Assembly (NCBI RefSeq): GCF_022429645.1
Contig: NZ_CP092480.1
Location: forward strand, 1,718,501-1,782,500
Direction: 5' to 3'
Source: Lutibacter sp. A80
GTDB taxonomy: Bacteria > Bacteroidota > Bacteroidia > Flavobacteriales > Flavobacteriaceae
Length of the DNA: 64,000 nt
Shown one piece after another: positions 1 to 64,000 of this stretch (positions are counted from its first letter, which is position 1; each line of letters starts with the position of its first letter). The notes beneath the pieces are model-generated. The model worked only from the letters and a program-made list of their open reading frames with translations. It had not been told where the DNA came from and ran no database searches. The translations under genes and the position numbers were made by a program.

Positions 1-240
1 TGTTCCACATAAATCTATAGTATTAAATTCTGATAAATCTATTTTTATGGCTAATTCTAATAAAGCCTCTCTAAATCCAGCCAGTTCTTTCACCGAAATT
101 GGACGCATTAAATATACCGTTAAAAAAGATGCCATTTGAGATGCATTGTACTTTTCATTAGCCATTTGAATAAGCACTTCTTTGGCTTCATCTTTAGATA
201 ATTGCTGTTGCTCAAATAATTTATTTAGTATTTTTTTCAT
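1..240 (-). CDS. trpD: Anthranilate phosphoribosyltransferase, N-terminal part (cut by window edge)
   Basis: The minus strand from the ATG at 240 stays open to the window edge (80 codons). The translation begins MKKILNKLFEQQQLSKDEA and ends in IDLCGT. The helical N-terminal domain with an 'LSKDEA' turn, followed by 'DLCGTGGD' at about residue 75-85, is typical of TrpD, which joins anthranilate to phosphoribosyl pyrophosphate in tryptophan synthesis. The Gly-rich PRPP loop would follow just beyond the edge. The gene lies 47 bp downstream of trpG in the same direction, which supports a trpE-G-D order. The rest of the gene and of the operon is outside the window. Confidence 0.92.
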   Translation of the reverse strand, partial: MKKILNKLFEQQQLSKDEAKEVLIQMANEKYNASQMASFLTVYLMRPISVKELAGFREALLELAIKIDLSEFNTIDLCGT

Positions 241-287
241 TTTATATTTTTTATGAATTTGATGTTAAACTAAGTAACCCACTTTCA

Positions 288-863
288 TTATTTATTAGCA
301 TCAATAAAGTTTTTAACCAATTGTTCGCCTATTGGTGTTAAAATAGATTCTGGATGAAATTGTACGGCACTAATATTATATTCTTTATGTTGAATACTCA
401 TAATATCACCAAATTCATCAACTGAAGTAATTTTTAATTCTTCTGGAAAATCGGTTTTTGAAGCGATCCACGAATGATATCTTGCAGCTTCAAACTCTGC
501 AGGTACATCTTTATATATCTGTGCATTTGCATCTGTAACTTTCATTGTAGTTGCTACTCCATGAAAAACAGTATCTAAATTCTCCAAACTTCCTCCAAAA
601 ACTTCTGTAATTGCTTGCAAGCCTAAGCATACACCAAAAATTGGTTTTTTCCCTGCATATGTTTTTATTACTTCTTTTAAAATTCCTGCTTCATCTGGAA
701 TTCCTGGACCAGGAGATAAGAAAATTAAATCATACTCATTAATGGCTTCAATTGCAATTTCATCATTCCTAAAAACTGATGGATATACTCCGGTAATATC
801 TTGAACCATATGCACCAAATTATAGGTAAAAGAGTCGTAATTATCTAATATTAATATTTTCAT
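288..863 (-). CDS. trpG: Anthranilate synthase component II (glutamine amidotransferase)
   Basis: TrpG takes ammonia from glutamine and passes it to TrpE to make anthranilate from chorismate, in the cytoplasm. The 191-residue protein is full length for a stand-alone class I glutaminase. Visible motifs are the oxyanion strand LSPGPGIPDEAG (about residues 49-60), the nucleophile Cys79 in GVCLGLQ, and the His170/Glu172 pair in QFHPES. It lies 70 bp after trpE and 47 bp before trpD, so the three are probably co-transcribed from the attenuated promoter near 2.48 kb. In some bacteria this subunit is shared with folate synthesis (PabA); the trp context makes TrpG the main role here. Confidence 0.95.
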   Translation of the reverse strand: MKILILDNYDSFTYNLVHMVQDITGVYPSVFRNDEIAIEAINEYDLIFLSPGPGIPDEAGILKEVIKTYAGKKPIFGVCLGLQAITEVFGGSLENLDTVFHGVATTMKVTDANAQIYKDVPAEFEAARYHSWIASKTDFPEELKITSVDEFGDIMSIQHKEYNISAVQFHPESILTPIGEQLVKNFIDANK

Positions 864-933
864 ATTGTATTTAAAAATTGGGTGATTGAATAATTTAAAA
901 ATTAATAAACCTTTAAGTTTTCAACCTTTAATG

Positions 934-2325
934 TTATATATTTTCTGCTAAAATTAACGCCTTTTTTAAAGCTGCTAATTTGTTATTTACTTCTTGTAAT
1001 TCACCTTCTTCTGTAGATTTCATAACTATCCCTGCTCCAGCTTGGTAAAATAATGTGTTATTTTTACTAACATAAGAGCGTATTGCAATGGCTAAGTTTA
1101 CAGTATCATCTAAACCAATAAAACCAACTGCTCCTCCATAAAAACCTCTTGTTTGGTTCTCGTAGGTATCGATTAATTCCATAGCTTTATATTTTGGAGC
1201 TCCACTTAGTGTTCCTGCAGGAAAAGTATCTCCAACTATTTTTATAACTTTTCCTTTTGGTTTTCCTTCAACTCTTGAAACCAAATGAATTACATGACTA
1301 AAGTATTGTACTTCTTTAAAAACATCTACAAACACATTACTTGCGTGTTTACTTAAATCGTTACGTGCTAAATCAACCAACATTACGTGTTCGGCAGTCT
1401 CTTTTTTATCGTTAGAAAGCTTTTCTCCTAAAAGAATATCTTTAGACATATCACCCGTTCTTCTAAAAGTTCCGGCAATAGGATTAATAACAGCACTTTC
1501 TTTATCTATTTTAATTTGTGCTTCTGGAGAAGACCCCATTAATTTAAAACTTCCATAATCGAAATAAAACAAATATGGTGAAGGGTTTATAGAACGTAAT
1601 GCTCTGTAAACATTGAACTCATCGCCAGAAAAAGATTGTTGAAATTGTCGTGATAACACCAGTTGAAAAACATCTCCACGTTTACAATGTTGTTTTGCTT
1701 TAGCTACATTATTCTTAAAATATTCGTCTGTACAATTTGAAGTTTCTTCACCTTCTATACTAAAATTATACAATCCAAAAGTACGTGCATTTATTAAGGT
1801 TTCTATTTCGTACATTCTAGACTCTTCACCTTCTTCAACATTTTCAATTAATGTAAGTTCATCTTTAAAATGATTGATAGCAATTATAAAACGAAAAAAG
1901 CTAAACTGCAGATCTGGAATTTCTGATGCTGCTTTTTTAGCATTTAATTTTATAGTTTCAAAATATTGAATAGAATTATAAGACATATACCCGTAAAAAC
2001 CATTGAATGACTTTACACTTTCATCACAATCAACCTTAACAGTATTTTTATATGTTTCAAAAATTGAATAGAAATCGCGATTGATTTCTTTAACTGCAGT
2101 CTCTTGATTTTTATAACTATATGTAAAGTTATTTTTATCAGCTTTTAGTGTTATTATTGGTGCTGCACAGATAAAAGTATAACTATCTTCTTTGGTATGG
2201 TAATCTGAACTTTCTAATAATAAACTATTCGCATATTTATCTCTAATCTTAGAGTATAAACCAACAGGTGTTACTGTGTCGGCTAATTGTTTTTTTGAAA
2301 TTGTTGTAAACTTTAATTCTTGCAT
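934..2325 (-). CDS. trpE: Anthranilate synthase component I
   Basis: TrpE converts chorismate plus ammonia (from TrpG) to anthranilate, the first committed step of tryptophan synthesis. At 463 residues it is a normal-length enzyme. The N-terminal part includes an LLESS segment near residue 36, where TrpE proteins carry the feedback-inhibition site for tryptophan. The C-terminal chorismate-binding domain shows PSPYLFYFDYG, the GTFRRTGD loop, DLARNDL and PAGTLSGAPKYKAMELID, all signatures of the family. It is the first structural gene after the leader peptide and attenuator hairpin; the hairpin's U-tract runs almost up to its ATG. PabB is the main alternative, but the trpG/trpD neighbours decide for TrpE. 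Confidence 0.95.
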   Translation of the reverse strand: MQELKFTTISKKQLADTVTPVGLYSKIRDKYANSLLLESSDYHTKEDSYTFICAAPIITLKADKNNFTYSYKNQETAVKEINRDFYSIFETYKNTVKVDCDESVKSFNGFYGYMSYNSIQYFETIKLNAKKAASEIPDLQFSFFRFIIAINHFKDELTLIENVEEGEESRMYEIETLINARTFGLYNFSIEGEETSNCTDEYFKNNVAKAKQHCKRGDVFQLVLSRQFQQSFSGDEFNVYRALRSINPSPYLFYFDYGSFKLMGSSPEAQIKIDKESAVINPIAGTFRRTGDMSKDILLGEKLSNDKKETAEHVMLVDLARNDLSKHASNVFVDVFKEVQYFSHVIHLVSRVEGKPKGKVIKIVGDTFPAGTLSGAPKYKAMELIDTYENQTRGFYGGAVGFIGLDDTVNLAIAIRSYVSKNNTLFYQAGAGIVMKSTEEGELQEVNNKLAALKKALILAENI

Positions 2326-2326
2326 A

Positions 2327-2369
2327 TTTTTAAAATAAAAAAGGACTTATCGCGAGATAAGTCCTTTTT
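2327..2369 (-). terminator. trp operon attenuator (terminator hairpin)
   Basis: Read on the minus strand, an 11-bp perfect stem (arms 2341-2351 and 2356-2366) with a TCGC loop is followed by a T-rich run immediately before the trpE start codon at 2325. This is an intrinsic terminator placed between the leader peptide and trpE. Its loop-side sequence TCTCGC (2352-2357) is exactly complementary to GCGAGA (2404-2409) just after the leader peptide, giving a 6-bp GC-rich competing antiterminator. Together these form a classical attenuation switch. Confidence 0.88.
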
Positions 2370-2409
2370 GTTATATATTGTTAATTAAATATAATGGAAT
2401 GCTTCTCGC

Positions 2410-2463
2410 TTAGCTACTAAGAGAGTTCCACCACCAATTGTTATTTAATGTATTATTCTTCAT
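2410..2463 (-). CDS. trpL: trp operon leader peptide
   Basis: A 17-codon reading frame upstream of trpE encodes MKNNTLNNNWWWNSLSS and ends in TAA. Three consecutive Trp codons (2428-2436) are the hallmark of a ribosome-sensing leader peptide: with little charged tRNA-Trp the ribosome stalls there. The RNA from the Trp codons to about 2395 folds into a hairpin (a CTTAG/CTAAG core and outer GGAA/TTCC pairing) that would be blocked by a stalled ribosome, freeing GCGAGA to pair with the terminator loop. The ATG lies only a few bases from the predicted transcription start, so the mRNA may be nearly leaderless. Too short for ordinary ORF calling, but Trp codons, hairpins and position agree. Confidence 0.87.
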   Translation of the reverse strand: MKNNTLNNNWWWNSLSS

Positions 2464-2471
2464 TTATGGCA

Positions 2472-2502
2472 CAAATTTAGCATACATTTTTAAATACACA
2501 AA
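2472..2502 (-). promoter_or_regulatory. trp operon promoter, Bacteroidota type
   Basis: On the minus strand a TTTG box (2499-2502) is separated by exactly 19 bp from TAAATTTG (2472-2479). This matches the Bacteroidota housekeeping consensus (-33 TTTG, -7 TAnnTTTG). Transcription would start near 2465-2468, a few bases before the leader-peptide ATG at 2463. Confidence 0.8.
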
Positions 2503-2551
2503 CTATTCCATAAAAAAATATTTTATTAATTTTACTTAAAAATAAAAAACT

Positions 2552-3379
2552 ATGAGATTTACACACAAAATTGCATTATTATTATGTTTATTAACAATTG
2601 TAACGGTTAATTCACAAGAAAAATTAAAAGGAAATAAAGATGTTATCACACAAAACAGAGACGTTTCAGACTTTAATAGAATAGAGGTTATTGATGATAT
2701 TGATGTTTATCTAACTTACAACGATGTACAATCTGTAAAAGTAGAAACAGACTCTAATTTACAAGATGCTGTTCTAACACAAGTTTCTAACGGTTTACTT
2801 AGCATTAAATTAAATGATAAGATTGTTAGAAGCAAAGAATTAGCAGTTCACATTCACGTAAATAAACAATTAAAAGAAATAAACAGCTATAATAAGTCTA
2901 AAATTACATCTAAAACATCTTTAGCTATTGATACCTTAACTGTAAATACTTTTGACAACTCTAATATAAGTTTAAAACTTAGCTCGCAAATTGTACATAT
3001 AAACAGCAACAAATCGAGCGATTTAAATCTTGAAATTTCAAGTAAATCTATTATCGTTAACGCTCTAGAATCTTCAGATATAACAGGGAATTTTGCATCA
3101 ACAGAAGCTTTTTTTAGATTATTAGACAAAGCATCCATGGAAATTGAAGGTTCTGCAAGTAATTTTGAAATTGAAACTTTAGGAAACACATCATTTAAAG
3201 GAAAAGATTTTAAAGCTGATGCTATTTTAGTAAATGCTACAAACGACTCTAAAACCTATATAAATGCTAAAAAAAATATAGATATACGTGCAAAAAATTC
3301 TGCTGAAGTTTATCTTTATTCAAATCCAAAAATTACACTAACTGAGTTTTTTGACAAAGCATCTATTTATAAAAAATAA
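2552..3379 (+). CDS. Secreted GIN-domain (DUF2807-like) protein
   Basis: A 275-residue protein with a signal peptide (residues 1 to about 21, ending TVNSQ) followed by repeated short beta-strand units such as RIEVIDDIDVYLTYND and SLAIDTLTVNTFDNSNISLKL. This pattern matches the 'head GIN' / DUF2807 family of secreted beta-rich proteins, common in Bacteroidota and of unknown function. It probably sits in the periplasm or outer envelope. It is a single gene, divergent from the trp operon and followed by its own hairpin terminator. No catalytic residues are recognisable, and no role in tryptophan metabolism is implied by its position. Confidence 0.75.
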   Translation: MRFTHKIALLLCLLTIVTVNSQEKLKGNKDVITQNRDVSDFNRIEVIDDIDVYLTYNDVQSVKVETDSNLQDAVLTQVSNGLLSIKLNDKIVRSKELAVHIHVNKQLKEINSYNKSKITSKTSLAIDTLTVNTFDNSNISLKLSSQIVHINSNKSSDLNLEISSKSIIVNALESSDITGNFASTEAFFRLLDKASMEIEGSASNFEIETLGNTSFKGKDFKADAILVNATNDSKTYINAKKNIDIRAKNSAEVYLYSNPKITLTEFFDKASIYKK

Positions 3380-3401
3380 TACTTTAATTCCAGTAACTTA
3401 A

Positions 3402-3438
3402 ATACCACTCAATATATTGCTATTGAGTGGTATTTTTA
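3402..3438 (+). terminator. Intrinsic terminator of the GIN-domain gene
   Basis: A 13-bp perfect stem (3402-3414 with 3421-3433) and a 6-nt loop are followed by TTTTT. It lies 22 bp after the plus-strand stop codon and may also limit read-through against the convergent transporter gene. Confidence 0.85.
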
Positions 3439-3493
3439 ATTTAACATTAACCAATTAAATGTAAATAAGGTTTTACCTCTTTTGTAATATTTT

Positions 3494-5080
3494 CTATAAT
3501 AAACTTAATATCTGGACAACAATAATTAATAAAACCATTGCGATTGGATATACAGTTGCATAAGCCACCGAAGGCGCATCTGTATCAACTAAATTATCTA
3601 CGGCTGCTAAACCAGGAGTACTAGTCATACTTCCTGTTAATGTACCCAACAGCGTAAGCATATTTAATTTAAAAAACGACCTTGCAACAAACGTAGTAAT
3701 AATCATTGGTAATAATGTTATTAATATACCATATGCAAACAACTCTAAACCAAACTCTTGAAAGGTAGCTACCATACTTGATCCAGCACTTGTTCCAACT
3801 GCAGCTAAAAAGAACAGCAATCCAAATTGGCGCAGTAGCTGATTGGCAGCTCCAGTCATTGTCCACATTACAGGTCCTGTTTTACCAGTTCTACCTAATA
3901 CAAGTGCAACTAATAAAATTCCACCTGTTAAGCCTAAACTAAAAGAAAATGAATTAAAATTAATACTTAACTTCCCAACTAAAATACCTAAAATTATCCC
4001 CACTCCTATTGGTAAAAAATCTGTATTTGAAAGTTTTGAAGTATCATCTCCAAAAATACGACTTACGTGTTTCATATTTGTTTTATGGCAAACCACAATT
4101 AATTTATCACCAAACTGTAATTGAGTAGAAGGGCTAGGAGAAATATTAATACCAGATCTTCTAACACGTGTAACTGTTGCGTGGTATGTTTCTAAAATAT
4201 TTAATTGTCCTAACGTTTTTTTAACAACATCTTTATTTGTTACTAAAATAGATCGGATATCAAAATTTGTATCCAAAGGTGGTATTTCTTGTTGTGTTTC
4301 AGAACCAATTAAAAGTTTAACACGTTCTAATGCTTCTGCAGTTCCAACTGCCTTTACAACATCTCCTTTATGAAAAACAATTTCCGGTTCAGGTGCAATT
4401 ACAACGTTATCATGCACTATTCTAGAAATAACAGCTTTGGTCATAAATCGAATATTTAACTCTCCGTATGTTTTCCCTATTACATTATCGTTTTCAACAA
4501 TAAAGTGTTTTCTATTAATTTCTGGAAAACCTGCTGATAATTCTCTATTATATTTTTCCTCTTCTTCTTTTAGATTAACTTTTAAAATACGAGGTAAAAA
4601 ACTTACAAAAAGTATAACTCCAATAACTCCAAAAGGATATCCGATACCATACCCAATAGAGGCTAATGGAGAACCTGTAGCATCAATTGCTGCTGCTAAC
4701 CCTGGAGTACTAGTTAAAGCCCCGTTTAACAAACCAATAACAAGGTTTTTATCTATTCCTAAAAAGTAAAAAACTATAAATGCTATTAAACCTGAACTTC
4801 CTACTAGAATTGCAGACAACATTGCAAGTTCTCGCCCATTTTTTTTAAAAGATTCAAAAAAACTAGGTCCTGCTTGTATTCCAATAGTAAAAATAAATAG
4901 CACTAAACCTAAATATTGAAAATCTTTAGGAATTTGCATACCGTAATGCCCAAATACCAATGCTACAAATATAACAGCAGAAACATCTAATGAAATACCT
5001 TTAATTTTAATTCGACCAATAATAAAGCCAATTACTATTATCAAAAACAACACAAAATAACTGTTCGAAAATAATCCCAT
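3494..5080 (-). CDS. AspT/YidE-family membrane transporter with two TrkA-C domains
   Basis: A 528-residue inner-membrane protein. Two homologous membrane halves flank a cytoplasmic centre: the first contains GLVLFIFTIGIQAGPSF and LTSTPGLAAA (about residues 57-130), the second GLLFFLAAVGTSAGSS and MTSTPGLAAV (about 415-505). The repeated TSTPGLAA motif is characteristic of the aspartate:alanine exchanger family (AAEX; AspT, YidE, YbjL). The central part (about 193-345) holds two TrkA-C/RCK_C-like ligand-binding domains. The substrate is unknown; family members exchange dicarboxylates or amino acids. It is transcribed alone, with 168 bp to the downstream end of trxB. Confidence 0.85.
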   Translation of the reverse strand: MGLFSNSYFVLFLIIVIGFIIGRIKIKGISLDVSAVIFVALVFGHYGMQIPKDFQYLGLVLFIFTIGIQAGPSFFESFKKNGRELAMLSAILVGSSGLIAFIVFYFLGIDKNLVIGLLNGALTSTPGLAAAIDATGSPLASIGYGIGYPFGVIGVILFVSFLPRILKVNLKEEEEKYNRELSAGFPEINRKHFIVENDNVIGKTYGELNIRFMTKAVISRIVHDNVVIAPEPEIVFHKGDVVKAVGTAEALERVKLLIGSETQQEIPPLDTNFDIRSILVTNKDVVKKTLGQLNILETYHATVTRVRRSGINISPSPSTQLQFGDKLIVVCHKTNMKHVSRIFGDDTSKLSNTDFLPIGVGIILGILVGKLSINFNSFSFSLGLTGGILLVALVLGRTGKTGPVMWTMTGAANQLLRQFGLLFFLAAVGTSAGSSMVATFQEFGLELFAYGILITLLPMIITTFVARSFFKLNMLTLLGTLTGSMTSTPGLAAVDNLVDTDAPSVAYATVYPIAMVLLIIVVQILSLL

Positions 5081-5187
5081 AACCTTTAATTTTAAAATGC
5101 AAAATTAATTACTTATTGCAAGTAATATAGTTATTCTACAAATTAATTAACGAAAACGATTGCAAATAATAGCTTCTCATTTAAACA

Positions 5188-5228
5188 AAAGAGGCTGTCT
5201 TAACAATAATTGTTAAGACAGCCTCTTT
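5188..5228 (-). terminator. Intrinsic terminator downstream of trxB
   Basis: A 19-bp perfect stem (5188-5206 with 5210-5228, loop TAA) lies 20 bp after the trxB stop codon. In the minus-strand direction it runs into CCTCTTTTGTTTAAA. Confidence 0.88.
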
Positions 5229-5248
5229 AATATTATATAGTTAGCTTT

Positions 5249-6196
5249 TTAATCTAAAGACCCTAAATAACGTTCAGTATCTAAAGCCGCCATACACCCT
5301 GTTCCAGCTGCTGTTACAGCTTGTCTATATTCTTTATCTTGTACATCTCCAGCAGCAAAAACACCTGGTAAATTAGTTTTAGTAGATTTTCCTTCAGTAA
5401 TTAAATAACCTGTTTCATCCATTTCTAAAAAGCCTTTAAAAATTTCTGTATTAGGTTTATGACCAATAGCTATAAATACCCCAGTTACATCAATTACTTC
5501 TTTTTCTCCAGTCTTATTATTTACAGCTCTTACTCCTTCCACTACATTCTCTCCTAACACCTCATCAATTTCGGTATTAAATTTAACTTCAATATTTGCA
5601 GTTTTATCAACTCTATGTTGCATCGCTTTTGAAGCTCTCATATAGTCTTTTCTAACTAAAATTGTAACCTTATTACAAATATTTGATAAATATGTAGCTT
5701 CCTCTGCAGCCGTATCTCCTGCTCCAACAACAATAACGTCTTGCCCCTTATAAAAGAACCCATCACAAGTAGCACAAGCAGAAACTCCACCACCTATTAA
5801 ACGCTGTTCACTTTCTAATCCTAAATATTTTGCCGTGGCACCTGTTGAAATTATAACTGAATTTGCTTCAATTACAACAGAATCATCAACTGTTACCTTA
5901 TGAATTCCACCTACTTCCTTACTAAACTCTACTTTAGTTACCAATCCAAAACGGACTTCAGTACCAAAACGCTCTGCTTGATTTTTTAAATCTTCCATCA
6001 TAGCAGTTCCATCTATCCCATTAGGATATCCTGGAAAATTATCAATCTCGGTAGTTGTAGTTAACTGTCCTCCCATTTGCATTCCAGTATACATTACAGG
6101 TTTTAAATCGGCACGAGCGGCATAAATTGCAGCAGTATATCCTGCAGGACCAGACCCTATTATTAAGCATTTTATTCTTTCAATTGTATCAGACAT
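5249..6196 (-). CDS. trxB: Thioredoxin-disulfide reductase
   Basis: TrxB uses NADPH and FAD to reduce thioredoxin in the cytoplasm. The 315-residue protein is the usual low-Mr length. Visible features are the FAD dinucleotide fold IIGSGPAGYTAAIYAAR (about residues 12-28), the redox pair Cys141/Cys144 in ACATCDGFF, the NADPH fold VIVVGAGDTAAEEA, and the C-terminal FAD motif GVFAAGDV. A -7-like element TAAATTTG (6225-6232) lies about 30 bp upstream; no good -33 box is seen. It is head-to-head with the thioredoxin-like gene at 6455, suggesting related thiol chemistry, although that partner lacks a CxxC motif. Confidence 0.96.
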   Translation of the reverse strand: MSDTIERIKCLIIGSGPAGYTAAIYAARADLKPVMYTGMQMGGQLTTTTEIDNFPGYPNGIDGTAMMEDLKNQAERFGTEVRFGLVTKVEFSKEVGGIHKVTVDDSVVIEANSVIISTGATAKYLGLESEQRLIGGGVSACATCDGFFYKGQDVIVVGAGDTAAEEATYLSNICNKVTILVRKDYMRASKAMQHRVDKTANIEVKFNTEIDEVLGENVVEGVRAVNNKTGEKEVIDVTGVFIAIGHKPNTEIFKGFLEMDETGYLITEGKSTKTNLPGVFAAGDVQDKEYRQAVTAAGTGCMAALDTERYLGSLD

Positions 6197-6454
6197 CGTA
6201 ATCTATTTTTTTATATTTGAAAAACAAATTTATAGCATTATTATCAAAAAAAACACCTTTGTTTATAATTTTTAATAATGAAAACATAATTATAATTAAT
6301 AGTTTATTTAAAATTAAAATTTAAGCATTCAAATAAATTATTTTTTATGGATTAAAAATGAAAATAAAACCGTAAAATTAAATACCAAAAGAATTAATTT
6401 AAACCTGTATAATAGCTTTAATATCTATATTTGTATATAATTTGCAACCATACT

Positions 6455-6793
6455 ATGAAAAATCATAAAATCCACCAATCAATTGAAAATCTCCAAAAAA
6501 TTATAGAAACTAATAGCGCAGTACTTTTATATTTTTCAACAAATTCGTGCAGTGTTGGTGAAGCCCTTGAGCCAAAAGTTAAAAATTTAACAACTACTTT
6601 GTTTCCAAAAATCCAATTTATTTCAATTGATTTAAATATGAGTCCCGAAATTTCTGCAAACTTTAGTGCTTTTGTTGAGCCAACAATTTTGGTGTTTTTT
6701 GAAGGAAAAGAAACCATTAGAAGAAGTAGAAATATTAGTGTTTTTGAATTAGAAGATGCCATAAAAAGACCTTATCAACTTATTTTTGAATAA
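6455..6793 (+). CDS. Thioredoxin-fold protein with degenerate active site
   Basis: The start is taken at the second in-frame ATG (6455, MKNHKIHQSIENL), because the upstream extension MYIICNHT overlaps a -7-like TATATTTG element (6426-6433). The resulting 112-residue protein has the thioredoxin pattern: a strand AVLLYFSTNSCSVGEALEPKV, then IQFISIDLNMSPEISANFSAFVEPTILVFFEGKE with the cis-Pro-type 'VEPT' loop. The usual WCGPC is replaced by NSCSVG, leaving one cysteine and no CxxC, so ordinary disulfide exchange is unlikely. It could bind a partner protein or act through a single thiol. It is divergent from trxB. Cytoplasmic, no signal peptide. Confidence 0.75.
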   Translation: MKNHKIHQSIENLQKIIETNSAVLLYFSTNSCSVGEALEPKVKNLTTTLFPKIQFISIDLNMSPEISANFSAFVEPTILVFFEGKETIRRSRNISVFELEDAIKRPYQLIFE

Positions 6794-6923
6794 ATCCTTG
6801 TAAAATGTATTTTTAGTATTATATTTGCAGTCGAAATTATTTAAAGTATCGCATCAAAAGTGCAATTTAAATAATGTAGATTAAAAAGCTCCTTAAATTA
6901 CTATTAAGGTTTCTTTTAAATCT

Positions 6924-6998
6924 CGGGGTGTAGCGTAGCCCGGTTATCGCGCCACGTTTGGGACGTGGAGGCCGCAGGTTCGAATCCTGCCACCCCGA
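6924..6998 (+). tRNA. tRNA-Pro (anticodon TGG)
   Basis: A complete cloverleaf: acceptor CGGGGTG (6924-6930) pairs with CACCCCG (6991-6997), then discriminator A. The anticodon stem CCACG/CGTGG encloses loop TTTGGGA with anticodon TGG, and the T arm contains GGTTCGAATCC. The CCA end is not encoded. Confidence 0.97.
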
Positions 6999-7020
6999 CT
7001 TTTTAACAAAAAAAATCAAT

Positions 7021-7058
7021 AAAAAAACTTGGTAATCGAAAGATTATCAAGTTTTTTT
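7021..7058 (+). terminator. Intrinsic terminator after tRNA-Pro
   Basis: A 17-bp A/T-framed stem with a GAAA tetraloop and one G:U pair (left arm 7021-7037, right arm 7042-7058), ending in a run of seven T's. Confidence 0.8.
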
Positions 7059-7120
7059 GATTTTATGAATATCATTTAATTTGAATAAATGAAAAAAGAA
7101 ATTAATTTATTATAATTAGA

Positions 7121-7154
7121 AAATCACTCCAATGAAACAACACTGAAGTGATTT
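7121..7154 (-). terminator. Possible terminator after the tandem TlpA genes
   Basis: An inverted repeat AAATCACT/AGTGATTT (7121-7128 with 7147-7154), extendable by two pairs, lies 37 bp after the stop codon at 7191. The T-tract on the minus strand is short, so it is weaker than the others. Confidence 0.5.
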
Positions 7155-7190
7155 AAAAAATAATTCAAATAATAATACTGGGATATGTGG

Positions 7191-8573
7191 TTATATATTT
7201 AACTCATTAAAAAGTTCAATTAATTTTGGGTTTGATGGTCTAGGAGCATTCCACGACACAATATTTCCCTTTGGATCTATTAATATAAAACGTGGTATAC
7301 TATTAATTTTATAAGCTTTAATAAAGTCTGTATTCCAATCCTTATCTGCAAGTAATTGAACTCCTCCTAATTCTTTATCCGCTATCATTTTACTCCAAGC
7401 TCCTTTTACTTCTTGCCTATCAATAGAAATACTTACAAATTCTATGTTTTTACCATGGTATTGTTTTTCAACCTTTTTAAGTGAAGGCACTTCTGCTAAA
7501 CATGGACCACACCAAGTTGCCCAAACATCAATATAAACATACTTTCCACTAAAATTATTTAAAGAAGTTGTTCCTCCTGCATTATTAACATAATCTGTAA
7601 AAATAGGAGAAGGCTCGCCTTTAGAAAGTTTTTTTAAGGCTTTATACTTTTCAGTAAAAACTTTGTTATTTTCTTTTGAAGTAGAAACAGCTATAAAAGC
7701 AGTATAATATGCATCCATATTATCTGTATAAGCTATATCATATTTTGCAGCTGACTTTAATAAATCATTTTTTATATAATCATTAGGTATTGCCCCAAAA
7801 ACTTTAAGTTTTGCCAAATATTTATCAATACCTTCATTATCGGCTAATTCATCTGCTTTCAATTCAAAATATTCCCCTACTAATTCATCATACCAACCTC
7901 TGTGCTTATAAGCTTCTTCATTGTTAAAATCTAAACCTTCTAATGGTTTAAGAAATTCCTTTGAAACTCTAAAATCTGGTTGTTTAATATTACTTCCGTG
8001 TCTATATTGGTATCTAATTAAAGATAAAAGATAATAATTAGTCAATTCTTCTCGTTCAAATTCAGCAAAATCTTTAGGAAGATTAGGAAAGCTATCTAAA
8101 TATTTTATAAGATTTTCTTTAATCATAAAAGCTTTAGCACTAAAATCTGATTCGTTTAAATTATTATATTCTTCAAAATCCCCTCTTAAGCGTTCGTTTC
8201 GTAGGTCTTTAGTCAATAAATATTTAGAAGCATTCGCTACTGGCCCAATTAATTCTGAGGTATTCCTTAGATCTTTACCATTTGTAATTAGTTTATATTC
8301 ACCTCCATTAGCTAAATAAACATCAATCCTATTCATCCCCTTACCACTAAACCTATAAGTTCCTGTTCCTGAAAATATAGTATCACAAATAAAAGAACCA
8401 TCCTCTGCCGTTTTAATAGTAAATCTTCCTCTAGCATCTTTATGATACAGTTTAAATTCTGTCAATGGTGCGTCTGTAATGGTTCCAGATAACAAAATAT
8501 AATTTTTATCCGTTTCCTCTTTACAGGATATTATTGCCAACACAAGGCTTAATACACAAATTATTTTTTTCAT
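7191..8573 (-). CDS. TlpA-like thioredoxin lipoprotein with N-terminal DUF4369-like domain (copy 1)
   Basis: A 460-residue lipoprotein: the signal MKKIICVLSLVLAIISC places the lipid-modified Cys at 17. Residues about 24-125 form a beta-rich DUF4369-like domain, followed by a long helical middle. The C-terminal thioredoxin domain (about 320-460) contains Cys355/Cys358 in WATWCGPCLAEVP and the cis-Pro segment INSIPRFILIDPKG. Such proteins catalyse thiol-disulfide exchange in the periplasm or at the cell surface. It is a clear paralogue of the next gene (34 bp upstream), sharing the WCGPC region nearly unchanged. Both lie downstream of a SusC/SusD/DUF4465-like operon but behind a terminator. Natural substrate unknown. 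Confidence 0.87.
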   Translation of the reverse strand: MKKIICVLSLVLAIISCKEETDKNYILLSGTITDAPLTEFKLYHKDARGRFTIKTAEDGSFICDTIFSGTGTYRFSGKGMNRIDVYLANGGEYKLITNGKDLRNTSELIGPVANASKYLLTKDLRNERLRGDFEEYNNLNESDFSAKAFMIKENLIKYLDSFPNLPKDFAEFEREELTNYYLLSLIRYQYRHGSNIKQPDFRVSKEFLKPLEGLDFNNEEAYKHRGWYDELVGEYFELKADELADNEGIDKYLAKLKVFGAIPNDYIKNDLLKSAAKYDIAYTDNMDAYYTAFIAVSTSKENNKVFTEKYKALKKLSKGEPSPIFTDYVNNAGGTTSLNNFSGKYVYIDVWATWCGPCLAEVPSLKKVEKQYHGKNIEFVSISIDRQEVKGAWSKMIADKELGGVQLLADKDWNTDFIKAYKINSIPRFILIDPKGNIVSWNAPRPSNPKLIELFNELNI

Positions 8574-8607
8574 TTTTATTAATTTCTAATTAAAAATTAT
8601 TTTTTAT

Positions 8608-9987
8608 TTAAATCCCAAGTTCATTAAACAAGGTTATTAATTTACTATTTGATGGTCTAGGTGCATTTGAACTGATAATTTTACCATTAGGATCTATTAA
8701 TATAAAACGTGGTATTCCATTAATTTGATAAGCTGTAATAAAATCGCTTTTCCAATCTTTGTCAGCTATTAATTGTACTCCTCCTAATTCTTTATCTGTT
8801 ACCATTTTTCTCCAAGAATCACGAGCTTTTTCTGTATCTATAGAAATACTTACAAATTCTATGTTTTTACCATGGTATTGTTTTTCAACTTTTTGAAGTG
8901 AAGGAACCTCCGCTAAACAAGGCCCACACCAAGTTGCCCAAACATCTATATAAACATATTTCCCTTCAAAATCACTTAAAGAAGATGTTCCTCCGGCATG
9001 ATTTACATAGTCTGTAAATATTGGTGAAAGCTGTCCCCTACTCAATTTTTTTAAGGCTTCATACTTTTTGGTAATGCTTTCGTCATTTTCTGTTGAAGTA
9101 GAAACTGAACGGTAAGCTTTGTAATATTTATCTATATTATCAGTATAACTAATGTCATAATTAGCAGCTGATACTATTAAGCTATTTTTTATAAAATCAT
9201 TAGGAATCTCTCCAAACACCTTTAATTTAGCCAAATATTTATCTACTCCCTTATTTTCTACTAATTCATCAACTTTATTTTTAAAGTGCTTTTCTACTAA
9301 TTTAGTATAAGAACCTCTAAGTTTATAGGCTTCTTCATTTACAAAATTTACATCTTCTAATTCTTTTAAAAAACCTTCTGAAACTTTAAAATCAGGTTGT
9401 TCAGCATATCTTTGGTGTAAACTTTCATAATTAATTAAAGTTAAAAGATGGTAATAATGTAACTCTTCACGTTCTAATTCTTCAAATTCTTTAGGTACAT
9501 TTGGAAAACTTTCTAGGTAGTTAACATAACTTTCATTTAGTTTTTTCTGTGTAGCAATAAAATCAGATTCATTTAATTTATTAAATTCAGCATAATCACC
9601 TCTTAATTTAATAATGTTACTTATTTTAGTCATTAAATAATTAGAAGCATCAGGGTCGGTTCCCGTTAATTTTGAAGTACCTTTAAAATCTTTTCCATTT
9701 GCCGTTATATTATACTCCCCTCCATCAGTTAAATACATATCTGCTCTGTTTCTAGAGTCGGTAAAAATGTAATGACCTGTTCCTGTTGTTAAAGTATCTA
9801 AAAATGAACCGTCATCTGCTAATGTAATATTAAGTATACCTGTACCGCTATTTTTTTTAATTAATCTAAAATTTTTTGTTGTGGCATCTGAAATACTTCC
9901 AGAAAATATAATATAGTTTTTAGTTGTATTTTTTTTACAAGACGCTAAAAATAGCATCGAAAGCAAGAATATAAATATTTTTCTCAT
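8608..9987 (-). CDS. TlpA-like thioredoxin lipoprotein with N-terminal DUF4369-like domain (copy 2)
   Basis: A 459-residue lipoprotein (signal MRKIFIFLLSMLFLASC) with the same architecture as its downstream neighbour: DUF4369-like N-terminus (KNYIIFSGSISDA...), helical middle (ESDFIATQKKLNESYVNYLESFPNVP), and a C-terminal thioredoxin domain with WATWCGPCLAEVPSLQKVEKQ and INGIPRFILIDPNG. Both redox cysteines are present. The pair is a recent-looking tandem duplication: the thioredoxin domains are almost the same, while the middle and N-terminal parts have diverged. It is separated from the upstream lipoprotein gene by a strong terminator at 10.05 kb, so the two TlpA genes may have their own promoter or depend on read-through. 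Confidence 0.87.
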   Translation of the reverse strand: MRKIFIFLLSMLFLASCKKNTTKNYIIFSGSISDATTKNFRLIKKNSGTGILNITLADDGSFLDTLTTGTGHYIFTDSRNRADMYLTDGGEYNITANGKDFKGTSKLTGTDPDASNYLMTKISNIIKLRGDYAEFNKLNESDFIATQKKLNESYVNYLESFPNVPKEFEELEREELHYYHLLTLINYESLHQRYAEQPDFKVSEGFLKELEDVNFVNEEAYKLRGSYTKLVEKHFKNKVDELVENKGVDKYLAKLKVFGEIPNDFIKNSLIVSAANYDISYTDNIDKYYKAYRSVSTSTENDESITKKYEALKKLSRGQLSPIFTDYVNHAGGTSSLSDFEGKYVYIDVWATWCGPCLAEVPSLQKVEKQYHGKNIEFVSISIDTEKARDSWRKMVTDKELGGVQLIADKDWKSDFITAYQINGIPRFILIDPNGKIISSNAPRPSNSKLITLFNELGI

Positions 9988-10044
9988 GAATGTTTTTTTA
10001 AAAAATTAGTAAGTGTAATCGTTATTTTATGATACTAAAACTTT

Positions 10045-10076
10045 AAAAAAACGGGGAATTAATTTCCCCGTTTTTT
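10045..10076 (-). terminator. Intrinsic terminator of the first susCD operon
   Basis: A stem AAAAAAACGGGGAA/TTCCCCGTTTTTT (10045-10058 with 10064-10076), closed by the GC-rich CGGGG/CCCCG core, lies 25 bp after the DUF4465-like gene. It is A/T-flanked on both sides. Confidence 0.85.
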
Positions 10077-10101
10077 AAATAGACATAAAACAATTCTTTT
10101 G

Positions 10102-11226
10102 TTATTGAAGACGGATTCCATCTAAACAAAACAAAGATGGGTAAACCATTTTTCCTTCGTTATCTACATAATCTGATGACATTTTGAATAATACTTTATC
10201 TACAGTACCTAAAGAAGTTAAATCAACATTTCTCCAATCATTTAATATATAACTATATTCAGGATATGCAGGATCAACATTTGGTCTTATAGCTAAATAA
10301 ACATCTATGGTTCCTGTAACACTTCCACTTAAAGAACCTTCAATAGTTAATTTTACATAACCTTTATGTATGCTATCAGTAGCTGCTTCAAAAGCATCAT
10401 TGTAAGCAACATTGTAAGCAGCATCATAAACAGCTTGTTGCTCTTCTGATGTACTATCAGGATTACTCGCTATAAAAGTTGAACGAGCATCCTCTCCTGC
10501 TGTTATTCCAGCTTCTTTTCCTATAGGATCTCCAACTTCATATTTAGCTAAAAGTTCAGTTCCAGATAACCTTATTGTACGAAGCGTACCGTCAATTCCA
10601 GGAAGCGTAAACACTCCATAAAAATTAGTATCATCGTTTGCTATTCCAGGATTAGATCTCTTTCCTCCAGTAAGTAAATACTCTTGGGTAACCGGATCTA
10701 CGTCTTCAGAAAGTATAGAACCATAGCTAGCTAAAAGATAGTTGTAACTAGTATTAGCAACTAATACATGTTCAACGATGCCAGGTTCTGCCAATGTAAA
10801 ATAAGCATTATCTCCTGTAGTATTTCCTACTAAATAATTTTCTGTTGTATTTACTCTGTTTGTGTAGACACTAAAAGCGGTAGTATTTATAGATTCTTGC
10901 ACTTGATCTGGAGTTAATCCTCCTTCTGGAGCAAAATCTGGACTCAAATCCCACGGGTAAGATCGAAAATTTTTATTAGACAAGGCAAATCCACTATAAT
11001 CTACTCCTGAGTTGTTTACATTTACAGTAATAACCCCTGATTTACTATCTCCAACTTCAAAAGGAGCACTTGGTATATCATACGTAAATCTCCCTAAAGT
11101 TAATTCATTAAAAGTAATATCATTTGGGTAAGGTATTTTAAGATCTATCTCATCTGTGCAAGCACTAAATAAGACTAAACCAATAACGGCTACTGTAGCT
11201 TTTATATATTTTTTTATAAATTTCAT
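10102..11226 (-). CDS. DUF4465-like surface lipoprotein
   Basis: A 374-residue lipoprotein (signal ending VLFSAC, Cys23). The ends match my recollection of DUF4465: an N-terminal beta-sandwich with GVDYSGFALSNKNF, and a C-terminal stretch WRNVDLTSLGTVDKVLFKMSSD followed by PSLFCLDGIRL. Between them (about residues 225-290) is an acidic, Ala-rich stretch (YDAAYNVAYNDAFEAATD) that looks like a helical insertion. It lies 15 bp after susD in the same operon, as accessory ligand-binding lipoproteins of SusCD systems do. Some DUF4465 genes elsewhere lie beside cobalamin-uptake loci, which is only a hint about cargo. Function not established. Confidence 0.65.
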   Translation of the reverse strand: MKFIKKYIKATVAVIGLVLFSACTDEIDLKIPYPNDITFNELTLGRFTYDIPSAPFEVGDSKSGVITVNVNNSGVDYSGFALSNKNFRSYPWDLSPDFAPEGGLTPDQVQESINTTAFSVYTNRVNTTENYLVGNTTGDNAYFTLAEPGIVEHVLVANTSYNYLLASYGSILSEDVDPVTQEYLLTGGKRSNPGIANDDTNFYGVFTLPGIDGTLRTIRLSGTELLAKYEVGDPIGKEAGITAGEDARSTFIASNPDSTSEEQQAVYDAAYNVAYNDAFEAATDSIHKGYVKLTIEGSLSGSVTGTIDVYLAIRPNVDPAYPEYSYILNDWRNVDLTSLGTVDKVLFKMSSDYVDNEGKMVYPSLFCLDGIRLQ

Positions 11227-11241
11227 ATAATATATTTTAAG

Positions 11242-12735
11242 TTATTCTAAATCAGTATTTTGAACTATTTCATTGTTTACATTAATTTCTTCTAGAGGAA
11301 TAGGATAACATAAACTATTTAATACTATTGGAGCTTCCCTAAGGTTTTCGATCCAAAGTTGCCCTGCACTATCTTTAAATCGTGTAGAAGCAAAATATTC
11401 ACTTCCGTTTTCTAAAAATGTTTCTAAAAAGTATTCCTTAAAAATAGCATCTGTTAATTCTTGCTGAGTTGTAGGATTTAAACTTGGTAAAATAGGGTTT
11501 GTTCTTTTAGAACGCATAATGTTAATTGGAGCAATAGCCTCTGAAATAGATGCACCTGTTCTGGCTAACAATTCTGCTTTCATAATATAAAGTTCAGGGT
11601 ATCTAAAAAAGTAGGTATTGTATTTATTATCTCCCTGTTCTAGTCCAGCAACTTTACCAAGTCTTGTTACTTTGGTAAAGCAATAATATTGGTTAGTATC
11701 CCAAGTTATTGCAGATCTAGATTCACCTGTAACAATAGGCCAACGTGGATCGGTTTGAAACCATTCTATTCCTTTTGTTAAACCTGCAGATGGTATTGTA
11801 CCTTCTGCAACAGGTAAACGAGTTGAGTAACGATATGGAATTGTATAATTATAATATGAACTTGCGTTATTTGCTCTATTCGTTTCTTCCAAATAACCTG
11901 AGAATAAGTTTTCTTCAGAATCCCATGAATCTTGATACACTTGAGCTAAATCTCCTTGCATAGAAAACCCTGAAACACTTGCATTTAATACTTCATTTAC
12001 TAAAGAAAGGGCTTCATCTAGACCAGCTATTCCATCATTAAAACCTGCTCTATATAACATTACCTTTGCCTTGAATACTTTTGCAAATTCTTTAGAAACA
12101 AATCTATTGTCAGTAAAGCTGTTTAAATGTTCAATGGCAAAATCAAGATCTTCATAAATTTTTTCATAGCTCTCCCCCACTGTTAGTCTAGGCTGTCTAA
12201 GGTTGGCTACCGTAACTAGATCGTCACGGAATAATATACCATTAGGATCAGCATCATCTGCAGCCCACCAATGTCCATAAACCCATAAAATATATGCATT
12301 TGCAAAAGCTCTTAAAACCTTTGCTTCTCCCAATAGAGAGTTTTTTTCTGCCTCATCTATTTGACTTTCACTTAGTGAAGAAATACCAGTAATAGCAAAA
12401 TTTGCTGCATTTATAGTTTCATAATAACCTATCCACTTATATTTTATTGAAGTGGTTGTTATATTAGATTGAGTATATTCCATCTCATAATCGGCGGTAA
12501 TCCACTTTCCAAATCCGGATTTAGAGATAAAAGTTGCATTAATTCCTCCGGAATAATTATTACCACTTACTACTGTTGTATAAATTCCATTAACAGCGGC
12601 TCTAGCTTTAACCTTATCTGTAATTCCATTTTTTTCATTTAATTTATAACTTGGCGATAAATCTAAAACATCATCAGCACAAGAACTTACCCCAAAAACT
12701 AGAGCAATTAACGATATATAAAATAATTTTTTCAT
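11242..12735 (-). CDS. RagB/SusD-family outer-membrane lipoprotein
   Basis: A 497-residue SusD-like lipoprotein: signal MKKLFYISLIALVFGVSSC (Cys19), then the SusD helical TPR scaffold with LLGEAKVLRAFANAYILWVYGHW (about residues 132-155) and the C-terminal 'RYPELYIMKAELLARTG' and 'KRTNPILPS' regions. SusD proteins form the lid on the SusC channel and capture ligand. The gene sits 12 bp after susC and 15 bp before the DUF4465-like gene. No glycoside hydrolase or lyase is in the operon, so the ligand could be a peptide, glycopeptide or cofactor rather than a polysaccharide. Confidence 0.92.
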   Translation of the reverse strand: MKKLFYISLIALVFGVSSCADDVLDLSPSYKLNEKNGITDKVKARAAVNGIYTTVVSGNNYSGGINATFISKSGFGKWITADYEMEYTQSNITTTSIKYKWIGYYETINAANFAITGISSLSESQIDEAEKNSLLGEAKVLRAFANAYILWVYGHWWAADDADPNGILFRDDLVTVANLRQPRLTVGESYEKIYEDLDFAIEHLNSFTDNRFVSKEFAKVFKAKVMLYRAGFNDGIAGLDEALSLVNEVLNASVSGFSMQGDLAQVYQDSWDSEENLFSGYLEETNRANNASSYYNYTIPYRYSTRLPVAEGTIPSAGLTKGIEWFQTDPRWPIVTGESRSAITWDTNQYYCFTKVTRLGKVAGLEQGDNKYNTYFFRYPELYIMKAELLARTGASISEAIAPINIMRSKRTNPILPSLNPTTQQELTDAIFKEYFLETFLENGSEYFASTRFKDSAGQLWIENLREAPIVLNSLCYPIPLEEINVNNEIVQNTDLE

Positions 12736-12747
12736 GTGTAATATTTT

Positions 12748-15700
12748 TTATTGAAGATTTAATTTAATTCCTAGACTAAAAACTTTAGCTGATGGGTAAA
12801 TACTTCCATCAATAGCTGCCCCAGCATCAACATCTGTATAACCAGAACCTCCACCTTGTGGGTCAAAACCAGGATATTTAGTAATTGTAAATAAATTTGT
12901 GCCTTGGAAAGTAAGATCGACTCCATTAACTATGGAATTATTAAAGAATTTACTAGGAAGTTTATAAGAAATATTCAATGCATTTAAACGAACATAAGAT
13001 GCATCGTGTAAATAAAAATCTGAAAATTCACCATTACTAACTCCATCTAGTGTCATTCTTGGATAAAGTGCATCATAAGGACTCAAAACAGTTGCACTTT
13101 GCCCTGCAATATTATTACTTTGGTTAAAATCTCCAAGATATTCTGCATCACCTAAAAGTTGATCCCACAACCTTTTATGTCCATACGCATAAGTAAATGT
13201 TGTATTAATCCTAAAATTTTTATACTGATACGTTAACCCAAACCCACCAAATCCTTTAGGTACAGAAGTTCCTAAATGCACACGGTCGTCATCAGTAATT
13301 TCGCCATCTCCATTTTGATCAACAAAAATAAGGTCACCTCCAGACTCGTTTGAAGATCTATAAACTTCTTGAACTCCTGAGTCAGTTAAACTGTTTCTCA
13401 TTCCGTAAGCATCTTCAGCATTTACAAAAAATCGTCCTGCTGTTTGTAATCCAAACCATTCTCCAATTACATCTCCTTCTTCCACAATAATGTATGGAGC
13501 ATAACTTCCTGGGAAAATTAATTCAGTTTGATTACCATTAATCTTAGTTACTTTTGTTTTACCATTAGAGTAATTAAAATCAAAGGTTAAGCGCTGATCA
13601 GATTTACGCAAAATATCATATTTAATATTAAATTCAAAACCTTTATTATGCATTGAAGCTACATTTGAAGTAATATCTCTAAATGAAGAACTCCAAGGTA
13701 TATCTTCATCATAAATTAATTTATTACTTTTCTTTTGGTATATACCAATAGCTCCATAGATACGATCATCTAATAATCCGAAATCTAAACCAAAATCAAA
13801 CATTTCGGTCTCTTCCCATTGTAGATCTGGGTTTCCAAGTGAAGCAGGTAAAATAGCTGGAGTCTCATTATACGTTGCAGCATCAACCTCTGTTATCCAG
13901 TCAAAATTACCAAGGTTTTGAGAACCCGTTTTACCTATTGATGTTCTTAACTTTAAATAAGAAATCTGTTTTTTAATTTTATCAGATTTCATAAAGTTTT
14001 CTCCAGTAATTAACCATGCTGCAGCTACAGAAGGAAAAGTACCCCAACGTTTATCTGCTCCAAAACGAGATGAACCATCTCTACGAAGTGTTCCTGAAAT
14101 AATATAACGATCATCAAATTTATAATGTAAACGCACAAATTGTGAAACCAATGCACTTTTTGTTTCAGATTCACCTATATAGTTTATTGCTGCTTGAGAT
14201 CCAAAATTATTAAGGATATCATCATCAGGGAAATTCTGGCCACTCATATAATAACTACCTGAAACGTTATTTTCAATACTATAACCAGCTAAAGCCTTAA
14301 TATCATGCTTTTTATTAATTAGCGCAGCATAAGTTAATGTGTTTTCAAACAAATCACGAGACGATTTACTATCGCTCCATGATCTCTCACCTAATGTTTC
14401 TGTATAGCTTCCTTTTCTAGTGTATTGTAATCTTTCAGAGTCTGTATAACTATTAGCAAATGAAGTTCTTAATTTTAAATTTTCTATAATTTTTAGTTCT
14501 ACAAATGCTGTACCACTAAAATTAATTCCCTTTCCATCATTGGAATTTAATAAAGCAGTATAAGGATTTTCTGTATAATAATCTCTTGTAAAGATAGTTC
14601 CATCTTCATTATAACCTGGTAAATCTGGACGTACTCCTTTTAACGTGAATAACATACCATCTTTATCTACTGTTTTACGAGTACTACCCGTTAAATTCAA
14701 TCCAAATTTAATATTATCGTTTATACTGGTTTCAAAATTAAGACGCCCACCATAAATCTTACTTTCACCTCCTATAACAACACCTTCTTTATTGCTATTA
14801 TTAAACGATACAAAATAATTTGTTCTTTCTGACCCACCACGAACTGAAAAATTATAATCTACATTTAATGGATTTTGCGTAACAATATCTTGCCAATTAT
14901 TATTAGCACCATAAAAAGCATTTGAAAGTAATTGTAAATCAAAAGCATCGTATTCACTTGTATTTAAAGCTTTAAAAGCATCTTGATCTATATATTGAGA
15001 ACTAAAATACTGAAATCCATGTGCTAAAATATCTTCTTTAGCCGCTGCTGTTATAAATTCTATGTATTGAGGGGCATCCATATAATTGTACCCATTAAAA
15101 TCCATAGCTTGGTATCCTACACGTGTAGATATTTCAAACTTAGGGTCTGTATTTGGTTTACCGCGTTTGGTAGTTACAATAACAACCCCATTAGCAGCTC
15201 TTGAACCATAAACCCCTGTTGCAGATGCATCTTTTAAAATATCGATACTTTGAACATCATTTAAGTTTAAATTATATAAGGTATTTGCAACATTTCCAGT
15301 TGTTGTTTCAGAGGCTTGTGGTATACCATCAATAACCCATAGAGGTTGATTGTCTCCCGATAAAGAAGAAGCTCCTCGAATAATTACACTTATTGGTGAA
15401 GTTGGCGATGCCGATTGTACTTGTACGCTTACACCTACCGCTTTACCTTGTAGTAAACCTTCAACGCTAACACCCATAGGGGCGTCTTCAATTTCAGCTT
15501 CAACAACTCTAGATATTACTCCTGTTGCATCTTTTACTTTAGATGTTCCATAACCAATTACTACAACCTCTTCTAATCCAGCTAAATTAGTTGTCATTTT
15601 AACATCAATAATAGTTTTAGTACCAATTACTATTTCTTGATTTTTAAAACCAACATAACTAAATATTAGTATTGTTTTTTCATCTCTGTTATTTAATTTT

Positions 15701-16230
15701 AGCTCATACTTTCCATTAAAATCAGTTGAAACACCTGTTTTGGAACCTTTTACAATAACATTCACTCCTGGAAGTGGCTGTCCTTCGTCATCAACCACAG
15801 TTCCTGTAATAGTTAATTGTTGTAACGGAGCAGTGTCCTCTTCAGAAGCTATTGGTACTGGTAAACTTTCTTTAATTACAATGGTATTTTTATTGGTAAA
15901 TTCAAAAATAACATTAGAACCTGAAAGACTTTGTTCTAGTAATTTATTAGCTTTAATAGTTCCTTTTTTTAAGTGTACCAAAGGAAGGTTGTTAAATAAG
16001 TCTTCGTGATAGATGAATTTATAATCTGATTGATTACTAATCATATTAAAAACTTCATCTATTGAAACTGTTTTGTCTACATCAACAACAATTTTAGCGT
16101 TTTGTGATAACACATTTATTGGTGACATACTAAAGGCTGAAAAGAAACACAAAAAAATTGTTAATCTCATAATAATTGTTAAAAATCGTTTCCTAAATAG
16201 AAAACAATGGGTAATAGAATTAATTTCCAT
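12748..16230 (-). CDS. SusC/RagA-type TonB-dependent outer-membrane transporter with STN domain
   Basis: At 1160 residues this is long for SusC because it carries an N-terminal secretin/TonB N-terminal (STN) domain after the signal peptide (about residues 45-105: KIVVDVDKTVSIDEVFNMI). It is followed by a carboxypeptidase-regulatory-like domain (about 138-215), the plug (VVVIGYGTSKVKDATG onward) and a beta-barrel ending in YPSAKVFSLGIKLNLQ. STN domains pass the ligand-bound signal to FecR in the periplasm, and fecR lies directly upstream. The N-terminal stretch MEINSITHCFLFRKRF before the hydrophobic core is normal for FecR-linked SusC proteins, so the first ATG is kept. Confidence 0.93.
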   Translation of the reverse strand: MEINSITHCFLFRKRFLTIIMRLTIFLCFFSAFSMSPINVLSQNAKIVVDVDKTVSIDEVFNMISNQSDYKFIYHEDLFNNLPLVHLKKGTIKANKLLEQSLSGSNVIFEFTNKNTIVIKESLPVPIASEEDTAPLQQLTITGTVVDDEGQPLPGVNVIVKGSKTGVSTDFNGKYELKLNNRDEKTILIFSYVGFKNQEIVIGTKTIIDVKMTTNLAGLEEVVVIGYGTSKVKDATGVISRVVEAEIEDAPMGVSVEGLLQGKAVGVSVQVQSASPTSPISVIIRGASSLSGDNQPLWVIDGIPQASETTTGNVANTLYNLNLNDVQSIDILKDASATGVYGSRAANGVVIVTTKRGKPNTDPKFEISTRVGYQAMDFNGYNYMDAPQYIEFITAAAKEDILAHGFQYFSSQYIDQDAFKALNTSEYDAFDLQLLSNAFYGANNNWQDIVTQNPLNVDYNFSVRGGSERTNYFVSFNNSNKEGVVIGGESKIYGGRLNFETSINDNIKFGLNLTGSTRKTVDKDGMLFTLKGVRPDLPGYNEDGTIFTRDYYTENPYTALLNSNDGKGINFSGTAFVELKIIENLKLRTSFANSYTDSERLQYTRKGSYTETLGERSWSDSKSSRDLFENTLTYAALINKKHDIKALAGYSIENNVSGSYYMSGQNFPDDDILNNFGSQAAINYIGESETKSALVSQFVRLHYKFDDRYIISGTLRRDGSSRFGADKRWGTFPSVAAAWLITGENFMKSDKIKKQISYLKLRTSIGKTGSQNLGNFDWITEVDAATYNETPAILPASLGNPDLQWEETEMFDFGLDFGLLDDRIYGAIGIYQKKSNKLIYDEDIPWSSSFRDITSNVASMHNKGFEFNIKYDILRKSDQRLTFDFNYSNGKTKVTKINGNQTELIFPGSYAPYIIVEEGDVIGEWFGLQTAGRFFVNAEDAYGMRNSLTDSGVQEVYRSSNESGGDLIFVDQNGDGEITDDDRVHLGTSVPKGFGGFGLTYQYKNFRINTTFTYAYGHKRLWDQLLGDAEYLGDFNQSNNIAGQSATVLSPYDALYPRMTLDGVSNGEFSDFYLHDASYVRLNALNISYKLPSKFFNNSIVNGVDLTFQGTNLFTITKYPGFDPQGGGSGYTDVDAGAAIDGSIYPSAKVFSLGIKLNLQ

Positions 16231-16285
16231 AAATTTACATGCTGTTAGTTAGTTAAACATTTTAATTAATTAATCGTACTCTAAG

Positions 16286-16328
16286 GAGGGAAAGTATTTT
16301 CGGTGAGATGTTGATATTTATTTCCCTC
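16286..16328 (+). repeat. Inverted repeat with plus-strand T-run between fecR and susC
   Basis: GAGGGAAA (16286-16293) and TTTCCCTC (16321-16328) form an 8-bp stem around a 27-nt loop. The eight T's follow on the plus strand, so as a terminator it would act on antisense transcripts rather than on fecR-susC. In the operon direction the hairpin is preceded by an A-run and has no U-tract. Confidence 0.45.
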
Positions 16329-16335
16329 TTTTTTT

Positions 16336-17487
16336 TTATTTTAATATTACTTTTTCTTCATTTATTTCATACTGGTTTATATAGTTTGTATTTTTTATTA
16401 AAATTAAGATATCCTCTAAATTTTGTGATTTACCAAATTCTCCATTAAATTTTAGGTTCTCTAATGATTTATTTTCAATTTCAATATCCACATTATACCA
16501 CCTACCTAACACTGTAACAATGTCTTTTAATTTACTATGTTTAAATACAAAGTCGCCATGTATCCAAGCAATTTCTATTGCTGCATCAACTGTTCTAACA
16601 GATAATTGGTTGTTTCCTATTTGAACTTTTGATTGTTGATTTGGTTTCAATAATTGTTTAGCGGCAGCAGTATTTACCGCTACTTTACCCTCTATTAATG
16701 TGGTATAAATATTGGTTTCTTTTTTATAAGCTTTTACATTAAATTTTGTACCTAATACTTCTATTTCTTGTGCGTTATTAAGTACCATAAACTTTGATCC
16801 TTTATTTTTAGTACTTGGTGAAACTTCAAAATAAGCTTCTCCATAAAGCAATTCTACTTTACGTGTTTCTCCTTCAATAAAAGCAATTGGATATTTAAGT
16901 TGAGATTCGGAATTTAACCAAACTTTTGTACCGTCTATCAATTCAACAAAAAACTGACCACCTCGTGGAACAGTTAATGTATTGTATTTAATTTCAGCAT
17001 TTGAAACAGCTTGTTTATAAACTAATTCTTCTCCATTACTCTCTGCATTTGTGGTGGTAACGCTTTTACCTTTTTCTAAAGCTATTTTTGCACCATCTTC
17101 TAAAGTTAAAATAGCTTTATCTGTTCCTATTTCAATTTTAGTTTTTACAACTGCTGAATTTTTTTCATTGGATTTATCTATAAAAAAATATGTTACAGCT
17201 AAAAAAACTACTAATATCGCAGCTATTTTCATCCAAAAATTGAAATTTAAACCAATTGGCTTTACATTTCTATTTTGAACTCTATCTAACAATTCTTTTG
17301 AAGAATCTTTATTTTTATTAAATTCATTATAGTTTGTATGAATCAAATAATCTAGCTTTATATAATCTTCAAATATTTTTTGATTTTTTTTATTCTCCAA
17401 CCATTTAATAAGGTATTCTTCTTCTAACAATGAAATATCGTTCTCTATAAATTTTTGAATAATATTTTGAATATTATGTTTTTTCAT
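16336..17487 (-). CDS. FecR-family anti-sigma factor (with DUF4974)
   Basis: A 383-residue inner-membrane protein. The cytoplasmic N-terminus (about residues 1-80) would hold the partner sigma factor, and one membrane helix follows (about 84-104, FWMKIAAILVVFLAVTYFFI). The periplasmic FecR domain (about 110-290) contains the signature VPRGGQFFVELIDGTKVWLNSES. The C-terminal DUF4974 region (about 310-383, FKHSKLKDIVTVLGRWYNVDIEI) is the part that contacts the STN domain. It lies 105 bp upstream of the STN-type susC, so ligand binding to SusC should relieve sigma inhibition. Its gene is head-to-head with the ECF sigma gene rather than following it. Confidence 0.93.
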   Translation of the reverse strand: MKKHNIQNIIQKFIENDISLLEEEYLIKWLENKKNQKIFEDYIKLDYLIHTNYNEFNKNKDSSKELLDRVQNRNVKPIGLNFNFWMKIAAILVVFLAVTYFFIDKSNEKNSAVVKTKIEIGTDKAILTLEDGAKIALEKGKSVTTTNAESNGEELVYKQAVSNAEIKYNTLTVPRGGQFFVELIDGTKVWLNSESQLKYPIAFIEGETRKVELLYGEAYFEVSPSTKNKGSKFMVLNNAQEIEVLGTKFNVKAYKKETNIYTTLIEGKVAVNTAAAKQLLKPNQQSKVQIGNNQLSVRTVDAAIEIAWIHGDFVFKHSKLKDIVTVLGRWYNVDIEIENKSLENLKFNGEFGKSQNLEDILILIKNTNYINQYEINEEKVILK

Positions 17488-17525
17488 TTTGTGACAGATT
17501 AAAACTTAAAAGTTCTATGTTTTTA

Positions 17526-17540
17526 TTATACGTCGTATAA
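17526..17540. promoter_or_regulatory. 15-bp palindrome in the sigma/fecR intergenic region
   Basis: TTATACG-T-CGTATAA is a perfect 7+1+7 inverted repeat, 38 bp upstream of the fecR start in the 183-bp divergent region. It contains a CGTC-like element of the kind seen in ECF -10 boxes. It may be part of an autoregulated ECF promoter or an operator. The sequence is certain, the role is inference. Confidence 0.4.
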
Positions 17541-17670
17541 AAAAACAAATACCACTACTATTTATATTAATTTTCTAATACTATTATGTTAAAATTCTAG
17601 TTTTTTTGTTATCATTGCACTATTATTTTCACATAATTAACATTAATATTTACAAATTTTAACTTTTTTT

Positions 17671-18246
17671 ATGAAAAATGATCAAGAGCTTATTAATAGC
17701 CTCAAGAATGATAATTCTGGAGCTTTTGACATTATATATAAAGTTTACTACACTCAACTTTGTAATTATATTTATAGTTTTTCAAGAAATAGTGATATTG
17801 CTGAAGATATAGTGCAAGAAATTTTGCTTAATTTTTGGGAAAACCGAAAAACAATAAATATTCACACTTCTATTAAATCTTACCTATACAAATCCACCTA
17901 TTACTCTTATATTGATCACTACAGAAAAAAGAAGAATGAAAACAAGCAACTTGAAATTATAAGATTTAATGCGATACAAAGCCTTGTGGATTATGAAGAT
18001 GTAGCTATTGAAGATAAATTAATTCAATTAAGAATAGCTATAGACAGTCTACCTCCTAAAGGAAAGGAAATATTTAAAATGTCTAAAATACAAGGTTACA
18101 AATACAAAGAAATTGCCGATATTTTAAATATATCTGTAAATACTGTAGAAGCGCATATGTACAAATCGTTGAAATTTTTACGCATAAAATTAAATGATAA
18201 AAAAAATGAAATCTTAGAATTGTTTATTTCGTTTATTGTTAAGTAA
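17671..18246 (+). CDS. ECF-type RNA polymerase sigma factor (Bacteroidota sigma-70 family)
   Basis: A 191-residue sigma factor with region 2 at about residues 10-80 (GAFDIIYKVYYTQLCNYIYSF, DIAEDIVQEILLNFWE) and region 4 at about 120-180 (LPPKGKEIFKMSKIQGYKYKEIADILNISVNTVEAHM). It has no regions 1 or 3, as expected for the ECF class. It should direct RNA polymerase to the susC operon when FecR is switched by the STN-type SusC. It is divergent from fecR across 183 bp, while in most Bacteroidota loci the two genes run in tandem. Downstream it converges with the histidine kinase gene. Confidence 0.93.
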   Translation: MKNDQELINSLKNDNSGAFDIIYKVYYTQLCNYIYSFSRNSDIAEDIVQEILLNFWENRKTINIHTSIKSYLYKSTYYSYIDHYRKKKNENKQLEIIRFNAIQSLVDYEDVAIEDKLIQLRIAIDSLPPKGKEIFKMSKIQGYKYKEIADILNISVNTVEAHMYKSLKFLRIKLNDKKNEILELFISFIVK

Positions 18247-18316
18247 ATTATAACTCCTTTTTTTAATATTAAACTACAAAAGTGAATAAACAGTATTCTG
18301 CTATTAACAAAGAATT

Positions 18317-19591
18317 TTATTCTTTTTCTTCGTCTGAAATCTCATTATAAAAAAACAAGGTAAGTTTATGCTCACTTTTATAACGGTTATAAACTAAATG
18401 AAACCCATACATTTCACATATTTTTTGATTGATAGCCAACCCTAAACCTAATGATTCTGTCCCTTCATTTCCTCTTTGAAAGCGATTAAATAATTTTTCA
18501 GTTGCTATTTTAGAAGCTGCTCCTGAATTTACAATTTCAAATTTTTCCTCATCTAATAACATTTTTATATAACCTCCCTCGTGATTATGTTGTATGGCAT
18601 TTTTAATCAAATTTGTAAAAAGAATATTTGCTAACACTAAATCACATTTTACTTTTACAGGGGTAAAATCAACCGTTAATTTAAGATTTTTAAATTTAAT
18701 AATTTCCTCCATATTGCCTATAATATTATTGACAACAACACCAATATCTACACTATCAAGTCTTGTAAATTCTTGGTTTTCTATTCTTGAAATTAATGTT
18801 AACGACTTCCCTATTTTAGATAGTTTATTGGCTTCTTGATAAACAGCCTGAACCCATTTAAATTCTTTTTCGTTTAGTTTTTGGCTTTCTAAAAGAAGTA
18901 CCATTTTATTTCTAATTATGGCTAGTGGAGTTTGTATTTCGTGAGAAATATTCTCATTAAATTCTTTTAGTTTCTGAAAATCTTTTTTCACCTGATTCAT
19001 TAAAGTTACTACAAGCTTATTAACTTCTTCAAGTTCATTAATATTAGAGACTTTAAGATTTACAGGGTTTTGTTTATTTACATCGTAATTTGTAAGTTTT
19101 GGAAGATTTTCAAAAAAAGGTTTCCAAGTCCATTTATATATTTCTTGATTGATAAAGAACACACCTGCTACTAATAATAGTGTTATTAATGTAGTTGTAA
19201 CAAAAAGCCATATAATAAGCTCATTCATCTCTAAAATAATGTGTTTTAAAGAAATTCTCATCTTTTGGTCATCAACTACCGTTGTAAACTTGTATGTACG
19301 ATATGGAATTAATTTATTTTTATAAGCTTCATAAATTAATGTATCCTTATAAATATTTGGTGCAGAAAAATCTTTATTTACAATTGTTGTGTTAAATAAA
19401 TAGTTAGAGCTAGGAAGTTTCCCTTCTTCTTTAATAAAAAAATCAATACGCCCACCTTCATCTTTTAATATCTCATCTACCTCTTCATTTACAGTATGTT
19501 GGATAAGATAATAATCAGCACCAAGCATAAGCGGAAAAAGAAATACAAAAAAAATGAGGTAATATTTATTAGTTTTTGTAACTAAAATCAT
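18317..19591 (-). CDS. Sensor histidine kinase
   Basis: A 424-residue inner-membrane kinase with two membrane helices (about residues 10-28 and 126-148) around a periplasmic sensor loop of about 95 residues. The HisKA segment contains His217 in NENISHEIQTPLAIIRNKM. The ATPase domain shows the N box NILFTNLIKNAIQHNHEG and the G2 box SLGLGLAINQKICEMYG. Its start overlaps the end of the response-regulator gene by 4 bp (ATGA), so the two are translationally coupled partners. The signal is unknown. It converges with the ECF sigma gene, but nothing in the sequence shows that the two systems interact. Confidence 0.93.
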   Translation of the reverse strand: MILVTKTNKYYLIFFVFLFPLMLGADYYLIQHTVNEEVDEILKDEGGRIDFFIKEEGKLPSSNYLFNTTIVNKDFSAPNIYKDTLIYEAYKNKLIPYRTYKFTTVVDDQKMRISLKHIILEMNELIIWLFVTTTLITLLLVAGVFFINQEIYKWTWKPFFENLPKLTNYDVNKQNPVNLKVSNINELEEVNKLVVTLMNQVKKDFQKLKEFNENISHEIQTPLAIIRNKMVLLLESQKLNEKEFKWVQAVYQEANKLSKIGKSLTLISRIENQEFTRLDSVDIGVVVNNIIGNMEEIIKFKNLKLTVDFTPVKVKCDLVLANILFTNLIKNAIQHNHEGGYIKMLLDEEKFEIVNSGAASKIATEKLFNRFQRGNEGTESLGLGLAINQKICEMYGFHLVYNRYKSEHKLTLFFYNEISDEEKE

Positions 19592-20268
19592 TGCTGTTCT
19601 CCGAATTTATAACCTACATTATAGATAGATTTAATATAATCCTTCCCTCCAAATTTAGCTATTTTCTTTCTCAAATTTGCCAAATGCGGATAAATGAAAT
19701 TGAATGAATCTGTCATTTCTATATGATCTCCCCAAAGGTGTTCTGCTATTGCTTCTTTTGTCAACAGTCTATTTTTATTGACTACAAAAAAATGAATAAT
19801 ATTAAATTCTTTTTTGGTTAGATTTATAAGTTTATCATTTATAAAAACTTCGTAATTATCTGGTTTAATTTTAATTTCGTTAAAATTTATTTCATTACTA
19901 CCTTTATAGGCTTTTCTTCTATATATTGCTTTAATTCTAGCATTTAGTTCTGCAAGATAAAATGGCTTTGTTAAATAATCGTCTGCACCAATTTCTAAAC
20001 CTTGAATTTTATCTCCTATTGCATTTTTAGCAGAAATAATAATTATACCTACATCAATATTCTTTTTCTTAACCTCTTTAATTATATCTAGTCCTGAACC
20101 ATCTGGCAACGTTATATCAACAATTAAAATATCGTAAGGAAATATAACAACTTTCATAAAAGCTGATTTATAATCGTTGGCAACTTCACAAATATTCCCT
20201 TGAGCTTCCATAAAATACTTTATGTCTTGTAACAACTCAATATTGTCTTCAATAACAAGTACTTTCAT
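19588..20268 (-). CDS. OmpR/PhoB-family response regulator
   Basis: A 226-residue two-domain regulator. The receiver domain (1 to about 120) carries the phosphoacceptor Asp51 (ILIVDITLPDGSG), the acidic pocket VIEDN and Lys101 (DDYLTKPF). The C-terminal winged helix (about 128-224) contains LTKKEFNIIHFFVVNKNRLLTKEAI and ends in the YIKSIYNVGYKF wing. It binds DNA when phosphorylated by the kinase encoded next to it. The genes form a two-gene operon. Targets are unknown. Confidence 0.95.
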   Translation of the reverse strand: MKVLVIEDNIELLQDIKYFMEAQGNICEVANDYKSAFMKVVIFPYDILIVDITLPDGSGLDIIKEVKKKNIDVGIIIISAKNAIGDKIQGLEIGADDYLTKPFYLAELNARIKAIYRRKAYKGSNEINFNEIKIKPDNYEVFINDKLINLTKKEFNIIHFFVVNKNRLLTKEAIAEHLWGDHIEMTDSFNFIYPHLANLRKKIAKFGGKDYIKSIYNVGYKFGEQQ

Positions 20269-20455
20269 AACCTAAATAGTTTATTATTTTATAATTAGGA
20301 AAAATAATATTATTAACAAAGGTATTATTAATAAACCTAATAGTAATTTTTACAACAAATTTAAAGATTAATAATTAAAAATAATTTATACACTAAAAAA
20401 CCTAAAATAATTCTAATGTTCAGGTGTTTTAGTAAACTTATAAAATATAGAGTAT

Positions 20456-20484
20456 AAAAAAAGCAGCCTCAATAGCTGCTTTTT
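20456..20484 (-). terminator. Intrinsic terminator of the V-ATPase operon
   Basis: AAAAAAAGCAGC (20456-20467) pairs with GCTGCTTTTT (20475-20484) around a 7-nt loop, 72 bp after the subunit K stop codon. In the minus-strand direction it ends in a T-run. Confidence 0.85.
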
Positions 20485-20556
20485 AAAGTATTAATACCAA
20501 TTAATATAAATATTAAATAATATTATTTATGTATGCTTATTTAGCATAATTTATTA

Positions 20557-21027
20557 TTATCCAGTTGGTAAACCTGTCATTGTAAATATCATAACAAACA
20601 GAGCTACTGTTTCCACAACACCAATAATCATAATATATTTTGCAGTATCATTTGCTCCTGCTGCAATAGCATCACAAGCTCTTGCCCCTGCTTTACCTTG
20701 AAATATTGCTGAACCAGCCATAGCTGCACCTGCAAAAAGTCCTATTAATATTTGCCAAAAATATGAGTCTGGATTTAAGTTTGCGTCGGCTATTGCGTTT
20801 TTTAAAATCATACCATAAATAACCTGAGATAAAGGAGCTCCAACAAAAATAAGTAATGCAGTTGCTGCTTTTTGTCCATTCGTTATCATTTTTTTCCAAG
20901 CCCCAATAGCAGCCATACCGGCTATTCCTGTTCCTATTGCAGACCCTATTGCAGCAATGCTCAAAGACATTCCCATGTCTCCTAAGCCTTGTACTACTGT
21001 TGTTTCAATTAATGCTATGCTTGTCAT
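20557..21027 (-). CDS. atpK: V-type ATPase rotor (proteolipid) subunit K
   Basis: A 156-residue proteolipid with two helical hairpins (four membrane helices), forming the membrane rotor ring. The second hairpin contains the essential carboxylate Glu139 (GVVETVALF); the first lacks one, as is normal for V-type subunits. Ser67-Gln68 in APLSQVIYG, Gln110 in FQGKAGARA and Tyr71 correspond in position to the sodium ligands of the Enterococcus hirae NtpK ring (Thr64, Gln65, Gln110, Glu139, Tyr68). This suggests coupling to Na+ rather than H+ (inference). It is the last gene of the operon, 37 bp after subunit I. Confidence 0.93.
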   Translation of the reverse strand: MTSIALIETTVVQGLGDMGMSLSIAAIGSAIGTGIAGMAAIGAWKKMITNGQKAATALLIFVGAPLSQVIYGMILKNAIADANLNPDSYFWQILIGLFAGAAMAGSAIFQGKAGARACDAIAAGANDTAKYIMIIGVVETVALFVMIFTMTGLPTG

Positions 21028-21064
21028 AATTTAATTTTTAAAATTTGAAAAATTTCTTTGTTTG

Positions 21065-22909
21065 TTATTCTATAATTTGTGATTTTGTTTTCTCTTTATT
21101 AAATGAGTTTGAAGAAGTTATTAATTTAAATGGTTTATAAGCCTCTCCTGAAAATTGTACTCCAAGATGCCCTGCAAACTCCAACATATTTAAGCGTATA
21201 CCATGTACCATAACTGCCATTAAAGCTAAGGCTATATTTAATCCATGTCCCAAAAAAAGTGCTATGGCTGCCATTATTAAATCTATAATTCCCATATCTA
21301 AAATACCATTAGGAACTATCATATTATTGAAACTTGAAGCTACTGCTGCAGTTGCCATACCAACTGCAAAAAGCCTTACATAAGACACAATATCAGAAAA
21401 ACCACTGATAAGACTTAAAGGTAAATTTGCTATGGAAACTCCCATACTTTTAAAAAAGTTTTTACTTTCTACAGAGAAAAAAGCAACCAATACAGCCCCA
21501 ACTACAAATAACCATATATTCCATTCTGGAGCAACCTCTCCTAACACCAATTGTTCTGTTAGAAAAAACAAGCCCCAAACTAAACTAATCCATCCCAATT
21601 CGCTTAGTGCTTTTATAGAATTTATAAATTGAAAAATCCTTACACCATGTGCAATTGTTAAATGTATAGTACCTATAAGGAACGATAAATGCATCATAAA
21701 CGAAATATTATCTACTCCAAAACTGGCTATGTTTTCAATTATTAAATAATTAAAAAATGGTAAGGATGCAATTGCTTCAGACCCAAAATAAGTTCCACTT
21801 AATACACCCCAAATAATGGTTGAACCACTAAGCACGTACATTAAAAAGCGCATCTGAGCATCTACTTTTTTTCTAAAAATAAGTGTAGTTATAAAAAAAA
21901 TAGCTCCATAACCTGCATCACCAACTAGCATTGCAAAAAATAATGCAAAAGCAATAAGAAAATAAATAGATACATCAACCTCTTTATAACCTGGCACAAT
22001 ATCTATAAACTTCATAACAGGATTTATAATATTAATCCATTTTGGATTTTTAATATAAACCGGAACATCTTCTGGATTCTCAGGATCTGAAATATTATAA
22101 CCCCAATGGTTTTCTTTAGCTACAGCAATAAAATCATCAACAGAATCTTTTGGAAGATATCCTTTTAAGTACTTTAACTTCCCTTCTATATTCCCCATTC
22201 CATTAAGTGTTTGTTGCACACCTAATCGTTCTTCTAACTCTAAATTATAATCTTCTAATAAATTAATATTGCTAACATGATTTTCTAAAAAAGAAACCAC
22301 TTGCTCTAACTGACGTTCTTTTCTCTTTATTTGTTGTTTAATAACATTTAAAGGCAGTTTTGGCAATGTTTCTTCTTTTAAATCTAATCTTTCGGATTTA
22401 TCTGTTGTAAATAAAGCTACAGGAATTTTGTTATCGTATTCCTGAAATGTAGCAATACAATGATCTTTTTTTAATTCTTTTACAATACTTTTATCCGCTT
22501 GATACAAACGGATATAAATTTCTTTTTCTTGTAGGTATTTAAAGTCTTTAACAGTTACATTTTCGCCCCATATTTTGTACCACTCTAACTGTTGATTTAA
22601 TTCATCCAGTTTATTTTTACAATTTTGTTCAATTTCTGGAGTTAACAGAATTCTATCTATAAGTTGCTTTGGCTCAACAAACCTATTTCCTACAGAAGAA
22701 ACATCTTTTGTTTTTTTCTTATAATTTTCAAGAATAGCTATAGCATTATTTGCACGGTTAACGTCTGTTAATCTTCTTTCAACTACTTCATCAATAGAAT
22801 GGTTAATTTCATTGATATCTAATACACCTAACTCTCCAAGTTTTTGGATAGTTTCATCTACCGAACTCGATAGTGTAAAAAGCAGTATTTCTTTCATTCT
22901 AACAATCAT
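21065..22909 (-). CDS. atpI: V-type ATPase membrane subunit I (a-subunit homologue)
   Basis: At 614 residues, this subunit forms the ion half-channels beside the rotor and the stalk contact. The N-terminal half (about 1-300) is cytosolic with coiled-coil segments (KRKERQLEQVVSFLENHVSNINLLEDYNLELEERL region). The C-terminal half has seven or so membrane helices, including LIAFALFFAMLVGDAGYG and the conserved FSDIVSYVRLFAVGMA segment with the channel arginine. It begins within the last codons of subunit D (4-bp overlap). Starting at the fifth codon (MKEILLF) is also possible. Confidence 0.93.
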   Translation of the reverse strand: MIVRMKEILLFTLSSSVDETIQKLGELGVLDINEINHSIDEVVERRLTDVNRANNAIAILENYKKKTKDVSSVGNRFVEPKQLIDRILLTPEIEQNCKNKLDELNQQLEWYKIWGENVTVKDFKYLQEKEIYIRLYQADKSIVKELKKDHCIATFQEYDNKIPVALFTTDKSERLDLKEETLPKLPLNVIKQQIKRKERQLEQVVSFLENHVSNINLLEDYNLELEERLGVQQTLNGMGNIEGKLKYLKGYLPKDSVDDFIAVAKENHWGYNISDPENPEDVPVYIKNPKWINIINPVMKFIDIVPGYKEVDVSIYFLIAFALFFAMLVGDAGYGAIFFITTLIFRKKVDAQMRFLMYVLSGSTIIWGVLSGTYFGSEAIASLPFFNYLIIENIASFGVDNISFMMHLSFLIGTIHLTIAHGVRIFQFINSIKALSELGWISLVWGLFFLTEQLVLGEVAPEWNIWLFVVGAVLVAFFSVESKNFFKSMGVSIANLPLSLISGFSDIVSYVRLFAVGMATAAVASSFNNMIVPNGILDMGIIDLIMAAIALFLGHGLNIALALMAVMVHGIRLNMLEFAGHLGVQFSGEAYKPFKLITSSNSFNKEKTKSQIIE

Positions 22910-23517
22910 ACTGAAGCTCCTTTATCCTGTTTTTTCTTTTTAACTAATTTAGCACAACCAATAGCTAATCGCTCAACATCACCTAAATAAATTTGAATTT
23001 TTCTAATATTATCAATAGTTTCAGGTATAAACACTTCTTTAAGAGCATTTTTCATACGTCTAGCTTCCGCAAGTTCCTCTCTTAATATTTCAATATTTTT
23101 GCGTTTTATTGCTATCATAAGCAAATCGGTTTTTTGATCTTTTATCACCTCAATTGCAGCATCTACCCATAAAGGTGTATCAAATAAATCTATTTCAATA
23201 TTCTCAAACTTTAAATCTATAAACGCTTCAATAGTTGCTCCTGCAATTTCTTGTTTTTCAGTAACTACATTATCAATTTTTACTATTTCAGACAAATCAA
23301 TAGTGTCTTCTGCCATAACAGCAACCCATTCTTTTGTTTTGGTATTTGTTTCTTCAATACTCTTTTGCAAACGTATTATACTATTTTCAATCTCTTGAAC
23401 AACTCCTTTTAGCTGCTGTTCTTTCATTTCAAAAACGGGCAGTGCTGTCTTAAACTCTTTTAATTCTGCTTTTAATGCAGCCAAAAAGTTTTTATTCATT
23501 AAAATCTTATCCGCCAT
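22906..23517 (-). CDS. atpD: V-type ATPase central-stalk subunit D
   Basis: A 203-residue helical protein of normal subunit D length that forms the central rotor shaft, comparable to the F-ATPase gamma subunit. It shows long N- and C-terminal helices: LMNKNFLAALKAELKEFKTALPVFEMKEQQLKGV, and RRKNxEILREELAEARRMKNALKEVFIPETIDNIRKIQIYLGD near the end, typical of subunit D. It overlaps the preceding DUF2764 gene by 11 bp and the next gene by 4 bp, indicating tight co-translation. Confidence 0.9.
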   Translation of the reverse strand: MADKILMNKNFLAALKAELKEFKTALPVFEMKEQQLKGVVQEIENSIIRLQKSIEETNTKTKEWVAVMAEDTIDLSEIVKIDNVVTEKQEIAGATIEAFIDLKFENIEIDLFDTPLWVDAAIEVIKDQKTDLLMIAIKRKNIEILREELAEARRMKNALKEVFIPETIDNIRKIQIYLGDVERLAIGCAKLVKKKKQDKGASV

Positions 23518-24085
23518 ATGTTTCTGTTTTTATGGTACTTTCAAAAATATTAAAGCCTTTGTTTTGATTAAAACTCCACAACCTTATTAATAACATTAAT
23601 TTTAATTTATAGCTTATTAAAGCTTCAAAATCTGCATAGTGTCCTGCTGAAATTAGCTCAAGTCTATCCCATTGAAATTTAATAAGTTGTTTTTCTTCTT
23701 CTAATGGGTTACCTGGTATAATTTGAATATTTTTTTTATTTTGATTTATTTGATGATCTTTAGATTTTCTGTAAAGTCTCAATTGCTCAACTTCTTTTTT
23801 CAGGTTAAAAACATAACTAGAAAAATCACTCAACACCTTGTATTTACTTATTTGAAAACTATTACTATGAATGTTTTTAAGATTAATTTCTTGAAAAAGG
23901 CGACTTTCATTAGACGATAAAAATTTAGCTGCTTCATTATTTAAAATAACTACCAAACTACTTTCACGTACTGATGAATCGGCATATTTTTTGAGCAACG
24001 AAGTAACCTTTACCTGCGTATCTTTTTCATGTTGAAAAGATAAATTAGGCAAACTACTCATTAAATATTCCAGATTTCCTGTCAT
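23507..24085 (-). CDS. DUF2764 protein of the V-type ATPase operon
   Basis: A 192-residue soluble protein that matches DUF2764, encoded in the V-ATPase operons of Bacteroidota, Chlamydia and spirochaetes. The diagnostic parts are the N-terminal NLEYLMSSLPNLSF and the C-terminal GNPLEEEKQLIKFQWDRLE then GHYADFEALISYKLKLMLLIRLW. It occupies the place of subunit C in other operons and is thought to play a comparable role linking rotor and membrane parts. The start at 24085 leaves 8 bp after subunit E. A start at the second Met (SSLPNL) cannot be excluded. Confidence 0.8.
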   Translation of the reverse strand: MTGNLEYLMSSLPNLSFQHEKDTQVKVTSLLKKYADSSVRESSLVVILNNEAAKFLSSNESRLFQEINLKNIHSNSFQISKYKVLSDFSSYVFNLKKEVEQLRLYRKSKDHQINQNKKNIQIIPGNPLEEEKQLIKFQWDRLELISAGHYADFEALISYKLKLMLLIRLWSFNQNKGFNIFESTIKTETYGG

Positions 24086-24093
24086 AATAATCG

Positions 24094-24684
24094 TTATTTA
24101 TTTTTTAAAATATCTACCCATTTACTACTTAAATGATCATTCAATATCTCAGAAACTTCATCAGGTGTAATATTATAACTCCAGCCTTGATCTGTTTTTG
24201 TTACTGTAAAACCTTTTAAAATAGAATTATCTTTTGTTATAGAAACCAAGCTTTTTGAAGCCTGTAACTCTTGTTGAATATATCCTGCTAGTTCTTTTTT
24301 AAGATCTTCAGAAAGCTTAACTTCAACCGAGCTATCAGCATTTTCTATAATTTTTAAAACTGTAGATTTTACTAAGTCTGGTGTAAATGTTTTAGTTACT
24401 TTATTGCTAAGCACTGTTTTTAACAATTTAAGCAAATCATTCTGTACCGTTACGTTTAAATCTCTTGCAGCTTGTCGTAGCAGTCCTTCTCCTTTTTCTA
24501 AAGTTGCTTTCGCTTCTTTTTCAGCATTTTGAAGTATCTCCGTTTTTTGAGCCGCTGCTTTACTAAGAATATTTTGAGCTTCTACATTTGCAGCTTCTAC
24601 AATTTTTTGAGCTTCTTTTTCAGCAGCTTCAACAGCTTCAGTTTTTAGTGATGCAATTAATTTATCTAGCGTTTTTTCAGACAT
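24094..24684 (-). CDS. atpE: V-type ATPase peripheral-stalk subunit E
   Basis: The peripheral stalk holds the catalytic head still while the rotor turns. I chose the ATG at 24684 (MSEKTLDKLIASLKTEAVE), 6 bp after the atpB stop. A longer frame begins at 24729 (MARKWEVQNF) but would overlap atpB by 40 bp and adds an atypical N-terminus. The 196-residue protein starts with a long Ala/Glu/Lys-rich helix (EAAEKEAQKIVEAANVEA) followed by a globular C-terminal domain, the subunit E pattern. The name follows V-type nomenclature and is not the F-type c subunit. Confidence 0.87.
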   Translation of the reverse strand: MSEKTLDKLIASLKTEAVEAAEKEAQKIVEAANVEAQNILSKAAAQKTEILQNAEKEAKATLEKGEGLLRQAARDLNVTVQNDLLKLLKTVLSNKVTKTFTPDLVKSTVLKIIENADSSVEVKLSEDLKKELAGYIQQELQASKSLVSITKDNSILKGFTVTKTDQGWSYNITPDEVSEILNDHLSSKWVDILKNK

Positions 24685-24689
24685 TGGTC

Positions 24690-26009
24690 TTATTTTTTTA
24701 AAATTTTGAACTTCCCATTTTCTGGCCAATATGTTTCAACTAATTTAGATGATAGCCCAACTTCTTCTTTTTTGAAATGTTTAGCTAATATATCCCAACA
24801 AAGATCTAGAGCATCTTCTAACTCTAAAAATCTAAACGGATCCATCAATTCTTTTTGAAACACTTTTCTATACTCTAACAAACGTAAAGAGTAGTCATCT
24901 TTTACCGAACCAAATTTTTGAGCTTTAACACGTTCTTCTGCATCGGAGAACAACCTAGCCATTGCATTCATTATACTTCTATGGTCTGGTCTAGTATTGT
25001 CATTTACCTGTTGTTTTAACCTACTTAAAGAACCAAACAATTCTAAATAACCATCTTTCATATAGAATTGACCTTCGGTTATATAACCAGTATTATCTGG
25101 TACAGGGTGCGTTACATCATCCATAGTTGTTACACCCAAAATAGTTAAACTACCTGCCCCATCAATATCTGCAGCTTTCTCGTAGCGACTTGCCAACTGT
25201 GAGTATAAATCTCCTGGATACCCTTGATTTGCAGGTATCTGATCTTGTGCATTTGCAACTTGACGTAAATAATCTGACCATTGTGTCATATCCGACAACA
25301 ATACAAATACATTTTTACCTTGAAGTGCAAAACGCTCTCCAACAGCTAATGCTAAATCTGGCACCATTAAGCCTTCTACAATAGAATCTCTATGAGTATG
25401 CACAAACATGATTGTTTTACTTTTACTTCCAGCCTCTTCAATACGCTCTTTAAAGAAATGATATTCATCAAATTTTAATCCTACACCTCCAATAATAATA
25501 ACATCTGCATCGGTTTGGGTAGCTATATTTGCCAAAAGACGATTATAAGGTTCACCTGCTTTTGCAAAAATTGGTATCTTTTGCGATTGTACCAATGTAT
25601 TAAATACATCAATCATCGGTACACCAGTTCGAATCATGTTTTTAGGAATCATTCGTTTTACAGGATTTATTGAAGGACCTGCAACACGAATCATATCTGA
25701 TTGTAATTCTGGGCCACCGTCTATTGGTAATCCATTACCCGAATAAACTCTACCTAACATATCATCTGAAAACCCAACTTGTACTGGTTTTCCTAGAAAA
25801 CGAACTTTACAGTTAGTTGATACTCCAAACCCACCACCAAACAATTGAAGTGTTACTTTATCTCCTTCAATGGCTATTACTTGTGCAAAAGCCTTTTTTC
25901 CATCTGGATAAATTACCTCTGCCAATTCTTTATTATGAACCCCTTTTGCTTTTATGCTTAAAATGGCTCTTCCAATACTATCTATATTTTCATACGTTTT
26001 CTTTAGCAT
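24690..26009 (-). CDS. atpB: V-type ATPase non-catalytic nucleotide-binding subunit B
   Basis: A 439-residue subunit that alternates with subunit A in the hexameric head. There is no Walker A motif; the equivalent position reads GEPYNRLLANIA, as expected for the non-catalytic B type. Other signatures are TGVPMIDVFNTLVQSQKIPIF, VLLSDMTQWSDYLRQVAN, PANQGYPGDLYSQLASRYEKA and the switch TDDVTHPVPDNTGYITEGQ (here as TMDDVTHP...). Its start overlaps the end of atpA by 7 bp. Confidence 0.95.
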   Translation of the reverse strand: MLKKTYENIDSIGRAILSIKAKGVHNKELAEVIYPDGKKAFAQVIAIEGDKVTLQLFGGGFGVSTNCKVRFLGKPVQVGFSDDMLGRVYSGNGLPIDGGPELQSDMIRVAGPSINPVKRMIPKNMIRTGVPMIDVFNTLVQSQKIPIFAKAGEPYNRLLANIATQTDADVIIIGGVGLKFDEYHFFKERIEEAGSKSKTIMFVHTHRDSIVEGLMVPDLALAVGERFALQGKNVFVLLSDMTQWSDYLRQVANAQDQIPANQGYPGDLYSQLASRYEKAADIDGAGSLTILGVTTMDDVTHPVPDNTGYITEGQFYMKDGYLELFGSLSRLKQQVNDNTRPDHRSIMNAMARLFSDAEERVKAQKFGSVKDDYSLRLLEYRKVFQKELMDPFRFLELEDALDLCWDILAKHFKKEEVGLSSKLVETYWPENGKFKILKK

Positions 26010-27736
26010 GCTCCCATTGTTTTAACCAAATTCAATATTTGTAATTTTTGTTTTTGAAATAATTCGTCGTCTATCCGTATCATATTCCAATCGATATAAG
26101 CTTGTCTCATAAAATTAAAATGAGATCTAATTTCTTCTTTACCCTTTAATGTAACTGGGGCATCAATAATTTCTTTTACAACATCAAACATAATACGTAA
26201 CCTTTTAGGATCTGTAACGCCGTCCACATCATTAAAACTGTTTTGTTGTAAAAACACTGCATCAACCAATTCAGCTTTTTGATAACTAATATAAGCTTCA
26301 TCTGTAATCCCTTTTTCTCCCATAAGTAAAATATTTGAAGCTATGGTTTTACCTTCACGAAGTAATTCCATTAAAAAAGAAACCTCTTCAAGCTTTAAAA
26401 GTGATGGATATTTTGAATTACTATCTATACGATCTATTGCTGGGTATTTTCGAGCATCAGATAATGCTCTAGACAATCCCCAAAATGCACCTGTACTTAA
26501 TAAAGTGGCCTGCGTAACTGGTTCGTCAAAATTTCCACCAGCAGGAGACACTGTTCCCATAATACTTAGCGATCCTGTTTCTCCATTTTCTAAAACATCA
26601 ACACCTGCACGGTCGTAAAATGCCGAAATAAGTGTAGAAATATACATTGGAAAAGCCTCTGGCCCTGGTATTTCTTCTTTTCTTCCAGATGTTTCCCTTA
26701 GTGCTTGCGCCCAACGCGAAGTTGAATCTGCTAACATTAAAACATCTAAACCTTGTTTTCTGTAATACTCTCCAACAGTAGTTGCCATATATACTGAAGC
26801 CTCACGAGCTGCTACTGGCATAGATGACGTATTCCCAACAATATAAGTTCTGTCCATTAAAGATTTCCCTGTTTTTGGGTCTATCAATTCTGGAAAATCT
26901 TTAAAAATTTCTACCGCTTCACCTGCACGTTCACCACAAGCCGCCATAATAACAATGTCTGCTTTTGAATGTTTTGCCAAACTATGTTGAAGTACTGTTT
27001 TACCTGCACCAAAAGGACCAGGACAACAAGCTGTTCCTCCATAAGCTATAGGGAAAAGCGCATCTAATATTCTAATTCCTGTAGGTAAAGGATTAACCGG
27101 GACAGAACGTTTGTTAAAAGGCATTGGTGTTTTTACAGGCCAATCAAAAGCCATTTGTAATTTTTTAGAATTACCCTCTGCATCTTTTACTGTTACTATA
27201 TCTTTTTCAATGGTGTAATCACCTGCTTCCACAATACTTTCAACCGTGTAATTTCCTTGCATTGAAAATGGTACGAAAATTTTATGCTCAAAAAGTTTTT
27301 CTGGTACAGAACCCAATACAGAACCCCCAGTAACAATATCACCTTCTTTTACTGAAGGTGTAAAATGCCATTCTGTGGTTGTATCTAAAGGCGCTACTTC
27401 TAATCCCCTTTCAAGAAACCATTCCTTTTTTGCTAGTTCATACAATGGATTTTGAAGACCATCTGTAACAGAACCCAAAATACCTGGTCCTAATTTTACT
27501 GCTAGAGGAAGACCGGAGAACTCAACAGTATCTCCAAATTTCATCCAACCAGTATCTTCAAAAACTTGTAAATAAACCATATTACCGGTTTTTACATCAA
27601 TAACCTCTGCTTTGAGTTTTTTCCCATCCTCAATTATAATGTAAGCTACTTCTCCATTTATTACCGCCCCTTCGGTAATCTCGACACCAACCAGAGATTC
27701 GTTTACACTGACTACTCGTCCTTTTGATTTATTCAT
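26003..27736 (-). CDS. atpA: V-type ATPase catalytic subunit A
   Basis: A 577-residue catalytic subunit. The Walker A loop GPFGAGKT lies at residues 240-247, followed by the catalytic AACGERAGEAVE, the V-type-specific long 'non-homologous' insert (about 110-200) and DSTSRWAQALRE. Its presence together with subunits I and K shows a complete ion-translocating rotary ATPase. It lies 10 bp downstream of the universal stress protein gene, within one operon. Whether it makes ATP or pumps ions is not fixed by sequence; the rotor ring suggests Na+ coupling. Confidence 0.97.
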   Translation of the reverse strand: MNKSKGRVVSVNESLVGVEITEGAVINGEVAYIIIEDGKKLKAEVIDVKTGNMVYLQVFEDTGWMKFGDTVEFSGLPLAVKLGPGILGSVTDGLQNPLYELAKKEWFLERGLEVAPLDTTTEWHFTPSVKEGDIVTGGSVLGSVPEKLFEHKIFVPFSMQGNYTVESIVEAGDYTIEKDIVTVKDAEGNSKKLQMAFDWPVKTPMPFNKRSVPVNPLPTGIRILDALFPIAYGGTACCPGPFGAGKTVLQHSLAKHSKADIVIMAACGERAGEAVEIFKDFPELIDPKTGKSLMDRTYIVGNTSSMPVAAREASVYMATTVGEYYRKQGLDVLMLADSTSRWAQALRETSGRKEEIPGPEAFPMYISTLISAFYDRAGVDVLENGETGSLSIMGTVSPAGGNFDEPVTQATLLSTGAFWGLSRALSDARKYPAIDRIDSNSKYPSLLKLEEVSFLMELLREGKTIASNILLMGEKGITDEAYISYQKAELVDAVFLQQNSFNDVDGVTDPKRLRIMFDVVKEIIDAPVTLKGKEEIRSHFNFMRQAYIDWNMIRIDDELFQKQKLQILNLVKTMGAC

Positions 27737-27746
27737 TTTTTATAAA

Positions 27747-28889
27747 TTATCTGCCGCGTAGTTTACGAACTTCGCTTTCTATTTTTGTATAATAAATTTT
27801 CTCTTTTATTTCCATTCCACTATTTCTATATGATGCTGCTTTCTCAGGTTCATCCATTTTTTCATAAATCTTAGCAATTCCGAAATAAGCGGGTAAATAC
27901 ATACTATTAACTCTTAAGCAGGCTTTTAATTGAGCAATAGCTTCTGTATAAAAACCATCTTCAACCAATTGAACTGCCGTATTGTATGAATTTTCAATAT
28001 CATTAATTTTGGTTTCCAATTGTAACTTAATAACATCTTCTTCCTTTAAAGTAATGAAAGAACATGGCACTTCACGTATTACTTTTTCTGTTACACTTCC
28101 AATAAGCATACGATTTAAACCTGTTCTACCAGCGGTACCCATTATAAGTAGATCTATCATTTCTCTTGAAATAACACTGAGTATTTCTTCGGCTGGGTTT
28201 CCAATAGGTGTTTCTTTAATACATTTTACACCTTCTAAGTTAAAATCTTCTAAAAACTTATTAAATTTTGTTTTATGCGAAGCACATCTAAGATTGTTTT
28301 CTTTTTCTCTATCTTTTTCTGAAGTAAACCAACTGGAAGTTTGTAATTCACAAACACTTAAAATAGTTAATTCCGCTCTAAATCTACGCGCCATTGTTAT
28401 TGCATTTTGAAGCGCTAATTTTGAAGTTTCAGAAAAATCAATTGGACAAAGTATGTTTTGAATATTAAGTGGTACTCCTTCTTTTACAACAAGCACTGGC
28501 TTGTCACTTTCTTGAATAATTCGTTCTGCGGTTGTTCCTAATTGAAATCTATCTCCGCTATTACTTTCTCCAGAACCAATTAAAATTAAATTGGCATCTA
28601 TAGCTATAGACGTTCTAACTATGGCATCATTTACAGATCCAAATCTAAGTATTGAATTTTCAGATTCTACACCTGAGCTTGTTATTTTTTTTACCGTTTC
28701 TGATAACTTTGATAAAGCTGTTTCTTTTAACAACAACTTTACTTTTTCATTTAAAATATCATCAGGAAGCACATGAATTGGAATAATTTTAGATTGCAAT
28801 ACTTTTGCAAACTCAATAGCTGTTTCTACAACATTTTTAGAAGATGCACTAAAATCATTTGCTAATAAAATATTTTCTAATAGTTTCAT
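27747..28889 (-). CDS. Tandem universal stress protein with TPR-like C-terminus
   Basis: A 380-residue protein with two UspA domains: about residues 1-135 (ILLANDFSASSKNVVETAIEFA; ATP loop GSGESNSGDRFQLGTTAERI) and about 140-280 (ILCPIDFSETSKLALQNAI; MGTAGRTGLNRMLIGSVTEKV). The G-x2-G-x9-G-(S/T) motif of ATP-binding Usp proteins is kept clearly in the second domain. A C-terminal helical segment (about 290-360, VEDGFYTEAIAQLKACLRVNSMYLPAYFGIAKIY) looks like TPR repeats. It is the first gene of the V-ATPase operon (10 bp before atpA), hinting that it senses ATP or stress for the pump (inference). Confidence 0.87.
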   Translation of the reverse strand: MKLLENILLANDFSASSKNVVETAIEFAKVLQSKIIPIHVLPDDILNEKVKLLLKETALSKLSETVKKITSSGVESENSILRFGSVNDAIVRTSIAIDANLILIGSGESNSGDRFQLGTTAERIIQESDKPVLVVKEGVPLNIQNILCPIDFSETSKLALQNAITMARRFRAELTILSVCELQTSSWFTSEKDREKENNLRCASHKTKFNKFLEDFNLEGVKCIKETPIGNPAEEILSVISREMIDLLIMGTAGRTGLNRMLIGSVTEKVIREVPCSFITLKEEDVIKLQLETKINDIENSYNTAVQLVEDGFYTEAIAQLKACLRVNSMYLPAYFGIAKIYEKMDEPEKAASYRNSGMEIKEKIYYTKIESEVRKLRGR

Positions 28890-28949
28890 CTGTCCAAATT
28901 TTATTGATTAATAAATGAGTTTGCAGATATATCTGTTGTTATTCTATAA

Positions 28950-28957
28950 CAAATCTA
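28950..28957 (-). promoter_or_regulatory. Candidate -7 box of the usp-V-ATPase operon
   Basis: TAGATTTG on the minus strand matches TAnnTTTG, about 60 bp before the usp start codon. The -33 region at the expected distance reads GTTT/AGTT rather than TTTG, so support is partial. The remaining stretch 28958-29166 shows no gene or strong hairpin. Confidence 0.4.
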
Positions 28958-29166
28958 TTATACAATTCTTTAGAGAAACTTAAGGATAGGGTTATTTAAG
29001 TAAACAATTACAAATAACTAAAAACAAGAGCTTTAAATCCAAATTACATTGTTAAATCTCATGATTTTATAAAAAACAATGCTATTTTACATCGATTATC
29101 TACTAAATTTACATAAGAAACTTAGGGTTTTAAACACTAAAAATAATACAATCTAGTTGGTTTTTA

Positions 29167-30726
29167 TTAAAATTCTAAATCTATTATTTTAACAGATTCA
29201 CTTTCATTTCCAAATTTATCTACAGCAGACACAGCTATAGTGTTTAAGGTTTTAATTAGCTCTTTACCTCCAGTTTTAGAAACAGCCAAATCTTTTTTAT
29301 CAGTTATTTTTAATGGTATGTTTATAGATTCAATTAAGCTTCCATAAATTGCATAACTCCATACTGTTCCATATTTAGTATAAACAATCCAGTGCGCAAT
29401 TTCATCCTTATTTTTATGATTCCATCTAACAGATACTGTATCATTTTCAACAGTAGTATTAACACTTGGCGTTAATGGAGTTTTTTTATTTAACCAAGGG
29501 TATTTTGGAGTTAAAGCTTGTTTTTTATAGGGACCATCTAATATTGCCGCTGCCAATTCAGGCGAAGTAATCAAGGGTTTTATATTCCATAATACTTGTC
29601 CAGGCGCTTCAGAAATCATTCCTCTTGTTATCATAATTTGATTGAAAGTCTCATCTATAGCACTTTCACCTTTTAAACGGCCTATACTCATTCCAGGCCA
29701 AATATGGCGGTTTTTATAATTTTCATTATTCCACCAATTTAGTAATACCGGAAAACTAAGTTCTATTCTATTAATTGGCCAATATAATTGAGGTGTATAA
29801 TAATCTACCCAACCTTTATTTAACCATAATTTAGCATCTGCATACAATGCGTTATACTGATCGAAACCTACAGTTACTGAAGCTGGATAATGTGGACGCC
29901 AAAAACCAAATGGACTGATACCAAACTTAACACTTGCCTTTTCTTTTTTTATACCTTTATAAACCCGTTTAATAAATTTATTTACATTATCTCTACGCCA
30001 ATCGGCTCTTGACAATTTTCCACCATTTTGTGTATATAAATTCCAACTTTCATCATCAGGAAAATCTTTATTGTTATTGTATTCTGGATAAGGGTAAAAA
30101 TAATCATCAAAATGAATTCCATCAATATTATACCTTTTTACAATGTCCATAACTACATTATAACTATGATCCTGTGTTTCTTGCTTACTTGGATCTAACC
30201 ACCAATACCCTGTTTCTAAATGAACAGCCAAATTAGCGTGTTTTTTAACTATAGAAGCATCTGTAACAGGCCCTCCACTTACATGATGCGCTCTGTAAGG
30301 ATTTAACCAAGCGTGTAACTCAATTCCTCTTAAATGCGCTTGTTCAATCCAAAATTCAAGCGGATCGTAATAAGGTTCAGGTGCTTTACCTTGCGAACCC
30401 GTTAAATAATAAGACCAAGGTTCTAAATTGCTTTTATACAGTGCATCTCCCTGTGGTCTAATTTGTATTACAGCCGCATTTAAATTATTTTTTTGAAGCA
30501 CATTCAATAATACTATAACTTCATTTTTTTGTTCTTCGGAAGATAAGCCTGGTTTACTTGGCCAATTTATATTAGCAACAGAAGCAATCCATGCAGCTCT
30601 AAATTCTCTTTCGACCGTGGGCATATTTTGAGAAATATAAGGCGATGTTGATTTACTACTACTGCAATTTAAAAAAAGTAACATTACAATTGTTAAAACA
30701 AAAAACAGACTTAATTTATTAGACAT
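29167..30726 (-). CDS. GHL10 (DUF187) family lipoprotein, putative glycosidase
   Basis: A 519-residue lipoprotein (signal ending VMLLFLNCSSSKS). The main domain (about 40-400) matches the glycosyl-hydrolase-like 10 family (YngK type): EFRAAWIASVANINWPSKPGLS, AVIQIRPQGDALYKS, GIELHAWLNPYRAHH, NIDGIHFDDYFYPYPE and GISPFGFWRP. A fibronectin-III-like domain follows (about 415-515, VRWNHKNKDEIAHWIVYTK). Family members are thought to act on bacterial or extracellular glycans, with acidic residues of the HFDDYF region likely involved. It stands alone, with no operon partners, so a link to the PUL is not supported. Confidence 0.85.
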   Translation of the reverse strand: MSNKLSLFFVLTIVMLLFLNCSSSKSTSPYISQNMPTVEREFRAAWIASVANINWPSKPGLSSEEQKNEVIVLLNVLQKNNLNAAVIQIRPQGDALYKSNLEPWSYYLTGSQGKAPEPYYDPLEFWIEQAHLRGIELHAWLNPYRAHHVSGGPVTDASIVKKHANLAVHLETGYWWLDPSKQETQDHSYNVVMDIVKRYNIDGIHFDDYFYPYPEYNNNKDFPDDESWNLYTQNGGKLSRADWRRDNVNKFIKRVYKGIKKEKASVKFGISPFGFWRPHYPASVTVGFDQYNALYADAKLWLNKGWVDYYTPQLYWPINRIELSFPVLLNWWNNENYKNRHIWPGMSIGRLKGESAIDETFNQIMITRGMISEAPGQVLWNIKPLITSPELAAAILDGPYKKQALTPKYPWLNKKTPLTPSVNTTVENDTVSVRWNHKNKDEIAHWIVYTKYGTVWSYAIYGSLIESINIPLKITDKKDLAVSKTGGKELIKTLNTIAVSAVDKFGNESESVKIIDLEF

Positions 30727-31034
30727 AAAGATAATTTATGATTTTGTAAAATGGTACACTACTAATTCACAATAAATATAAATATTTATTTACGTGTACT
30801 CATATTTAAAATAAAATAATTACAAATAAAGCTTTTAAACATTTTTTATTTTTTTAATAGCGCATTAGCTTTTTAATTTGATAAAACCCTCTAATTATGA
30901 CAATTAAAAATAATATTCTTTTTTAAAAACAGCAGGTGAATTTATCAAAATAAAAAAAATAAAAAAAAATGATTTTTTTTTCAAAAAAGACTTGCACATA
31001 TAAAATAATTTAAATTAATTTGCACCCGTTAAAA
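30727..31034. other. AT-rich intergenic stretch before tRNA-Thr
   Basis: About 300 bp with long A and T runs. No convincing reading frame or hairpin was found; the only recognisable element is the tRNA promoter at its right end. Confidence 0.6.
30992..31022 (+). promoter_or_regulatory. Candidate promoter of tRNA-Thr
   Basis: TTG (30992-30994), 20 bp, then TTAATTTG (31015-31022). This is one base off the TAnnTTTG consensus and ends 12 bp before the mature tRNA. Confidence 0.55.
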
Positions 31035-31108
31035 GCCGATGTAGCTCAGCTGGCTAGAGCAGCTGATTTGTAATCAGCAGGTCGTGGGTTCGAGTCCCTC
31101 CATCGGCT
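31035..31108 (+). tRNA. tRNA-Thr (anticodon TGT)
   Basis: Acceptor GCCGATG (31035-31041) pairs with CATCGGC (31101-31107), discriminator T. The anticodon stem GCTGA/TCAGC holds loop TTTGTAA with anticodon TGT, and the T arm contains GGTTCGAGTCC. CCA is not encoded. Confidence 0.97.
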
Positions 31109-31110
31109 CA

Positions 31111-31144
31111 AAAAACACTAACTTTAAAAGTTGGTGTTTTTTTT
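31111..31144 (+). terminator. Intrinsic terminator after tRNA-Thr
   Basis: A stem AACACTAACTT/AAGTTGGTGTT (one T:G pair, 3-nt loop) with flanking A- and T-runs, immediately behind the tRNA. Confidence 0.8.
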
Positions 31145-31216
31145 GCTTTATTTTGATATTAGTAAATATAAACCTAAATCAATATCTGCTATTATTAAAA
31201 TTATCTATAGCCTCAA

Positions 31217-31366
31217 CTACAAGCTATTAAAACTTTTCTTAAATATTTTTAAAAGGAGGAATTCTTTGATCTGTTCCAACAATATTAACTCCTCCTAATT
31301 ATTTTCGTAATCTCCGTAAAGACTTCCTTTAGATATTCCTATAAATTCTTTGTTAACAATAATGAA
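31217..31366 (-). pseudogene. TetR-family regulator remnant with in-frame stop
   Basis: One minus-strand frame between two stop codons reads ...VNKEFIGISKGSLYGDYENN-stop-EELILLEQIKEF... . GISKGSLYGDYEN is a close match to the recognition helix and following turn of TetR repressors (typically 'GISKGSLYYHFxNKEEL'). The TAG (31295-31297) sits exactly where the conserved Lys of 'NKEEL' is expected, and the frame continues with a helical TetR-like sequence after it. A single AAG-to-TAG change would explain it. The N-terminal helices and most of the ligand domain are absent, so this is a short decayed fragment, 34 bp beyond the GH97 stop codon. Confidence 0.5.
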
Positions 31367-31399
31367 TTATAAGTAAGGTAAATGAAAACTATATGGTAA

Positions 31400-33322
31400 T
31401 TATTCCATAATTTTTGGATGAATCCACATACAATGCCCTCCACCAGGAGCTAATATTGCTTTAATTAAATCTCCTTTTTTAACAATCCCTTTTCTAATTT
31501 GATATGCTTCTGGATTGGTTTTGCAATGCGTTTCTGCAGTATCTTCATAAAAAGTAACCTCATAATCTTTACCTTCTTCAAGAAAATCTAATTTAATATT
31601 TAGCGTTCCTCCTTTTTGATCAATTACACTACCTATAAACCATTCTTTTCCGTAACGACGTGCTGTTGTAATATTTTTACCAATAGCAGCGTTTAAAACT
31701 TTGCTTTCATCCCATTTACCAACTGGCATTTTTTGAATAAACTCGAATAAATCTGCTTTTGCTTCATAAGATTCCGGTGCATCAGGAATACAGACCAATC
31801 CACTAAAAATAATTAAAGTTCTTGCAACTTCAGAAGTTACCGTAGAAAAATAAGAGTTTGTTTTTTTGGGGCCTTTTTGTCTATCTCCTTTATTAATTCC
31901 AATTAAATCAAAGTTTCCATTATTCATATCTAATGGTCCTTGAACGGCATTAATTAGTGCCATTTTAATAAATGTTTCTGGAGTAAAAGACTTTCTATAA
32001 TCTTGTTGAGCATGGCAATATTCTCTTGTTATTGCATTCGGATAGGTTCTTTGTACACCTGTAAAAGGTACTGGGCTATCATGAAAATCGATTAACAATT
32101 TATTTTCAACACTTTTAAGTATGGCTTCTCTAGAAAAATCTGGATTATTTCCCATAAAACCATATTTTATTCCTTTCATGTCTAAAGATTTAAAATACGA
32201 AAACAATTTATCATCTCCATAATCTCCTTTATGCCTATCATAGTAAAGTAATAAATCTACCTCTTTTTTTGCGGCATAATTAATAACTTCTTGGAAGTCT
32301 AATTCTTTAGCAATATTAAAACTACCTTTGTTTGTTTTTGTATACCAATTTGCATCAATTAAAAAATATTCAATCTTTTTTTCAGCTGCAAAGTCTATAA
32401 ATCGCTTATAACTTTCTGTATTTACACCATATTTAAAGCCATCAGAGGCTGTATAACCATGAACACGCCAATCCCATAAAGTTTTACCTGGTTTTATCCA
32501 ATCTGAATTTTCAATTTTATTAGGAGTTGCTAAATTTAATGTTACAGAGCTAGTTACTAAATCTCCTGCAGTTTCACCTAACAAAACTACTTTCCAAGGT
32601 GTTACTACTTTCCCTTCTTGATTATTAGTTTCACTTTTAGAAATTAATTTTTCGGTATGTTTATCAAAATCAATTTTCATTGTTTGAAATCCTTTTGTAG
32701 AAATTAAATCTGACTCTAAAATAGAAAGGTATTTTTTAAATGATTTTTCCACTACAACCGGTATGCCCATTTTCTGCTTATCATTAGAATTTTTAAGGCT
32801 GTTTAATTTAAAAGGCCCTTTAGGCTGCGTACCTCCGGTTGTATAATAAAGAATATCTGTATTAGAAAGATTGTATTCGCTATAGAAATTTAATTGATCA
32901 TCTATTTTTACATCATCTAAATCAAATCTAAAACCAACTCCTCCATTGTAAGCTCTTACAAGAAGTTTTCCTTTAATTTTATCAATTTCAACCGTTAAAA
33001 TTAATTCGTTATAATAATCTCTAATTTCACTAAATTGTCCCCAAGTAGGTTTCCACGTAGTATCAGACGATTTAAGTTCTGCTTTAATAATTTCAATTTT
33101 AGCATTTGGTTTAATTGACAATTTTGATGTATCAATAATATTTTCATTTTGCCAATTTAAAGTATAAAACAAGTCTCCTTTTAGTTCTTTTAAACTTAAT
33201 TTTACTTCAGAGTTTGGAGATTCAATTTTATAAATTTCTTGTCCTTCGGAACAGGCATTTAACAATAAACTGAGTACTAATAAAATTAAAAAAATAGTTG
33301 TTTTCGAGTTTCTTTTATTCAT
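31400..33322 (-). CDS. GH97-family glycoside hydrolase (alpha-glucosidase/alpha-galactosidase type)
   Basis: A 640-residue lipoprotein (signal ending SLLLNAC). The N-terminal beta-sandwich (about 30-290; YKIESPNSEVKLSLKE) and the (beta/alpha)8 barrel (WRVHGYTASDGFKYG... IDANWYTK... TGVQRTYPNAITREY) are those of GH97. Calcium-dependent GH97 enzymes split alpha-glucosidic or alpha-galactosidic bonds. The strand that carries the Asp nucleophile in retaining members reads GIKYGFMGNN, without that Asp, and the position of the inverting SusB glutamate reads FHDSPVP (Asp instead of Glu). The mechanism is therefore uncertain. It is the last gene of the PUL on this side. Confidence 0.85.
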   Translation of the reverse strand: MNKRNSKTTIFLILLVLSLLLNACSEGQEIYKIESPNSEVKLSLKELKGDLFYTLNWQNENIIDTSKLSIKPNAKIEIIKAELKSSDTTWKPTWGQFSEIRDYYNELILTVEIDKIKGKLLVRAYNGGVGFRFDLDDVKIDDQLNFYSEYNLSNTDILYYTTGGTQPKGPFKLNSLKNSNDKQKMGIPVVVEKSFKKYLSILESDLISTKGFQTMKIDFDKHTEKLISKSETNNQEGKVVTPWKVVLLGETAGDLVTSSVTLNLATPNKIENSDWIKPGKTLWDWRVHGYTASDGFKYGVNTESYKRFIDFAAEKKIEYFLIDANWYTKTNKGSFNIAKELDFQEVINYAAKKEVDLLLYYDRHKGDYGDDKLFSYFKSLDMKGIKYGFMGNNPDFSREAILKSVENKLLIDFHDSPVPFTGVQRTYPNAITREYCHAQQDYRKSFTPETFIKMALINAVQGPLDMNNGNFDLIGINKGDRQKGPKKTNSYFSTVTSEVARTLIIFSGLVCIPDAPESYEAKADLFEFIQKMPVGKWDESKVLNAAIGKNITTARRYGKEWFIGSVIDQKGGTLNIKLDFLEEGKDYEVTFYEDTAETHCKTNPEAYQIRKGIVKKGDLIKAILAPGGGHCMWIHPKIME

Positions 33323-33420
33323 TATATTCTAATTTTAATATCGCTAATTACTGCATCTAAATTACTTCAAAAATTCTTTAACAATATGTTACTTTAAACT
33401 TTTGTTTTTATAATCTGAAC

Positions 33421-35808
33421 TCACTTAATATTAATTGATATTTCTTTTTCTAATTGATTTCTCATAATAAGTAAGTCTATTTTACCATTGGTATTTTCTA
33501 CATTAACTTTTAAAAAATCGTTAACTGTTTTAATCTTTTTTTCTGAAGCTTTTAAAATAACATCACCTATTTTAAGGCCGTTGTTTTTTACTGCAGGATT
33601 CTCTTTAAAAACTTCTAATACAATTACACCTTCAGCTGAATTTAAACCGTAAGCAGATTGTTCTTCTTTAGATTCAACACTTTTAATCTTATTTTTTAAC
33701 CACACTACTGCAGAACTATTTTCCTTTTTATTTTCTGTAATTTTTTCAATAATTGGAACTTTAGGAGATTTAGCAATGGCCTTTAAACTAGGCTTTTGAA
33801 CACCAAACCTATCCATTGGGTAGTTTTTAAATCCTATTTTTAATGCTGGTGAATTTTCAGCAACCGAAAAATCTAAGTTAGCCGGATCTTTAAACATTGG
33901 ATTTCCATAAATACTATGAATATCTCTATTGTGAATTTGAGATTTTAGCAAGGCTACTTCAGTAGGAAAAAGATTGTAGTCAAGTTCTTTTCCCCAACCC
34001 GATAAACGAATATCTTTATATGCTCCTGAAACAATATTTCTTTTAAAAACATCTTCGCTATTTACAAACCAAACATGTGGATGGAAGGAATTATTAACCA
34101 TAATATTATTTTCAACCAAACGATTGAAGCCTTCACGTAATTTAAGCCCTTTATTTAGCATTAAATTATTATAAATATGGTAGTTTGAAGAACCATCGTC
34201 TAAATCTACATCCCAGCCGTGATCACAACGAAAACGATTATTTCTAATAATGGTAGTTTTAATAGCATCCCACTTATACATAGTTGGTTTTGCAATAATT
34301 AAACTATCTAACACATTACGATTTGGATGCCAAAACCGATCTCTACCCCAAGAATTAAATGAGCCATGGTCATTAGTTTCTAAAACAGTATTAAACACAT
34401 CGTTATATTCAATTATATGTCCGCCCCAAGTTCCTTCACTAATATTAATTCCGGCTCTAGGTACATCATAAATGCTATTATTACGCACTGTAATATCCAT
34501 AGACATGGAAATTTGAACACCTGCGGTTTGCTTTTCAATTCTACCAATCCGATGAATTAAATTATTTTCAACTAAACATTCTCTAGGATACAATTCGTTT
34601 TTAGGTCCAGCAATAGTATCCATTTCTGAAATTGATACAAATTCGGTATAATTAAAAGATGGAGACCTAACAGCTGAAGCATCTCCAATAAAAGAAATAG
34701 CACTTGCGCCACAATTATGTATATGATTTCCTTTGACTTCTATACCTTTGTTATACTTACTTGCCATAATAACATTACCACTCAAGTTCGTAAAAACACT
34801 ATTTTCTACCTTACAATTTTCAGTTCCTTCAAAAAACAATGCACTTCCTCTGTAGATTGTCCAATCACTTCTTAATAAAGGTTCGTAGGTTTCCATAAAA
34901 GTACGTTCGGTATTTTTAAAAGTAATTTCTGAAATAGATACATTTTTTACTGGGTTATTTAATGTACCTACTACCTTAATTAAATCTTTAAGTACTGACA
35001 CCTCATATTTTGAGGTATTTATAGAAATTACATCTAAAGGCCAATAATAAAGTTTGCTATTTTTTTTATCTAAATACCATTCACCTGGACTGTCTAATTC
35101 TTCAAAAACATTTTCAACCATACGATATTCTTTATGAGGTTTAGACATACGATTGTTTTGCTGTCCGCCTTCTAAAATAGGAGTTCCATCTTTATTTACA
35201 CCCGTAATTACATAATGAAAACCGCCCCATCTACCAGCATGAGAAGCATTAAAATAGGCTCCTTCAGGATTTTTCCAAGACGCTACACGTTCCTTAGAAA
35301 TTGCATCTGAAGCATAGCCTTGCCAATAACGACTATCTTCATTATAATTTGGATAGCGTGCTAAAATTTGTGGAACTCCATTCACTAATAATTGATCAAA
35401 ATCTGAGTTTTCAGGAACATCAGTTACAAAAATATTATTATCATATTTTTCCCAAGTAAGATTTAACACTTTAGACCCCTTAATACTAACTTCTGAAGCT
35501 TTAGTTCCTTTTATACTAATACCACTTAATATTGAAGGTATTATTAATGGTTCTGATAGATAATAATCACCAGGAAGTATATTTATAATTATATTAGTTT
35601 TAGAATCTTGAAACTTAATTTGCTTTGCTTTTTCAATTGCGTTCGAAATTTTTGAAAATGGTTTTTGTTCACTTCCAGCATTAATATTTGAACCTACTTT
35701 TGAAACAAATACATTCACCGTTTTCACGTCTTGTGCATACGTAATGTGACTTATAGAAACGACACAAAGTATCATTAAACACACATCAAATAATTCTTTC
35801 ACTTTCAT
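33421..35808 (-). CDS. GH141-like right-handed beta-helix protein with C-terminal PDZ domain
   Basis: The start is placed at 35808 (795 residues), where a proper signal peptide begins (MKVKELFDVCLMILCVVSIS...YAQ). The longer frame from 35904 adds 32 residues without signal-peptide character. The parallel beta-helix body (about residues 30-650) has the family features ILPGDYYLSEPLIIP, LARYPNYNE, SPGEWYLDKKNSKLYYWP and repeated 'VENN' turns. This resembles GH141 (fucosidase/xylanase type), with which the neighbouring GH29 genes would agree. A PDZ-like domain follows (about 710-795, AEGVIVLEVFKENPAVKNNGLKIGDVIL). The PDZ fusion is unusual for a carbohydrate enzyme. Confidence 0.72.
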   Translation of the reverse strand: MKVKELFDVCLMILCVVSISHITYAQDVKTVNVFVSKVGSNINAGSEQKPFSKISNAIEKAKQIKFQDSKTNIIINILPGDYYLSEPLIIPSILSGISIKGTKASEVSIKGSKVLNLTWEKYDNNIFVTDVPENSDFDQLLVNGVPQILARYPNYNEDSRYWQGYASDAISKERVASWKNPEGAYFNASHAGRWGGFHYVITGVNKDGTPILEGGQQNNRMSKPHKEYRMVENVFEELDSPGEWYLDKKNSKLYYWPLDVISINTSKYEVSVLKDLIKVVGTLNNPVKNVSISEITFKNTERTFMETYEPLLRSDWTIYRGSALFFEGTENCKVENSVFTNLSGNVIMASKYNKGIEVKGNHIHNCGASAISFIGDASAVRSPSFNYTEFVSISEMDTIAGPKNELYPRECLVENNLIHRIGRIEKQTAGVQISMSMDITVRNNSIYDVPRAGINISEGTWGGHIIEYNDVFNTVLETNDHGSFNSWGRDRFWHPNRNVLDSLIIAKPTMYKWDAIKTTIIRNNRFRCDHGWDVDLDDGSSNYHIYNNLMLNKGLKLREGFNRLVENNIMVNNSFHPHVWFVNSEDVFKRNIVSGAYKDIRLSGWGKELDYNLFPTEVALLKSQIHNRDIHSIYGNPMFKDPANLDFSVAENSPALKIGFKNYPMDRFGVQKPSLKAIAKSPKVPIIEKITENKKENSSAVVWLKNKIKSVESKEEQSAYGLNSAEGVIVLEVFKENPAVKNNGLKIGDVILKASEKKIKTVNDFLKVNVENTNGKIDLLIMRNQLEKEISINIK

Positions 35809-35919
35809 TCTATTAACATTAGGATTTCTAAAAAAACGGTTGTTAGTTGTTATTACCAATAAAAACAACATATTAAATTTCTTCAGAAGGCTTTGTTTAA
35901 ACAAACTTTAATTCTTCTT

Positions 35920-37530
35920 TTAATCTCTGTCAAACCCGTCTATATCTACTTTTTTTGTTCCTTTTAATGCTTTTGAAGCATCTTTTTGAATTACATTAGG
36001 ATGATATTGTTCCTTTTTTGTTACAATTTTAAACGACCATGCATACATACTTTCTCCTAAGTCTTTTGGAGGTGTAATTGAAAGTCCTTCTGAAGTCATT
36101 TTCCATTTAACTTTACTTTCAGATCCTATTAAACTAACCGATTTTACAGTTCTTTTTTTCCAACCTTTAGTACCTTCAATTATAAATGAGTTTAATGGTT
36201 TAGTTGTTTTAATAGCATATAAATTTTTTCCATTTGTTGTAAAAGATAAGTTTTCATTGTCTTGATGCGTTATTTTCCAATATCTAGAACCATAAATAGC
36301 TTCTCCATTAATTTTTAACCATTTCCCCATAGCCTTTAAGCGCTCTACTTGCCATTCTGGAATGGTTCCATCTCCTTTAGGTCCTATATTAATTAAGAAA
36401 TTTCCATTACGACTAATAATTTCTACCATTTCATGAATAACATCTGATACAGATTTCTTTTTAAATGGATAATTAGAATCTTCTTCCTCTGCTAAATAAC
36501 CAAATGAAGTACCAAATGTTGTACAGCTTTGCCATTTTGGTCCTATTACTTTTAATCTTAAATTATCTTTTTCTAAAGCTCCAACTCCATCTGGCCAGTT
36601 TCTATTTCCTCCTTTATTATTTAAATAAACTTCTTGTCCTTTTGCAGCTCCATTATTCATAAAATCGGTTATCATTAACCTTAATTGATCATAATAATAT
36701 TGAATTTCTGGTTTAAATATTGCTTTTGCCGCATTATTTCCATCACGCGTAAAGATTGGAATATCGTCTATCCATAAAAAATCTGGTTGGTATTTATCTT
36801 GAATTTCTTTCCAACGCGCTACATAATCATCAACAAATTCTTTACTATACGTAAATGGTCCATAAAGTGATGCTGCTTTGGGTACACGTTTTATTTCTTC
36901 AACAATATCTGGTCTTGGCTCTCCATTAACCACATATTTTTGTGTTGCAAAAAAACCAGTATGTCTTTCTCTGTGGTAAGAAGGTGCATATTTTAAACCT
37001 TTTTTACGTACCGCTTTCCCTAAATCTCCAACAATGTCTCTTTTTGGCCCCATATCAACTGAGTTCCATGGTGTTAATTCTGAATCCCAATTTGCCCAAC
37101 CATCGTGATGTTCAGCTGTTAAAACAACATATTTTGCACCTACTTCGGCAAATAATTCTGCCCATTCTTCTGGATTCCAATTTTCTGCTTTAAATTCTGG
37201 GATTATATCTTTATATCCAAAGTCTGGTGGATTTGCTCCCCAACGTTCTTTCATATATGGATAATAATATGCTGGATCTTCATACAAAATCTTAGGTCCG
37301 TGTTCTGCATAACCTCTATTTCCTTTTCTATGACCAATTACAGAATATGGCCCCCAGTGGATAAAAATTCCTATTTTTCCATCATCAAACCAAGCTGGAA
37401 CTTGCATTTTTTGAAGTGATTCCCAACTACCATCGTAAGGCTTTTTTATTTCTTGTGCATAAGAAGTACTATTGAAAAACATACAACATAATATAACTAA
37501 ACAGATATTATACAATTTTTTTATTTTCAT
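35920..37530 (-). CDS. GH29 alpha-L-fucosidase (copy 1)
   Basis: A 536-residue secreted enzyme (signal MKIKKLYNICLVILCCMFFN...YAQ). The GH29 barrel shows WFDDGKIGIFIHWGPYSV (about residues 47-63), VGAKYVVLTAEHHDGWANWDS and, on the nucleophile strand, PDFLWIDDIPIF with Asp255 in the LWxD position. GGNRNWPDG and NGNFLINIGPKGDG near the C-terminal side are also typical. It removes terminal alpha-L-fucose with retention. The acid/base residue is not conserved in position within GH29 and I cannot assign it. It belongs to a run of PUL genes on the same strand between the GH43 and beta-helix genes. Confidence 0.92.
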   Translation of the reverse strand: MKIKKLYNICLVILCCMFFNSTSYAQEIKKPYDGSWESLQKMQVPAWFDDGKIGIFIHWGPYSVIGHRKGNRGYAEHGPKILYEDPAYYYPYMKERWGANPPDFGYKDIIPEFKAENWNPEEWAELFAEVGAKYVVLTAEHHDGWANWDSELTPWNSVDMGPKRDIVGDLGKAVRKKGLKYAPSYHRERHTGFFATQKYVVNGEPRPDIVEEIKRVPKAASLYGPFTYSKEFVDDYVARWKEIQDKYQPDFLWIDDIPIFTRDGNNAAKAIFKPEIQYYYDQLRLMITDFMNNGAAKGQEVYLNNKGGNRNWPDGVGALEKDNLRLKVIGPKWQSCTTFGTSFGYLAEEEDSNYPFKKKSVSDVIHEMVEIISRNGNFLINIGPKGDGTIPEWQVERLKAMGKWLKINGEAIYGSRYWKITHQDNENLSFTTNGKNLYAIKTTKPLNSFIIEGTKGWKKRTVKSVSLIGSESKVKWKMTSEGLSITPPKDLGESMYAWSFKIVTKKEQYHPNVIQKDASKALKGTKKVDIDGFDRD

Positions 37531-37596
37531 TAATGATAGTTTTTTTTGATTATAATTTAAGAGTCTCTAGTATTTTGTCAAATAAATTAATATAGT

Positions 37597-38517
37597 TTAT
37601 TTCTCAATTTTGTCATTTTCTAATGTATACTCAATTGGGACTATTGTTCCATCTTCTCGAAATGTCATTTTTTCAAAACAAGCGGATCTACGATGAAATG
37701 AACCATCATTAACATCTCCTCTATGGTAAAAGAAATACCATTCGTTATTAAATTCTATAGCAGATGCATGATTAGGTGCATTAGAAGCATCAGGTGCTAA
37801 TGTTCCCTTTAAGGTTGCGTATTGTGGTAAAGGCATGTCTGCCATCCAATATTTAGTAACAGGTCCTACTCTTGCATTAAAATAATAAATACCATTTCTT
37901 TTAAATATATGCACTGCTTCGCTTACAATTTCTTCACTCAATCGAACCCAAGGACCATCAAGTTCTATCATATTATCTTTTAACTTTGCACCCATAATAT
38001 GTGCTCCTGGTTCGCCAATATTTACTTTATGGTCATTTCCATAAATATAAGCTTGACCATCATCATCTACAAAAACTGTAGGATCGAAAATAGTTGTAAT
38101 CTTATCTGAAACTGCTTCTTGCCAAGGACCAATTGGAGTTCTACTTTTTGCTACACCAATATGTGTTTTATTATAAGGGAAATAGAAATAATACCAACCG
38201 TTTTTATAAGCCACATCTGGAGCATTCATTTGCCCATGAGCCCAAGTATATTCTCTTGGTTTTAAAACCACTCCGTGATTTATCCAAGTTTTTAAATCTG
38301 AAGATTCTAAAACAACATAGTCTTGCATAGTGCTAAAGTTTACTGCATCTGGAACATCTCTAGATGAATAAACATACACCTTCCCATTAAAAACCTCAGC
38401 AGCAGGATCTGCAGCATAAATAAATCCAGGGTCTGTTTTCTTTAAAATTGGATTTTGAGCTTTGCAACTACTAACAATAAATGCAATTAAAAAAATAAAA
38501 AAAAATACGTTTTTCAT
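37597..38517 (-). CDS. GH43-family glycoside hydrolase
   Basis: A 306-residue lipoprotein (signal ending IVSSC). It has the five-bladed GH43 propeller with the three expected acids: Asp37 in YAADPAAEVFNGKVYVYSSRD (general base), Asp145 in IFDPTVFVDDDGQAYIYG (pKa modulator) and Glu200 in VSEAVHIFKRNGIYYF (general acid). GH43 enzymes remove arabinofuranose, xylose or galactose units with inversion; the subfamily cannot be fixed by eye. It ends 66 bp before the GH29 gene and starts 3 bp after the sulfatase stop, so it is co-transcribed with both. Confidence 0.87.
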   Translation of the reverse strand: MKNVFFFIFLIAFIVSSCKAQNPILKKTDPGFIYAADPAAEVFNGKVYVYSSRDVPDAVNFSTMQDYVVLESSDLKTWINHGVVLKPREYTWAHGQMNAPDVAYKNGWYYFYFPYNKTHIGVAKSRTPIGPWQEAVSDKITTIFDPTVFVDDDGQAYIYGNDHKVNIGEPGAHIMGAKLKDNMIELDGPWVRLSEEIVSEAVHIFKRNGIYYFNARVGPVTKYWMADMPLPQYATLKGTLAPDASNAPNHASAIEFNNEWYFFYHRGDVNDGSFHRRSACFEKMTFREDGTIVPIEYTLENDKIEK

Positions 38518-38520
38518 AAT

Positions 38521-40098
38521 TTAATTAATTATTGGCTCTATTTGCTTCCAATTATCCATTTCTTCATTTGTTTGGATAGTTCCTTTGGTACTTCTACCTT
38601 CTAAAATAATTTTCTTTAATGCTTCTTTTAGTTCAGCTGCCTTTTTTGGATATTCGGCCATTAGATTTTTAGTTTCACCAATATCATCTTTCAAATTAAA
38701 TAATTGCATTTCAGGTAAATCTAAATTTTTATTTTTTATTTCTTGAGGTTTAGGATAACTCCAACCTGCAGAACCCTTAGAGACACACAATTTCCAATCT
38801 CCCTGCCTAATTGCAAAAGAACCATTAATAGAATGGTGTACCGTATATTCTCTTGTATCTTTAGTATTATTGTTAGTTATTAAAGATAACATACTATAAC
38901 TATCTTCAGCTTCAGAATCTTTAATTTGATACCCTGTAATATCGGCACAAGTTGCAAAAAAGTCCGTAGTGCAAATAATTTGATTTGAACTAGAATTTTT
39001 TAATGCCTTATTTGGCCATTCAACTACAAAAGGAACATGATGTCCTCCTTCATAAATATCCGCTTTCATACCTCTAAAAACATAACTAGGATCGTGTGCT
39101 ACTTTTTCAAGTTCCTTAAAATCAGCTCTAGGAGAACATCCATTATCACTAGTAAATACTAATAATGTGTTTTCTGAAACACCTTGTTTTTTAAGTGTTT
39201 CTCTAATTTGACGCACAACATCATCTACTTGCATTACAAAATCACCATACGCATTGGTTTTACTTTTTCCTAAAAATTCTTCTGAAGGTAAAATAGGTGT
39301 GTGTGGAGCGGGTAATGGAAAATATAAAAAGAAAGGTTTATCTGCTTTAGATTTCTCTTCAATATAATTAATAGCTTTGTTAGTTAAATCTTGTAAAACA
39401 GTTTCATGAACAAAATCATTTGAAGTAGGTCCTTGCCTCCAAAAACCCTTTGAATCTTTATTAATAGTTGTTTTTGTTGGTTCCATGGTTGCATAATCAT
39501 TTTCTACATAAACATACGGAGGCATATCTAAAGAACCACAAAAGCCAAATGAATAATCGAACCCATGTGTAGATGGTCCATTTTTAATTGGCGCCTTATA
39601 ATTTACATCTTGTATTGTATGCAAGCTGTTTATTTGTTTTACTTCAGTTTCTGTATTAAATTGCCAGTCCCAACCCAAGTGCCATTTACCAATAAACGCA
39701 GTAGTATAACCTTGTGTTTTTAATAAATCTGCAACTGTGGTTCTATTTGGTGTAATTAACGATTTTGAATACCCACCAAGTACCCCACTTTTTAAACTAC
39801 TACGCCAATTATAACGTCCTGTTAAAATTCCATATCTAGTTGGTGTACAAACAGAGGATGATGTATGCGCATCGGTAAACATAACTCCGTTAGCAGCCAT
39901 TTTATCAATATTTGGAGTTGGAATTTTTCCTTCAGGATTAAAACTTTGTATATCACCATAACCTAAATCATCGGCTAAAATGTAGATAATATTAGGATTG
40001 TTATGTTCTTTTATATTTCCTTCCTTTTGCGACGAACAGCTGTTAAAAAGAAAAGAAATAAAACATATAATAATTAGTTGGTGAGCAATTGTTCTCAT
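38521..40098 (-). CDS. Type I (S1) sulfatase lipoprotein, CTPTR active site
   Basis: A 525-residue lipoprotein (signal ending FLFNSC). The formylglycine-forming Cys84 lies in SSVCTPTRYGILTGRYNW; Thr replaces the more usual Ser, which is within the C-x-(P/A)-S/T-x-R rule. Metal-binding parts are ILADDLGYGD (about residues 40-49) and LVFTSDNGCS; GKWHLGW supplies the substrate-side Lys/His. The enzyme would hydrolyse sulfate esters on the glycan, after Cys is oxidised by a maturation enzyme not present in the window. It is 57 bp downstream of the second GH29 gene. Confidence 0.93.
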   Translation of the reverse strand: MRTIAHQLIIICFISFLFNSCSSQKEGNIKEHNNPNIIYILADDLGYGDIQSFNPEGKIPTPNIDKMAANGVMFTDAHTSSSVCTPTRYGILTGRYNWRSSLKSGVLGGYSKSLITPNRTTVADLLKTQGYTTAFIGKWHLGWDWQFNTETEVKQINSLHTIQDVNYKAPIKNGPSTHGFDYSFGFCGSLDMPPYVYVENDYATMEPTKTTINKDSKGFWRQGPTSNDFVHETVLQDLTNKAINYIEEKSKADKPFFLYFPLPAPHTPILPSEEFLGKSKTNAYGDFVMQVDDVVRQIRETLKKQGVSENTLLVFTSDNGCSPRADFKELEKVAHDPSYVFRGMKADIYEGGHHVPFVVEWPNKALKNSSSNQIICTTDFFATCADITGYQIKDSEAEDSYSMLSLITNNNTKDTREYTVHHSINGSFAIRQGDWKLCVSKGSAGWSYPKPQEIKNKNLDLPEMQLFNLKDDIGETKNLMAEYPKKAAELKEALKKIILEGRSTKGTIQTNEEMDNWKQIEPIIN

Positions 40099-40155
40099 TT
40101 TATTAAATTTATTTATAGAAACTTCAGAAAAAACACGAATATTTATCGTTTAATT

Positions 40156-41526
40156 TTATTCATTTAATATTATTTCAATAACAGGAATTTCAACATTAGG
40201 CTTAACTACTGGAAGTCTAAGGTTTATATCTTGTGCTGCTAACTCTTCTTTTCCCCAAGCTCCGTGAGGCTTTGCAATCTGAATTTCAGACATGTCATGT
40301 AAAAATTGAGCATATTTTATTTTACCTTTCATACCTTTAAGCGTAAAATTTTGCAATGGATAATCCAATAAATGAATATAAAGTCTTTTTGTTTTTGGAT
40401 TGTATGTTAATAATGAATTATCTGGCACTTCAAATTCATCAGGTGCTTGTGTACACCCATAAATTGATCTGCCATTATATTTCATCCAATCTCCCATTTG
40501 TAATAAAGCACTTTCTGCACGGTAATCTATTTCACCTCTTCCAGTTGGACCTACATTTAGTAAAACATTACCTCCTTTACTAACAGATTCAATTAATAAT
40601 ACTAATAATTGCTTGTTATCTTTCCACGTTAATTCATCCCTGTAATAACCCCAAGATCCACTAAAAGTTTGACAGGTTTCCCAAGGTATTTTTTCTCCAT
40701 TATAAGTAGGCCATTCGTCAACTTTAAATTGTTCAGGCGTTGTAAAATCCCAACCTCCAGCATATTCTTTTAAATCTAAACGATCATTAACTATTATTTC
40801 TGGTTGAAGTTTTCTTATTAATTTCATAAGTTCAACAGAACCCCAATCTTCCCTTCCTTTTCCGTGGTTACCTGGTATAGAATAATCTAACCATAACATA
40901 TCTACTTTACCATAATTTGTTAAAATTTCAGTAACTTGATTTTTCAAATATTCGCGATAAATACTCATATCACGATCTTTGTTTAATTCATCATATTCTT
41001 TATCCGTTTTTGGTGACATTGGATGCACTCTATCAATTGTATAATGTGGATGATGCCAATCTATAATTGAATAATAAAACCCTATTTTAAGTCCTTCAGC
41101 TCTAAAAGCCTCAACCCATTCTTTAAGAGCATCTTTTCCATATTCTGTATTTGTAACTTTATATTCTGTATATTTAGAATCGAATAGTGTAAAACCTTCA
41201 TGGTGTTTTGTAGTAATAACAGCATATTTCATACCTGCTGCTTTTGCTAATTTTGCCCATTCTTGCGGATTGTATAAATCTGGATTAAAATTATCAAAGT
41301 ATTTTTGATAATCTTCATCTGAAATTCTTTCGCGTTTTTTAACCCATTCGTGTCTTCCTGCTAAAGAATATGTTCCCCAATGAATAAACATTCCAAAGCG
41401 ATCATTTGTCCACCAAGCTAAACGTTCTGTTTTTTCTTTTTTAGACTCATTCCATATTTTTTTTTGCTGTGCATTTGTGGTAACATATACCATACACAAT
41501 AAAAAAATTACAAGTATTTTTTTCAT
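40156..41526 (-). CDS. GH29 alpha-L-fucosidase (copy 2)
   Basis: A 456-residue secreted protein (signal MKKILVIFLLCMVYVTTNAQ). The GH29 signatures are NDRFGMFIHWGTYSLAGRHEW, AAGMKYAVITTKHHEGFTLFDS, GFYYSIIDWHHPHY and Asp214 in KVDMLWLDYS (nucleophile). It differs clearly from the other GH29 gene at 35.9-37.5 kb (shorter, WVKKRERIS loop, different substrate-site residues), so the two probably handle different fucose linkages or sulfation states. It lies between two sulfatase genes in one operon. Confidence 0.93.
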   Translation of the reverse strand: MKKILVIFLLCMVYVTTNAQQKKIWNESKKEKTERLAWWTNDRFGMFIHWGTYSLAGRHEWVKKRERISDEDYQKYFDNFNPDLYNPQEWAKLAKAAGMKYAVITTKHHEGFTLFDSKYTEYKVTNTEYGKDALKEWVEAFRAEGLKIGFYYSIIDWHHPHYTIDRVHPMSPKTDKEYDELNKDRDMSIYREYLKNQVTEILTNYGKVDMLWLDYSIPGNHGKGREDWGSVELMKLIRKLQPEIIVNDRLDLKEYAGGWDFTTPEQFKVDEWPTYNGEKIPWETCQTFSGSWGYYRDELTWKDNKQLLVLLIESVSKGGNVLLNVGPTGRGEIDYRAESALLQMGDWMKYNGRSIYGCTQAPDEFEVPDNSLLTYNPKTKRLYIHLLDYPLQNFTLKGMKGKIKYAQFLHDMSEIQIAKPHGAWGKEELAAQDINLRLPVVKPNVEIPVIEIILNE

Positions 41527-41564
41527 TTATTAATTTTTATATAATTATTGATTTTGATATTCTT

Positions 41565-43022
41565 TTATTTATTACTTCTTCTTTTAATTGCCAACGCTCT
41601 TGTTTCTAATGGAAACTCGCTATGTTCTGTTCTAGCATTTTTTAATATACGTAGCATTTCGTTTAATTTTTCTGGTTCTTTTAAGACTAAATTTTCAGTT
41701 TCACCAATATCTTTTGAAAGATTATACAATTCTGGTTTCCCTTCTAATTTCCATACCAATTTCCATTCGTCTTTTCTAATAGCTTGAATAGGCCCTTGTT
41801 TTTCATTAAATTCCCAGTACAAATAATCATGTTTCTTTTGAGCTTTTGTATTCCCCATCAATTCTGGCATTAAAGAAAGTCCATTAATATCTTTATTTGA
41901 AGGTTTTACACCTGCTAAATCACAAACTGTTGGTAAAAAATCCCAAAAAGCAGAAATATGATTACTTTTAGAACCTGGAGCAATTTTACCTGGATAATTT
42001 GCAATAAATGGAACACGAATACCTCCTTCATATAAATCTCGTTTTCCCCCTCTTAAATCTCCATTACTGTTAAAAAAATGATCATTTTTTTCATATTCTG
42101 GCCCATTATCACTGGTAAAAAAGACTATGGTATTTTCATCTATTCCAAGTTCTTTTAATTTTTCAAAGAGTGTTCCTATATCTCTATCCATACGAGAAAC
42201 CATACCTGCATAAGTAATATTTCCTTCTTTATCATTTTTGTAATGTCCTTTAGTATTCATTTTACGTTTAGGCCAACCAAGTGTTTTATATGGTTCTTTA
42301 GAATCTTCAGGCACCGTTAATTCTAAATGAGGAATTGTTAAAGCTAAATACAGAAAAAAAGGATTATTTTTTTCTTTTTCAATATAACTTAATGCTTCGT
42401 TTACGAAAACATCATGCGTATATTTTCCTTGTTTTAATTTAAAATTATTATCCTTCAAAATAAAAGGTTCATTATTTTTGTAAATAGTATCCCAATAATA
42501 ATGATGCGCTTCACCATGTGTTTTATAACCTAAAAAATAATCAAAACCATGGTTAGAAGGCATATTTCCTTTAGCAGTTCCTTCTGAAAGCCCCCATTTA
42601 CCAATAATGGCTGTTTTATATCCTGCTTTTTTAAGTTCATTTGCTACAGTTGGCTCGTTTGGTTTAAGGTTAACTGGATTTCCGCTTTGAGTCCAAACAG
42701 GATTTCCTCTAACACTTGCATGTCCTTGATCGTATCCAGTTAATAAACTAGCACGCGAAGGCATACATACAGTTGAACCAGAATAATGATTTGTAAAAAT
42801 GATTCCTTCAGAAGCCATTTTATCTAGATTTGGAGTTTTAATTTTAGTTTGCCCGTAGCTACCTATATCTCCGTAACCTAAATCGTCTGCCATTATAAAA
42901 ATAATATTTGGCTTTTTCTCTTCACTAATTTTTGTTGTTGTAACATTTTGATTGTTTTTACAACTCAAACTAAAAAACAATAACATTCCAATAAAAAACA
43001 GATGATCTATTTTAACACTCAT
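41565..43022 (-). CDS. Type I (S1) sulfatase lipoprotein
   Basis: A 485-residue lipoprotein (signal ending FFSLSC, Cys21). The formylglycine Cys86 sits in GSTVCMPSRASLLTGYDQGHASVRGNP-type context; metal ligands are in IMADDLGYGD and VFFTSDNGPEY, and IIGKWGLSEG provides the catalytic Lys region. It closely resembles the sulfatases at 61.3-62.8 and 49.8-51.3 kb (shared YLYWEF and AIRK/AVRK-DWK segments near the C-terminus), so these three form one subfamily and probably act on similar sulfate positions. First gene of the transcription unit that begins after the 43.15 kb terminator. Confidence 0.93.
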   Translation of the reverse strand: MSVKIDHLFFIGMLLFFSLSCKNNQNVTTTKISEEKKPNIIFIMADDLGYGDIGSYGQTKIKTPNLDKMASEGIIFTNHYSGSTVCMPSRASLLTGYDQGHASVRGNPVWTQSGNPVNLKPNEPTVANELKKAGYKTAIIGKWGLSEGTAKGNMPSNHGFDYFLGYKTHGEAHHYYWDTIYKNNEPFILKDNNFKLKQGKYTHDVFVNEALSYIEKEKNNPFFLYLALTIPHLELTVPEDSKEPYKTLGWPKRKMNTKGHYKNDKEGNITYAGMVSRMDRDIGTLFEKLKELGIDENTIVFFTSDNGPEYEKNDHFFNSNGDLRGGKRDLYEGGIRVPFIANYPGKIAPGSKSNHISAFWDFLPTVCDLAGVKPSNKDINGLSLMPELMGNTKAQKKHDYLYWEFNEKQGPIQAIRKDEWKLVWKLEGKPELYNLSKDIGETENLVLKEPEKLNEMLRILKNARTEHSEFPLETRALAIKRRSNK

Positions 43023-43130
43023 TTTATATCTTATTATTAACTAATAAATAGTTTTTTTAACAGAGATAAAGTTAGTGTTTTTTTAAAATTAAATTTTCTC
43101 AATAGTGGGATAAAAATGTAACTTAAAAAA

Positions 43131-43172
43131 TAAAAAACCCCCAATTTTATACTTATTTAGATAAAATTGGGG
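43131..43172 (-). terminator. Intrinsic terminator within the PUL
   Basis: A 12-bp perfect stem CCCCAATTTTAT/ATAAAATTGGGG (43139-43150 with 43161-43172) with T6 on the minus strand, about 100 bp after the sulfatase stop at 43276. It separates the PUL into upstream and downstream operons. Confidence 0.87.
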
Positions 43173-43275
43173 ATAATTTTTTATGCAAAAAAATCTACTT
43201 TATTTTAATAACCTAGACTTCTTGTTTTTTTACTTAATTATTTCATTAATTCTAAATTGTTTTAATAAATCAATA

Positions 43276-44880
43276 TTAATCAACTGTAGTTTTACTATCC
43301 CACCAAGTATCGTTTGGCTTAAAATCATCGGAAAGAAATTTTAGTCGTTGTTTTTCTAGATTTGGCCACTGATTTTTAATTACTGATTCCAAATATTTTT
43401 TTTCTAATTCAGCGTTATATTCATCATCTTTTACAGGAAATCTTGCTCCTACTTCATTTAAATAATTAAACAGTTTCTCATCTAAATATTTTACTGTTTC
43501 TGGATTGTTTTCAGCAATATTATTAGCTTCTTCAATATCATTTTCAAGGTCATACAATTCTTTATGTCCATCTTCGTAATAATGAATTAACTTCCATTTT
43601 CCTTCTCTTATAATACTTGAAGGCTCTCCTCCTTGATTTCCATAATGTGGATAATGCCAAATTAATGGACGCTTAGCAATAGTTTCTCCTTTTAGAATTG
43701 GCACTAAACTTACTCCATCTTGATGTTCTTCTGGTAAAAGATCTGCTCCAACTAATTCCAATAAAGTAGGGTAAAAATCTGAACCCGTAACTGGCGTTGT
43801 ATTTATTTGACCGTTTGCTAAACCAGGAACTTTAATAAAATAAGGCTCACGAATTCCACCTTCAAATTGATAACCTTTTCCTCCACGCAAAGGAAGGTTT
43901 GATGTTGAAAATGAATCTCCTGAAGATACTCCTCCATTATCTGATGTAAATACTACAATTGTATTATCATCAAGCCCCATTTCTTTTAAAGAATTCATTA
44001 CTTTTCCAATTGCATCATCCATTGTTTCAACAAGGCCTGCATAAATTGGGTTATCTTGTTGCTGTTTAATTGGTAAAAAGTGCCCCATTTTAAAACCTTG
44101 TTCTGCAACACCTAATTCTTGAGCTTTCTGTTGGTATTTTTGCCACTTCTCTTGTGTAGTTTGAATAGGACCATGTACTGCGTAAAATGAAAGAAAAGCA
44201 AAAAAGGTAGTATCCTTATTTTGTTTCATAAAATTTATTGTTTCATCTGCCAAACGCATAGATAGATTTTCTCCTTTTTTTGTATTTGGTAAAGTTGGAT
44301 TTATCCATGGTGAAAAGTAACCTCCTTTTGGGCTACCACTCTCCCATCCTCCTTTGTTAATATCAAATCCGTGATCTTCTGGAGAAGATCCCTCTCCACC
44401 TAAATGCCATTTTCCAGTAAAAAATGTTTTATATCCTTGAGTTTTTAAAGCTTCTGGTAAAGTAGTATAAGACAAATTTAATTGATGATTATAATCCGCC
44501 GGAAGTAACTTATTATATCTTTTTTTATTTCTCCATTTTCCTCCTACTGCTGCACCTATCCAATCTGTTATTCCATGACGTGCAGTATTTTTACCTGTTA
44601 AAATACTAGCTCTTGAAGGACTACAAACCTGACAATTAGCATAGCCATTTGTAAAATTCATACCTTGATTGGCTATTTTATCAATATTAGGAGTCTCATA
44701 ATATTCACTACCCATAACACTTGTATCTTTGTATCCAAAATCATCTGCAAGAATGAATAATATGTTTGGTTTTACTTTTTCATTAGTAGTAATTGAACTC
44801 TTATTTTTATCACTTTTGCAACTAAAGTTTAATAGAATTAAAAGTGTAAATACTGTAAATATGGGTAATTTAATTTTCAT
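43276..44880 (-). CDS. Type I (S1) sulfatase lipoprotein
   Basis: A 534-residue lipoprotein (signal ending LLNFSC). Formylglycine Cys86 in NCQVCSPSRASILTGKNTARHG; metal ligands in ILADDFGYKD and VFTSDNGGVSSGD; TGKWHLGGEG for the catalytic Lys/His. The pattern SEYYETPNIDKIANQGMNFTNGYAN is shared with the sulfatase at 59.8-61.2 kb, making these two a second subfamily within the PUL. It lies 5 bp after the PhoD-like gene and is followed by a terminator. Confidence 0.93.
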   Translation of the reverse strand: MKIKLPIFTVFTLLILLNFSCKSDKNKSSITTNEKVKPNILFILADDFGYKDTSVMGSEYYETPNIDKIANQGMNFTNGYANCQVCSPSRASILTGKNTARHGITDWIGAAVGGKWRNKKRYNKLLPADYNHQLNLSYTTLPEALKTQGYKTFFTGKWHLGGEGSSPEDHGFDINKGGWESGSPKGGYFSPWINPTLPNTKKGENLSMRLADETINFMKQNKDTTFFAFLSFYAVHGPIQTTQEKWQKYQQKAQELGVAEQGFKMGHFLPIKQQQDNPIYAGLVETMDDAIGKVMNSLKEMGLDDNTIVVFTSDNGGVSSGDSFSTSNLPLRGGKGYQFEGGIREPYFIKVPGLANGQINTTPVTGSDFYPTLLELVGADLLPEEHQDGVSLVPILKGETIAKRPLIWHYPHYGNQGGEPSSIIREGKWKLIHYYEDGHKELYDLENDIEEANNIAENNPETVKYLDEKLFNYLNEVGARFPVKDDEYNAELEKKYLESVIKNQWPNLEKQRLKFLSDDFKPNDTWWDSKTTVD

Positions 44881-44885
44881 CTTTT

Positions 44886-46394
44886 TTATTTTCTTGGGGT
44901 AAGTTGGTTATATAATAAAGTGTGTTTTTCTACAATTTTACCGTGTTCATCAATCAACCTAAAAGTAACCTGAGGTTCTTTTGCTTTTGTATTAAATAAA
45001 AATTCGCCGAAAGCAATTATTTCTGTACCTCCATATCCAAAAATTTGATTGGTTGCATCTTTTGCTATTGCTTCAGGTCCAGGTACTCCTCCTAAAGTTC
45101 CTGCTTCAAATTCATGAATTACATATCCTGATGGTCTAGGTATATTAAATGCACGTGTTCCATGGCGGTCTCCACTAATAAATAAGACACCTGGAATATT
45201 TTCTGTTTCAATAAAATTAAATATTTCTTCTCGCGCTGCTGTATCCCAAGTACCCCAAGAATCTTTTCCATTGGATATAGCGTCACTCCACATTGTACCA
45301 CTTGAAATAATTTTAAAAGGAGCTTTAGAGTTTTTTAAAGTTTCTTTTAACCAGTTTTGTTGTTCTATCCCTAAATAACAACCGTATTGTCCTCTTTCTT
45401 TTACAGTTCTACAAGAACGAGTATCTAGCATTATTACTTCAACGGGCCCTATTTGTGTGCTAAAATATATGCCTTCTCCTTTATACTCTGGATTGTTCCA
45501 ATTCTGATACCAAACTTCTCTAACCGCCTCAACATCATCACTAGTAAATCTATCTGGAATACCGCTTAGATCGTTATTAAAATAATCGTGATCATCCCAA
45601 GCAGTATATAAAGGAACATTGGCTGAAAGGTCTCTCCAAGGTTTAGACATATCTCGTAAAAGATAATCTGACCTATGCAGGTTAATTTTATTTTCCCTAT
45701 CATCAACAGCTATATCGCCAATTAACAACATTACTTGTGGATTTCTTTTTAGAATTTGTGTTACTAAGTTTGGATTATGCAATCCTACTTTATGAAAATC
45801 TGATCCAAAAGCTACTTTAAACAAGCCTTTTTCTTTAGTAGTTGGAGCTGTTTTAAATTCCCCTTCTGCTAGCTTAATTTCATTTTCATAAATTTGATAT
45901 TTATACTCTGAATTAGCAGTTAATCCATCCAATACTATCCTTTGCTCAACACCTGGTATTATATTATTTTTAAAATATTTATGTTCACTCTTATCTTTTA
46001 TGTTCAACACTTTGATAGTAATAGGTGTTTCAGAGTGTTTTCGCAACCAAACAGTTACTTGTTCCTTTTGTAAATTCCCTAGCATAGGACCTCCTATTAG
46101 TGCTAAATTATGCTTTTTTGCAGATTCTAAAATCTTAGCATCTGTAAAATTCGCTTCTGTATTTTCTGAAAATACAGCACGAGATTCCATATAAAACTGC
46201 CTAATATTTTCAGGTAAAAGTCCGTAACTATCAAGCAATAAAGTGTCAATTTCTAAATCTCCTTTATGTGCTTCTTTAAGTGTTACTTTATGTTGTACCG
46301 GAACAACTGTGTTTTTTTGACTGTAACCTTTACAGCTAATAAATAATATTGTAAAAACTAAGCAATACCTATTAAATACATTCATATTTTTCAT
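44886..46394 (-). CDS. PhoD-like metallophosphoesterase
   Basis: A 502-residue exported protein; the N-terminus ends in a Cys at position 21 (FTILFISC), so it may be a lipoprotein. After a beta-sandwich of about 170 residues (typical of PhoD N-terminal domains) comes the metallophosphoesterase core: AFGSDFHKVG, LLIGDIAVDD, YTAWDDHDYFNND and ISGDRHGTRAFN. PhoD enzymes split phosphate mono- or diesters with metal ions. Its position inside a sulfatase PUL, 5 bp before a sulfatase and 68 bp after a GH2 gene, suggests a carbohydrate- or teichoic-acid-type substrate, but no phosphate-bearing glycan is indicated by sequence. Confidence 0.82.
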   Translation of the reverse strand: MKNMNVFNRYCLVFTILFISCKGYSQKNTVVPVQHKVTLKEAHKGDLEIDTLLLDSYGLLPENIRQFYMESRAVFSENTEANFTDAKILESAKKHNLALIGGPMLGNLQKEQVTVWLRKHSETPITIKVLNIKDKSEHKYFKNNIIPGVEQRIVLDGLTANSEYKYQIYENEIKLAEGEFKTAPTTKEKGLFKVAFGSDFHKVGLHNPNLVTQILKRNPQVMLLIGDIAVDDRENKINLHRSDYLLRDMSKPWRDLSANVPLYTAWDDHDYFNNDLSGIPDRFTSDDVEAVREVWYQNWNNPEYKGEGIYFSTQIGPVEVIMLDTRSCRTVKERGQYGCYLGIEQQNWLKETLKNSKAPFKIISSGTMWSDAISNGKDSWGTWDTAAREEIFNFIETENIPGVLFISGDRHGTRAFNIPRPSGYVIHEFEAGTLGGVPGPEAIAKDATNQIFGYGGTEIIAFGEFLFNTKAKEPQVTFRLIDEHGKIVEKHTLLYNQLTPRK

Positions 46395-46462
46395 TAGTTG
46401 AATTATCAGTTAAACTTTTGATTTTTTAGTAATGGTTACAATTTTAAAAACAAATTTACAGT

Positions 46463-49400
46463 TTATTTAAAAATAATTTCATCAACAAAGAGACCTTTAT
46501 CTTCAACTGTTTCTAATTTTATTGTATTTGCTCCTCTATTAATTTGAATAGGGACTTTTACTTTACTCCAAAATTTCCCCCAATTATCTGTACTTGGTAA
46601 AAACAGCTTATCTTTTACAACCTCATCATTAACTATAAGTTTAACATATGTACCTGCAGCACCTTTAATATGTGCACTATATCTAATGTATAAATCTATT
46701 TCTCCAGCACCTCCATCATTTTCTTGATACCAAGCCACAGAAGACCCTACTTCTTTATCTAAACTTACATAACCTTTACCTCTAAAGTTTGAACCTTTTG
46801 CTAAAACACTACCATTAACTACTGTAGCTTCTTCTGCTTGTTCTCCTATTTCTGTTACATTTGTTATATTTTCATTCCAAGTAAATCCTTCATTTGCTCC
46901 AAATTTTTCTTCCAAAACTTGTAAAGCTTCACCATCTACAACAATTAATGCTTTTACAGTTGTTTCTGGTGCAATTTCAAAACTCGCTTCATATTTTTCA
47001 GAATTAATTGTTGGAGTAGCTCCATTTGTAGTATAAAAAACTTCAATTTCAGGATTTATTTTAGCTCCTCTTAAATTAAGAACTTTGGTATCTATGCTAA
47101 CTTTATTAGAAGTAATTTGTTTTTTCTCTCCTAAAATACTACTTGCCAACAAATTAATGGCTCCAGAGTTATTTGTAGATTCTATATAAGCACGTGTTAA
47201 ACCATAAAATGCTTTTCTATGATTAGGACCTACATGTTGTTCAACATCTACAGGACTTCCATTATCTAAAGCTTTAATTTTTCCTGCTCCAATTACATTA
47301 AAATAAGTTCTATTTTCTCCATAAGGATAAATCTCGCCTGCACTATCTGTTGTTGTAACTCTAACCTGTACAAAATCATTTGCAGCATCTTTTAAAGGTT
47401 CACCATCAATTGATAATTTAATTTTAGAAGGCGCATTTGCGGTTTTTATAACCTTTTCAGAAACTACTTTATTGTCTTTATAAGCAACAGCTTTTAAAGT
47501 GCCTGGTTGCCATTTAACTAACCATTGACACTGCATTTCATCCCAAGCTTTTCCTGGTTTCTTTTTCCCTAAAGATGTGTCGTTAAAAAATAGCTCAACT
47601 TCATCGCAATTAGAATAAACCCACACTGGAATTTCTGTACCCAGTTCCACTTTTGGGTGTGTCCAATGTGGTAAAATATGAACCATTGGTTCTGTTGTCC
47701 ACTGACTTTGGTATAAATAATACAAATCTTTTTCGAAATTTGCTAAATCTATAGCACCTCCCATAAAAGCTTTAAAAGGCCAACCACCATGCACATAACT
47801 TGCTTCACCAATATAATCATAACCTGTCCAACGGAATGAACCTGCATATTCTGGTATATCTCTAAGTTGTGCTATATTTAAACGTGATGATACACGCACA
47901 GTTGCATTGTCATAACTTGAATTAAAAACTTGTTTTCTATTTTTTCTATCAACTTCATCAACCCAATCATGAGTAAATACTTCTTTTTCTGTTAAATCTG
48001 GAATGGCGTAAGGACGTTGATTTTTATTAGGGAAACCATCTCTAAACCAAGTTTTGGTTCTGTAATATCCTCTTACTTGCCAAGTATGTGTATTTTCTGT
48101 ACCTATAAAAACTTTTCCTTTTTGATTTTTTTCTATGTTTTCCATAAATCCTTTCTTCTCACTACCTCCATTTACACCTAAAACATTCATATGGTTAGAC
48201 CCTGAATGACCTGAAGTTACTGGTCTAGTAGGATCTAGATTATTACAAGCTTCAACTAAATCTTTAGCTATAGGTCCTCCTGTTTCGTTTCCAACACTAT
48301 AAATAACAATAGAAGGGTGATTTCTATCTCTCTTTATCCAATCTGTTAAATCTTGCTTCCACCATTCATCAAAGAAATGTGCTCCATAATCGTTTTTAGC
48401 TTTTTTCTTCCATCCATCAAAAATTTCATCCATTACTAACATACCAAGTTCATCGCATAAATCGTAAAATATTGGTGTTTGTGGGTTGTGAGCCGTTCTA
48501 ATTGCATTGACTCCCATATCTTTTAATTGTTGAATTCTAAAACGAAGAATTTTATCAGGCACAGCTGCTCCAAAAGCCCCTGCATCTTGGTGGTTACATA
48601 CCCCTTGTAATTTAACATTTTCTCCATTTATCCACATTCCTGTTTCTGCAATCCATTCAATATCTCTAACCCCAAATTTAGTTTCAACAACATCTACTAC
48701 TTCTTCATTTACTTTTAATTCACTTTTTAAGGTATATAAATACGGTGTTTTTGTTGACCAAAGTTTTGGGTTGTTTAAAATTAAGTTTGTTTTAATTATT
48801 AAATCTTCACTCTCCATTAAACTATCTTCTTTAGTAGCAACTACTTTACCACTTTTATCTACAACGGAAGTAATAAGTGTTCCTGTTTTAGCTTGATCGT
48901 CTATAGTTGTTAAATCAGTATCTACAAAAATGTTATTCTTTTCTGTTCTTACAAAAATTCCATCTCTTGTAATATGGTTTTTATTTTTTACATCTATCCA
49001 AGTATGAGCATAAATTCCACTTCCAGTATACCAACGTGCCGAAGGTTGTTTACTATTATCTACACGTACAGCAAAAGTTATTTTTTTTGAAGTTTGTGCA
49101 ATTTCTGATATGTCATATGCAAATGAAATCCAACCATAAGGTCTAGTTCCTAATTTTTTACCATTTGCCCATACAGTACTATTCATAAATACCCCATCAA
49201 AAGCTATTTCTACATGTTGCCCTTTCCAAGTTTCTGGAACAGTAATGGTTTTTCTATACCATCCAAATCCAGCAGGTAAGTAACCACTTTGTCCGGCCAT
49301 TGGGTTGTTTTCATCATATTCACCTTCTATACTCCAATCGTGAGGTAAATTTAATGTTCTCCAAGAAGCATCGTTGTATTCAATTAATTCAGCACCTGTA

Positions 49401-49561
49401 ATATCTTCTTGAATAAATTTCCAATTGGAATCAAAATTTACACGAGAATTGTTACTTATTTCAGTTGTTTCATTTTGGCAACTTATAAACAATAAACTAA
49501 CTATAAAAGACAAGATTAAATAAGTTTGTTGTTTTAAATAGGATTTATTAATATATGACAT
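46463..49561 (-). CDS. GH2-family glycosidase, probable beta-galactosidase, with C-terminal CBM-like domain
   Basis: A 1032-residue lipoprotein (Cys28 in LLFISC). Domains in order: sugar-binding jelly roll (about 40-195; FNLPHDWSIEGEY), immunoglobulin-like domain (about 200-300), the GH2 barrel with acid/base Glu426 in IYSVGNETGGP and candidate nucleophile Glu489 in VFIGTENTHTW, then a DUF4982-type domain, a chitobiase-C-like unit (VFYTTNGATPTINSEKY) and a C-terminal CBM6/35-like sandwich (about 890-1032). Arg/His AIRTAHNPQTP supports family placement. Likely removes beta-linked galactose or related units. Starts a transcription unit with its own upstream region. Confidence 0.9.
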   Translation of the reverse strand: MSYINKSYLKQQTYLILSFIVSLLFISCQNETTEISNNSRVNFDSNWKFIQEDITGAELIEYNDASWRTLNLPHDWSIEGEYDENNPMAGQSGYLPAGFGWYRKTITVPETWKGQHVEIAFDGVFMNSTVWANGKKLGTRPYGWISFAYDISEIAQTSKKITFAVRVDNSKQPSARWYTGSGIYAHTWIDVKNKNHITRDGIFVRTEKNNIFVDTDLTTIDDQAKTGTLITSVVDKSGKVVATKEDSLMESEDLIIKTNLILNNPKLWSTKTPYLYTLKSELKVNEEVVDVVETKFGVRDIEWIAETGMWINGENVKLQGVCNHQDAGAFGAAVPDKILRFRIQQLKDMGVNAIRTAHNPQTPIFYDLCDELGMLVMDEIFDGWKKKAKNDYGAHFFDEWWKQDLTDWIKRDRNHPSIVIYSVGNETGGPIAKDLVEACNNLDPTRPVTSGHSGSNHMNVLGVNGGSEKKGFMENIEKNQKGKVFIGTENTHTWQVRGYYRTKTWFRDGFPNKNQRPYAIPDLTEKEVFTHDWVDEVDRKNRKQVFNSSYDNATVRVSSRLNIAQLRDIPEYAGSFRWTGYDYIGEASYVHGGWPFKAFMGGAIDLANFEKDLYYLYQSQWTTEPMVHILPHWTHPKVELGTEIPVWVYSNCDEVELFFNDTSLGKKKPGKAWDEMQCQWLVKWQPGTLKAVAYKDNKVVSEKVIKTANAPSKIKLSIDGEPLKDAANDFVQVRVTTTDSAGEIYPYGENRTYFNVIGAGKIKALDNGSPVDVEQHVGPNHRKAFYGLTRAYIESTNNSGAINLLASSILGEKKQITSNKVSIDTKVLNLRGAKINPEIEVFYTTNGATPTINSEKYEASFEIAPETTVKALIVVDGEALQVLEEKFGANEGFTWNENITNVTEIGEQAEEATVVNGSVLAKGSNFRGKGYVSLDKEVGSSVAWYQENDGGAGEIDLYIRYSAHIKGAAGTYVKLIVNDEVVKDKLFLPSTDNWGKFWSKVKVPIQINRGANTIKLETVEDKGLFVDEIIFK

Positions 49562-49716
49562 AGTAGTATTTAATTAGTAGTAATGAAGTTTTAATCTCAA
49601 AAAACACATTACTTACATTATATTTTTCTTTTTTATAGCTTTTATGCTATATGTTAATTTTAATGGTTTGGTAACACTTAATTAGTATTTACCAATTATT
49701 GGTTCTAATTGGAGTT

Positions 49717-49816
49717 TTATATCAACGTAATTACTTAAAGACTTAGCACCCCTGCTTTTGTCACTCACAATTAATAACTCAAATTTATAAAAGTAGTTTG
49801 TAAAACGTTGATATAA
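49717..49816 (-). repeat. Intergenic region upstream of GH2 with 12-bp inverted repeat and -7 box
   Basis: TTATATCAACGT (49717-49728) and ACGTTGATATAA (49805-49816) are perfect complements around 76 nt. A TAAATTTG element (49780-49787, minus strand) inside the loop resembles a -7 box. Nearby ACCAATTATTGGT (49691-49703) is another small palindrome. This may be an operator pair, a structured 5' leader or a small RNA. Confidence 0.4.
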
Positions 49817-49836
49817 TAATTAATACAAGCAATTTT

Positions 49837-51312
49837 TTAATCAGCTACAAAAGTACTTTGACTAAATGTAAAAACATCTGACGGTGTTCTTGCTTCTTTT
49901 AAAATAAGCTCCATTTCTTTTACTATTTCTGGGTATTGACTTGCTACATTAGTTGTTTCTCCTTCATCTTTCGATAAATCATACAATTCTATAGGAGCAT
50001 TTGGTTCTTTTAAAACATTATATTTAACGGCTTTCCAATCTCCTTTTCTAACAGCTTGTCTTCCACCTCTTTCGTGAAATTCCCAATATAAATATTCATG
50101 TTGTTTTTGTAATTCTGGTTTATTTAATAACGTTGGTAAAAATGAGATTCCATCCAAGTTTTCTGGAACTGGTATCTCAGCAATTTCTGAGAATGTTGGA
50201 AACACATCCCAAAAAGCAGAAACTAAATCTGTTTTTGTACCTTCTTTTATTTTCCCTGGCCATTTAATTATCATTGGTACTCGAATACCACCTTCGTACA
50301 AATCTCTTTTTGTTCCTTTAAATGGACCACTACTTTTAAAATATTCTGGGTCGGCACCACCTTCTGAATGAGGTCCGTTATCAGACGCAAATACTAAAAT
50401 TGTATTATCTTCAATTCCCAGTTCTTTAACTTTTTTCATTATTTCACCTACTTGGGTGTCCATAATCTCTATCATTGCTGCAAAAGCCGCATGTGGTTCG
50501 TCTTGTGATTCGTAAAAACCTAATCTATATTCTGGACCTCCATCTACGCCTTCGTATTTTTTTTCAGGAAGGTATTTCCCTTTGTATTTGTTCATAATTG
50601 AATCTGGCGCAACCAATTCTGCATGAGGTATTATTGTAGGCACATACATAAAAAATGTAGTATCTTTATTTTTTTCTAAAAAAGCAAGTGCCTGATCTTG
50701 AATTAAATTTGGTGCGTACTGTTCTTTTTTAAGGCCACTATTACCACTTAAAACTATAGAATCTCTATTAGACCATAAGTGAAAAGGATAATAATTATGT
50801 CCTAAACGTTGACAATTGTATCCGTAAAATGTATCAAATCCTTGATATACTGGATCTCCTTCTGAACCTGGATATCCCAAGCCCCATTTTCCAAAGGCTC
50901 CAGTTACATAACCACCTTTTTTTAAGGCTTCTGCCATAGTATAGGTATCATCTGGTATTGGATATTGTCCTTCTGGTTGAATTTCTTTATTACCTCTTAC
51001 AGGAGTATGTCCTGTATGCATTCCTGTTAATAGAGCAGATCTTGACGGTGCACATACCGTATTACCTGCATAATGTTGAGTAAATAACAATCCTTCTGAA
51101 GCTAATGCATCAATATTTGGCGTACTCAATTTTTCCTGTCCGTAAACACTTAAATCGCCATATCCTAAATCATCGGCAAGAATATAAATAATATTGGGTT
51201 TTTTAGAAGACTCTTGTGCTATGTCTAAACTGTTCTTTTCTTTTTGGTTTGAGCAAGAAATTATGCTCGATAAAAGACACACATAAGCAATAAAAGGAAG
51301 TAAACTTTTCAT
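49837..51312 (-). CDS. Type I (S1) sulfatase lipoprotein
   Basis: A 491-residue lipoprotein (Cys20, SSIISC). Formylglycine Cys87 in GNTVCAPSRSALLTGMHTGHTP; metal ligands in ILADDLGYGD and VFASDNGPHSEGG; FGKWGLGYPG for the catalytic Lys region. The C-terminus (HEYLYWEFHERGGRQAVRKGDWKAVKYN) groups it with the sulfatases at 41.6 and 61.3 kb. It begins 20 bp after a strong palindrome that follows susD, so its expression may differ from that of susCD. The catalytic set is complete. Confidence 0.93.
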   Translation of the reverse strand: MKSLLPFIAYVCLLSSIISCSNQKEKNSLDIAQESSKKPNIIYILADDLGYGDLSVYGQEKLSTPNIDALASEGLLFTQHYAGNTVCAPSRSALLTGMHTGHTPVRGNKEIQPEGQYPIPDDTYTMAEALKKGGYVTGAFGKWGLGYPGSEGDPVYQGFDTFYGYNCQRLGHNYYPFHLWSNRDSIVLSGNSGLKKEQYAPNLIQDQALAFLEKNKDTTFFMYVPTIIPHAELVAPDSIMNKYKGKYLPEKKYEGVDGGPEYRLGFYESQDEPHAAFAAMIEIMDTQVGEIMKKVKELGIEDNTILVFASDNGPHSEGGADPEYFKSSGPFKGTKRDLYEGGIRVPMIIKWPGKIKEGTKTDLVSAFWDVFPTFSEIAEIPVPENLDGISFLPTLLNKPELQKQHEYLYWEFHERGGRQAVRKGDWKAVKYNVLKEPNAPIELYDLSKDEGETTNVASQYPEIVKEMELILKEARTPSDVFTFSQSTFVAD

Positions 51313-51331
51313 AATTGGTAAATTTTAAAAT

Positions 51332-51367
51332 AGCTAGAGTGTAAATATTAATATTTACACTCTAGCT
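51332..51367 (-). terminator. Perfect 36-bp palindrome after susD
   Basis: AGCTAGAGTGTAAATATT (51332-51349) is followed directly by its exact reverse complement (51350-51367); the folded RNA would have a 15- to 16-bp stem. A T-rich tract follows on the minus strand (TATTTTAAAATTT). It lies 15 bp after the susD stop codon and 19 bp before the sulfatase start. It is a terminator or a partial terminator/RNA-stability hairpin. Confidence 0.78.
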
Positions 51368-51382
51368 TTTGGTTATTTTATT

Positions 51383-52960
51383 TTAACGGTAACCGTTATT
51401 TGTAGGATCAGAATCTAATAAATTTGCATTTAATAAAATTTGAGCTTGTGGTACTGGAAGTAACACATGGTAAGGTTGAATATTAGCAGCTGGATTGTTC
51501 CAACTTCTATGTTCTGTACTTTTAACAGTTTCTAATAATATTCCCCATCTAATTAAATCCATTTTTCTATGTCCTTCTGCAGCAAGTTCAAATTTTCTTT
51601 CAGAATACATAGCTTCTCTAAACTCGGATTGAGACATTCCGCTCCAAGGTTGATCTGGGTCAAAAGCTCTTTCTCTAACTTTATTTACATATGCATACGC
51701 ATTTGCAGGTCCATTTAATTCATTTTCTGCTTCAGCAGCCATTAAATAAATATCAGCTAAACGGAAAACAATATAATTTTCGTGGTGATTGTATCTCACA
51801 GAATTTACTTGGTCTAAATTCCAGTTTTTTCTGTAATATGGGAATGAAAGTTGAAAACCTAAATATTCAGAAACAATTGATGCGTCATAACGTAAATCGC
51901 CTTCTTGCCAATTGTCTTTATCTGCAATTTCAGGTAATGCTACAGACCATCCATAACCAGTCATATCTTCTTCTTGTTCTAACATTAAGCTTTGAAAATA
52001 CTCCCATCTTTTCATTTGAGTACCGTTAGATTTTAGAACTGGATTTCCTAAATCATCAAAAGCATAATCGTTTCTATTTGAAGGTTCATCACTAATTCGA
52101 GGATTATAATCATCAGTTCTTGTAGTATTAAGCTCATCTGCTTTAAAGTCAATAATAAAAATATGTTCGTTATTTATTGAATTTGTTGGATCTTTTTGAT
52201 CAAAAACATCTGCATAATTATCTAATAAAGTATGTGGTGAATTATTAATAATTTCATCACAAGCACTTTTAGCTAATCCCCATTCTTTGTCAAATAAATG
52301 GAACTTTGCTTTTAAAGCATAAGCTGCCCATTTTGTTGCTCTACCTAAATCTGAACTACTGTATGATGATGGTAACAAAGATATAGCTCTTGTTAAATCA
52401 TCTTTCATATCTGTTCTTATTAAGTCCTTATCATATCTACCTAATTCTGCTGCTTCAATTGGATTTAACATTTCTCTAAAATAAGGAACATCTCCCCATA
52501 AATTTGTTAAATGATAAAAAGCTAAAGCTCTTAAAAATAACAACTCACCAACTGCTTGGTTTCTATTAGCTTCAGTAAGTTTTTCATTACCATCTATATT
52601 TGCTAAAAATTCTGTTGTAGCATTTACTACTTCATATAATTGAGACCATACTCCATTTCCGTCACCTACACCTTCAGCAATTAAATAATTATGGATAGTT
52701 CCATTTACATTTCTACTAGGACCAACTACGTCTGCTCCATGTGTATAATAATCGTCTAAACCTCTTTGTCTGTATAAATTATTATTATGGTATAAATTAT
52801 AAACCCCGTTTACAGCTAATTCAGCTTCTTTATCATTATTGTAAAAGTTTTCAGGAGTAATTGCATCCCTTAAATCTTCTTCTAGATATTCGTCACATGA
52901 AATTATAGCAAATAAACCTAATAATACTAGGACTATTTTATTTTTTAATATATTTTTCAT
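51383..52960 (-). CDS. SusD-family outer-membrane lipoprotein of the PUL
   Basis: A 525-residue RagB/SusD lipoprotein (Cys22 in LFAIISCDEYLEE). The helical TPR scaffold shows AVGELLFLRALAFYHLTNLWGDVPYF (about residues 135-160) and the C-terminal LADIYLMAAEAENELNG, YVNKVRERAF and RKFELAAEGHRKMDLIRWG motifs. It sits 14 bp after susC and would capture the sulfated oligosaccharide at the surface before import. It is clearly different in sequence from the SusD at 11.2 kb. Confidence 0.95.
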   Translation of the reverse strand: MKNILKNKIVLVLLGLFAIISCDEYLEEDLRDAITPENFYNNDKEAELAVNGVYNLYHNNNLYRQRGLDDYYTHGADVVGPSRNVNGTIHNYLIAEGVGDGNGVWSQLYEVVNATTEFLANIDGNEKLTEANRNQAVGELLFLRALAFYHLTNLWGDVPYFREMLNPIEAAELGRYDKDLIRTDMKDDLTRAISLLPSSYSSSDLGRATKWAAYALKAKFHLFDKEWGLAKSACDEIINNSPHTLLDNYADVFDQKDPTNSINNEHIFIIDFKADELNTTRTDDYNPRISDEPSNRNDYAFDDLGNPVLKSNGTQMKRWEYFQSLMLEQEEDMTGYGWSVALPEIADKDNWQEGDLRYDASIVSEYLGFQLSFPYYRKNWNLDQVNSVRYNHHENYIVFRLADIYLMAAEAENELNGPANAYAYVNKVRERAFDPDQPWSGMSQSEFREAMYSERKFELAAEGHRKMDLIRWGILLETVKSTEHRSWNNPAANIQPYHVLLPVPQAQILLNANLLDSDPTNNGYR

Positions 52961-52974
52961 TTTGTTATTTTTTT

Positions 52975-55900
52975 TTAAAATTCCATTTTTAACCCTAATG
53001 TAATAGATTTAGCATATGGGTATGTACCTGCTGCAAAACCTTGAGACACAGAACTAAAACCACTATCTGAACTAAAATTACTAGTTTCTGGATCTCCTAA
53101 TTTAAACTTAGAAAGTAAAAATAAGTTAGTACCAGTAACATAAACATTAAATGTACTAAAGGTATTATTCCATCCTAATTGTTCTAATGGAAGGTTGTAA
53201 TTTAAAGTTGCTGTTTTTAATCTTAAAAATGAACCATCTTCAATATTAACAGAACTATTTGGATTAAATAAACTTGATGAAACCCCTGCTCTAGGAATAT
53301 CTGAAGTTTCATTTTCTCCTTCAATCCAACGGTCTAATACTCTAGAATCTAAGTTTTCTTCATTTCTTCCATAAAATGAAGTTTGTGTTCTAATATTAAA
53401 GATATCACTTCCGTATTGACCTTGAAAAAATACATCTAAAGAAAGATTTTTATATGTAAATGTATTTCTAAAACCACCATAAAAATCTGGTTCTGGACTT
53501 CCAATTATTGTTGCATCTTCATCATTCCAAGTTGGATTATCGTCTAAATTTTCAAATCTTGGACCACCAATAAAAGACATCCCTTCTCTACCATCAGCAA
53601 TAATTTCTTCTTCAGTTTTATAAGTTCCTAAATAATTAAGTCCAATAAATACAGGCATAGACTCTCCAACAATAAGTCTTGCAGAAGTACCTCCTTGGTT
53701 ACCTGTAGATTGTAAATCTATGTATTCTCTACCATCTAATTCTAAAACTTCACTTTTGTTTGTAGAAATTGACAATGTAGAATTCCAAGAAAAATCTTTT
53801 TTCTCAACATTAACTGTGTTTAATGAAAATTCAAAACCTTTATTTTCAATTGATCCTACATTTTGTAGCTGAGTACCTCCTCCTGCTTGTGCAGATAAAG
53901 CTTTAGCTAATAATAAATCTTCTGTAGTTTTTTTATAGTAATCTACTTCAAACATAATTCTATTATCTAGTAGACTTACTTCAAAACCAAGGTCTAATTG
54001 TTTAGTAGTTTCCCACTTTAACCCATCACTTGGTACTGAACCTAATAAAACTGCATTTACAACATTATCATTAAAAACATTTATACCATTACTATATGTT
54101 GCTATAGAATTATAAGGACTTACACCTTGTTCTCCAACAATACCATAACTACCTCTAACTTTTAATTTATTGATAACATCTATATCTTCCATAAAACTTT
54201 CATCACTGGTATTCCAAGCAACACCTACAGAAGGGAAAAAGGCATATTTTTTACCTGTTTCAAAAACAGATGAACCATCGTATCTACCAACTACAGTTAA
54301 AAGGTATTTACTTTTATAACCATAATCTACCCTACTTAAAAATGAAGCTAACGTTCTTTGACTATATCCAGAACTTGCATAGTACAAGTCTGCATCTCCA
54401 AAAGCAAGGTTGTTAAATGATACCGCATCATTTGGAAAACCATCGGCTTCAGAAACAGTACTTTCATTATTATCTTTTTGCCAAGTAAACCCTCCTAATA
54501 ATTTAAGAGAATGATCTTCGTCTGTATTTACATCATAAGTAAATGTATTTTCATTCAAAATACTTTTAGAAAAGTTTGTTGCAACTTTACCGTAACCTGT
54601 ACCACTATTATTAAGTATTCTTTCTGGTAAAGCTCCAGGAAGATAATCGTTATATTTTGTATGTGTTATCTCAGCTCCAATAGTAGATTTTAATTTAAAA
54701 TTCTCAAATAATTCATATTCAAAATATGCATTAGTGATAAGTTTAGTAATAATATCATGGTCTACTCTTAAATTAATATCTGCTTCTGGATTTCGTTCAG
54801 TTGTTCCTTTAATTGGATTTGTACCCGTGTAATTACCTTCATCATCATATACCGTTTTAATTGGTAAAACTGACTGAACAATATTTGAATAATTTACTTT
54901 ATTATTCTCTTTTTTATAATGTGTTGCATTTAAACGAACCCCCATTTTAAACTTATCTGAAAGTCTAACATCTAAGTTAGTTCTAAATGTTATTCTTTCT
55001 AAACCAGAACCTCTTAAAATTCCATCTTGATCAAAATGATTCATAGAAATATAATAATTTGAGTTTTCTGAATTCCCCATTATAGATAAATCTGTATTCA
55101 TTACATGACCAGTTTGAGTAACAAGATCAAGCCAATCAGTTGTTTCAACTGCTCCTGGGTCTTCATACAATAAAGGTAAGTTCGGGTCTGTTCCTCCAAA
55201 ACCATTGTTTAAGTTTGGATTAAACTGACCAGCTTCATTAATATAGTTTACGTAATCTTCTCCATTTACAATATCAATTTCATTGGCAACTTCTTGAACA
55301 CTGTAATAATGATTTAAGCTAATTTTTGGTTTTCCTTTTGAAACTTCTGTACCGTTTTTAGTTGTAACTAAAATTACCCCTGAAGCACCTCTTGTACCAT
55401 AAATTGATAATGCTGTTGCATCTTTTAGAACCTCAACAGATTTAATATCGTTAACGTTTAAAGTGTTTAAGTTAAATCCTGTTCCAACAATAAATCCATC
55501 AACAACATACAAAGGGCTGTTGTTACCGTTTATAGAACTAGCACCTCTAATTCTAATTGTTGAACCCGATCCTGGGTCTCCACTATTAGATGTAACTGAA
55601 ACCCCTGTTGCTCTACCTTGTAAAGCTTGATCTAGCCTTGCAACTGGTTGATTTTCCAAAACGTCAGATTTTACTGAAGAAACTGAAGAAACCAAATCTT
55701 TTTTAGATGTGGTTCCATACCCAATAACAACTACTTCACTTAGTTGTTGTGAATCTCCTTTTAAAATAACATTTAATACTTCTTGATCTCCAATTAAAAT
55801 ATCTTGGGCCACAAACCCAATATATGAAAATTGTAAAATTTCACCTTTAGAAACTTCAATTGAGTAGTTTCCATCAAAATCGGAAGTTACCCCTCGGTTT

Positions 55901-56037
55901 GTTCCTTTTACCAAAATATTAACACCTGGCAAAGTTTGATTTAAGTCGTCTGTAACTGTTCCTGTAATAGTTGTTTGAGCCTTTAAAGACATAAAACCAC
56001 AACACAACAGTAATAAAATACTTAGTTTTAATTTCAT
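52975..56037 (-). CDS. SusC/RagA-family TonB-dependent transporter of the PUL
   Basis: A 1020-residue transporter: signal peptide (1-20, ending SLKAQ), carboxypeptidase-regulatory-like domain (about 21-100, TTITGTVTDDLNQTLPGVNILVKGT), plug (VVVIGYGTTSKKDLVSSVSSV ... SIYGTRGASGVILVTTKNG) and a beta-barrel ending YPYAKSITLGLKMEF. It has no STN domain, so unlike the SusC at 12.7 kb it is not expected to signal to a FecR/ECF pair. It imports large oligosaccharides across the outer membrane with TonB energy. It starts the susCD unit. Confidence 0.95.
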   Translation of the reverse strand: MKLKLSILLLLCCGFMSLKAQTTITGTVTDDLNQTLPGVNILVKGTNRGVTSDFDGNYSIEVSKGEILQFSYIGFVAQDILIGDQEVLNVILKGDSQQLSEVVVIGYGTTSKKDLVSSVSSVKSDVLENQPVARLDQALQGRATGVSVTSNSGDPGSGSTIRIRGASSINGNNSPLYVVDGFIVGTGFNLNTLNVNDIKSVEVLKDATALSIYGTRGASGVILVTTKNGTEVSKGKPKISLNHYYSVQEVANEIDIVNGEDYVNYINEAGQFNPNLNNGFGGTDPNLPLLYEDPGAVETTDWLDLVTQTGHVMNTDLSIMGNSENSNYYISMNHFDQDGILRGSGLERITFRTNLDVRLSDKFKMGVRLNATHYKKENNKVNYSNIVQSVLPIKTVYDDEGNYTGTNPIKGTTERNPEADINLRVDHDIITKLITNAYFEYELFENFKLKSTIGAEITHTKYNDYLPGALPERILNNSGTGYGKVATNFSKSILNENTFTYDVNTDEDHSLKLLGGFTWQKDNNESTVSEADGFPNDAVSFNNLAFGDADLYYASSGYSQRTLASFLSRVDYGYKSKYLLTVVGRYDGSSVFETGKKYAFFPSVGVAWNTSDESFMEDIDVINKLKVRGSYGIVGEQGVSPYNSIATYSNGINVFNDNVVNAVLLGSVPSDGLKWETTKQLDLGFEVSLLDNRIMFEVDYYKKTTEDLLLAKALSAQAGGGTQLQNVGSIENKGFEFSLNTVNVEKKDFSWNSTLSISTNKSEVLELDGREYIDLQSTGNQGGTSARLIVGESMPVFIGLNYLGTYKTEEEIIADGREGMSFIGGPRFENLDDNPTWNDEDATIIGSPEPDFYGGFRNTFTYKNLSLDVFFQGQYGSDIFNIRTQTSFYGRNEENLDSRVLDRWIEGENETSDIPRAGVSSSLFNPNSSVNIEDGSFLRLKTATLNYNLPLEQLGWNNTFSTFNVYVTGTNLFLLSKFKLGDPETSNFSSDSGFSSVSQGFAAGTYPYAKSITLGLKMEF

Positions 56038-56092
56038 ACTAATTAATAATTAATTTATAGTTTGGTTTCATCATTATAACAAATGATTACAA

Positions 56093-56188
56093 CAAATCTA
56101 TAAGATAAATAAAAAGCAAGGTTCTCTTTTTTGGGGTAAATTTGTTGCAAATAGCAATAAATAACAGGTATTTAACCGCTTGCAACAA
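56093..56188 (-). promoter_or_regulatory. Candidate susC promoter and inverted repeat
   Basis: TAGATTTG (56093-56100, minus strand) matches the -7 box 55-60 bp before susC; a TTG lies 16 bp upstream, slightly short of the preferred spacing. Upstream, TTGTTGCAA (56142-56150) and TTGCAACAA (56180-56188) form an inverted repeat with 29 bp between arms, each containing the self-complementary TTGCAA. It could be the binding site of a PUL regulator. The rest of 56038-56371 has no gene. Confidence 0.42.
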
Positions 56189-56371
56189 TTTAACTCCTAT
56201 TAAAACAAACTAACACCTATAATCAGATACTCAAAAAAAAATAAAAATTAAATATGCTATTTAATATTAGATTTAACATTCAATAAAAAGCTTAGAAAAA
56301 GGTTTTAAACCGATAGAGATAAAAACCGATATAAATAATTAGTGCATTCCCAAAACTTATACAAAAAAAAC

Positions 56372-56433
56372 CTTCTATTTTTAAAATTAAATATTACTAT
56401 TTAAAAGTAATATGAAATAATTAACAATAGAAG
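56372..56433 (-). terminator. Terminator after the GH30 gene
   Basis: Nested stems CTTCTATT/AATAGAAG (56372-56379 with 56426-56433) and ATATTACT/AGTAATAT (56391-56398 with 56406-56413). On the minus strand they are followed by GG and a T8 run. It lies 45 bp after the GH30 stop codon and separates it from susC. Confidence 0.75.
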
Positions 56434-56477
56434 ATTCAATTAAAATTGAAATATGTATTATTTTTTATTATAAAAAA

Positions 56478-58016
56478 CTATTCTTCATAAATTATAGTAT
56501 TTATAGATGCTCCTAAAATTATAAGTGGCTTATTATTCTTTATTTCAACATTTTTTAAGTTTAAAGATTTATTTGTTGTGTACATTTTTTTTGCTTTAAA
56601 TGCTGAAGTACCATCAATTAACATATCTAAATGTACAGCATTTTTTTGTTGATTAACAACTACAACAACAATACTATTATCACTATTTTTATATGCTGAA
56701 ACTAATAAACCATTTTTTAAATTTTCTATAGAGTTTATATCTTTATAGTCTACTTTAATTCTTTTAGCCTCAGGTCTAATAAATCGCGCATAATTACCCA
56801 ATGCCCACAATAATTTAGAGTCTACAAACTCTCCATCATCAGTTGCTTTATCAACATAAATTAAACCATCTTTATAATTATAAGCACTTAAAGCAATCCA
56901 CCAATGCCAAGCACTTGCGTTTGATATTGTTAAATCTGAATGAATGACCCTTGAAACATACAATGCCGTATTCATCCCTAAATCTTTACCTTTTCCTTTA
57001 ATTTCTTCATTATTTTCCAAAACACAGTATTCAGTCATCCAATATTCTAGGTTTGGATATTCTCCTAACTTTTGAGCAATTTTTTCACGTTCTTTTTTCA
57101 GTTTTGAAATTTTCCAAGTAGTAAAGTAACTATGTCCTGCAAATTTTGATACTACCGAATTTAAGTCTCCTATATAATTACTGCTTTCGGTATTAAAAAA
57201 CTCTTCTACTTGATTACTTCTATTATTAAACTTAGTTTTTTCGGAAGTTAAATAACCAATAGAACCTGCTTCTGAGATTTCTAATTTTGTTTTTAAATTT
57301 TCCTCATTAAAAACTTTATCAATAGCCTTTGTTGCTAATGCTAGTTCATTGTTATTCCAAGGAGAACCCTCTTGACTTCCTTTTATCCACTCCCATTGCG
57401 GCTCGTTAAAAGGACTTATATAAGTTAATTCAATATTTAAATTACGCTTAAAGTTCTTTACAACTTCAGCCAAAAAAACAGCATAAGAATTATAATTCTC
57501 TTCCGCAAGGTTTGATGAATTTGCATTAGATGGGTACGCTTTATTATTTTTAGTTAATTGTACTGGAGGGCTATTTACAAATCCAACAAAATCTTTTACA
57601 CCTCGTTGCTTTGCAGCTAACAAAAACCATTGTTGACCACTTTGGCTTTTCCAATTATAACTAAGGTCGTCTTGTAAAAAACCTTCTGCTCTTCTCCAAG
57701 AATCTTTAATACCGCTTAATGCACCTTGTTCTGCACTTCCTGCCCCAATATTAAACCGCCAAGCCGACAAGCCAATTCCCTTTGGAGACCCTGTTGAGTC
57801 GTACTCTAAACCGAATAATAAGTCGGCAATTGCATCCTTTTTTTCTAAAGGCCAATTACCTACAAACTGGGTTGTCCAGGCATCTGAAGCACCAAAATTA
57901 TGAATAGTTTGATATTCAACTTCAGGAGTAATTATAACTTTTAAACTATCTTTTTGTTGACCAAAAGAAAATTGAAAAATTAAACCGATAATAATGTATT
58001 TTAGTTTTGTTTTCAT
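56478..58016 (-). CDS. GH30-family glycoside hydrolase
   Basis: A 512-residue secreted enzyme (signal ending IFQFSFG). The GH30 pattern is a (beta/alpha)8 barrel with side beta-domain: YQTIHNFGASDAWTTQFVG, GIGLSAWRFNIGAGSAEQG, the acid/base Glu205 in YISPFNEPQWEW, and the likely nucleophile Glu329 in LEYWMTEYCVLEN. Family members include xylanases, beta-1,6-galactanases and beta-glucosidases; the substrate cannot be fixed here. The C-terminal beta-domain (about 415-512) includes VDYKDINSIENLKNGLLVSAYKNSDNSIVVVV. It is the last gene of its transcription unit. Confidence 0.87.
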   Translation of the reverse strand: MKTKLKYIIIGLIFQFSFGQQKDSLKVIITPEVEYQTIHNFGASDAWTTQFVGNWPLEKKDAIADLLFGLEYDSTGSPKGIGLSAWRFNIGAGSAEQGALSGIKDSWRRAEGFLQDDLSYNWKSQSGQQWFLLAAKQRGVKDFVGFVNSPPVQLTKNNKAYPSNANSSNLAEENYNSYAVFLAEVVKNFKRNLNIELTYISPFNEPQWEWIKGSQEGSPWNNNELALATKAIDKVFNEENLKTKLEISEAGSIGYLTSEKTKFNNRSNQVEEFFNTESSNYIGDLNSVVSKFAGHSYFTTWKISKLKKEREKIAQKLGEYPNLEYWMTEYCVLENNEEIKGKGKDLGMNTALYVSRVIHSDLTISNASAWHWWIALSAYNYKDGLIYVDKATDDGEFVDSKLLWALGNYARFIRPEAKRIKVDYKDINSIENLKNGLLVSAYKNSDNSIVVVVVNQQKNAVHLDMLIDGTSAFKAKKMYTTNKSLNLKNVEIKNNKPLIILGASINTIIYEE

Positions 58017-58102
58017 TTGATTACTTTAATAAGTTGTTTTAATCTATATATTTTAAGGCGAGCGTATTCTTAATTTAATGCACTTTTAAATTTAAAAAAT
58101 AA

Positions 58103-59737
58103 TTAATCTATACTTTCTAATTTTGGCACATTCAACGCTTCAATTGCATTTGGTGTTCTATTTGAAGTTACATCCTCAAAACCATACCACATAAGTCCAA
58201 CACCATATCCCATTTCACAATCTGTCCAGCTCCAAACTTCCATATCAAAATGAAACGAAGAAGAAAAAGGCATTACATCTAGAGCTCTAGTTCTAACTTC
58301 TGTGCTAAAACCTTTTGTATTTCGCTCATCAGTAACTTTTCTATTTAATTTATTATAAACGTTACTTTGTGGTTGTGCATGAAAAGGATGTTCATAAAAA
58401 TCAGTACTTCTACCTCCCCAAGAATACCCATAATAATCTTCTGTACCGGTTCCAAAAATGGATGGAAAATCTTCTCCATCTACCCAAATTTTTTCATCTC
58501 CTTCTCCCCACCATTTTTCAACAGGATTCATTACTGTTAATGCATCTCCAATATAAACTCCACGACCTTTAAGGGATATATAATTCCAATCTGAATATGG
58601 CCTTGTAGCTATAGGATATTGACCACGCCATGCTGCGTTAAAATACATGCTTCGTTCATCCCATTTATAATCTCCTACTATTGTATTTAATTGAATATCA
58701 ATTGCAACTTCACTTAAATTTTCTATAGTTATACTTGCCGTTTTTTGATAAGGCATTACCCATTTGGTAGTCATTGTTCCATCTTCAGAAACCATATTAT
58801 GCCAACCTTGATAAGGATTTAAGCCTACACCTGTGCCAAAAAAATCTCCAATAGGACACCATACTTTTTCTTTCCCATCAAAACTCATTTTAACAATGGT
58901 AGATCTCATTAGATCATCTTTAGTATAATCGTTTAATTTAAGCGCAAACATTTTAACTGCTGCTGATCCTTTTGGTAATTCTATTGTTTTTTCTCCAAAT
59001 ACAGGTATTTTTAGATTTAAATTAACCGATTGACCATCTATAAAATTTACTGGATTTAACAATTTATCACCTACTTGTGCTGCTAGATTTTTATTGTTAT
59101 TAAAATCTTCTAATGAAAACGTTTTGATGTTTGTTTCTTCAGGATATTCTCGATAAGTAAACTGATAAAAGAATGGACGACCAGTTGTAGTTATTTTACA
59201 ACTTTTAGCATATGCTATTGGAAAAAATGAAACTGCAGAGCGTAACGATTTGTGTGCAAACGGATACGGAAATAAACCTTCTCCATTTAACAATTGCAAC
59301 ATATTGCCTTCTAAAACCGGGTCTTTACTTCCATCTAAATATATTTTAATTTGAATATCAGTATCTGTTTTATTAGGATTTAAAAAAGGCATCCAAGTTC
59401 TAACAATTACGCCAGGACCTTTATGATTCATTAATACCCACTCTTTTTGCTGATTATTTTCTTCTATACGAACAAAATTATGGTCTTTATCATTACTATT
59501 AAAATCGTGATTTATAAACCAACCATCGGTATCTAAACTATCTACTGACGCTCTATTATAGCTACTCGCTTGCTTTAACCTAAAATCTACTTTTGGATAA
59601 CGTGACTGCTCAGCTCTATCAACCATTTCTTTTAACAACATTTCTGTAGTAATTACTTCTTGTGAATTATTACACGAAACTAAAATTATTAACACCACAA
59701 TACTTATTAACGGTATCTCTTTAAATAACTTAGTCAT
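58103..59737 (-). CDS. GH172 (DUF2961)-family protein
   Basis: The start is placed at 59737 (544 residues), where a lipoprotein signal begins (MTKLFKEIPLISIVVLIILVSC); a longer frame from 59767 adds 10 residues before it. The family motifs are DGWFINHDFNS, MNHKGPGVIVRTWMPFLN, GQVSFFPIAYAKS-type region (here RSAVSFFPIAYAKSCK) and the signature FGTGTEDYYGYSWGG. DUF2961 proteins include a difructose dianhydride synthase/hydrolase and alpha-D-arabinofuranosidases (GH172). The PUL context suggests it acts on an alpha-furanoside or related side chain; the substrate is unknown. It lies between a sulfatase (55 bp) and the GH30 gene. Confidence 0.8.
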   Translation of the reverse strand: MTKLFKEIPLISIVVLIILVSCNNSQEVITTEMLLKEMVDRAEQSRYPKVDFRLKQASSYNRASVDSLDTDGWFINHDFNSNDKDHNFVRIEENNQQKEWVLMNHKGPGVIVRTWMPFLNPNKTDTDIQIKIYLDGSKDPVLEGNMLQLLNGEGLFPYPFAHKSLRSAVSFFPIAYAKSCKITTTGRPFFYQFTYREYPEETNIKTFSLEDFNNNKNLAAQVGDKLLNPVNFIDGQSVNLNLKIPVFGEKTIELPKGSAAVKMFALKLNDYTKDDLMRSTIVKMSFDGKEKVWCPIGDFFGTGVGLNPYQGWHNMVSEDGTMTTKWVMPYQKTASITIENLSEVAIDIQLNTIVGDYKWDERSMYFNAAWRGQYPIATRPYSDWNYISLKGRGVYIGDALTVMNPVEKWWGEGDEKIWVDGEDFPSIFGTGTEDYYGYSWGGRSTDFYEHPFHAQPQSNVYNKLNRKVTDERNTKGFSTEVRTRALDVMPFSSSFHFDMEVWSWTDCEMGYGVGLMWYGFEDVTSNRTPNAIEALNVPKLESID

Positions 59738-59792
59738 ATTTTTGGTTGATTTTTCAAGTACTAGCATTCTACAATTACATATTCACCGTAAT

Positions 59793-61226
59793 TTATAAAT
59801 CACTTTTTTTCTTTTTTTGAACAAAATTAGGATCGTAATCTAAATTTAATTCTGTAGGTATTGGAGCATTAGTATTGTTTCTCCAATTATCTAATTTTTC
59901 TAAAAGTTCTCTCGCTTTTTCTGGGTTTGTGTTAATAAGGTTTGTACGTTCTCCAATATCTGTAGATAAGTTGTATAATTCTAAAGCATCATCTTCAAAA
60001 TATTGATGCAACTTCCAATTACCTTCAATAATTACTGATCCAGGACGGGTTCTAAAAAGTGGATCACGAGCGTCATCTTTTTCCTTATTATAAGACTGCA
60101 AATAAATTGGAAAGTGGTAATACAATGCTCTTTCCTCAATTGATTCTCCTTTTAAAACTGGTAAAATTGATGTACCGTCTAAAATTTTATTTGGTAATTC
60201 AACACCAACAACATCCATAAAAGTTGGATAAAAATCAAGATTACTAATTGGGGTGTTTGAAACTGAATTTGGTTGTACAACTCCATTCCAGCTAATAATA
60301 TATGGCACTCTAATACCTCCTTCATAATAAGAACCTTTTCCTGCTCTTAATGGATCTTGAGAAGAAACAGCTCTAATTCCTCCATTATCTGAGGTAAATA
60401 CTATAAGTGTGTTTTTTAAATCTAGCTTCTCTAGAGTATTTAATAAAATACCTATATTTTTATCTACTGTTTCTATCATTCCAGCATAAACAGCTTTATT
60501 TTGAAGTTTATTACCTCCTTTATCTGTATATTTTTTTTCTAATAATGAAGTTGTAGATAAAGGCGTATGAACTGCATAAAAAGGAAGGTATACAAAAAAT
60601 GGTTTTTCCTTATTATTTTCGATAAACTTAATAGCTTCTGAAGTAAGTCTATCCGTTAAATTTTCATTTGGTGTATTATCTTCAATATTTTTAATATTAT
60701 ATGGACTAAAATAACCATCAGATCCAGGGTTTCCATTAAGAGCACCACCTACATTTACATCAAACCCCTGTGTTGTAGGGTCTTCTCCTAAATGCCATTT
60801 ACCAAAAGTTCCTGTAATATAGCCTGCTTTTTTAAACATTTCTGCCATTGTAAACACACTATCATTCAATATTTCAGTATTTTTTATTGGTATTAATTTA
60901 CGTGTTTTTTTATTTCCTCTATCTGAATTACTAACAGTATAAATTCCGTGTCGTGGTGTATTTTGCCCACTTATTAAACAAGCTCTACTTGGAGCACAAT
61001 TTGAGGCAGAAGCATAACCATTGGTAAACATCATACCCATTTCAGCTAGTTTAGAAATGTTTGGAGTTTCGTAAAATGAACTACCATAAGTTTCTGTATC
61101 CATCCAACCTAAATCATCTACATTTATATAAATAATATTAGGTTTTTGGGTAGTTTCATCTTGTTTTTTAGTAGTGCAAGAAAAAGAAAAGACAATCAGC
61201 AATACTATAATAAATAAGTTTTTCAT
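59793..61226 (-). CDS. Type I (S1) sulfatase lipoprotein
   Basis: A 477-residue lipoprotein (Cys17, VFSFSC). Formylglycine Cys77 in SASNCAPSRACLISGQNTPRHG; metal ligands in INVDDLGWMD (a Val replaces the usual Ala) and VFTSDNGGIRAVS; FGKWHLGEDP for the catalytic Lys/His. It resembles the sulfatase at 43.3-44.9 kb, including the FYETPNISKLAEMGMMFTNGYA segment. Together with the two sulfatases upstream, the GH172-type gene and GH30, it forms one transcription unit. Confidence 0.93.
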   Translation of the reverse strand: MKNLFIIVLLIVFSFSCTTKKQDETTQKPNIIYINVDDLGWMDTETYGSSFYETPNISKLAEMGMMFTNGYASASNCAPSRACLISGQNTPRHGIYTVSNSDRGNKKTRKLIPIKNTEILNDSVFTMAEMFKKAGYITGTFGKWHLGEDPTTQGFDVNVGGALNGNPGSDGYFSPYNIKNIEDNTPNENLTDRLTSEAIKFIENNKEKPFFVYLPFYAVHTPLSTTSLLEKKYTDKGGNKLQNKAVYAGMIETVDKNIGILLNTLEKLDLKNTLIVFTSDNGGIRAVSSQDPLRAGKGSYYEGGIRVPYIISWNGVVQPNSVSNTPISNLDFYPTFMDVVGVELPNKILDGTSILPVLKGESIEERALYYHFPIYLQSYNKEKDDARDPLFRTRPGSVIIEGNWKLHQYFEDDALELYNLSTDIGERTNLINTNPEKARELLEKLDNWRNNTNAPIPTELNLDYDPNFVQKKKKSDL

Positions 61227-61312
61227 AAGAAATTCAATATAAATTTATAAAACCTAAAACATTTTAAAACAAACCATAATTTGTTCAAATATTTGGATTA
61301 CAACAAATACAA

Positions 61313-62761
61313 TTAGTTTTTAACTTGTTTTTGTTTATTCATTTTTTCTAATACTCTTTTGTGATACTCTAATGGAAAGTTATCATTTTCCGTTCTAGCT
61401 TCCTTCATTAAATTAGCCATATCTTCTGCAATTTCAGGATTCATTTTTGCAACATTATGTTCTTCACCAACATCATTAGACAAATTATAAAGCTCTATGG
61501 ATTTCTCAAGATATTTAACAGCTTTCCAATCTCCTTTTCTTATTGCTTGAATAGGACCTTTTCCCTCGTTAAATTCCCAATATAAATAATCGTGTTTCTT
61601 TTGTTTTTCTCCTAATAAAGTTGGTAAATATGAAATACCATCTATGGTAGCATCACTTGGTTTTATACCAGCAATGTCACAAACAGTTGGTAAAAAATCC
61701 CAAAAAGCGGAAATATGTGTTGTTTTTGAATTTGGCTGAATTGTTCCTGGCCAACGCACCATAAATGGAATTCTAATTCCGCCTTCGTACAAATCACGTT
61801 TTTTACCTTTAAAATCTCCATTACTATTAAAGAAATTTTTATCGAACTCGTGACCATTATCACTTGTAAATACTACAATTGTATTTTCATCTATATCTAA
61901 GGCTTCTAACAACTTCAGTAAATCACCAATATCACCGTCCATACGAGAAACCATACCTGCATAAGTAGCATGTCCATCCTTATCATGCTGATAACCTTTA
62001 TTTGGTTTCACCTTTAATTCACGTTCTTCCCAATTTAATTTTTTATAAGGCGTTTTCGAATTTTCTGGAACTGTAAGTTCGTAATGTGGAATTGTAAAAG
62101 CTAAGTATAAAAAGAAAGGTTGTTCTTTACTTTCTTTAATAAAATCTTTGGCTTTTTTCACAAATGAATCGTGCGAAAAAGTCCCTTTCTTCTCCATAAC
62201 AATGTTACCTGTTTCAAAAGGCTTATTATTTTCCCATAACACATCAGGATAATAATGATGAGCTTCTCCATGATTTCTGTAACCATAAAAATAATCAAAG
62301 CCTTGATTTAAAGGTAAATTTGCATCATCACCACCTTCAGATAGCCCCCATTTACCAATAATTCCTGTTTTATATCCCGCTCTTTTTAATTCTTCGGCAA
62401 CAGTAACATCTTCAACTAATAAATTAACAGCTTTTCCTGTTGAAGTCCAATTTGGATTTCCTCTCACTGTATTATGTCCCATATGTTTCCCTACCAATAA
62501 AGAAGCCCTAGAAGGCATGCATACAGTAGAACCAGCATAATGTTGCGTAAACAACATTCCTTCTGAAGCCATTTTATCAATATTTGGTGTCTTAATTTTC
62601 ATCTGTCCGTTTACACCTACATCTCCATAGCCTAAATCATCAGCCATTATATAAATTATATTAGGCTTTTTTGAATTATTTATAGTTGAATTTTGAGCTG
62701 TAATTTTTACACAACTGGAAATAATAAACAATACTGTTATTACAATTATTTTGAATTTCAT
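61313..62761 (-). CDS. Type I (S1) sulfatase lipoprotein
   Basis: A 482-residue lipoprotein (Cys17, LFIISSC). Formylglycine Cys81 in AGSTVCMPSRASLLVGKHMGHN; metal ligands in IMADDLGYGD and VVFTSDNGHEFDK; IIGKWGLSEG for the catalytic Lys region. It is close to the sulfatase at 41.6 kb (for example HGEAHHYYPDVLWENNKPF against HGEAHHYYWDTIYKNNEPF), so these two are probably recent paralogues at opposite ends of the PUL. An inverted repeat ATCCTTA/TAAGGAT (62791-62816) surrounds the stop codon of the preceding sulfatase but has no good U-tract. Confidence 0.94.
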   Translation of the reverse strand: MKFKIIVITVLFIISSCVKITAQNSTINNSKKPNIIYIMADDLGYGDVGVNGQMKIKTPNIDKMASEGMLFTQHYAGSTVCMPSRASLLVGKHMGHNTVRGNPNWTSTGKAVNLLVEDVTVAEELKRAGYKTGIIGKWGLSEGGDDANLPLNQGFDYFYGYRNHGEAHHYYPDVLWENNKPFETGNIVMEKKGTFSHDSFVKKAKDFIKESKEQPFFLYLAFTIPHYELTVPENSKTPYKKLNWEERELKVKPNKGYQHDKDGHATYAGMVSRMDGDIGDLLKLLEALDIDENTIVVFTSDNGHEFDKNFFNSNGDFKGKKRDLYEGGIRIPFMVRWPGTIQPNSKTTHISAFWDFLPTVCDIAGIKPSDATIDGISYLPTLLGEKQKKHDYLYWEFNEGKGPIQAIRKGDWKAVKYLEKSIELYNLSNDVGEEHNVAKMNPEIAEDMANLMKEARTENDNFPLEYHKRVLEKMNKQKQVKN

Positions 62762-62803
62762 AAAGTTAAATTTTATATGTTAAAATGAATATCCTTACTC
62801 AAA

Positions 62804-64000
62804 TTAAAATAAGGATTCATATACTTTTGATAAGTCTAAAGGATCATCCAGTTCTTTTTGAAGTTGAATTAAATCTTTAAATAAACTTTTAATTTTTTCT
62901 TGATGTATTGGATTGTCAGCTATATCATTCAATTCTTCTGGATCATTTTTTAAATCGTAAAGACGCACTTTATTAATTTCAGGATATACTAATAATTTAA
63001 AATTATCTTTTCTAATCATTCTTTGCGCTTTTAAATAAGCGCCATAAATAGCATCGTAATGACTTTCATTTCTTTCTGCTTTTGCTAAATCTAAAAAGCT
63101 ATTAAACTCAACATAAGCAGGTTTTTCAATCCCTGAAAGTTCTAAAGAAGTTGCCATAATATCTTGTAAATACACATCGGCATCAATTTTTCTATTTTTT
63201 GGAATGTCTGGTCCTAAAATAATCATTGGTGGACGAATACTATGATCGTATAAATTTTGTTTTCCCATAAATCCATGGCGTCCCATTGCCAATCCGTGAT
63301 CTGCTGAAAAAATAATATAGGTATTATCCATTTTACCCGATTTTTTTAATGCTTCTACAATTTTTCCTATTTGAGCATCAACATGAGTAATACTTGCATA
63401 ATACTCTTGCGTATGGACTTTAATTGCATATTCTGTTCTTGGCATTGGAGCCAACATTTCATCTCTTAAATAATCTCCATTTTTAATTGAATTTCTGTAA
63501 GGATATTCAGGTAAAAAACTTTTTGGTGTAGAAATATTTTCTAGCGGATACATATCCACAAACTCTTTTGGTGCTTGTCTAGGATCGTGTGGAGCATTAA
63601 ATGCTAAATACATAAAGAAAGGTGTTTCTTTGGTTTTAGCTTGATTTATAAATTCAATGGCATCGTCTTTTAAAACCTCGCTCCAATGTTTTCCACCTTC
63701 CCAAAAACCTCCTTTTGAGGTATCATAAGGACTCCAAGAATTATCGTTTTCATTTAATGGTCTATTATATCCGTTAGGTAAAGGCGCATCAAAATTTTTA
63801 CGCCCTTTCCAAGCATCTTTAGGCATTCCCGGACGTATGTGAACAGTATTATCAAATATTGCAGCTGCAGGAGCATCAACATGCCATTTTCCTGTCATAT
63901 AGGTTTCATAACCTTGAGAAGCCATTAATTTTGACCAAGAAAGTTCTAAAGAATCTTTTTTAATCCAATTTTTACGGAATTTATTGGCTCTCCAAACAGT
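62804..64000 (-). CDS. Type I sulfatase, C-terminal part (start beyond the right edge)
   Basis: The reading frame stays open to base 64000 and continues with TVWRANKFRKNWIKKDSLE before the first internal ATG at 63925, so the true start and the formylglycine Cys lie outside. Visible sulfatase parts are TYMTGKWHVDAPA (catalytic Lys/His), FFMYLAFNAPHDPR, IIFSADHGLAMGRHGFMGK (Asp-His instead of Asp-Asn, as in another S1 subfamily) and NFKLLVYPEINKVRLYDLKNDPEE. It differs from the other six sulfatases and so represents a third subfamily. It runs into the PUL operon at 61.3 kb after 42 bp. Confidence 0.92.
   Translation of the reverse strand, partial: TVWRANKFRKNWIKKDSLELSWSKLMASQGYETYMTGKWHVDAPAAAIFDNTVHIRPGMPKDAWKGRKNFDAPLPNGYNRPLNENDNSWSPYDTSKGGFWEGGKHWSEVLKDDAIEFINQAKTKETPFFMYLAFNAPHDPRQAPKEFVDMYPLENISTPKSFLPEYPYRNSIKNGDYLRDEMLAPMPRTEYAIKVHTQEYYASITHVDAQIGKIVEALKKSGKMDNTYIIFSADHGLAMGRHGFMGKQNLYDHSIRPPMIILGPDIPKNRKIDADVYLQDIMATSLELSGIEKPAYVEFNSFLDLAKAERNESHYDAIYGAYLKAQRMIRKDNFKLLVYPEINKVRLYDLKNDPEELNDIADNPIHQEKIKSLFKDLIQLQKELDDPLDLSKVYESLF

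Follow-up and report, generated by a model that had tools for sequence, protein, structure and literature searches.

In the enterobacterial trp attenuator, the antiterminator takes the 5′ arm of the terminator. A passage published in 2010 (PMC2965389) states that leader peptide systems had, to its authors' knowledge, been shown only in Proteobacteria and Actinobacteria (ermC excepted), taxa to which the same study added Firmicutes. Weinberg et al. 2010 (PMC2864571) list the Bacteroid-trp motif, and PMC6414381 applies the name Bacteroid-Trp RNA to the element before the F. psychrophilum trp operon, likening it to the E. coli attenuator. The attenuator described here belongs to this already known kind. 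It was found in a window of 64,000 nucleotides (the whole stretch of DNA analyzed) from Lutibacter sp. A80, on the minus strand 5′ of trpE and in front of the operon trpEGDCFBA. With a probability of roughly 0.9, we read it as a ribosome-mediated transcription attenuator of that operon. The comparative evidence that argues for this reading consists of its recognizable parts, their conservation, covariation in two alternative helices (2:3 and 3:4) and a narrow spacing between the Trp codons and region 2. The features, with window coordinates and the basis of each assignment, are as follows.

288..863, minus strand: trpG, glutamine amidotransferase subunit (ORFs, Pfam).
934..2325, minus strand: trpE, anthranilate synthase component I, first gene of the operon (Pfam PF00425 and PF04715).
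2338..2369, minus strand: intrinsic terminator with a 14-bp stem, loop UCGC and T-run (fold, terminator search, relatives).
2352..2357, minus strand: region 3, UCUCGC, comprising two nucleotides of the 5′ arm and the 4-nt terminator loop (sequence, helix search, covariation).
2394..2431, minus strand: 1:2 hairpin, outer stem GUGGAA:UUCCAU, inner stem region 1:region 2 (minimum-energy fold and centroid).
2404..2409, minus strand: region 2, the antiterminator strand GCGAGA, directly 3′ of the leader stop (sequence, helix search, covariation).
2410..2463, minus strand: leader ORF of 17 codons plus stop, MKNNTLNNNWWWNSLSS, with ATG at 2463 (conserved in relatives).
2418..2425, minus strand: region 1, CUCUCUUA, with partner UAAGCGAG at 2412-2405 (fold, near-set alignment).
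2428..2436, minus strand: three consecutive Trp codons, the proposed sensor (sequence and conservation).
2472..2479, minus strand: −7 promoter element TAAATTTG (TAnnTTTG), 8 nt upstream of the leader ATG.
2499..2502, minus strand: −33 promoter element TTTG (read in the sequence; TTG is common upstream of the −7 box in relatives).

The remaining genes of the operon, trpD, trpC, trpF, trpB and trpA, come next after trpG, beyond the window. On the other side, the neighboring gene at 2552-3379 (plus strand) is divergent from the attenuator and encodes a DUF2807 (head GIN domain) protein. Among the named genomes, from which the best 80 of 251 relatives were taken, the top match of the window TrpE is that of L. 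litoralis (91%). Elsewhere in the window, two adjacent minus-strand genes (7191-8573 and 8608-9987) encode similar proteins that share, by eye, a thioredoxin-like WATWCGPCLAEVPSL stretch and are apparently a tandem duplication.

A search of Rfam returned RF01692 ('Bacteroid-trp', 'Bacteroidete tryptophan peptide leader RNA') at 39.8 bits (E 0.005) against a cut-off of 49, aligned over its full length (1-131) to window positions 2480-2356. No match in the genome lies over the cut-off; the window is the best of three sub-cut-off matches at E ≤10, a permissive limit that yields matches in 7 of 14 control genomes too, one of them over the cut-off. Twelve of 20 sampled homologous loci passed the cut-off, and it was missed by the other 8 and by the window. 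Since one homologue (L009, TrpE 72% identical) passes with 55.7 bits and aligns with the window, the sequence comparison places the window as an RF01692 homologue below the operational cut-off. The features that we take to define the family, an ORF with Trp codons and a hairpin 5′ of trp genes in Bacteroidota, are present. The initial annotation was correct in recognizing attenuator architecture but missed its prior cataloguing as RF01692. In L009, a Flavo-1 RNA (RF01705, 49.5 bits) lies at 2896-3006 (minus strand), directly past the end of the TrpE match.

For comparison, TrpE relatives were drawn from 120 family genomes, 108 of which gave a match, and from the named genomes; G066 was left out because its TrpE match lies at a contig end. 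This gave 187 upstream regions, two of which (L087, L128) are cut by contig ends, leaving 185 with at least 150 nt; L007/L056 and L012/L077 are identical duplicates among them. The 178 regions with a terminator, minus 11 Bacteroidia loci (L080, L081, L083-L086, L088-L091, L093) and six duplicates, form a non-redundant set of 161, and 31 hand-picked near relatives form alignment A1. Controls were dinucleotide shuffles for the Trp-leader, helix-score and helix-plus-spacing/1:2 tests, and single-letter shuffles only for the promoter box, his and phe tests.

The promoter and the 17-codon leader with three consecutive Trp codons, as initially annotated, are present at 2502-2410 on the minus strand. 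TTTG (2502-2499) and TAAATTTG (2479-2472) are separated by 19 nt and presumably constitute a promoter of the Bacteroidota type. Of 175 non-redundant regions, 151 have a TAnnTTTG box no more than 110 nt upstream of the Trp codons, as compared with 7.7% of mononucleotide shuffles, and TTG precedes the box by 16–24 nt in 136 of these 151, most commonly by 19 nt. From the −7 box to the first in-frame ATG there are 8 nt or fewer in 75/150 regions, and fewer than 4 nt in one. At promoters of the TAnnTTTG type, transcription starts ∼4–6 nt past the box. If that start applies, these distances predict that many leader ORFs begin at or within a few nucleotides of the RNA 5′ end.

Conservation of the Trp codons, proposed at the outset as a check, was borne out in homologous regions: an ATG-started leader with WW occurs in 180 of 185 trpE upstream regions (0.35% of dinucleotide shuffles; 1/185 on the reverse strand), and WWW in 145 of 185 (none in shuffles; 0/185 on the reverse strand). 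The exceptions are L016 and L188, which have no leader, L104, which has WHW instead, and L015 and L021, in which WWW is present with no in-frame ATG within the region read. Beyond the Trp codons, the leader sequence diverges strongly among genera. The same conservation bears on the idea that the element is a tryptophan riboswitch, a T-box or a TRAP-type target rather than a ribosome sensor, which we consider very improbable. The position before trpE is all that speaks for it; the sole riboswitch-type Rfam match is preQ1 (13.6 bits, E 8), far below its cut-off and on the opposite strand, no T-box is among the Rfam matches, and tandem Trp codons lie in an ORF in those 180 regions.

Downstream of the leader, the terminator and T-run before trpE had been recognized with an 11-bp stem; they are present, but the stem (2369-2338) comprises 14 bp when its A-U pairs are included. 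The terminator ends 12 nt from trpE. The 141-nt leader folds at −32.4 kcal/mol, as compared with −16.7 for shuffles (sd 3.05; z −5.15; 0/200 as good), and a terminator search identified two sites, corresponding to a single hairpin on both strands, against a shuffle mean of 0.0. In relatives, a terminator lies 3′ of the leader in 178 of 180 leader-bearing regions, 20–48 nt past the stop in 175 of the 178; in L011 and L181 it is visible by eye and was overlooked by the strict search. A chance ORF and a chance terminator were both excluded by shuffles and conservation. The T-runs on both strands of the hairpin would also suit a plain terminator of another transcript, with the leader ORF coincidental. 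This we find scarcely credible, as the upstream gene at 2552-3379 (plus strand) is divergent, so that no minus-strand gene ends here, and leader and terminator occur together in 178/185 regions.

The terminator stem (3:4) also gave the covariation that had been called for. In A1, 100% of cells are paired and 3 pairs are changed on both sides, with a covarying-pair count reached in 3/500 shuffles and a score reached in 0/500, a comparison that leaves shared ancestry in.

A hairpin over the Trp codons had been proposed, and this is accurate in part: the 1:2 hairpin includes the third codon together with the final base of the second, but the minimum-energy fold places the first two codons in a weak stem of their own, which the centroid does not contain. 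In isolation, starting at the second Trp codon and omitting the last base of the outer stem, the 1:2 hairpin has an energy of −9.4 kcal/mol, and its 3′ side is contained in the 34-nt spacer between GCGAGA and the terminator. Comparative support for 1:2 pairing is divided. In the wide set, region-2 nucleotides are paired upstream with a mean probability of 0.75, well above the 0.26 of shuffles, but no significant 1:2 covariation was detected among the 31 sequences of A1 (65/500 shuffles as high).

GCGAGA lies just 3′ of the leader stop as first described, at 2409-2404 directly after TAA. TCTCGC (2357-2352), which had been placed in the terminator loop, is its exact complement, although only TCGC (2355-2352) is loop and the other two nucleotides form the top of the 5′ arm. 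In a register-free search, 150 of 161 non-redundant regions showed a contiguous helix, of weighted score at least 10, that connects the post-Trp segment to the terminator loop. At this cut, 93.2% of regions score, as compared with 48.9% of shuffled and 59.6% of reversed segments; at a cut of 14 the values are 87.6%, 13.5% and 17.4%, respectively. The paired sequences vary between lineages: UCGUGAA:UUCACGA in many Flavobacteriaceae, GCGAGA:UCUCGC in Lutibacter, GUGAGA:UCUCAC in Polaribacter, ACCGAGAGUU:AACUCUCGGU in Carboxylicivirga, and AGAGUUGAGC:GUUCAACUCU, GGGUGU:ACACCC and GGAUUCAG:CUGAAUCC in L076, L092 and L184. When loops were swapped between regions, own loops averaged −8.45 kcal/mol and foreign loops −6.45 (sd 0.14, 2000 permutations), with 26% of foreign loops on average pairing at least as well as the own loop; for the 2:3 pairing, too, both shuffle and swap tests leave shared ancestry in.

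In A1, 90.9% of 2:3 cells are paired, and a single pair covaries (15 U-A, 14 C-G, 2 unpaired). The covariation score was matched in 0/500 shuffles and the wider set contributes the varied sequences given above, but the number of covarying pairs was as high in 337/500 shuffles. With the helix search and the swap test, this supports 2:3 as an antiterminator mutually exclusive with the terminator. Sliding the partner by −3 left 92.3% of cells paired, without covariation. When all 161 regions were aligned globally with MAFFT, fixed-register counts gave 82.6% paired cells, against a mean of 79.1% and a maximum of 81.0% for row shuffles and 23.5–45.1% for slid versions. These counts were discarded, as region 2 of Lutibacter was two columns out of register, and were replaced by the helix search, the swap test and the A1 alignment.

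Loop pairing is not universal. Eleven of the 161 regions have no good loop-anchored helix, and four of these (L044, L054, L057, L058) belong to the 24 Lutibacter-type regions in the set. Their terminator loop is GCAA or GCGA, leaving by eye ∼4 bp of the region-2 complement, which makes them a natural test of the loop model. The proposed 6-bp loop antiterminator holds widely, as a loop helix in 150/161 regions, but its complement is missing in these four relatives. We considered an alternative in which leader-peptide attenuation operates but the on-state forms without loop pairing, through the 5′ arm as in the enterobacterial layout or by another route. The four Lutibacter loci that have lost most of the loop complement are consistent with a 5′-arm route, as is a UAAG 5′ of region 2, complementary to a CUUA within the 5′ arm; in L058 this extends to a possible 7-bp pairing, CGAUAAG:CUUAUCG. 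Furthermore, at 24/29 his loci of this family it is the 5′ arm with which the leader pairs (CGUUUGA type). Set against this are the loop-anchored helices of 150/161 regions with their many compensating sequences and the narrow Trp distance, and we regard the alternative as unlikely for the element as a whole. Given the 11 regions with no good loop helix and the weak helices in several of the Bacteroidia loci outside the set, loop pairing is a rule rather than a strict requirement, and the exceptions might use a 5′-arm variant.

The terminator alone has an energy of −16.7 kcal/mol, and the 2:3 duplex one of −10.3, or −8.6 when closed through its own spacer. Since 2:3 is much weaker than the terminator, read-through would depend on 2:3 being established early enough to hold back the terminator, and the choice between 2:3 and 3:4 would be a kinetic switch.

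In the window, GCGAGA lies 27–32 nt past the first base of the first Trp codon. Across the 150 regions with a loop helix, the partner of the last loop base lies 27–30 nt from the start of the first Trp codon in 132 (sd 2.6), a distance not bound to multiples of three; relative to the stop codon, its position ranges from −19 to +15 (sd 5.3). All values are those of the best helix found per region. A helix combined with a spacing of 26–31 nt was found in 138/161 regions and in 5.7% of shuffles. The helix overlaps the interval from −12 to +15 nt around the stop codon in 149/150 regions. A narrow Trp spacing with a drifting stop is what a ribosome-stall ruler would predict from sequence. Taking ribosome footprint sizes into account, a ribosome stalled on the Trp codons would spare region 2 and one at the stop would cover it. 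Together with the leader, the terminator and the 2:3 pairing, the 27–30 nt spacing in 132/150 regions argues in favor of the ribosome-mediated attenuation that the initial annotation had proposed.

The three states that we infer, with their ribosome positions, kinetics and response to tryptophan, would operate as follows. A ribosome would start on the leader soon after the RNA emerges. When charged tRNA-Trp is ample, it would reach the stop and cover GCGAGA, allowing 3:4 to form and transcription to end before trpE. When charged tRNA-Trp is scarce, it would stall on the Trp codons, opening the outer 1:2 hairpin and making GCGAGA available to UCUCGC in the loop and uppermost stem of the nascent terminator, whose closure would be hindered, so that the polymerase would read through. 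With no translation, 1:2 would sequester GCGAGA and the terminator would prevail.

It is also conceivable that the attenuated transcript acts additionally, or mainly, in trans as a small RNA or peptide. The predicted terminated RNA, ∼130 nt long and with its ORF starting close to the 5′ end, would be suited to such a role, and rnTrpL and peTrpL of Sinorhizobium meliloti are a precedent reported in a passage of PMC7298713. The leader nevertheless varies much between genera apart from its Trp codons, and we consider action in trans improbable.

Leaders for other amino acids were found in the same family. In the Lutibacter sp. A80 genome, the ORF upstream of hisG (G000:C1:817880-818734, minus strand; L195/L198) ends MRTIQLHHHLNTCNQAS. 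Thirty hisG loci were fetched (49/60 genomes with a match), and 29 of them carry a leader in which two or more His codons stand in a row (2.5% of shuffles; 1/30 on the reverse strand); the thirtieth, L209, has no His leader. These leaders (L195/L198 and L199-L227) carry 2–6 consecutive His codons and are followed by a terminator in 29/29 cases, and in 24 of the 29 the best helix forms between the tail of the leader and CGUUUGA in the 5′ arm. Rfam gave one weak unrelated match for L195 and none up to E 0.05 for 11 other his loci.

The pheA gene of the same genome (G000:C1:1913049-1913864, minus strand; L233/L234) is preceded by MITNNTFNSFYFYFYFNNKG. Among 30 pheA (prephenate dehydratase) loci (51/60 genomes with a match), leaders with at least seven Phe/Tyr occur in 28 (shuffles 3.1%; reverse strand 2/30), a threshold first set at five and raised to seven after the first results had been seen. 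The phe leaders (L233/L234, L235-L263) have a terminator in 28/28 cases; the exceptions are L252, without a match, and L253, with only 140 nt upstream. Rfam returned nothing at E ≤0.05 for ten phe loci. A homoserine dehydrogenase/aspartokinase gene of the same genome is preceded by an ORF (L264, 347-436), MQTANTNKLTQNATQMRNLNIATTTTTTL, with six consecutive Thr codons, which ends at a short palindrome, CCCTTTAGGGG; for this Thr-rich ORF before thrA, no terminator with a T-run was seen. No branched-chain leader was seen 5′ of ilvD in two loci.

Two serial trp leaders, each with its own hairpin terminator, were present in 10 of the 11 Bacteroidia loci, all from MAGs (L080, L081, L083-L086, L088-L090, L093); those of L085 are MKTFKSIWLWWGNTFLC and MKYLTLNNRAWRWQDYFLQT. 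Several of these 11 loci, which lie outside the 161-region set and are thus unseen in the 150/161 count, have only weak 2:3 helices.

Taken together, these observations lead us to lean slightly towards a broader view, that Bacteroidota possess a set of attenuators based on leader peptides and built to a design particular to them. Its leader ORFs would often lie a few nucleotides from the RNA 5′ end on TAnnTTTG promoters; the stall ruler would measure 27–30 nt; and the trp antiterminator would seize the terminator loop and not the 5′ arm, with a helix of mostly 5–8 bp beating a far stabler terminator by timing. In Flavobacteriaceae the set would comprise at least trp, his and phe (for his and phe, the scanned loci gave no convincing Rfam match), and some Bacteroidia would have two serial trp attenuators. 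The catalogued but incompletely modelled Bacteroid-trp RNA gains a three-state anatomy, a covarying antiterminator and a measured spacing. If the attenuation operates as proposed, a helix of mostly 5–8 bp can overcome a terminator by way of its loop, and Bacteroidota, most of whose mRNAs have no Shine-Dalgarno sequence, couple transcription to translation tightly enough for attenuation. A loop-directed antiterminator with covariation, a spacing rule and his leaders in Bacteroidota were not found in the literature searched, with phenylalanine leaders, most subscription journals and the additional files of PMC2864571 outside its scope; Lopatovskaya et al. 2010 may list some leaders, and those additional files may describe the terminator.

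Comparison with known systems places the element closest to RF01692, with which it shares the site before trpE in Bacteroidota and the layout. Unlike the window, the RF01692 model stops atop the 5′ arm of the terminator and lacks the loop, the 3′ arm and the loop-directed 2:3 pairing, and the passage on the Flavobacterium psychrophilum element in PMC6414381 contains no anatomy, covariation or test. Like the attenuator of Sinorhizobium meliloti trpLE(G), whose RNA begins at the leader ATG according to PMC7298713, the window has a Trp leader, with an RNA predicted to begin at or near the ATG; that system differs in being alphaproteobacterial and in its reported trans functions. With enterobacterial trpL it has in common a tandem-Trp leader peptide, alternative helices and a terminator before trpE. 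It is distinguished from trpL by its promoter type, by what is probably a very short 5′ UTR, and by an antiterminator that would take the terminator loop and a few adjoining nucleotides of the arm.
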